Below, in pieces: positions 1 through 34,185 of a stretch of DNA of 34,185 nt. Where the stretch lies: contig JAAZIX010000060.1 in assembly GCA_012800655.1 (NCBI GenBank), forward strand, positions 1-34,185. The letters are read 5' to 3'. Made by a program: the position numbers and the translations under genes. The notes beneath the pieces were generated by a model. It was not told the origin of the DNA and ran no database searches. It saw nothing but the letters and a program-made list of their open reading frames with translations. This stretch comes from Clostridiaceae bacterium. GTDB lineage: Bacteria > Bacillota > Clostridia > Saccharofermentanales > Fastidiosipilaceae. Every line of letters begins with the position of its first letter. The first letter of the stretch is position 1.

Positions 1-1
1 C

Positions 2-499
2 TTTAATTTTTGGCTCAAAGTATGGGGCATATCGATTCCGATCGGCTTTGTCTTATCATACTTCTACCACCGCATTCCCCGTGTTCTTCGCCCGCTGATT
101 CTGGTGCTTCTTGGAATGCGGACTTTATTGTCGATGGTTCTGGTTTGGTCGTATGTTACGCCGTTGTTGAAGTTTAAGCTTAATGAGATCAGCGACTGGG
201 CAATGCGCTTGATTGACGGCCCGATAGTCGAGACTATTAATCAGTATACGGATCGTCTCCATTTGCGCGGGATGATTCTGGCAGGCGGTGTGATTGTACT
301 CCGGAGCTTTGGTTATTTCTTGCTGGGAACGCTGGTGATTGTTCTGGTACCGATTATATACTTTAAGCTCTACCGCTTAATCCAACGGACATTCGATGCC
401 GTGGTTTTAGCCGGAATAAACATTGCCTTCAAATATTCTCGCCGTCGCAGCAAAAAAGAAAGTCGGGTTGATTTGTCCGAAGAGGAGACAGTTATATGA
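2..499 (+). CDS. Hypothetical multi-pass membrane protein, 5' truncated
   Basis: ORF listed at 104..499, but the frame is open to the window edge (translates FNFWLKVWGISIPIGFVLSYFYHRIPRVLRPLILVLLGM...). Several hydrophobic segments; basic/acidic C-terminus. Confidence 0.7.
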   Translation, partial: FNFWLKVWGISIPIGFVLSYFYHRIPRVLRPLILVLLGMRTLLSMVLVWSYVTPLLKFKLNEISDWAMRLIDGPIVETINQYTDRLHLRGMILAGGVIVLRSFGYFLLGTLVIVLVPIIYFKLYRLIQRTFDAVVLAGINIAFKYSRRRSKKESRVDLSEEETVI

Positions 500-786
500 G
501 CTCTGCCGATGAACAGAAACACTTGGCCGAACGATACGCTTTTCTGAAAAGGTTGAAATGGCTGTCTCTGGGCGCAAGCATCTGCGGCCTGGCTTTGTTG
601 ATTTTTGTCATTGTCGGACTTCTGCCTCGAGATGGAAGGCCGGGACCGCCGCCCTGGTTTCTGATTGTCGGTGCCGTTGCCGGTACTTTGATTGTTGCTT
701 TTGCACTCAATACTTTGATTGTGGTTCGTCGCCAGCTTAGGCATATCGAGAAACGTGAGTCCGACCTGCCCGAGCCACCGGCTTAG
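496..786 (+). CDS. Small two-TM membrane protein, hypothetical
   Basis: ATGA overlap with the upstream gene (translational coupling); two hydrophobic segments flanking a Pro/Gly loop. Confidence 0.7.
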   Translation: MSSADEQKHLAERYAFLKRLKWLSLGASICGLALLIFVIVGLLPRDGRPGPPPWFLIVGAVAGTLIVAFALNTLIVVRRQLRHIEKRESDLPEPPA

Positions 787-855
787 TTTTGTCACAAATA
801 TTTCACATTTTTTTACTTTTTCGTTCTAATTATGACTCAACTTTTTGGAGTGAAT

Positions 856-864
856 TGTTATAAT
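856..864 (+). promoter_or_regulatory. Predicted extended -10 promoter (TGtTATAAT) of the htrA-like gene
   Basis: TGTTATAAT at 856-864, about 35 nt before ATG 899, followed by SD taggaggt. Confidence 0.65.
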
Positions 865-898
865 GATAAGAATGGAATAGAAATTAGGAGGTAAGTTT

Positions 899-2332
899 AT
901 GATTGATATTTCCTGTAAAGTAATGCTAAATGCCGATCGGGGAGGCGGAGATCAAGGCTCCGGTGCCGATTTTCAAAAAAATAATCCCGAGGACTCCTTT
1001 TATCAGGTGTCGCCGGCATATAGGGTCGAAAACATCTACCCCACGGGTCAACCGAGAGGACAGGAGCAAGCGCCGAGGCAGGAACCGCAATATGATCCTA
1101 ATGCCTATCGCTACCAGACGACTTTTCAGCAGCCTTATTACCAGCCTTATCAACAGACACCCATTGAACCGAAAAAAAAGAAGATGTCAACCGGTCTTAA
1201 GGTAGGCATTTCACTTTTGTTGGTATTGTTTTTGGCGGCCGGCGGGGTTATCGGCGCTCTGATCGGTCTCGGTATCCGTAGCGGTGAACCTGGAACCACT
1301 CCGACCCCCATGCCCACGACACGGCCGGAACCGACCAAGCCGCCCATAGTCTCTCCGGGGGAGCCCAATCGTCCCGAGGGCACATTAACACCGCGTGAAG
1401 TGGCAACATTGGCGGTTCCATCCGTGGTGGCAATAAATACAACTCAAAGTACAGTCAATTTTTTCGGACAAGCCATGGAGACGATGGGGGCCGGATCAGG
1501 AGTTTTGATTCGAAAAGACGGGTATATTGCGACGAATAATCATGTTGTGGCCGGATCGAGCAAAATAAAAGTTCGCCTTTTCGACGGACGTGAGTTTGAG
1601 GCCAAGCTGGTCGGTCGTGACCCGGATCATGATTTGGCAGTCATAAAAATAGATTCCGAGACCGATTTACCTTTTGTCGAGATGGCGGATTCGGATACAG
1701 TTCAGGTTGGTGATATGGCAATAGCCATCGGCAACCCGTTAGGGGAGTTAGAAGGAACGTTGACGGTGGGATACATCAGTGCTTTGCATCGTACAATAAC
1801 GGTTACCGATGCCAGCGGCCGCGACCCTTTGACACTCTTCGACATGATTCAAACCGATGCGGCGATTAATGCCGGAAATTCCGGCGGTGCGTTGATGAAT
1901 GACCGCGGGCAACTGATTGGGATAAATTCCGCCAAAAACACCGGGGAAGGCGTGGAAGGAATCGGCTTCGCTATTCCGACAAATGTGGTTGAACCGATCG
2001 TTACGATGTTGGTCGAGCAGGGGTATATTTCCGGCCGTCCGAGTCTCGGCGTGTACGGTCAGACGGTTCCATCCGATATTGTGGAAAAATATGCCATGCC
2101 GCAGGGCTTCGTGATTTCCGAAGTGGTGCCCGGCGGAGCGGCGGAGAAAGCGGGAATGCAGAGAGGCGATATCATCATCGAATTCGACGGAGTCAAAATA
2201 AAACAGACCTCCGACCTAATGGCAGCACGCGCCAAGCGTAAGGCCGGTGACGAAGTTAAGGTTGTGGTATGGCGAACCGGTCAGGAAGTCACCCTAACAT
2301 TAGTGTTGGATGAACAAAAAGTAGATCAGTGA
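899..2332 (+). CDS. htrA: HtrA/DegP-like trypsin-type serine protease with C-terminal PDZ domain, membrane anchored
   Basis: Cytoplasmic Pro/Gln/Tyr-rich N-terminus, one TM (VGISLLLVLFLAAGGVIGALIGLG), triad motifs TNNHVV, DHDLAVIKI, NAGNSGGAL, then a PDZ-like segment; good SD. Confidence 0.93.
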   Translation: MIDISCKVMLNADRGGGDQGSGADFQKNNPEDSFYQVSPAYRVENIYPTGQPRGQEQAPRQEPQYDPNAYRYQTTFQQPYYQPYQQTPIEPKKKKMSTGLKVGISLLLVLFLAAGGVIGALIGLGIRSGEPGTTPTPMPTTRPEPTKPPIVSPGEPNRPEGTLTPREVATLAVPSVVAINTTQSTVNFFGQAMETMGAGSGVLIRKDGYIATNNHVVAGSSKIKVRLFDGREFEAKLVGRDPDHDLAVIKIDSETDLPFVEMADSDTVQVGDMAIAIGNPLGELEGTLTVGYISALHRTITVTDASGRDPLTLFDMIQTDAAINAGNSGGALMNDRGQLIGINSAKNTGEGVEGIGFAIPTNVVEPIVTMLVEQGYISGRPSLGVYGQTVPSDIVEKYAMPQGFVISEVVPGGAAEKAGMQRGDIIIEFDGVKIKQTSDLMAARAKRKAGDEVKVVVWRTGQEVTLTLVLDEQKVDQ

Positions 2333-2372
2333 CGGAAATGTCCGGAATACAGATTGAGGCGATAACAGACAG

Positions 2373-2410
2373 AGTGCCGCGGAAATAATCCGCGGCACTT
2401 TACGTTTTTA
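2373..2410 (+). terminator. Rho-independent terminator downstream of the htrA-like gene
   Basis: Perfect 11-bp stem AGTGCCGCGGA-AATAA-TCCGCGGCACT followed by ttacgttttta. Confidence 0.88.
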
Positions 2411-2425
2411 GTATTTTTCGTATTT

Positions 2426-4177
2426 CTATGTCGTCGGTAATTTAAAGCTGTCTCGTAGGGAAACTGTGCGGTTGAAGACGATATGATCCGGACAGGAATC
2501 ACGATTGTCATGGCAGAAGTAACCGAGCCGCAAGAACTGATAGCGTTTACCGTAGTCGGGCTCGGCCAACGAGGCTTCTAATTTTGCATTTGTACGGACA
2601 GTAAGTGAATCCGGGTTGAGATAATCCTCCGGCGCACCCGGAGCGTTGTCCGGACTTTCAACAGTAAACAAATTGTCGTATAGGCGAACCTCGGCATCGA
2701 CAGCAGTGTTTTGATCTACCCAGTGAATGGTACCGCGGATTCGCCGACCGTCAGGTGCGGCACCGCCGCGTGAGGCCGGCTCATATTCGGCTAAAACACG
2801 GGCAACATTGCCGAAGTCATCGGTCTCATAACCTGTACAACGGATGATATAAGCGTGCTTGAGACGTACCTCGTTGCCGGGATACAACCGGAAATATTTT
2901 GGGATAGGCTTGATCATAAAATCATCCCGTTCAATCCAGAGGCGACCGGAGAAGGACAGATCACGTTCGCCGGCATCAGCGTCTTCCGGATTATTTTCGG
3001 CCGGCAGAATTTCCGTCTTATCCGCCGGATAATTGGTTATCAGCAGTTCAATCGGATCCAAAACAGCCATGACGCGCTGAGCGTGAGCGTTTAAATCTTC
3101 GCGTAGGCAGTGTTCCAGCAGACGATAGTCAACAGTGCTGTTTACCTTGGAAACACCGATGCGATTGCAGAAGTCGCGGATCGAATACGGCGTGAATCCG
3201 CGTCGTCTCAAGCCGCTGATTGTCGGCAGTCGCGGATCATCCCAACCGGAAACCGAGCCGTTCTCAACCAGGATCCTCAATTTGCGTTTGCTCATGACGG
3301 TATTGGTCAGATTCAGGCGGGCAAACTCGATCTGGCGTGGTTGATGGGGCACGGGACAATTCTCGATAAACCAATCATATAGCGGGCGATGATCTTCAAA
3401 CTCAAGGGAACAAAGCGAGTGAGTTATTGCTTCGAAAGCATCCTCCAGCGGATGGGCAAAGTCGTACATCGGGTAGATGCACCAGTCATTACCGGTGCGA
3501 TGGTGAGTTGCTCGGGCAATACGGTAGATGACCGGATCCCGCATATTCATATTGCCGGAAGCCATATCGATTTTGGCACGCAGGGTACGGGCGCCATCGG
3601 GAAATTCGCCGGCACGCATGCGACGGAACAGGTCCAGATTCTCTTCAATGCTGCGATTGCGCCACGGGCTCTCGGTGCCGGGTTCGGTGAGAGTACCGCG
3701 CGATTCGCGCATTTCCTCGGCGGACTGATCGCAGACGAAAGCCAGACCGTTTAGAACCAAATGTTCGGCGCACTCATACATTCTCTCAAAATAGTCCGAC
3801 GCATAGTAGAAGCGATCTTCCCAATCGAAGCCGAGCCAACGCACATCCTCGCAAATCGAGGTAATATACTCTATATCCTCGCGGACGGGGTTAGTGTCAT
3901 CCATGCGGAGATTGCAGATGCCGTCGTACTTGAGTGCGGTTCCGAAGTCGATAGCTATGGCCTTGGCATGTCCGATATGAAGGTAGCCGTTCGGCTCGGG
4001 AGGGAAGCGGGTATGAACTGTCTTACCGTAACAGCGTCCTCCCGGAGCCAACTCTTCGTCGATAATGTCATCAATGAAGTTGCGAACGGTAAATTCATCC
4101 GCGGTGGCAGGCTGAAAATCGGGAGGCGGAGGCATCAGACCGGGACAATTATCGTCAGTTATAATGACTACTTCCAT
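2426..4177 (-). CDS. glnS: Glutaminyl-tRNA synthetase
   Basis: Class I aaRS motifs GYLHIGHAKA and VMSKRKL with GlnRS-type context. Likely start is MEVVIITDD (ATG at 4177, SD gaaggagaaaaag) rather than the ORF start at 4231. Confidence 0.93.
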   Translation of the reverse strand: MEVVIITDDNCPGLMPPPPDFQPATADEFTVRNFIDDIIDEELAPGGRCYGKTVHTRFPPEPNGYLHIGHAKAIAIDFGTALKYDGICNLRMDDTNPVREDIEYITSICEDVRWLGFDWEDRFYYASDYFERMYECAEHLVLNGLAFVCDQSAEEMRESRGTLTEPGTESPWRNRSIEENLDLFRRMRAGEFPDGARTLRAKIDMASGNMNMRDPVIYRIARATHHRTGNDWCIYPMYDFAHPLEDAFEAITHSLCSLEFEDHRPLYDWFIENCPVPHQPRQIEFARLNLTNTVMSKRKLRILVENGSVSGWDDPRLPTISGLRRRGFTPYSIRDFCNRIGVSKVNSTVDYRLLEHCLREDLNAHAQRVMAVLDPIELLITNYPADKTEILPAENNPEDADAGERDLSFSGRLWIERDDFMIKPIPKYFRLYPGNEVRLKHAYIIRCTGYETDDFGNVARVLAEYEPASRGGAAPDGRRIRGTIHWVDQNTAVDAEVRLYDNLFTVESPDNAPGAPEDYLNPDSLTVRTNAKLEASLAEPDYGKRYQFLRLGYFCHDNRDSCPDHIVFNRTVSLRDSFKLPTT

Positions 4178-5660
4178 CTTTTTCTCCTTCGGTATTACGG
4201 GCGGTGCGCAGGTTAATTGTTGCGGAATCAATACGTCGCAGGCTTTCCTCGCGTCCTAAAAGTGCCATGATTTCTACAGCACCGCCGGGTGTAACTTGTG
4301 TATTTGTGCAGGCAATGCGGCAGGGCCACATTACCTGTCCGTTTTTGATCTCATTCCTTCGGGCAAAGTCGGTCAGAAAAGCGTATATTCCTCCGGTACT
4401 CCAGTCGTCCAATACGGCGAGCGACGGACGGAGACGCTCGAGAATATCCAGTGATTGCTCCGGGGAGGTTTTCATCTTTTTATGGAAATAAAGCTCCGTA
4501 TCATGCGGGGGCAATTCCCGGAGAAAGGCCAGGCCGGTGCCTGCGTCGGTCAAACGCTCTAGGCGGGCACGAAGCATTTCACTGATGATCTCTAAATCCC
4601 AGGGAGCGTCGTCATAAGGGCGCTTAAGACCTATTGAAGCATCGATATAGGGGCGCAACGTTTCGCGCAGATCCTCGTGACTCATTGCCTTGATATAGGT
4701 GCTGTTGAACCAGTTCAACTTATCGTAGTCAAACACGGCCGGCGCTTTATTAATCCCGGAAATGGTAAAACTGCGCTCCAAATCGCTCAGAGAGAAAATC
4801 TCCCGCTCGTCGCCGGGCGACCACCCCAACAGAGCCAAATAATTTATGATAGCCTCGGGCAGATAGCCCTCCTCAACAAGATCCTGAAAACCGGTCGCGC
4901 CGTGACGCTTGGATAGTTTCAGACGATCCGAACCAAGAATCAGTGGGAGGTGAATATAGACGGGCGATTCAAAGCCGAAAGCCTCGTAAAGCAACTGATA
5001 TTTGGGTGTGGAGGAGAGATATTCGCTACCTCTGACGACATGGGTAATTTTCATAGTATGGTCGTCGATAACATTGGCAAAGTTGTAGGTCGGGAAGCCG
5101 TCCGACTTAATCAAGATCTGATCTTCCAATTCCGTATTGCTGACCTCGATATATCCGAAGACCTCATCGGTGAAGCCGGTAACCCCCGAAGTCGGCATTT
5201 TTTGACGAATGACCCAGGATTCGCCGGCGGCAACCCGACGTCGCGCTTCCTCGGGCGGGATATCACGGCAGTGGCGGTCATATCCGAGCTGATCGGAGTC
5301 GCGTAAACTGCGAAGTCGCTCCTGGCTGCAAAAGCAATAGTAGGCATGACCGGCCTCAACCAGTTGCTCGGCGTAAGGGAGATACAGTTCAAGACGTTCG
5401 CTTTGTATGTACGGACCGTAAGCGCCGCCGATATCGGGACCTTCGTCGTGGCGGAGTCCGACTGTCTCAAGGGTTTGATAAATTATTTCCAGGCTTCCCT
5501 CGACGATACGTTCCTGATCGGTATCCTCGATGCGTAGAATGAAATCGCCGCCCTGGGATTTGGCGACCAAATACTCGAAAATCGCCGTGCGGAGATTGCC
5601 CACATGCATATAGCCGGTGGGGCTGGGCGCAAAACGGGTACGTACTCGTCTGTCAGTCAT
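4155..5660 (-). CDS. gltX: Glutamyl-tRNA synthetase
   Basis: RTRFAPSPTGYMHVGNLRTA and LKLSKRHGA motifs; SD aaaggaaag before ATG 5660; 3' end overlaps the start of glnS. Confidence 0.93.
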   Translation of the reverse strand: MTDRRVRTRFAPSPTGYMHVGNLRTAIFEYLVAKSQGGDFILRIEDTDQERIVEGSLEIIYQTLETVGLRHDEGPDIGGAYGPYIQSERLELYLPYAEQLVEAGHAYYCFCSQERLRSLRDSDQLGYDRHCRDIPPEEARRRVAAGESWVIRQKMPTSGVTGFTDEVFGYIEVSNTELEDQILIKSDGFPTYNFANVIDDHTMKITHVVRGSEYLSSTPKYQLLYEAFGFESPVYIHLPLILGSDRLKLSKRHGATGFQDLVEEGYLPEAIINYLALLGWSPGDEREIFSLSDLERSFTISGINKAPAVFDYDKLNWFNSTYIKAMSHEDLRETLRPYIDASIGLKRPYDDAPWDLEIISEMLRARLERLTDAGTGLAFLRELPPHDTELYFHKKMKTSPEQSLDILERLRPSLAVLDDWSTGGIYAFLTDFARRNEIKNGQVMWPCRIACTNTQVTPGGAVEIMALLGREESLRRIDSATINLRTARNTEGEKDGSSHYN

Positions 5661-5707
5661 TTGCTTTCCTTTCCGTCAATCATAAAGCCGGAAAAAGTTT
5701 TTTTCGG

Positions 5708-5733
5708 GCTAAGATTCAACTATGAATCTTAGC
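5708..5733. promoter_or_regulatory. 11-bp perfect inverted repeat overlapping the predicted gltX -10 (candidate operator)
   Basis: GCTAAGATTCA-ACTA-TGAATCTTAGC. Confidence 0.6.
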
Positions 5734-5754
5734 ATATAAGGGTATGTTTGTAAA
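5726..5754 (-). promoter_or_regulatory. Predicted promoter of gltX-glnS
   Basis: On the minus strand TTTACA - 17 nt - TAAGAT, preceded by TGc (extended -10). Confidence 0.6.
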
Positions 5755-5776
5755 TTTACGCCCCATCATCTAGAAT
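5748..5776 (+). promoter_or_regulatory. Predicted promoter of the DUF5685-like gene
   Basis: TTGTAA (5748-5753) - 17 nt - TAGAAT (5771-5776), about 36 nt upstream of GTG 5813. Confidence 0.55.
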
Positions 5777-5812
5777 TGTGCCGATGTTGTACGATAATGA
5801 GGAAATTAAATA

Positions 5813-6700
5813 GTGTTCGGCTACGTGCGTCCCTGGAAACTCGAGCTGCCGACCTATGAACTTGCGCGGTATCGGTCGGTGTACTGCCGCCTCTGCAAAA
5901 CCCTGGGCGAGCAATACGGACAGCTGTTGCGTCCGGCGGTAACATACGAACTGACCTTTTTCATGCTTTTTTTGGGCGGACTGCTCGACGATGAGCGCCT
6001 CGATGACGGGGAGGCGGAGCGTTGCGTTCTGCACCCGATAAAAAAACATCCGATCGCCGCCCGTCATCCTCTTTATGATCTCGGAGCCGACCTGAGTATT
6101 CTGCTTTTGGGCGCAAAGGTGAAGGACGATATCGCCGATGGCGATCACCGTATACGCAGTGCGCTTTTGAGCCGTCTTTTCAAGAGGCCGTTAAAGAAGG
6201 CCGAAGCGAGGCAAGTGCTTTCGGCTCAGGGAACCGCCCGTATTTTGACAGAGCTCGATGCGATCGAAAGCCCCGGAAGTTCTCGGACCGTGGAGAGTGG
6301 AGCGGCGCGCAAATTCGCGGAGCTCCTGGAGCTGTACGTAGATGCGGCTTTTGAGCATCTGGCCGATAACGACCTTAATCTGCCGGAAAGTCGAGTTCAG
6401 GCGGCGGCACGATTGCTGGTCGGAGAACTGGGGGAGTGGATATATCTGCTTGACGCTCTGGCCGATCTGGAAGCGGATCGCGAGCGCGGCGAGTACAATG
6501 TCTGGGCCGAATACGGCAGCCGCGATGTGGCTTCGGCCGCGGCGGAGTTAAAACTGACGGGTTTGGAGGCAAGCATTAATCGAACGGCAGCCATCCTGCC
6601 TTGGAAACGACACGCCGTCCTGATGCGTAATATCATTCAACACGGTCTGTCGCAGATGCGTTCCCGGGTCAGTGCCGGTGAAAAACCCTGGCTCGTTTGA
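5813..6700 (+). CDS. DUF5685-like family protein
   Basis: MFGYVRPWKLELPTYELARYRSVYCRLCKTLGEQYG N-terminus is typical of the family; helical Cys-containing protein; GTG start with GAGGAA upstream; followed by a J-domain gene. Confidence 0.72.
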   Translation: MFGYVRPWKLELPTYELARYRSVYCRLCKTLGEQYGQLLRPAVTYELTFFMLFLGGLLDDERLDDGEAERCVLHPIKKHPIAARHPLYDLGADLSILLLGAKVKDDIADGDHRIRSALLSRLFKRPLKKAEARQVLSAQGTARILTELDAIESPGSSRTVESGAARKFAELLELYVDAAFEHLADNDLNLPESRVQAAARLLVGELGEWIYLLDALADLEADRERGEYNVWAEYGSRDVASAAAELKLTGLEASINRTAAILPWKRHAVLMRNIIQHGLSQMRSRVSAGEKPWLV

Positions 6701-6758
6701 CATTGTGTGAGATAAAGGACAAGAAAACAATCTCTGTGCCCGCTACATAGAATAATTG

Positions 6759-6767
6759 TGATAGAAT
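6759..6767 (+). promoter_or_regulatory. Predicted extended -10 (TGaTAGAAT) for the J-domain gene
   Basis: TGATAGAAT about 36 nt upstream of ATG 6803. Confidence 0.5.
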
Positions 6768-6802
6768 AAGCTGAAATTTAGACACGAAGGGATAACCGGA
6801 TA

Positions 6803-7249
6803 ATGAGCAATCCATATGAGGTCTTGGGAGTCAGTCCGAACGCATCGGATGAGGAAGTAAAACGCGCCTACAGAGAGCTGGTGCGCACTTATCATCCGGA
6901 TCAATATACGGACCATCCTCTGGAGGATTTGGCCAAGGAAAAAATGCAGGAGGTCAATGACGCCTACAGCCAGATCCAGGCGGAGCGTTCGGGACAGCGT
7001 TCGCCCTATAACCGAGGTCGCACCGGTCAATCACCTTACGGTACCGGTAGCCCTTATGGTCCGCCTTACGGACAGGGAGCCGCGCCTAACACCAATCAAG
7101 GCGCCGGCCAGCAGCGTCGCGATCCTTTCACCCCCGACTCTCCCTACTACGGCCAAGGTCAAAGCAGCTGTTGCGGTCCTTTAGGAACGCTCTGTCTCTT
7201 GGATTCCTGCTGTGAGTGCATGGGGGGAGATTTGTGCACATGCTGTTAA
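6803..7249 (+). CDS. J-domain protein with Gly/Pro/Tyr-rich linker and cysteine-rich C-terminus
   Basis: MSNPYEVLGVSPNASDEEVKRAYRELVRTYHPDQ (HPD motif); C-terminal SSCCGPLGTLCLLDSCCECMGGDLCTCC. Confidence 0.9.
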   Translation: MSNPYEVLGVSPNASDEEVKRAYRELVRTYHPDQYTDHPLEDLAKEKMQEVNDAYSQIQAERSGQRSPYNRGRTGQSPYGTGSPYGPPYGQGAAPNTNQGAGQQRRDPFTPDSPYYGQGQSSCCGPLGTLCLLDSCCECMGGDLCTCC

Positions 7250-7253
7250 TAAA

Positions 7254-7808
7254 GTGAAACGCATGCGTCGCAAACATTTCTGCCTGGCGTTTTGCTCGTT
7301 GACCGTCGCTCTGGAAGTTCTTTTGGCCTGGTTGGTAACCATCTTTCCGCTGGCCGATCTGACGATTTTTGCGGTTATGTCCGCTCTGATTTGCATCGTG
7401 TTGAGTGAATTCAGTTTCCGCTACGCTCTTCTGACGGTTCTTGCCACTGATTTAATAATCAGCTTTTTCCCCGGCTTTCCATTAGTATGGCCGTTTATTG
7501 CTTTTTGGGGAATTTATCCTTTTATCAAAGCCGGTATTGAGAAGTTTTTCAAACAAAAACGCCTTCCTTATGCGGCGACTTTACTGCCTAAATTATTGAT
7601 AGTCGGGCTTTTGGGAGTTCTGTCCGTTTTTTTGGCGGTGAAAATTCTTGGTATCGATTACCACGCTTACCTGACCATCAGTGAAAAAATTCCCTTCGCC
7701 GTCGGCCTAATACTTATGGCCTTGCTTGCCTTGCTTATCGATTATGTTATGACTGTCCTGCTGGCATTTTGGCGGGAGCGCTTGCGCCCCCATTTTCCCA
7801 AAGAGTAG
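7254..7808 (+). CDS. Multi-pass membrane protein, hypothetical
   Basis: About five hydrophobic segments. Listed start 7212 overlaps the J-domain gene; GTG 7254 or ATG 7263 are plausible starts. Confidence 0.65.
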   Translation: MKRMRRKHFCLAFCSLTVALEVLLAWLVTIFPLADLTIFAVMSALICIVLSEFSFRYALLTVLATDLIISFFPGFPLVWPFIAFWGIYPFIKAGIEKFFKQKRLPYAATLLPKLLIVGLLGVLSVFLAVKILGIDYHAYLTISEKIPFAVGLILMALLALLIDYVMTVLLAFWRERLRPHFPKE

Positions 7809-7815
7809 TATGAAT

Positions 7816-9732
7816 TCAATTCCGCCGGCCCAGCCGCCGCTCAAAATATTTTATTAACAGCATATACGCGATCCAAATAATCAAAACAATCAGCCCGCCG
7901 GCGATCAGCCAGAACGTGAAACTGTTGCGCTCGTAAAAGGCTCTGAAAGAGCGCTCGGGCAAAGGTGTGGCGAGGATATTTATGTTACTGCCGATCGGCA
8001 CGATAATATCGCTACCGTCTTGAAGTCGATAGAGGAGATCACCGACCGCGGTTCCGATCTCGACCGGCGGCAACAGACCGTTTTTAGGTCGGAAAATCGG
8101 ATTATTGCTGACCAGGATGTCAATCTCTCGCGGGTGCGTATACCAAACATCACGCAAAGCGACCGGACTGAAGATCTGACCCGCAAATTCCTCATTATGC
8201 GCCAGGATTTCCCCCTGTGAGACCAATTGTGAACGCGTGTATGCGTTGCCTATAGCCTCGTATATCGAACGAATATTCAGTAGGTTCCGGCGAACGATCA
8301 AGTCCAGATCCGTACCGAAAGATGAGCCGCAAAATAAGGCCAGGTAATTCAGTTGCTCCGGGTCGCGATTCATCCCGACGGTGAAAAAGGCCGAATACTC
8401 TCCCGGTTCGCAGGCGATCAAACCGCCGTCCAGACCGGTGGCGGAATCCCACGCGGTAGAAAAATCATTGACAAAGTGGTGAAAACGACCGGCTTCAAGA
8501 AAATTATAATTCTTTCTGCCGACTGTTTCTCTGATGCTTCCGTGGGATAATGCGTATTTTGCAATTTTCCCCAGGTCGCGCAGGGAGGAAATCCCCGAGA
8601 CTGTGCCCTGTGATTCTTTGTTCGGATGAAGATCGACAATAGGGATGTGATCGGGCTTTGCACTATCGGTTTCGTTGGGATTTTTAAATGAACTTATAGA
8701 AAATTCCGTATCGGATAAATTCAGATCACCGGCCTTGACATTCATATGTTTGACGAAAGTTTCAGCATCACCTGCCACGGCCGTTATGAGAGTCTGCATG
8801 GCGATTTCGGAACCTTCCAATAGAAGGGCATTTGTCAGAAAAGCAGCGGAGAAATAGGCATTTCCGTTTTTGAGACTGCGATCCCGACTGTCCTGCGAAG
8901 TGAAAGACGGCACGAAGATCATGTAGTCCGGATAGAGCTTCTCCGTAGCCAAAACGGCCACCATAAGCCGACCCGCAAGGCGGGGAGAAATCAGCCGCTC
9001 AGAGCCGCTCGCATATAAGGTGGAGTCTTGTGAAAGATCCAAAACCAGACATTGTTCGGTGGTCAAAGACAAATTAACAAAGCGGTACTGCTCCGGGCTA
9101 TCAGTGACGAGGTCCTGCGGGCCGAAAGGATAGGGCAATGTTCCGGAATACCAAGGGAAGCGATGGGACTCTGATGGTAGCGTAGGTGGCGTGGTTTGAA
9201 CAGTTGAGGGCTTCGTCGGCGGGGAAGTAGGAGGTACAGTTCTCTGGGGCGGCTTGGTTGTCGGTGTAGTCGGAGGAGATGTAGCAGGCGGATCCGTATC
9301 GGTAGGAGGTTCGGTAGATTCACCGTCGGTTTCGCTCGTATCCGTGGAGACATCAGTGGTGGTGCTTACGGCGGGTTGAGACGTATCAGTTATTGTGTCC
9401 GGATCTACAGTGGTTTCGCTGGGTGTAATGGTGATATCCGTATCCTCGCTTGTTACCGTGGTGGGGTCCGCATCAGATTCGGTTGTGAGGGTAGAGGACA
9501 TATCCGTCGTGATTGATTCTTCCTCTGAAACAGAGGAAGAGGGCAAGGAATTTTCTTCGGAACAAGTGGATTCGGTTGTAGTCCCATCCGGAACGATAAC
9601 GTCGCCGGTTGAGGGTGACGTATCTAACCCTGCAGCATGCGGGACAAGCAGATTTGCGCTGAAGATCAGGCTGACAATAATCAGACTGAGGAATGAGAAA
9701 ATTCTAAATTTTGGGCACACTTTCAGCTTCAT
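7816..9732 (-). CDS. Secreted, membrane-anchored S11 (D-alanyl-D-alanine carboxypeptidase)-like protein, predicted catalytically inactive
   Basis: Signal peptide MKLKVCPKFRIFSFLSLIIVSLIFS, long Thr/Ser/Pro/Asp-rich linker, S11-like domain (e.g. AVAGDAETFVKHMNVKAGDLNLSDTEF), C-terminal TM. SxxK, SxN and KTG motifs are not conserved. Start set at ATG 9732 (GTG 9738 also possible) because the predicted promoter lies too close to ATG 9756. Confidence 0.75.
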   Translation of the reverse strand: MKLKVCPKFRIFSFLSLIIVSLIFSANLLVPHAAGLDTSPSTGDVIVPDGTTTESTCSEENSLPSSSVSEEESITTDMSSTLTTESDADPTTVTSEDTDITITPSETTVDPDTITDTSQPAVSTTTDVSTDTSETDGESTEPPTDTDPPATSPPTTPTTKPPQRTVPPTSPPTKPSTVQTTPPTLPSESHRFPWYSGTLPYPFGPQDLVTDSPEQYRFVNLSLTTEQCLVLDLSQDSTLYASGSERLISPRLAGRLMVAVLATEKLYPDYMIFVPSFTSQDSRDRSLKNGNAYFSAAFLTNALLLEGSEIAMQTLITAVAGDAETFVKHMNVKAGDLNLSDTEFSISSFKNPNETDSAKPDHIPIVDLHPNKESQGTVSGISSLRDLGKIAKYALSHGSIRETVGRKNYNFLEAGRFHHFVNDFSTAWDSATGLDGGLIACEPGEYSAFFTVGMNRDPEQLNYLALFCGSSFGTDLDLIVRRNLLNIRSIYEAIGNAYTRSQLVSQGEILAHNEEFAGQIFSPVALRDVWYTHPREIDILVSNNPIFRPKNGLLPPVEIGTAVGDLLYRLQDGSDIIVPIGSNINILATPLPERSFRAFYERNSFTFWLIAGGLIVLIIWIAYMLLIKYFERRLGRRN

Positions 9733-9761
9733 TTCCACATCGTTTCTCCGATACACTTTGC

Positions 9762-9790
9762 AGTATAACTCATTTGTCTGCCGCTGTCAG
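9762..9790 (-). promoter_or_regulatory. Predicted sigma-A promoter of the S11-like gene
   Basis: On the minus strand CTGACA - 17 nt - TATACT. Confidence 0.65.
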
Positions 9791-9834
9791 CGATAACGTA
9801 CCCGAACCGTTGCAAGTATTCAAGTATTATATTC

Positions 9835-9843
9835 TGGTATAAT
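9835..9843 (+). promoter_or_regulatory. Predicted extended -10 promoter (TGgTATAAT) of the M28-like/ATPase/TOPRIM operon
   Basis: TGGTATAAT at 9835-9843; tandem 8-bp repeat CAAGTATT CAAGTATT at 9813-9828 just upstream. Confidence 0.62.
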
Positions 9844-9866
9844 TGTGGGGAAAGGGAATTATTATT

Positions 9867-11162
9867 TTGCAGCGGAGATTAAAACAAAGACGAGCGCGAA
9901 CCTTCATGAAAGTGCTGGCGATAACTCTTGTTCTCGTCACATTTATGACTGCCTGCGGTAGCGCGCCGAAAGAAGAGATTGATACCCTGGATCGTTACGG
10001 TTCCTCCTTGGCGCGTGATTTGGCGCGGCGTCACCCGGAGCGTCCGCCTTATTCGGTGGGGGAGCGAGCAACGGCACAGTTTATTGTGCGTGAGTTCGAA
10101 AAGCTCGGCTATCAGCCGAAGATGCAGTCTTTCAAAGGAGAGCCTTCAGAGGAAGATGCGTCGGTTCCCGAATCGGCGAATATTATCGTGCGGATTCCGG
10201 GCAACGGTTTCGAACGTGATGAGGCTAAGGCTACGGATCTTTTTGGCAAAAAGGATCCTGACAAGCCCGTCGGCCGTTTCAGAGCAACGATCGTCATTGG
10301 TGCACATTACGATACGATCCCTCAGGAGCCTGAGGAAGAAGACGGAGAAGACGAAGAAAAAAGCGAAGAAAAAGGTGAAGAATCAGCCGCGGTTACGTTG
10401 GGTAATTTTGACGGCATCTCGGATAACGCATCGGGTATCGCTGTCTTGCTGGCCTTGGCGCGCGATCTGAAAGAGCAGTCGAGTCCGATCGGTTATGACA
10501 TAATTTTAGCGGCCTTCGGTGCAGGCGCTGATGCCAGACGTGGAAGCCATTATTTCTATAAATCTTTAAGCAAGAGTGAGCGTAATTCCCTGGATTGTGT
10601 CTATATTCTCGAATCGCTCTATGCCGGTGACAACCTCTATGCCAGCGCCGGGCTTTCCTCCGCCCAGCCGGGAAAGAAAATGGACTTGCGCCTGCGCCTG
10701 TATGAATTCAATTTGGCCGCTGTCGACGCAAAAATTCGCCGTGCCTACGGGGTCGATATTTTGAATAATACTTCCTCGCTGAAAATTCCCTTGCCCGGAC
10801 ATGAACCTGAGGAGGGAAAAGAAGCGGAACAGATTTTATACCGCGAGTTTACTTTACATCCAGGCGACTGTGAGCCTTTTGATCTGGCGGGCATTCCCTG
10901 CGTATACATAGAGTCATACAATTATCGCGGCGACACGGTCGAGGAGATGCGCGATAACCGCAGCCCTGAATTTGCCTCCGTAAACGGCAATATGCGAGGC
11001 AGTAGATTTGACTCGACCCGGACCCTGGATGAAATAATGCCCGATAATACTTTGACTCTGCGTATCAATGCGGTGGCTAGGACGCTGTCCTTCGTTGTCA
11101 AGAGAGGTCTGCTTGATGCGAAGGTAGCCGACGGAGGCGGCAATTCGACGGATAATACATGA
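9867..11162 (+). CDS. M28 family peptidase-like lipoprotein, predicted catalytically degenerate
   Basis: Signal/lipobox-like MKVLAITLVLVTFMTACGS; M28-like motifs GAHYDT and SDNASGIAVLLALA retained; downstream ligand motifs altered. Start set at TTG 9867 (SD ggggaaaggga) because the listed 9843 start coincides with the -10 element. Confidence 0.75.
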   Translation: MQRRLKQRRARTFMKVLAITLVLVTFMTACGSAPKEEIDTLDRYGSSLARDLARRHPERPPYSVGERATAQFIVREFEKLGYQPKMQSFKGEPSEEDASVPESANIIVRIPGNGFERDEAKATDLFGKKDPDKPVGRFRATIVIGAHYDTIPQEPEEEDGEDEEKSEEKGEESAAVTLGNFDGISDNASGIAVLLALARDLKEQSSPIGYDIILAAFGAGADARRGSHYFYKSLSKSERNSLDCVYILESLYAGDNLYASAGLSSAQPGKKMDLRLRLYEFNLAAVDAKIRRAYGVDILNNTSSLKIPLPGHEPEEGKEAEQILYREFTLHPGDCEPFDLAGIPCVYIESYNYRGDTVEEMRDNRSPEFASVNGNMRGSRFDSTRTLDEIMPDNTLTLRINAVARTLSFVVKRGLLDAKVADGGGNSTDNT

Positions 11163-12421
11163 TAGTCGGCTTAACACTGCGAAATTTTGCCCTTTTCACG
11201 GAACTTAGGTTCGGTTTGGTCGAGCCTGAGTCGCCGTCATTATCCGAGGCGCGACTTAACCCGCTAACAGCTATAATCGGTCGCAACAACAGCGGTAAGA
11301 GCACGATTTTAGAGTCGCTGGACTTCTTAGCCGATTGTCTGCGTGTCGGGGTAAGAGCTGCGGCAACCCGCAATCATCGCGGCGGCTTCAGTAAGCTTCG
11401 TCATGAAGGAAGTACCGAGCCCGTATCTCTGGAAATTGTTTTGAATCTGCCCGAGCATAATTTAGTGAGGTATACGCTAGAAATTTCCGCGGATCGCCAG
11501 GGACGCCCCTTTGTGAATCGTGAACGCCTGGAGAAATTAGGTACGGACGGGATATCTGAGGTATATTTAGATCTTAAGGAAGGGCAGGGAAAGGTTCGAG
11601 GCAAAAATAGTCCCAGCGCGACCGGCGTCAATGATTTAATTTATCCGGCTTTGTCCTTGTACGGCCGTTTGAGCGATGTGCCGTCCTGCTTCCGGGATAC
11701 TTTATACCTGTTGACCCGGATATTTTTCTTCCGTCTGGACAGTAAGTCTTCCGCTCAAAAAGATCTCGATCGCGAGGGCTCGGCCGCGCATCTGGATCTC
11801 GCTCAGGGCAGGGGAGGACATAAGCACCTGAACAGCAACGGCACCAATGTCCGGAATGTTCTTGTCTGGTTACGTGAGGAAGAGCCGCTAAAGTATGAGC
11901 GGATCATGAATCTTATCGATCAGCGTTTGCCTTTGAGTCCGCGCCTGCGCCGTGATCTGCAATCCGGTCTCTATAACAGCGGTGAAGCGCGGTTCTTTAT
12001 CCTTCAGCTTCTCTTATTGGATCCTGACCCGCGCCCCGTCATACTGCTGGATAATCCCGACAGCGGCATGTTTTATACGCTCCAATCTGCTCTCGGTCTG
12101 GCTTTGCGCGAGTACGAACTGACGCGCCGAGGCCAGGTGATACTGAGTACGCATAACACCAATCTCCTCGATACGTTTGCGCCTTCCGAAGTCTGGTATT
12201 TGCCCGGGCCGCCGCAGATTGAGGGCAGGACGGAGCCCGGGCCGAGTACGACCTGGGATTTGCTGAGTGAATATTCCGAGATCGATCCGGGCGCGAGTGA
12301 AGGCGTTACTTATGACTCCGAAGTACGAGCCGACTGTGCTGCGGACGACCCGATTATACGAGCAATGTACGATGAAGGAATGTCTATGGGGATACTCTGG
12401 TACCAGGGGTATTTTACGTAA
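11159..12421 (+). CDS. AAA/ABC-type ATPase (RecF/OLD-like, AAA_21-like)
   Basis: Walker A GRNNSGKST; signature-like SGEARFFILQLLLL; Walker B-like PVILLDNPD; H-loop-like VILSTHNTNLLD; ATGA overlap with the upstream gene. Confidence 0.85.
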   Translation: MIVGLTLRNFALFTELRFGLVEPESPSLSEARLNPLTAIIGRNNSGKSTILESLDFLADCLRVGVRAAATRNHRGGFSKLRHEGSTEPVSLEIVLNLPEHNLVRYTLEISADRQGRPFVNRERLEKLGTDGISEVYLDLKEGQGKVRGKNSPSATGVNDLIYPALSLYGRLSDVPSCFRDTLYLLTRIFFFRLDSKSSAQKDLDREGSAAHLDLAQGRGGHKHLNSNGTNVRNVLVWLREEEPLKYERIMNLIDQRLPLSPRLRRDLQSGLYNSGEARFFILQLLLLDPDPRPVILLDNPDSGMFYTLQSALGLALREYELTRRGQVILSTHNTNLLDTFAPSEVWYLPGPPQIEGRTEPGPSTTWDLLSEYSEIDPGASEGVTYDSEVRADCAADDPIIRAMYDEGMSMGILWYQGYFT

Positions 12422-13096
12422 ATGATCAGCGTTGAGGCATTGGTCGAAGACAGATCCGGCTCGGTAATTCTCGGCGGTATCCTCGATGCTTTTACCTCTG
12501 TCAGCGACACACCTTTTTCTTACCGTCTTCATCCGCATCGCGGTATCGGTTCTCCTCGCTTCGATTGGAACCGCCGACCCGATCCGATGGCAACAACACT
12601 CTTTGCGCTCTTACCGGCGGAATTGCGTGCCTATAACCGGGTTCTGTCTCCGGCGAAGAACTTGGTGATCATAGTGTTCGATGCCGATGACGGCAATCCG
12701 GAAAATTTGAAAGAAACCGTCGGTCATATGACGCGTAAATTCTTACCGGACTTACCGGCTGTCATAGGAGTCGCAGTCGAGGAATTGGAGTCTTGGTTGC
12801 TGGGTGATGTTGCCGCTCTGAAGTCGGCCTATCCCGACGGCCATTTCGAACATTGGAAAAACTACCGGCAGGACAGCATATGCGGCACTTGGGAAGTCCT
12901 TTGCCGAATTATTATGGGTTCAAAGGCTGAGGAGCTGATCGCACTCGGCTATCCCGCCGTGGGTCAGTTCAAGTACGAGTGGGCCGAAAGAATCGCTCCC
13001 CACCTGTCTGTCGAAACAAATGCTTCTCCCAGTCTGCACAGGTTTATCCACAGGCTGGAATCGGTTATGAGCGATATGACCGGAGCGAGCAACTGA
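12422..13096 (+). CDS. TOPRIM-like/DUF4276-like protein
   Basis: ALVEDRSGS (TOPRIM motif I-like), HPHRGIGS, LVIIVFDADD (DxD), VAVEELESWLLGD; start abuts the ATPase stop codon. Confidence 0.65.
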   Translation: MISVEALVEDRSGSVILGGILDAFTSVSDTPFSYRLHPHRGIGSPRFDWNRRPDPMATTLFALLPAELRAYNRVLSPAKNLVIIVFDADDGNPENLKETVGHMTRKFLPDLPAVIGVAVEELESWLLGDVAALKSAYPDGHFEHWKNYRQDSICGTWEVLCRIIMGSKAEELIALGYPAVGQFKYEWAERIAPHLSVETNASPSLHRFIHRLESVMSDMTGASN

Positions 13097-14337
13097 TGGA
13101 GGCAGATAATAACTCCGCGGAGCGGACATTTTATCTTCGTCGGCCTTTGCCGCGCAGTTTATACATTCATTTGCCTTTTTGTATTCGTCGTTGTCCTTAT
13201 TGCGATTTCTTTTCCACGGTCGGTCAAGAGAACTTCTTTCCACAGTATCAAAAAGCATTGCTTTCCGAGGTCAGATTAGTCGGGTGCGAAGTTGATTTCC
13301 TGCGCGGGCGGGATCCTGAGTACAACGGAGTTGAAACTGTTTATTTCGGGGGCGGAACGCCGTCGCTTTGGTCTTCCGAGCATATCGAACAGCTTCTGGA
13401 AAGTATCGGGACGTTTGTAGGGATTGCGGACGGCTGCGAAATTACTTTGGAAGCTAATCCTTCCTCGCTTTCATTTCGTCATCTTTCGGATTTGCGCGCC
13501 GCCGGAATAAATCGTCTCAGTATCGGCGTTCAGGCCACCGATGATAACCTCTTGCGCAAAATCGGCCGTCTGCATAACCGTGCCGAAGCGGAAGCGGCCC
13601 TGAAAGGCGCGGAGAAGGCCGGTTTTGCCAATATCGGTATAGATTTGATGATCGGTCTGCCAGCCCAAACTATCGCCGATATAAAGTCCTCTCTTGCCTG
13701 GTTGCGAGAATACCCGATTCAACATGTATCGGCATATTCGCTGATTATTGAACCGGATACACCTTTCGCTGATCTGTATTCCCCCGGCGGGAGTTTATAC
13801 CGGGAGCTTCCTGACCCGGAGGATGAACGTAAACAGTGGTATACGCTCCGTGAGGGCCTGAAGGCATTTGGCTTTGAGCATTATGAAATCAGCAATTTTG
13901 CCTGCCCCGGTTATCGCTCCCGCCACAACAGCGCATATTGGAGCGGGGATATGTACTGGGGGTTGGGTGCCGGGGCACATAGTTATTATCGTTCCCGCAA
14001 TGATATCTGTCCGCAGCGCCGCGCTAATCTGAACGATCTATCCGCATATGCCGAGCGGGTTGAACGAGCCGATCAGATTTCCGCAATGGGTGAATTAACG
14101 GAAGTCATGGATGCAGCGGATATTGAGAAAGAATTTTTCCTGTTGGGCTTGCGGATTTTGGACGGGGTTGATCTACGTAACTTTACGGAGCGATTCGGGC
14201 ATGAAGTGCCCGCAAGTATACGGCTGATCTTGGAGAAGTTGGTTGGGATACAGTTGCTCATTGAAGAGAGCAGTGTCTATCGCCTGAGTCTTAAGGGCGA
14301 GGACTATGGTAACCGGGTTTTCAGCGAATTCATCTAG
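13096..14337 (+). CDS. hemW: Radical SAM heme chaperone / coproporphyrinogen oxidase-like protein HemW
   Basis: LYIHLPFCIRRCPYCDFFS (CxxxCxxC), TVYFGGGTPSLW, IGVQATDDNLLRKIGRLH, YEISNFACPGYRSRHNSAYWSG; located 5' of hrcA as in many Firmicutes. Start ATG 13096 overlaps the TOPRIM stop (TGATG). Confidence 0.92.
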   Translation: MEADNNSAERTFYLRRPLPRSLYIHLPFCIRRCPYCDFFSTVGQENFFPQYQKALLSEVRLVGCEVDFLRGRDPEYNGVETVYFGGGTPSLWSSEHIEQLLESIGTFVGIADGCEITLEANPSSLSFRHLSDLRAAGINRLSIGVQATDDNLLRKIGRLHNRAEAEAALKGAEKAGFANIGIDLMIGLPAQTIADIKSSLAWLREYPIQHVSAYSLIIEPDTPFADLYSPGGSLYRELPDPEDERKQWYTLREGLKAFGFEHYEISNFACPGYRSRHNSAYWSGDMYWGLGAGAHSYYRSRNDICPQRRANLNDLSAYAERVERADQISAMGELTEVMDAADIEKEFFLLGLRILDGVDLRNFTERFGHEVPASIRLILEKLVGIQLLIEESSVYRLSLKGEDYGNRVFSEFI

Positions 14338-14382
14338 ATTTAACTTCACAAACAGCAAATTAGAAAATGTGTTTGATATTCC

Positions 14383-14411
14383 TTGACATTCGTTTAAAAG
14401 AGTGGTAAATT
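14383..14411 (+). promoter_or_regulatory. Sigma-A promoter of hrcA-grpE-dnaK-dnaJ
   Basis: TTGACA - 17 nt - TAAATT with TG extension, directly upstream of CIRCE. Confidence 0.85.
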
Positions 14412-14415
14412 ACTC

Positions 14416-14442
14416 TTAGCACTCGAAGGATGAGAGTGCTAA
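14416..14442. promoter_or_regulatory. CIRCE element (HrcA operator)
   Basis: Perfect TTAGCACTC-gaaggatga-GAGTGCTAA. Confidence 0.98.
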
Positions 14443-14460
14443 AGACGGAAAGGAGGGAAT

Positions 14461-15501
14461 ATGCCGTTAGATGAACGAAAACAGAAGGTACTGCAGGCGG
14501 TAGTTGACGAGTACGTAGCTACAGCCGATCCGGTGAGTTCGCGCAGTATAGTCGGTCATTGCGGATTAGACGTCAGTCCGGCGACTTTACGTAACGAAAT
14601 GGCGGAATTGGAAGAGATGGGATATCTCGAGCAACCGCATACCTCGTCCGGGCGTGTCCCTTCCGATGCCGGCTATCGCATTTATGTTGATCAGTTGATG
14701 CCTGTGACGGCGCTTTCCCGCCAGGAGAAGACCCGTTTGAGCGCCGATCTGATTGCCCAGTGCAATGAGCTCGAGACTCTGTTGCGTCAGGCAGCGGAGC
14801 TTTTAGCAAGTTCCACCGGTTACACGTCGGTAGCTATTACTCCGCATCTGCATTCATCCGTCCTGGATCAGGTCCGCATGTTGATGATTGAACCGGGGAA
14901 AGTCCTCGTCATTGTAGTGGTAACGGCGGGGATTGTAAGGGATCGTCTGACGAGGATGCCGCTGGAGATTGATGCCGAAACACTGAATAAATTAGCGAAG
15001 GCAATTGAAATCGGTTTAGCCGGTCAGCGTATTGACGAGATTACTCTGCTCTCATTGGAGAAGGCGACGGAGCGTGTCAAAGTTCCGGAGAGTCTGTTGA
15101 ATCAGGTTCTGTACGAAGCGTATGTTTCCATTAAGCAGGCCGATAATCTCGAAGTTTTTCTCTCCGGGGTACCGAATTTATTAACTCACCCGGAATTCCG
15201 CGATTCCCTGCGTGCCAAGACGGTAGTAGACGCTTTGACACAGAACGGACTGATCGCCGGTTATATGCGTGAGGACGCGCTTAATAAGAGCGACGACGGA
15301 GAATTCATGATCCGGATCGGTCAGGAGATAAGTCTCCATGGTATGGAAGAGTGTAGCTTTGTCAGCACCGTATATAAGATGGGTGATGAATTGATGGGAA
15401 ATATAGGGGTGATCGGCCCGCGGCGTATGTCTTACAGCAACGTGGTTTCGAGAATCACCTTTATTAGTAGGATGGTCAACAGTAGTTTGGAGGACAGATA
15501 A
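14461..15501 (+). CDS. hrcA: Heat-inducible transcription repressor HrcA
   Basis: LDERKQKVLQAVVDEYVATADPVSSRSI; preceded by CIRCE and SD aaaggaggg. Confidence 0.96.
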   Translation: MPLDERKQKVLQAVVDEYVATADPVSSRSIVGHCGLDVSPATLRNEMAELEEMGYLEQPHTSSGRVPSDAGYRIYVDQLMPVTALSRQEKTRLSADLIAQCNELETLLRQAAELLASSTGYTSVAITPHLHSSVLDQVRMLMIEPGKVLVIVVVTAGIVRDRLTRMPLEIDAETLNKLAKAIEIGLAGQRIDEITLLSLEKATERVKVPESLLNQVLYEAYVSIKQADNLEVFLSGVPNLLTHPEFRDSLRAKTVVDALTQNGLIAGYMREDALNKSDDGEFMIRIGQEISLHGMEECSFVSTVYKMGDELMGNIGVIGPRRMSYSNVVSRITFISRMVNSSLEDR

Positions 15502-16151
15502 TGACGGAGTATAACGACAAACACGATGATTTGAACGAAGAGCTGAACTCGACGGATGCCGATCCGGTTTCCGCGGAGCCGGAAGCGGATCAGAATCTGA
15601 CTGCAGAAGCAAACGCAACCGAAGAGGTCGGCGAAACCGAACGTCCGGCGCGCACGGCGGCCGGTCGGGCAAAGCAGAAGGAACTTAGACAGCTTCGTGA
15701 TGAAGTGACAAAACTTACGGAACAGCTGGATGAGGCGCGGGACAGATATCTGCGTATATCGGCCGAGTACGAAAATTATCGCCGTCGCACGACGCAGGAG
15801 AAAGAGCGACTGTATGAAGATGCGGTATGCAAAGTGGCCAAGGTCTGGCTGTCGGTGCTGGACAATATGGAGAGGGCGGCGGAGGCGGCAGCGACGATTA
15901 CCTCGGAGGATGCGGTCGCTGTCGTGGCCGGAGTCGAAATGATTCAACGCCAAGCGACGGAAGTTATGAAGCGTCTAAATATAGAGGAAATCCCGGCACT
16001 GGGCGAGCAGTTCGACCCGATGTTGCATGAGGCGGTTTTGCAGGTAGATTCTCCCGAGCATGAGTCGCAGGAGATCGTGGAAGTTCTGGCCAAGGGATAC
16101 ATTAGCGGTGAACGTGTTATCCGACACAGCCGAGTAAAGGTTGCGCGGTAA
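15501..16151 (+). CDS. grpE: Nucleotide exchange factor GrpE
   Basis: Acidic N-terminus, coiled coil, RYLRISAEYENYRRRTTQEKERLYEDA, LGEQFDPMLHEAV; TAATG overlap with hrcA. Confidence 0.95.
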   Translation: MTEYNDKHDDLNEELNSTDADPVSAEPEADQNLTAEANATEEVGETERPARTAAGRAKQKELRQLRDEVTKLTEQLDEARDRYLRISAEYENYRRRTTQEKERLYEDAVCKVAKVWLSVLDNMERAAEAAATITSEDAVAVVAGVEMIQRQATEVMKRLNIEEIPALGEQFDPMLHEAVLQVDSPEHESQEIVEVLAKGYISGERVIRHSRVKVAR

Positions 16152-16201
16152 GCATATAAAAAGTAAGAAAGGCGGGCTTGGCCCGAATAGAGGAATTTAA
16201 T

Positions 16202-18052
16202 ATGGCAAAAGTAATAGGAATTGATTTAGGAACTACCAATTCATGTGTTGCGGTGATGGAGGGCGGTGAGCCGATAGTTATTCCGAATCCCGAAGGCAGT
16301 AGGACAACCCCCTCGGTAGTCGCTTTTTCCAAAGGCGGCGAGCGCTTGATCGGTCAGATCGCCAAGCGCCAGGCGGTAACAAACGTGGATCGCACGGTCC
16401 AGTCCATAAAGAGAGAGATGGGTTCGAGTTACCGCATAAAGATTGATAATCGAGAGTACTCACCTCAGGAGATCTCGGCAATGATTCTGCAGAAACTGAA
16501 ATCGGATGCCGAGGCATATTTAGGTGAGACTGTTACCCAGGCCGTTATTACCGTGCCGGCATATTTCAGTGATGCTCAACGTCAGGCAACCAAAGACGCC
16601 GGAAGAATAGCCGGTCTCGATGTGTTGCGTATTATCAACGAGCCGACGGCCGCTTCGCTGGCTTACGGTCTGGATAAAGAGCATGACCAGAAGATTTTGG
16701 TTTTTGACCTGGGCGGTGGAACATTTGACGTCTCGATTCTGGAAATCGGTGATGGTGTATTCGAGGTTCTTGCCACAAACGGAAACAATCGCTTGGGCGG
16801 TGATGACTTTGACAACCGGATCGTTGACTGGATCGTGGACAATTTTCGCAGAGAAAAAGGTATTGATTTGCGCCAGGATAAGATGGCGATGCAGCGCTTA
16901 AGAGATGCGGCGGAAAAGGCGAAAATAGAACTTTCCGGCGTCCAGAGCACAAGCATTAATCTTCCATATATAACCGCCGATGCGACGGGAACGCACCATT
17001 TGGACATGAGCCTAACCCGCGCCAAATTCGATGAGCTGACCGCCGATCTGGTTGAGAAGACCATGGTGCCTTTGCGTCAGGCGATGAGTGACGCCGGACT
17101 CAAAAAGAGTGATATTACGAAGATTCTTCTAGTCGGCGGATCCACACGTATTCCCGCGGTTCAAAATGCGGTTAAGGATTATTTCGGGCAGGAACCCTTT
17201 AAGGGAATCAATCCGGATGAATGCGTCGCCATAGGAGCAGCCATTCAGGCCGCCGTCCTGACCGGTGAGGTCAAAGGACTAGTCTTGCTGGATGTCACTC
17301 CCTTGTCGCTCGGTGTCGAGACCATGGGCGGAGTATTCTCGCGCATTATTGAGCGCAATACGACAATCCCGACCAAAAAGAGCCAAATCTACTCCACGGC
17401 CGCCGACGGGCAGACACAGGTGGATATTCATGTTCTACAAGGTGAGCGAGAACTTAGCCGCTACAACAAGACTCTGGGCAAGTTCATTCTGGACGGAATT
17501 GCTCCGGCACCGCGTGGAATTCCACAGATCGAGGTTACTTTCGATATTGACGCAAACGGCATCGTCCATGTTTCGGCGAAGGATTTGGGCACGGGACGCG
17601 AACAGAACATTACGATTACCGCTTCGACAAACCTCAGCAAAGAGGATATCGAACGTGCGGTACGCGAAGCCGAGGAGTTCGCCGAGGAGGACAAACGTCG
17701 CAAAGAAGAGGTTGAGCTGTTCAACGATGCCGAATCGATGATTTATACCGCTGAGAAGACTCTAAAGGATCTGGGAGATAAAATCACCGACAGTGAGCGT
17801 GAAGAGATCGAGAGGCTGATTGAACGCCTGAAGAGCAGTAAAGCAGCAGGGAACACGGATGAGGTAAAGGCCGATATGGAGGAACTCCAAAAGGCCGTTT
17901 ACGCTCAGGCAACGAAGATGTATGAGCAAGCTGCCGCCGATCACCAGCATACGGATCCGAACGCTCATGCAGAGAACGACGATTATATGCGCCCGGATGA
18001 TCCTCCGACCGGCGGCGGAACCTACGAAGCCGATTTTGAGGAGAAGGAATAG
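16202..18052 (+). CDS. dnaK: Molecular chaperone DnaK (Hsp70)
   Basis: [24 protein letters not shown]; full Hsp70 motifs. True start ATG 16202 (SD agagga), not 16178. Confidence 0.98.
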
Positions 18053-18054
18053 AT

Positions 18055-18135
18055 TTGAGCCTAGCTCTACCGAGCCCTGCTCAAGCCGGGTAAATTGTGT
18101 TGTGAGACAAGGGCGCCCAACCGCGCCTTTGTCTC
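18055..18135 (+). other. Two consecutive stem-loops in the dnaK-dnaJ intergenic RNA
   Basis: TTGAGC...GCTCAA (18055-18084, with nested GCTC/GAGC) and GAGACAAGGGCGC-ccaacc-GCGCCTTTGTCTC (18104-18135, 13 bp with one G-U). Confidence 0.7.
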
Positions 18136-18153
18136 AGTTTTAGTGAGGATAGC

Positions 18154-19290
18154 ATGGCAGAAAAGAAGGATTATTACGAAATACTCGGAGTTCAAAGATC
18201 GGCCACCGAGGATGACATTAAGTCGGCCTATCGCAAAAAGGCAAAAAAATATCACCCCGACTTAAATCCGGGTGATAAGGACGCCGAAGCGCATTTCAAA
18301 CAGATAAATGAAGCCTATGCGGTATTGAGCGATCCCGAAAAGCGCTCGGTATATGATCGTTACGGCAGCGACGGACTGAATGCGCAGGGTTTTGACCCGT
18401 CATCCTTTAACATTAATTTTGATGATATTTTGGGCTCTTTCTTCGGCGGTTTCGGTGGCTTCGGTCGCGCCGCCTCGCCTAATGCTCCGCAACGGGGCAG
18501 TGATCTGCGCTATCGCATGCGTCTGGATTTTATGGACGCCGCATTCGGAACGTCAAGAGACATAAGTGTGACCAAAGATGATTATTGCGATGCTTGTGAG
18601 GGAACCGGCGCGGCACCCGGAACAAGAGTCGAGACATGTCCAACCTGTAAGGGTAGCGGGCAGGTCCATGAAACTCGCCAGACTATGATCGGACAGATGA
18701 TGACATCACAGCCCTGCTATGCCTGTCATGGAACCGGAAAAAAGATAGACCATCCCTGTTCAATCTGCCGCGGCGCAGGAAAGTATCGACAGACTAAAAC
18801 TCTGACCGTGAAAATACCGGCCGGAATTGACCACGGTGAAATGCTGACCCTACGAGGAGAGGGAGAAGCCGGAGAAAACGGCGGTCCTCCGGGAGATCTC
18901 TATATCGAGATAATTTTGCAGCCGCACCAGATATTTAAACGGCGCGGCAGTGATACTTTTTGTGAATTGCCGATAACCTTTGCTCAAGCAGCGTTGGGTG
19001 CCGATATTGAGGTTCCGACAATTGACGGAGCTGTCACATACAGTATACCGGAAGGTTCGCAGAACGGCGATCAGATCAAGTTGCGTGGAAAGGGAATTCC
19101 AAGAATTAATCGTAGCGGTCAGAGGGGCGATCATATCTGTACTTTGAGAATCGAAGTGCCGCGACGCCTAAATGAGAAGCAAAAACAACTGTTACGGGAT
19201 TTTGATGATTCATGCGGTGATCCCAACTACAAAGAACGAGTTAGTTTTTTTGAAAGGATAAAGAATTTTATCACAAACCGTGAGCGCTGA
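18154..19290 (+). CDS. dnaJ: Chaperone DnaJ
   Basis: J-domain with HPD, G/F region, four CxxCxGxG-type zinc repeats, C-terminal substrate-binding domain. Confidence 0.97.
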
Positions 19291-19336
19291 TTTTTGATTG
19301 ACGGAAGCTCCTCTCCTACTCTGCCAAGGGAATTTA

Positions 19337-19345
19337 TGGTAGAAT
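19337..19345 (+). promoter_or_regulatory. Predicted extended -10 (TGgTAGAAT) of the glg operon
   Basis: TGGTAGAAT about 39 nt upstream of the glgB GTG, followed by SD aaaggagag. Confidence 0.5.
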
Positions 19346-19383
19346 TACGGTGTAACCGCAGAGTAAAATAGAAAGGAGAGGCT

Positions 19384-21318
19384 GTGACCTGTTTACCTTG
19401 TGAAATCGATCAAGTCGCCACCTATCTCTTTAATCGTGGTGAAAACATTCAAGCATACAATCTATTAGGGGCATTTCCGGAGCACAACGGGGTAAAGTTT
19501 GTGGTTTGGGCGCCTCGAGCGCTTTCCGTTGCCGTAAGCGGCGACTTTAACGGCTGGCCGGAAGGCGAGTCGGCTCGGGATCATTTATATAAAGTCGGCA
19601 GTAGCGGACTATGGGGCGGTTTTATTCCAGAGGCAAGGGTCGGGCAATGCTATAAATATGTTGTCCGGGGCGCCACGGGCACTTATGTGATGAAAGCGGA
19701 TCCGTTTGCGCGGTCAACGGAATTGCGTCCGGCCACGGCCTCAATCGTCAGTGCAGCTTCCGAATACTGCTGGGGCGATCAGGAATGGCTGATTCGGCGT
19801 CCGGCGGCGCGGGCCAACAATTATCCGCTGAATATTTATGAGGTGCATGTGGGCTCATGGCGCCGCAAACCGAACGGCGAGTTACTTAATTGGCGGGAAT
19901 TCGGAGAACGGTTGGCGGCATATGTACGGGACATGGGATACACTCATGTCGAATTGTTACCGATAATGGAGCATCCGTTGGACGCTTCTTGGGGCTATCA
20001 GGTGAGCGGCTTTTTTGCTCCGACGGCGCGCTTCGGGAAGCCGGACGATCTGCGGTACTGTATAGATCATTTACATCAAAACGGCATCGGCGTTATTTTA
20101 GATTGGGTACCGGCACATTTTCCGAGAGATCTCTTTGCCCTATATTGTTTTGACGGCCTGCCGTTGTATGAGCACAGCGATAAACGCCTGCGGGAACAGG
20201 ATAATTGGGGTACGCTTATATTTGATTACGACCGTTCCGAAGTGCGCTCGTTCCTAATGTCGAGCGCATTTTATTGGATCGAGGAATTCCATGCCGACGG
20301 CTTCCGCTTTGATGCGGTATCAGTCATGTTGTACAACAATTACGGAGAGGACAGCTTTGTCCCGAATATTGAGGGCGGTCGTGAAAACTTGGGGGCTATC
20401 AAGTTCATCCGTGAGCTCAATGAGCGAATAGAGAAGAAACATCCGCAGGTTATCCTTTGTGCCGAAGAAGCAACTGTTTGGCAGGATTTGACCAAACCGG
20501 TTTCCGAAGGAGGACTGGGCTTTCACTATAAGTGGGATATGGGCTGGATGCACGATACGCTCGATTATTTCAGCACGGATCATTTTTATCGACCCAAAAT
20601 ACATAATAAGATCAGCTTTGCGATGTCTTATGCCTTCTCGGAACGTTTTATCAAGCCTCTCTCCCATGATGAGGTAGTGCACGGTAAACGTTCACTTCTG
20701 GATCGCATGCCGGGCGATTACTGGCGGCGTTTTGCCGGCCTTAGATTGCTCTATCTTTATATGATTTCCCACCCCGGCGGTAAGCTCCTGTTTATGGGTG
20801 CCGAGTTCGGTCAATTCATCGAGTGGCGCTACTACGAGGAACTCGAATGGTTTATGCTTGACTTTGACAAGCACAGGGAGCTCCATGATTTTGTTCGTCG
20901 CCTGAATTATCTTTACAAAAATTATCCGATGTTTTATGAAGTCGACAACAACTGGGAGGGGTTTTCCTGGATCAATCCGGATGATGCCGACAATGCGGTC
21001 TATTCGTACTGGCGCCGCGACAGCAGTGGAAACTATCTGATTTTTCTACTTAATATGATTCCCAGACCGCTGAAGAATTATGTGGTCGGAGTCCCCGAGG
21101 CGGGCTCATATTCCGTCCTACTGGATACCGATGCGGCCCAATGGGGCGGGAGCGGGTGGCTGTCGAGAAATGAAGTCCCGCAAAAAGAGGTGAACACAAG
21201 TGCTAATCTCGTATATAATACGGATGAGATGGCTTGGAACGGTTATGCCCGCTCATTGACGCTGGATCTGCCTCCTTTAGCGGGATTGATATTGAAAATT
21301 GATAAACAGAAAGGTTAA
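19384..21318 (+). CDS. glgB: 1,4-alpha-glucan branching enzyme GlgB
   Basis: [34 protein letters not shown] start with SD. Confidence 0.95.
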
Positions 21319-22628
21319 TGCAAATGTCTGAGAAGAGGGTAGTAGCGATGATTTTGGCGGGTGGTCAGGGATCGCGCCTGGGAGTGTTGACCGGTCAGAT
21401 GGCAAAGCCGGTCGTACCGTTCGGTAGCAGATATCGTATCATCGATTTCGCTCTGAGTAATTGTACGAATTCCGAGATCAATACCGTCGGTGTGTTGACT
21501 CAGTACCAGCCTTTGGCACTGAACACTTATGTTGGTAACGGCCATCCCTGGGATCTCGACCTTAGCAACGGCGGTGCCTTTATACTACCGCCATATATGC
21601 GTAGCGGTTCGAGCGACTGGTATCGCAATACTGCAGATGCCATCTATCAAAATATCGATTTTATTGACAGCTTTGATCCGGAATATGTCCTAGTTCTTTC
21701 CGGCGACCACATATATAAAATGAATTACGCACGCTTGCTCCAGCATCACATCACTAAGGAGGCCGATGCGACAATCGCCGTTATAGAGGTGCCTTGGGAG
21801 GAAACCAGCCGCTTCGGCATTATGAATACCGATGATGCGGATCGTATTGTAGAATTCGAGGAAAAACCCGCTAACGCCAAGAGCAATCTTGCTTCAATGG
21901 GCATTTATGCTTTCCGTTGGGATTCACTTCTGAAATACCTGCTTCTTGACAACCGCGACGATACGTCATCGCATGACTTTGGGCGCGACGTGATCCCCCG
22001 TATGCTGAACGAAGGGTGTGGAATGTATGCATATCGCTTTGACGGGTATTGGAAGGATGTCGGAACCGTCTATAGTTTGTGGGAAGCAAATATGGACATC
22101 CTTGATCGCCCGGCTGAAATAGGTCTGGTTGACCCGAACTGGAGAATATACAGTCGCAATCCCGTGAAACCGGCACATTTTATCGCCGCCGGGAGTAAAG
22201 TTATTAATAGTAGTATGACTGACGGTGCGGAGGTATTCGGTACTTTGAACCATTCAATACTTTCCCACAGTGTCAGAATTGAGGCAGGGGCGGAAGTTGT
22301 CGACTCGGTTTTGATGCCGGGTGCGGTGGTGAAGTCGGGTGCGAAACTGAATAAGGTAATCGTCGGGATGTATACGATTGTGGGGGAAGGTTGTGAGATC
22401 GGGCTCCATGAAGATCCTGACGACTATTACCTGAACACCAAGCTTTGCACCGGAGGGGTTACTGTCTTAAACCACGGTCTGACAATTGCACCAAATACCA
22501 AAATTGCCGCCAATTGTATGGTCGCGGATTTCCGGGATCGAGGCGGACCGGATAACGCGATAAACAGCTATAGAATATGGTCTCAGACCGGTGGCACGCC
22601 TTTGCGAGATCTATCGGTATATGCTTGA
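21318..22628 (+). CDS. glgC: Glucose-1-phosphate adenylyltransferase GlgC
   Basis: [50 protein letters not shown]. Start could also be ATG 21324. Confidence 0.95.
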
Positions 22629-22658
22629 GAGGAAGAGTACGGAACGGAGAGAAAAAAA

Positions 22659-23774
22659 ATGAATATTGATGCAACAGGATTGATTTTTGCTGATGACAGT
22701 CGGGTTCAATTAGGTGAACTGACTCGCAATCGTGCTCTGGCTGCGGTTCCTTTCGGCGGACGCTACAGAATTATCGATTTTATGCTCTCTAACATGGTGA
22801 ATTCGGGAATGCCGCAGGTAGGAGTCTCGACCGTAAATAAATATCGCTCACTCATGGATCATCTGGGTACTGGCGGAGCCTGGGATTTGGACCACAAGAC
22901 ACGTGGTTTGCAGCTACTGCCCCCTTTCGTTGCTTCGGACATACAGCATGATAGGAGCGCCTCATGTGATTTGTCCGGTATACTTTTCCACTTGCGGGCC
23001 CTAAAGCGAAAGTATGTGGTAGTAGCCGGGAGCGCCGCTATTTTAAACACAACCTTCAACAGTGCTCTGGAGGAGCATATCGACTCGGGTGCCGACATCA
23101 CCGTTTTCTACAATCGCGACGAAGACAGCACTCATGCGGCACGCCTGTTCCTTATTTTAGACAGTGAGGAGCGTGCGAAAGGTCTTTCTGAGACCCCTGA
23201 AAGCGGTAAATCCGTAGCCTGCTCCCTGGATGTTTTGATAATGACTCGGGAATTGCTTATTCATCTGGCCGAGGAACTTATGAGTCGGGATATTTTCAGC
23301 ATTGATGTGGCCGGTCTATTGTCCATATACTACGATACCTATATCGTGCGCGGTAGGGAATACACCGGCTCTGTCCTGCGCGTGGACTCGATTGAGGCCT
23401 ACTTTAACAGTACGCTGGCATCACTGACTGATCCGCTTCGCTCCGCAATTTATAATCCGCCCAATCCGATCTTTACGAAAATAAAGGACGAAGCGCCGAC
23501 CTATTATACGGATACGGCGCAGGCCAGTAACTGCCTGGTTTCGGACGGTTGTTATATTGAGGGTGAATTAGAAAATTCCCTAGTTTTCCGTAATGTGACA
23601 ATTGGTGTGGGAAGCAGATTAAAGAACTGTATAATCGGTCAAAACTCGATTGTTTCCGAGGAATGTGAACTGGAGAACGTCATTTTGGATAAAAACTGTT
23701 TGGTTCGTCCCGGAATCAAAATGAAGGGAAGGGCCACCGGTCCGCGAGTAATCACAAAGGGGGCAATTATATGA
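22659..23774 (+). CDS. glgD: Glucose-1-phosphate adenylyltransferase-like subunit GlgD
   Basis: GlgC-like fold lacking the GGxGxR nucleotide loop; FGGRYRIIDFMLSNMVNSG; located between glgC and glgA. Confidence 0.93.
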   Translation: MNIDATGLIFADDSRVQLGELTRNRALAAVPFGGRYRIIDFMLSNMVNSGMPQVGVSTVNKYRSLMDHLGTGGAWDLDHKTRGLQLLPPFVASDIQHDRSASCDLSGILFHLRALKRKYVVVAGSAAILNTTFNSALEEHIDSGADITVFYNRDEDSTHAARLFLILDSEERAKGLSETPESGKSVACSLDVLIMTRELLIHLAEELMSRDIFSIDVAGLLSIYYDTYIVRGREYTGSVLRVDSIEAYFNSTLASLTDPLRSAIYNPPNPIFTKIKDEAPTYYTDTAQASNCLVSDGCYIEGELENSLVFRNVTIGVGSRLKNCIIGQNSIVSEECELENVILDKNCLVRPGIKMKGRATGPRVITKGAII

Positions 23775-25252
23775 GCAAGATCAAAGTACTAATGGTGGCC
23801 AGCGAGGTCGGCCCTTTTGCCAAAACCGGAGGACTTGCCGACGTAACGGCAGTATTACCGGGTGTGCTGAATCAGCATCAGTGCGAAGTAAGAGTGATTA
23901 TGCCACTTTATCGCCGTATTAAGCAGCGTTACGAGGATCAGCTCAAGTTCATTCGCTGGACAATGGTTAAAATGGGCTGGCGCTCAATGTACAGCGGCCT
24001 TTTCAGTTTCCGCACCGGCGGAGTTACCTACTATTTTATCGACAATGAATATTACTTCGGACACGACAAAATTTATCTCGAATACTCCTTCGATATTGAA
24101 CGCTTCTGTTTCTTCCAGCGGGCTGTGCTCGATGCTTTGGGCGAGCCGATGGACTTTGAGCCGGATATCATTCACTGTCATGACTGGCAGACCGGTCTGA
24201 TTCCCTGTCTTCTCGAAGCCCATTATTTCCCTTACGGTTATCATCGACATGTTAAAACTGTATATACCATTCATAATCTGAAGTATCAGGGAATTCACGG
24301 GGTGGAGCGTATTGCCGATCTGTGCGATATGCCGGCGCGTTTTTTGACCGAATATGGGATATTAAAGGATGGCGTTCCCAATCTTATGAAGGCGGGAATT
24401 GTCTATAGTCAGGCTGTCACCACCGTTTCACCTTCTTATGCCGAGGAGATTTTAACGCCGTATTACGGTGAAGGGTTGGACGGAGTCCTGCGCAGTTTCA
24501 GCTATAAATTAACAGGAATCATGAACGGAATAGATCGTGACCTGTATAATCCGCAGACCGACAGAAATATCCCCCTTAATTATGACCTGACGAATTGGGC
24601 AAAGGGAAAAGCAGCCGCCAAGAAAGCTCTGCTTAAACGGGTTAATTTGCCGTCTGACGGGAAGCTACCGTTAATCGGCATGGTTTCACGTTTGGTTGAT
24701 CAAAAGGGGTTGGATCTGCTATTGAGAATTATCGATGAGTTGCTGGCCTACGGCTGTCAAATGGTTATTCTCGGAACCGGTGACGAATTTTATGCAAATC
24801 AGCTACAAATGGTTGCGCAGAGACACCCCGAACTATTAGCGCCCTGTATTTACTTCGACAGTCAGTTAGCTAATAAAATATATGCTGCTGCCGACCTTTT
24901 CCTCATGCCTTCATTGTTCGAACCGTGCGGCCTCTCACAAATGATTGCCATGCGTTACGGAACTTTACCGATTGTGCGTGAGACCGGCGGTCTGCGTGAT
25001 TCCGTGACACCCTACAATAAATACGACGGTAGCGGCAATGGTTTCTCCTTTGCCAACATCAATGCCCATGAGTTACTTTACACTACCAAGGCGGCAATTG
25101 ACCTCTGGAAGGAACGTTCGACAAATCCGGCCTGGAATACTTTGATTGAAAATGCCATGACAGCCGACTTCGGCTGGGATAATGCCGCTGAAGAATACCT
25201 TAAGGTATATAAGAAAGTTTTGGGGACACAGAAAGAGATACCGGTTGATTAA
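23771..25252 (+). CDS. glgA: Glycogen synthase GlgA (GT5)
   Basis: KVLMVASEVGPFAKTGGLADV; DIIHCHDWQTGL; FEPCGLSQMIAMRYGT. Confidence 0.96.
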   Translation: MSKIKVLMVASEVGPFAKTGGLADVTAVLPGVLNQHQCEVRVIMPLYRRIKQRYEDQLKFIRWTMVKMGWRSMYSGLFSFRTGGVTYYFIDNEYYFGHDKIYLEYSFDIERFCFFQRAVLDALGEPMDFEPDIIHCHDWQTGLIPCLLEAHYFPYGYHRHVKTVYTIHNLKYQGIHGVERIADLCDMPARFLTEYGILKDGVPNLMKAGIVYSQAVTTVSPSYAEEILTPYYGEGLDGVLRSFSYKLTGIMNGIDRDLYNPQTDRNIPLNYDLTNWAKGKAAAKKALLKRVNLPSDGKLPLIGMVSRLVDQKGLDLLLRIIDELLAYGCQMVILGTGDEFYANQLQMVAQRHPELLAPCIYFDSQLANKIYAAADLFLMPSLFEPCGLSQMIAMRYGTLPIVRETGGLRDSVTPYNKYDGSGNGFSFANINAHELLYTTKAAIDLWKERSTNPAWNTLIENAMTADFGWDNAAEEYLKVYKKVLGTQKEIPVD

Positions 25253-27357
25253 TGACCGAATTTGAACATGATATGTATAGTCCGGTCTATCGGTTACCGC
25301 GGGGTGCCCAACAGACCGGAAGCAGAGTTAGGTTCGCTTTAGGAGTACGCTCCGAGCGCCAAACTATTGAATCGGTTTATTTGTGCTTCAGTTGGGGGCT
25401 GTACAGCTTCAGTACGGATAGCCGTCGGATGTTGCCTATGCAGCATAGTGATGGTATGTATGCGGTTGTTCAAACTTTACCCAGTGAACCGGGACTGTTT
25501 TTCTACTGGTTTAAGATTAATTTTACGGATGGGCATGTCGAGTGGTGTGTAAGACATCATGAGAATTTACGGAAAGGTGTATCCTCTTCAGTTCCTCCGT
25601 CGACACCGGATTGCGCATTTATTAACGGATCGCCCGTTGCCCACAAAGCCGGACCGGATCCTTCGAGAGATTTACGGGCTTTCAGAATTACAATTTACGA
25701 TCGTGATTTCCGCACGCCCGACTGGTTTAAGTCTGCCGTGGTTTATCAGGTTTTCCCGGACCGTTATGCCCGCTCAGAGAACTTTGATATAGAGCGACTT
25801 AAAAGTGAATTTAATCGTCCGGGTCGAATTTGGCACGACAGTTGGGATGAAGAGGTCGACTGGGAGGGAAGGGACGGCGCTCCGTATACCGCCTCCGACT
25901 TTTTCGGCGGTAGTTTACAGGGGATCACGGATGAGCTGGATCGACTTGCCGCTCTGGGTATTACTTGTATTTACCTAAATCCTATCTGTGTATCGCCGTC
26001 CAACCATCGTTATGACACTGAGGACTATTTTCTGGTAGATCCAATTCTCGGAACTTTGGAAGATTTCCGCATCTTATGTGCCGAGGCATCATGGCGTTCA
26101 ATCCGGATCATTCTGGATGGCGTCTTTAACCATACCGGTGCCGATAGCAAGTACTTCAATCGTGAAGGTCGCTATGAACAGCCGGGTGCCTGGCAGGATC
26201 GAACTGAAGGAGCTTATTCGCCATATACAGACTGGTATACATTTTTCACTGACAAAGACGAACTGTGTTATGACTCATGGTGGGGCTTCGAAAACTTGCC
26301 GGCGGTACGTAAACATAGTCTGGATTTTCAGGAATTTATCGCCGGTCCGGACGGAGTCGTTGAGTTTTGGTTGCGACAAGGCGCTTCCGGTTGGCGACTG
26401 GATGTTTCCGACGAGCTGTCAGACAGCTTTATTCGTAAGATCAGAAAGCGGATTAAGCAGGTGAAGCCTGACGCCGTACTGATCGGTGAGGTGTGGGAAG
26501 ATGCTTCCTGCAAGCACAGTTATGGAAGTTTTCGCGACTTTGCTTTAGGTCGTACACATGACTCGGTAATGGGTTATCTGTTTCGAGATGCCGTTTTGAG
26601 TTTTCTGAGCGGTCGCTCCGACGGTGCTCACCTGGAATCAGCCTTATTGGCACAATATGACCATTATCCGCCTGAGTTTCTGTGCGCCACGATGAATCTG
26701 CTCGGTAGCCATGATGTGTCCCGCCTACTCAACGAGTTGTCGGGTCGGGAAATGCCCGATCAACGCTGTGAACAGGCCGAGGTTGAACTTACAGACCAGG
26801 AACGTGTCTTGGCAATGCGCAGGGCTGCGATGGCCTTTACAATACTTATGGCGTATCCGGGGGCACCTTGTATCTATTATGGTGATGAGTATGGGCTTGA
26901 GGGTTGCCGCGATCCTTTCAATCGACGCACTTTACCGGTTGATCGGGAAGAAGGTCCTCTCTATAAATTATTAAGCGAACTGATTGCCTGTCGCCATCGA
27001 AACGGCGTATTGCGTACAGGAACATTTCATGTCATATGGTCACAAAATGATGTCCTTGTCGGTATACGCAACGGTCACGAAGATACGGATATGTTTGGTC
27101 AACCCTATACCGGTTCGCGCGGAGCAGTTATTCTGCTTAATCGGGGAGATGCAGACTGGGAGGTTCCGGAACTGATAATTGAGATAGCGATTCATGCCGC
27201 CTTTGACGGCTTTGCCCCGGATGAATGGCGACAAGTCGGATCCTGGTCGCTTCCGGCCTGCTCGGCCGCTCTGGTTCTGTCGAATCAATCAATCTTGACT
27301 GATGATTATTTTCCTCAGCTTGTCCCGACACCTCTTGTTAACGAAAGTGAAATTTGA
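25252..27357 (+). CDS. GH13 alpha-amylase family hydrolase (neopullulanase/maltodextrinase-like)
   Basis: VVYQVFPDRYARS, ILDGVFNHTG, WRLDVSDE, LIGEVWED, LLGSHDVSR; N-terminal beta-domain; overlaps the glgA stop. Confidence 0.9.
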   Translation: MTEFEHDMYSPVYRLPRGAQQTGSRVRFALGVRSERQTIESVYLCFSWGLYSFSTDSRRMLPMQHSDGMYAVVQTLPSEPGLFFYWFKINFTDGHVEWCVRHHENLRKGVSSSVPPSTPDCAFINGSPVAHKAGPDPSRDLRAFRITIYDRDFRTPDWFKSAVVYQVFPDRYARSENFDIERLKSEFNRPGRIWHDSWDEEVDWEGRDGAPYTASDFFGGSLQGITDELDRLAALGITCIYLNPICVSPSNHRYDTEDYFLVDPILGTLEDFRILCAEASWRSIRIILDGVFNHTGADSKYFNREGRYEQPGAWQDRTEGAYSPYTDWYTFFTDKDELCYDSWWGFENLPAVRKHSLDFQEFIAGPDGVVEFWLRQGASGWRLDVSDELSDSFIRKIRKRIKQVKPDAVLIGEVWEDASCKHSYGSFRDFALGRTHDSVMGYLFRDAVLSFLSGRSDGAHLESALLAQYDHYPPEFLCATMNLLGSHDVSRLLNELSGREMPDQRCEQAEVELTDQERVLAMRRAAMAFTILMAYPGAPCIYYGDEYGLEGCRDPFNRRTLPVDREEGPLYKLLSELIACRHRNGVLRTGTFHVIWSQNDVLVGIRNGHEDTDMFGQPYTGSRGAVILLNRGDADWEVPELIIEIAIHAAFDGFAPDEWRQVGSWSLPACSAALVLSNQSILTDDYFPQLVPTPLVNESEI

Positions 27358-27408
27358 GCACGGAACTTGTCCCGGATCTCTCGTAGACTGGATAGAAGCG
27401 ACAAAGAC

Positions 27409-27417
27409 TGCTAAAAT
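27409..27417 (+). promoter_or_regulatory. Predicted extended -10 (TGcTAAAAT) upstream of the zinc-ribbon gene and argS
   Basis: TGCTAAAAT; overlaps inverted repeat CTAAAAT(27411-27417)...ATTTTAG(27431-27437). Confidence 0.5.
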
Positions 27418-27468
27418 AGTTAGAAGCTATATTTTAGGAAGGTTGCCGGATAACCGGCGTTGACTTAT

Positions 27469-27813
27469 ATGCTCTGTAGCAAGTGCGGCACTGAAAACGA
27501 AGATAGGAGCGTTTGCATTAAGTGCGGCGCCTTTATTGCTCCCAAGGACAGCGTGCGACGTTATGTCTCACCGGAAAAAAGGAAAAAATATCGGCGGCGT
27601 AGTTTCTTCAAAAATACCGGTAATATAATTTTGTCTGTCGTTCTTTTCCTCGTCGGCCTGTTAATCCTTTCAGCTTTGGCGACTCTGATTGTACATTTCC
27701 TGACTCGCAACATGGATTTCGGTCCTCTGCCTTCGGATTTGTTTACGGATCCAAGCGGAACTACAGCTGGAAATGCCTTGGGGTCGTTGTTTTATTTCCT
27801 AATCGGTTTTTAG
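27469..27813 (+). CDS. Zinc-ribbon domain membrane protein
   Basis: MLCSKCGTENEDRSVCIKCGAFI (CxxC...CxxC) plus C-terminal TM segments. ATG 27469 preferred over TTG 27460. Confidence 0.75.
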   Translation: MLCSKCGTENEDRSVCIKCGAFIAPKDSVRRYVSPEKRKKYRRRSFFKNTGNIILSVVLFLVGLLILSALATLIVHFLTRNMDFGPLPSDLFTDPSGTTAGNALGSLFYFLIGF

Positions 27814-27821
27814 AGGGATAT

Positions 27822-29582
27822 ATGAATATGATGGTGCGTGAATTAATCGCTAAATGGTTGCATCAAAACGCCCCGTATCTGGAGGCTTCAGAATATCGAA
27901 ATTTAATTGCTTTTCCGCCCCGTCCCGAGATGGGTGACTATGCTTTGCCATGTTTTCAATTGGCCGCCGGACTCCGTAAGCCGCCGCCGCAAATTGCTAC
28001 AGATATCGCCGGTAAACTAAATTCCTCTGCCTATCCAGAGTATGTAGATAAAATTGAGATCCAAGGCGGGTATTTGAATTTTTTTATAAACCGCAACTGG
28101 TTTTGCAATCTAACCATTGACCTTACAGAGCGTATAACGGAGAAGAAGCGCGCCACTGCCGCCGATGAAAATTCCGGGCGGGTTGTTCTGGTCGAATACT
28201 CCTCTCCGAACATTGCCAAGCCATTCCATGTAGGCCACGCTTTCTCGACGGTTCTCGGGCAGGCTTTGGCAAATATTTACAGTTTTGCCGGCTATGAAGT
28301 TGTCAGGTTAAATCATCTCGGTGATTACGGTACTCAATTCGGTAAATTGATTGTCGCCTGGGAGAAGTGGGGGAATGAAGAGCGGCTTCAGGCCGATCCG
28401 ATCAATGAATTGCTGACGATATATGTGCGCTTCCACGATGAGGCAAAAGATGATCCCCAACTGGAAATTGAAGCCAGAGAGCAGTTCCGTGCTCTAGAGG
28501 AGGGGAGTCCCAAGCAGTTTGCGCTGTGGAAAAAATTCCGGGAAATCAGCCTGCAGGAATTTACCCGGGTCTATGAACGTCTCGGGATTGCTTTCGATGA
28601 TTACAGCGGCGAGAGCTTCTACTCTCCTCTGATTCCCGGAGTGGTCGATGAGCTGGCCGAAAAAGGTCTTTTGGAAGACAGTGAAGGAGCAAAGATCGTT
28701 CGCTTGGATGACGAATCATTACCGCCCTGTATCATACTAAAGTCTGACGGCTCGACGATCTACGCCTCAAGGGATATTGCAGCTGCCATATACCGGTATG
28801 ATAAATGGAATTTCTTTAAAAACATCTATGTTGTCGGTTTACCGCAGAAACTGCATTTTCAGCAGGTTTTTGCGGTTCTGGATAAAGCAGGTTATGCGAT
28901 GGCAAAGGACTGCCGGCATGTCGGTTTCGGCCTTGTACGCCTTCCGGAAGGAAAGCTCTCCACACGCGAAGGCGAGGTCATCTATTTGGAGAATCTATTG
29001 GATGAGGCGGTAGAAAAGACCCGTGCTATGGTGCTTGCCAATGCCGAACAAAGAAATATCGATATGACGGAAACAGAGATGGATGCTATTGCCGAGAATG
29101 TCGGTGTCGGTGCAATAGTCTTTACTTTTCTATGTAACGGACGTGAGCGTGACATCGTTTTCCGATGGGAGGACATTTTGGACTTCGACGGAGATACTGG
29201 ACCTTATTTACAGTACACGGTCAGCCGATGCCGCAGTATTCTGCGTCGTGCTGAAGAGGCTGATCTTTTACATTCCACTCTGAAACTCGATTCTCACATC
29301 GATGACGGCTATTTAATTGGTGATGTCGCGTGGGCGGTGATCTCGGCTATGGCGCAATTTGAGCGAGCGGTAAACCAGGCTATAGAGGAGAATGAGCCGT
29401 CGCATCTTTCGCGTCAATTGCTGGCGGTTGCGCGGAGCTATAACAAATTCTATAACGATTACCCTATTTTACGAGCCGACACACAAGACCGAAATTTCGG
29501 TCTTATATTGACTCGTACCATTGACAATTTACTTAGTTTGGGGCTGGAATTATTGGGTATAGCACCGGTGGAGCGGATGTAG
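27822..29582 (+). CDS. argS: Arginyl-tRNA synthetase
   Basis: VEYSSPNIAKPFHVGHAFSTVLGQAL; NHLGDYGTQFGKLI; C-terminal anticodon-binding domain. Confidence 0.97.
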   Translation: MNMMVRELIAKWLHQNAPYLEASEYRNLIAFPPRPEMGDYALPCFQLAAGLRKPPPQIATDIAGKLNSSAYPEYVDKIEIQGGYLNFFINRNWFCNLTIDLTERITEKKRATAADENSGRVVLVEYSSPNIAKPFHVGHAFSTVLGQALANIYSFAGYEVVRLNHLGDYGTQFGKLIVAWEKWGNEERLQADPINELLTIYVRFHDEAKDDPQLEIEAREQFRALEEGSPKQFALWKKFREISLQEFTRVYERLGIAFDDYSGESFYSPLIPGVVDELAEKGLLEDSEGAKIVRLDDESLPPCIILKSDGSTIYASRDIAAAIYRYDKWNFFKNIYVVGLPQKLHFQQVFAVLDKAGYAMAKDCRHVGFGLVRLPEGKLSTREGEVIYLENLLDEAVEKTRAMVLANAEQRNIDMTETEMDAIAENVGVGAIVFTFLCNGRERDIVFRWEDILDFDGDTGPYLQYTVSRCRSILRRAEEADLLHSTLKLDSHIDDGYLIGDVAWAVISAMAQFERAVNQAIEENEPSHLSRQLLAVARSYNKFYNDYPILRADTQDRNFGLILTRTIDNLLSLGLELLGIAPVERM

Positions 29583-29583
29583 A

Positions 29584-30228
29584 GTGAAACCGAACGATAA
29601 AACGAAGCCGAAAATTCTTGTTGTAGCTACCCATAATCGGGATAAAGTCCGTGAGTTGTCGGCATTTTTTGCGCCGTACTTTGATAGCATATCGGATGTC
29701 GGCACATACGGCTTTACCGGAGAGATTGATGAAACCGGTGTAACATATACCGAAAATGCACGAATCAAAGTTGAGGCTTGCTATGAGTATTTATGCCTGA
29801 ACAGACCTGAGCTTTTAGAGGAAAATCTTCTTTGGCTTCTGGCGGATGACTCCGGCTTGAGTGTCAAGGCTTTGGGTGGAAATCCGGGAATTTATTCGGC
29901 GCGCTACGGTGGAGAAATATCATATATCGAACGATTTACATTATTGAACCGCGAAGTTGTTATGAGTAGTAGTAAAGAGCGCGCAGCTGCCTTTGTCTGT
30001 GTATTGGCAGTTCGGACGCCGGAGGGCAAGTTGCTCACTTTCGAAGGACGACTTGAGGGTGAGTTGGCTGAAATTCCTAAGGGTGACGCCGGTTTCGGGT
30101 ATGATCCGATTATATATTTGCCAGAGTACGGTGTCACCGTGGCGGAATTGCCGTTTTCGGTTAAAAACAGGATTAGTCATCGGGCCAGAGCGGCGCAGGC
30201 ATTTGTTGACTATCTGGAGGAAAAATGA
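29584..30228 (+). CDS. rdgB: Non-canonical purine NTP pyrophosphatase (RdgB/HAM1 family)
   Basis: VATHNRDKVRELSAFF, ADDSGLSVKALGGNPGIYSARYGG, GDAGFGYDPIIYLPEYG; GTG start. Confidence 0.93.
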   Translation: MKPNDKTKPKILVVATHNRDKVRELSAFFAPYFDSISDVGTYGFTGEIDETGVTYTENARIKVEACYEYLCLNRPELLEENLLWLLADDSGLSVKALGGNPGIYSARYGGEISYIERFTLLNREVVMSSSKERAAAFVCVLAVRTPEGKLLTFEGRLEGELAEIPKGDAGFGYDPIIYLPEYGVTVAELPFSVKNRISHRARAAQAFVDYLEEK

Positions 30229-31586
30229 AATTCGGAATTGCAATAGTCGGTTTTGGTGTAGTAGGACGGGGTACAGCTGAACTTCTGGATCATTCGCGAG
30301 AATTGATTAAGTACCAGAGCGGTCTGGACTTAGAGGTCGTTGCTATCTTGGATCTCCGTAGCCCGGAGAAGGAGCGTTATCGCCGAATCCGCTACGATAG
30401 TATGGAAGAGATACTTGCCTTGCCGAATGTCAATTTGGTCGTTGAAGCGATTGGAGGTTGTGGTGCTGCCAAAACATTTACCGAACAAGCACTTATGTCA
30501 GGACGTTCTGTCGTAACATCTAATAAAGAGCTGGTTTCCAAGCACGGAGATGAATTAACTAAGTTGGCGCGAAACAATCAGGTGCAATATTTATATGAAG
30601 CCTCGGTGGGCGGAGGCATACCGCTGATCAGAGTATTGAGCACGTCGCTCTTAGGTAATGAAATCCGTAGTTTGCGCGGAATACTCAATGGAACGACGAA
30701 TTTTATCCTTTCACATATGGCGAGCTCGAGTATGGAATTTGCTCCGGCTCTACAGGAGGCGGTCGCACGCGGTTACGCCGAGCTGGATCCCACCGATGAC
30801 ATCGCCGGCCTTGATACGCGTCGCAAGCTGGCAATTCTTTTACAGATTGTTACAGGCTTGTGGCTACGCCCGGAGCGGATACCCGTCATCGGTATTGAGG
30901 AAATAGATGCGGTAGATTTGGATTTTGCTGCCGCCAATAATCTGTCACTACGCCTATTGGCCAAGTATTCTCAAGGTCGCCAAGGAGCTTTTTCGGCTCT
31001 TGTGGCGCCACATTTTCTTTCTGATTCCTCACCCCTGGCAATGGTTAACGGAGTTTTTAACGCCTTATTGCTGAACGGAGATTTCGTCGGTGATGTCATG
31101 CTATACGGACGCGGAGCCGGAGCTCAGCCCACAGCTAGTGCAGTTGTAGCAGACATCATCAACTGCCTTAACGGAAATCATGTCGAACATCTCTCTCCGC
31201 AGACGAACAGATATACCTCCATGGTAAACATCGACCTGTATGATCAACCTATATCCGCTATTATACGTCTGAATGCCTCCGTTGATTTTGAAGCAATTGA
31301 AAAAACTCTTTCGGATTTAGGACTGGATTCCGCACGACTGATATTATCACCGGATATGCAGCAAAGACGCCTTACCGAGCATAAATATAACTGGATCGTT
31401 ACCCGCAACCGGTTTCCTCATTCTTATGACTTCAGCTGTCCTCAGCTAAAGGAGGAAGACCTAGTCAATTGCCGGATCCAGCCCTTGACCCGTACCGGTA
31501 AGAAAGAAGATTGGACGTGGCGACACTTGGAACAGTTGAAGCGTCGCTTGCCGCCGGGCGCAATTGCCAGTATTGTAATGCTGTAG
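30225..31586 (+). CDS. hom: Homoserine dehydrogenase
   Basis: GIAIVGFGVVGRGTAELL; LRGILNGTTNFILSHM; ELDPTDDIAGLDTRRKLAIL; ATGA overlap with rdgB. Confidence 0.95.
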   Translation: MKFGIAIVGFGVVGRGTAELLDHSRELIKYQSGLDLEVVAILDLRSPEKERYRRIRYDSMEEILALPNVNLVVEAIGGCGAAKTFTEQALMSGRSVVTSNKELVSKHGDELTKLARNNQVQYLYEASVGGGIPLIRVLSTSLLGNEIRSLRGILNGTTNFILSHMASSSMEFAPALQEAVARGYAELDPTDDIAGLDTRRKLAILLQIVTGLWLRPERIPVIGIEEIDAVDLDFAAANNLSLRLLAKYSQGRQGAFSALVAPHFLSDSSPLAMVNGVFNALLLNGDFVGDVMLYGRGAGAQPTASAVVADIINCLNGNHVEHLSPQTNRYTSMVNIDLYDQPISAIIRLNASVDFEAIEKTLSDLGLDSARLILSPDMQQRRLTEHKYNWIVTRNRFPHSYDFSCPQLKEEDLVNCRIQPLTRTGKKEDWTWRHLEQLKRRLPPGAIASIVML

Positions 31587-31599
31587 GAAAGGAGTAGCC

Positions 31600-32445
31600 G
31601 TGAGCTTACTGTTTACGCTTGAAGCACTGCGTTTTCACAAACTTAAGTCGGAACGTTTTGTTCAACTGATTTTTCTTATAACTATGGTACTCAACGCAAC
31701 GCAGGCTCTTTTCCCGCTCGGTGATACGGATTTCAGCCGCTTGACTGAGTTTATTCAGGAATATCCGCGCTTTTTCACCGGAAGAAACAGTATGTTCGAT
31801 CCACAAAAATTTGTTCTGACAGAGATGCTGACTCCGGGAAATTATCTCTTTTTAGCTAGCACCTTGGTTTTGCTCTTACTGAACGCGTATGCTTCAATCT
31901 GTTACGCAGCTATATATTACGGAGAGAAACAGGGCAATTCTCTAAGGACCAGTCTGCTTAGTCTGTGGCATTCATTGCCGAAGATGTTACTGTTAGCACT
32001 TTATCTTATAGTACCGGTATTTTTAAGCGCTTTATTCTTTTTTATTCCACTGCCTTTCCTGCTTTTGCAGATTTATTTTGTGCCGTTAATTTTTACAGAT
32101 GGCAAATACCGTTTTACTTCTGGGATTGAGCGCTCCAGAGTCTTAACTAACGGGATAAAAATGACGATTTTCCTTTCATGGCTGGGTATTCAGCTACTGA
32201 TAACGCTCGGTAGAAGTATTGGCGAGGCGATCATCCCGCCCGGAGAGGTGGGTAGAATACTTGTAGCCTCTTTTATAACCACGATCGGTGTTCTGATGAA
32301 AGGACGGTTGATGGGAGCCTATTACATGGCATTTTCCCGCCGCCTCGGTCCTTTGTCCGTAGAGCAGGTCGAGGACATTCGCGATCTTATGCGCAATGAA
32401 TGGTCTAAAGATAAGCGCTCCGACGACGATAACGAGAGAAGATGA
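31600..32445 (+). CDS. Multi-pass membrane protein, hypothetical
   Basis: GTG start after SD aaaggag; several long hydrophobic segments. Confidence 0.75.
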   Translation: MSLLFTLEALRFHKLKSERFVQLIFLITMVLNATQALFPLGDTDFSRLTEFIQEYPRFFTGRNSMFDPQKFVLTEMLTPGNYLFLASTLVLLLLNAYASICYAAIYYGEKQGNSLRTSLLSLWHSLPKMLLLALYLIVPVFLSALFFFIPLPFLLLQIYFVPLIFTDGKYRFTSGIERSRVLTNGIKMTIFLSWLGIQLLITLGRSIGEAIIPPGEVGRILVASFITTIGVLMKGRLMGAYYMAFSRRLGPLSVEQVEDIRDLMRNEWSKDKRSDDDNERR

Positions 32446-32455
32446 AAGGAAATTA

Positions 32456-32530
32456 ATGACTAATCCGATTACCAAGACACTGCTCAGTATCTGTGGAGAA
32501 AATGGCACGATTTGTGACACGGCGGCTTAA
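32456..32530 (+). CDS. Candidate 24-aa leader peptide upstream of prfB
   Basis: ATG..TAA encoding MTNPITKTLLSICGENGTICDTAA; good SD aaagga at 5-nt spacing; same frame as prfB, ends 3 nt before the prfB ATG. Confidence 0.5.
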   Translation: MTNPITKTLLSICGENGTICDTAA

Positions 32531-32533
32531 ATA

Positions 32534-33646
32534 ATGTTGGGTTTTGAGATTCTTCGACAAAATTTGGAGAAGTACGAGGTACCGATTAGTGAGTTGCGTG
32601 GTGCCCTAAATATCGAGGCCACATCGGATCGCATTGCCGAGATGGAGCAACGGATACAGGAACCTGATTTATGGTCGAATCCGGAGCGCGCACAGGAATT
32701 GCAGCGCCAACTTAATCACTTGACCAAGCGCCTGAACGCTTTCAATCATCTGGAAGAAACTTTTGCCGAACTGAATCTCCTTGTCGATCTCGGTTCCGAG
32801 GCCGAGGACTACGAGCTGTTGAACGAAGCGGAGCAGACGTGGGAGAGCTTTGCCGAGGAATTTGAGAGTTTACGTCTGCAAACACTTCTGACCGGGAAGC
32901 ACGATGCGGCAAACGCAATTGTCACTCTCCATGCCGGTGCCGGCGGTACGGAGGCTCAGGACTGGGCGGAAATGCTCTATCGTATGTACGCGCGTTGGGC
33001 GGAACAAAATGACTATGAACTGAAAATATTAGACTGCCTTGACGGTGATGTCGCCGGTCTGAAAAGCATACAGTTCTTGTTGAAAGGGGAGAATGCATAC
33101 GGCTATATGCGCTCCGAGCACGGGGTACATCGCCTGGTCAGAATTTCACCTTTTGACTCTTCCGGGCGACGTCATACATCTTTTGCCTCTGTAGAAGTAG
33201 TTCCGGAACTGGATGAAAACATCGATATTAAGATTCTTCCGGATGATATTCAGGTCGATACCTATCGGGCGTCGGGGGCGGGCGGTCAGCACGTTAACAA
33301 AACCTCATCAGCGGTGCGTATAACGCATTTGCCGACCGGAATAGTTGTAACCTGCCAGTCGGAACGCTCGCAACACCAAAATAAGGAAACCGCGCTGAAC
33401 ACGTTGCGCTCCCGTCTGTACGCTTTAGCGGAAGCGGCACATTTGGAAAGCATCGAAGATCTTAAAGGCGAGCAACTGGAGATAGCCTGGGGCAGTCAAA
33501 TACGATCGTATGTTTTTTGTCCGTATACGATGGTTAAAGATCATCGTACGGATTATGAAGAGTCTGACGTTCAGGCCGTGATGGACGGCCGTTTGGGCGG
33601 CTTTATGAATGCCTGGCTGAGTGATAATGTCGACCGTACGGTCTAG
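32534..33646 (+). CDS. prfB: Peptide chain release factor 2
   Basis: [28 protein letters not shown] (GGQ), [17 protein letters not shown] (SPF specificity motif). Confidence 0.97.
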
Positions 33647-33668
33647 AGAAGAAAGGGAGGGAACGGAA

Positions 33669-34185
33669 GTGCGCGCATTGATAAGTGTTTCCGATAAAAC
33701 GGGAATCGGGGATTTCGCCCGCGGTCTGGCGGAATTAGGTTATGAGATTATTTCCACGGGGGGAACCGCCGAGCATTTACGCGCGGCCGGCCTGACAGTA
33801 ACGGATGTCAGTGAATTGACCGGTTTCCCCGAGTGTTTGGACGGGCGGGTTAAAACTTTGCATCCTGTCTTATATGCGAGCATTTTGGCTAAGCGCGATG
33901 TTCCGGAGCACATGTCCACCCTTGGCTCCCTGGGCGTTATACCCATAGATCTGGTGGTGGTCAATTTGTACCCCTTTGTTCAAACCATTGCAACAGGTAC
34001 CAACAGTACGGACGCATGTGTGGAACAAATTGATATCGGTGGTCCGGCGCTTTTACGGGCGGCAGCCAAGAATCATGCATATGTCACGGTTCTGACCGAT
34101 CCGAGCGATTATGCGGCGGTTCTGTCCGAATTGCGTAGCGGGGGAGAAACGAGCTTAAAACTACGCCGATACCTGGCGCGCAAAG
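33669..34185 (+). CDS. purH: Bifunctional AICAR formyltransferase/IMP cyclohydrolase PurH, 3' truncated
   Basis: GTG start; [66 protein letters not shown]...[11 protein letters not shown]. Absent from the supplied ORF track because it runs off the end. Confidence 0.95.

Follow-up and report, generated by a model that had tools for sequence, protein, structure and literature searches.

A HEC-01-type ATPase-TOPRIM gene pair beside hemW in an order of Clostridia: a possible case of domestication of a mobile module

The locus and its gene products

The window, i.e. the whole stretch of 34,185 nucleotides that was analysed, contains two adjacent and intact open reading frames on the forward strand. 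The first (11159-12421) encodes an ABC/AAA_21-type, HEC-01A-like ATPase of 420 aa, and the second (12422-13096) a small TOPRIM/DUF4276-like, HEC-01B-like putative nuclease of 224 aa. There is no spacing between them: the TAA of the ATPase gene ends at 12421 and the ATG of the TOPRIM gene begins at 12422. The gene upstream (9843-11162, forward strand) encodes a lipoprotein of the M28 peptidase family (Peptidase_M28, E 8.1e-15) and is the same neighbour in many relatives; its stop codon overlaps the ATG of the ATPase gene by 4 bases (ATGA). At the other end the stop of the TOPRIM gene (TGA, 13094-13096) and the start of hemW (ATG, 13096-13098) have one base in common in the sequence TGATG (13094-13098, forward strand). 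The hemW gene itself (radical SAM, HemN_C; 13096-14337, forward strand) is the constant downstream neighbour by synteny, and in 52 relatives it overlaps the TOPRIM gene by either 1 or 4 bases. Judging from these overlaps, the series M28-ATPase-TOPRIM-hemW reads as a single coupled unit. This agrees with the first-pass annotation, made from the DNA letters, which had described a split ATPase and TOPRIM-type pair translationally coupled to the lipoprotein gene and to hemW, and whose reading frames and motifs were all found at the positions it gave. The pair is more than a chance arrangement, since many genomes conserve the two reading frames as neighbours and the catalytic columns are invariant.

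The pair had also been described as fused into the heat-shock neighbourhood, which turned out to be a matter of adjacency only. The heat-shock operon (hrcA-grpE-dnaK) is a neighbour that lies outside the unit, since hrcA has a promoter-like site and a perfect CIRCE operator of its own (together 14383-14442, forward strand; promoter-like site 14383-14411). The CIRCE element is found between hemW and hrcA, just 3' of the promoter-like site, and comprises 27 bases (14416-14442, TTAGCACTC-N9-GAGTGCTAA). We note that the gene beyond the lipoprotein gene (7819-9756, reverse strand) encodes a Peptidase_S11-like protein (D-Ala-D-Ala carboxypeptidase, sub-threshold) with a long N-terminal stretch rich in Thr, Pro and Ser; it adjoins the M28 gene in several relatives too.

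The ATPase matched Pfam AAA_21 (E 2.5e-24) and, over its full length, the PADLOC profile HEC-01A (PDLC04181, E 3.8e-56), which was matched by 39/39 scanned ATPases. The small protein matched the PADLOC profile HEC-01B (PDLC04205, E 1.9e-57), whereas its match to Pfam DUF4276 (E 2.2e-5) was sub-threshold (25.2 vs 30.2 bits); DUF4276 was matched by all 46 relatives at E<=0.1. The PADLOC search that had been proposed earlier thus returned HEC-01A and HEC-01B for the two genes, and the suggestion of an undescribed module has to be given up, as both proteins match an already catalogued candidate defence system. In the open literature, almost nothing was found on HEC-01 or DUF4276.

The model of the ATPase (pLDDT 85.5) matches the folds of GajA, OLD, SMC heads and PtuA. 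The AF2 model of the small protein (pLDDT 94.6) shows an alternation of strands and helices in which Glu9 ends strand 1 and Asp87/Asp89 end strand 3, as in TOPRIM domains. When this model was compared with the PDB by Foldseek, no match had an E below 1e-3 and only generic alpha/beta matches were seen; sequence searches of the PDB gave nothing usable. Its best match in BFVD was an RloB-like protein (E 7.9e-4, prob 0.99), and RloB has been reported to be related to OLD_TOPRIM and AbiLii (PMC10440598).

Distribution, descent and relatives outside the order

The distribution was investigated by searching 188 genomes of the order, i.e. Clostridia of the Saccharofermentans/Mageeibacillus type (presumably the Saccharofermentanales of GTDB), with a profile built from the small protein. 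The protein was found in 137 of the 188 genomes, and in 83 of the 106 genomes of good quality; 51 genomes (27%) were without a match. In a sample of the class 17 of 393 genomes were matched, and all 17 belong to the order of the window. Occurrence in the rest of the phylum is sporadic, HEC-01B being found in 11/300 and 9/399 genomes of two samples, both of which include the genome of the window. Those of the best 80 public loci that are named belong to Saccharofermentans, Mageeibacillus and other Clostridia, and the loci are mostly from rumen, gut and digester bins.

The position of the pair is conspicuously constant. The ATPase, TOPRIM and hemW genes are adjacent in 79/79 scored named loci, and in the 80th (L137) the matched TOPRIM gene is likewise flanked by the ATPase gene and hemW. 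The upstream neighbours vary by family (M28/NfeD/SPFH, or CoaD/unknown), with hemW downstream. The pair is essentially single-copy; the exceptions are two genomes in which a further contig carries another full match, and one gene that an assembly break has divided. In L108 and L124, which are public copies of one of the two-copy genomes, each copy has its own hemW. Genomes without the pair have a clean empty site, the flanks being joined directly as M28-NfeD-SPFH-hemW-hrcA. In one genome (L031) the orientation of hemW is reversed at its usual place, so that it runs towards the TOPRIM gene (6417-7646, forward, vs 7664-8341, reverse) with the pair still adjoining, which means that co-translation of the pair with hemW is not obligatory.

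Mapped on a four-gene tree, the pair shows at least five presence/absence changes, for which one gain and several losses are the simplest account, the tree by itself not separating gain from loss. These changes, together with the 27% of genomes without the pair, indicate that the pair is not essential everywhere. The first-pass annotation had held that a defence role would become unlikely if the pair were core, vertically inherited and fixed beside hemW in all relatives; a single site and vertical inheritance were indeed found throughout the order, but the pair is not universal. It had further remarked that lepA sits at this place in many Firmicutes. This does not hold here: lepA is elsewhere in 55/58 genomes, whether the pair is present or absent, and the pair-less loci also have no lepA at this position, so a simple replacement of lepA by the pair was rejected.

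Vertical descent is supported by several lines of evidence. The pairwise identities of the TOPRIM protein and of the ATPase are correlated with those of HemW (r 0.91-0.93), and in the tree of the pair a single branch separates each of the families f1, f2 and f3 from the rest. A profile of nucleotide identity over the locus does not fall at the pair relative to its neighbours. The median dN/dS of close sequence pairs was 0.057 for the TOPRIM gene, 0.072 for the ATPase gene and 0.106 for hemW. In some species pairs the dS of the gene pair is low compared with that of hemW, which suggested recent horizontal exchange within the genus; this was rejected on the basis of the nucleotide profile, because hemW evolves fast there and the pair resembles its other neighbours. 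A mobile island is likewise contradicted by the synteny, by distances that track those of HemW and by the even identity along the locus.

The relatives of the TOPRIM protein outside the order are 31-35% identical to it and have the same pair arrangement. Their carriers are a megaplasmid of Rahnella, where the pair lies in prophage DNA with antitermination genes on one side and lysis genes on the other, the conjugative plasmid pGLE121P3, one gut phage contig and three contigs from IMG/VR; further members sought in E. coli were not found. In the joint tree the pairs of the order form one clade (support 100) on a long stem (1.24), nested among the phage and plasmid relatives. The first-pass annotation had proposed a role in phage defence. 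An immune origin is likely, because the closest outside relatives ride on phages and plasmids, whereas an active, mobile defence role is weakened by the single order-wide site, the vertical inheritance and the strong purifying selection. L245 and L233, which are prophage DNA, carry a HEC-01-type pair between replication/antitermination and lysis genes, a position that is likely to be an accessory-gene slot for phage-borne defence.

Catalytic motifs of the two proteins

The motifs of the ATPase are unequally conserved. The Walker A motif GRNNSGKST (residues 41-49; 11279-11305) has retained Lys47 in 91/91 relatives, and the H-loop STHNTNLLD (residues 330-338; 12146-12172) has retained His332 in 90/91. 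The C-terminus of the ATPase is also conserved, with the pattern G[VI]GMGAIWYxGHLD. At the position of the ABC signature (11975-11992) the protein of the window has NSGEAR, where all outside relatives examined have SDGT(L/I)K. In the Walker B motif VILLDNPD (12038-12061) the alignment of the ATPases from the order and from outside places Asn299 at the position of the catalytic Glu. Walker A, H-loop, signature position and Walker B are all on the forward strand. The outside ATPases without exception (12/12) combine the SDGT(L/I)K signature with a Walker B motif that has two Glu residues (EEPE). Among the 91 ATPases of the order, the position of the catalytic Glu is occupied by Thr (48), Ser (12), Glu (10), Asn (9), Ala (6) or Gln (4). 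In other words, the OLD-type set of an ABC ATPase, i.e. Walker A, signature, Walker B Glu and H-loop, is incomplete in most members, including that of the window. Since the replacement residues differ between families, the alignment suggests that the catalytic Glu was lost several times independently in the order. The SDGT signature is present in only 1/91 ATPases of the order; this is L137 (G038:C101), at the hemW locus, in which both the signature (SDGTLK) and the Walker B motif (EEPE) are intact. It is the sole such member found, and from its sequence it is possible that its intact motifs represent the ancestral state.

The TOPRIM side shows the opposite tendency. The TOPRIM-type Glu9 (12446-12448), which is part of VEDRSG (residues 8-13) at the end of strand 1, was found in 93/94 relatives, with one gap, and in 8/8 outside sequences. 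Asp87 and Asp89 form the DxD motif (12680-12688) within FDADD (residues 86-90) at the end of strand 3 and are present in 94/94 relatives and in 8/8 outside sequences. A third motif, EELESWLLGD (12779-12808), lies within VEELESWLLGD (residues 119-129), and in the alignment of the order its residues Glu120, Glu121, Glu123, Trp125 and Asp129 are invariant. These motifs, too, are on the forward strand. Of 20 columns that are invariant outside the order, 19 remain at least 90% conserved within it.

Possible functions and comparison with known systems

We propose that a mobile ATPase-TOPRIM module was captured once and then domesticated as a nucleotide-gated and probably non-hydrolysing nuclease complex, a reading to which we give about even chances of being correct. 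A module of the HEC-01 type would have come from a mobile element into the ancestor of the order, would have been placed before hemW, and would since have been passed on by vertical descent as a pair of translationally coupled, near-core genes. The ATPase would probably bind nucleotide as a dimer, with poor or no hydrolysis in most members because these are missing the ABC signature and the Walker B Glu. It may be a switch that responds to the state of the nucleotide and, in the manner of GajA, keeps in position a TOPRIM nuclease that would still be active, so that DNA or RNA would be cleaved once the bound nucleotide is lost or changed. The module would now serve mainly a host function, such as maintenance of the genome or control of the cell cycle or of stress, rather than immunity in an arms race. 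GajA offers a precedent, as it is devoid of ATPase activity, and nucleotides bound to its ATPase-like domain keep the TOPRIM nuclease repressed until binding is lost, which activates the nuclease (PMC8136825). Retained nucleotide binding along with a lost trans-acting signature and a lost catalytic base would fit such a sensor or scaffold. Nevertheless, loss of the motif does not prove loss of hydrolysis, since Cran1 retained ATPase activity when either Walker B Glu was changed to Ala (PMC12796447), and the catalytic Glu that is still present in 10/91 members of the order counts against a uniform loss. If the wider interpretation is correct, the pair would be a case of full bacterial domestication, in which an immune module of phages and plasmids became a non-hydrolysing sensor with a housekeeping nuclease, a counterpart of the archaeal Cran1; we consider this slightly more doubtful than the mechanism above.

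The main competitor is a chromosomally fixed abortive-infection system akin to HEC-01, AbiL or PARIS, in which the ATPase would sense infection and free a toxic TOPRIM nuclease. A fixed immune system would be equally vertical and conserved, the HEC-01 profiles are matched by the TOPRIM protein and by all scanned ATPases, the nearest outside relatives are at accessory positions in prophage DNA, on a conjugative plasmid and on phage contigs, the repeated clean losses suit a dispensable system, and in related pairs AAA ATPases neutralise TOPRIM_OLD toxins (PMC10440598). It is, on the other hand, conspicuous that there is no island and no turnover, the pair being at a single site and in single copy throughout the order, that dN/dS is low and the identity level similar to that of neighbouring housekeeping genes, and that the catalytic residues of the ATPase are eroded in this clade only. 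We therefore favour domestication, and regard fixed abortive immunity as having perhaps one chance in three.

A role in RNA processing is possible but unsupported, and we consider it improbable. The TOPRIM protein would then be a stable-RNA maturase or a tRNA nuclease belonging to the neighbourhood of translation and heat-shock genes, for instance a stand-in for RNase M5; RNA is the substrate of TOPRIM nucleases such as RNase M5 and AriB. RNase M5 (TIGR00334, E 1e-10) was found in 0/58 related genomes of the order, with positive controls in B. subtilis and L. lactis, but it is equally absent where the pair is absent, so there is no complementary pattern, and its replacement by the pair was rejected. 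The pattern of lepA is not complementary either, and the sequences show no tie to RNA recognition. That the pair is what is left of an old mobile element, in decay or carried along neutrally and retained only by linkage to hemW, could account for the eroded ATPase motifs in most members and for the repeated losses, but this very improbable reading is already contradicted by the selection data (dN/dS 0.06-0.07), by reading frames that are intact across the order, by the invariant TOPRIM catalytic columns in 94 sequences and by the persistence of the pair where hemW is inverted.

The family and its two-gene layout are already known from HEC-01 and, more widely, from AbiL/RloAB and PARIS. As far as the literature consulted shows, three points are new: that the pair is fixed beside hemW across an order, that its origin is nested among mobile modules, and that decay has affected the site of the ATPase only, that of the TOPRIM protein being fully kept. 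Defence catalogues take an ATPase-TOPRIM pair found by profiles as immune, whereas the present pair is a near-core gene pair, and a directional change of the catalytic site separates it from its mobile relatives. The number of HEC-01 systems that PADLOC reports for Clostridia of the rumen and gut may therefore not be a measure of immunity, and if the domestication proposal is true, defence-finding tools mis-call the pair as immunity throughout the order. The order would then be a natural experiment on immune switches that turn into host genes. The proposal predicts that ATP is bound but not hydrolysed, and that the nuclease is required for function.

Of the known systems, HEC-01 (PADLOC Hma-embedded candidate 01) is the closest, since the pair of the window matches both of its profiles over nearly the full length, in the same gene order, and has the ATPase and TOPRIM motifs in common with it at the family level, the genes being adjacent and in one operon. 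The difference is that the pair of the window is fixed at one chromosomal site order-wide, neither sporadic nor mobile, and that the ATPases of the order are mostly without the ABC signature and the Walker B Glu. Sporadic occurrence is seen outside the order, whereas within it the pair sits at the hemW locus and not beside defence or mobile genes.

AbiL/RloAB likewise consists of a split AAA ATPase and an OLD_TOPRIM-like partner. The ATPase of the window matches AbiLi (E 1.6e-17) and the best viral structure match of the TOPRIM model is the RloB-like protein, while the PADLOC profile of AbiLii gave no match with the small protein. AbiL, however, is a plasmid-borne abortive infection system, whereas the pair of the window is chromosomal and core-like. 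PARIS (AriA/AriB, class 4 OLD) is also a split pair, and its AriB acts on RNA (PMC12409363). The ATPase of the window matches an AriA profile (E 1.6e-21) in the region that Pfam AAA_21 also covers, and an AriB profile is absent among the 14 PADLOC profile matches of the small protein; moreover, the pair of the window is outside any phage-satellite hotspot.

With GajA (Gabija, class 2 OLD) the pair has the fold of the ATPase domain in common (best PDB hit 8x5i), and the analogy that we propose is a TOPRIM nuclease gated by nucleotide binding without hydrolysis. GajA is one fused protein that is accompanied by the GajB helicase, whereas here the two proteins are encoded by separate genes whose neighbours are M28 peptidase/SPFH/CoaD and HemW, with no GajB. 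Cran1 (class 5 OLD), finally, is an OLD-type ATPase/nuclease that is conserved across the Sulfolobales and has a cell-cycle role with no apparent antiviral role (PMC12796447), i.e. it is order-wide and apparently not for defence. It differs from the pair of the window in being an archaeal, single protein that has kept all active-site residues and has an active ATPase.
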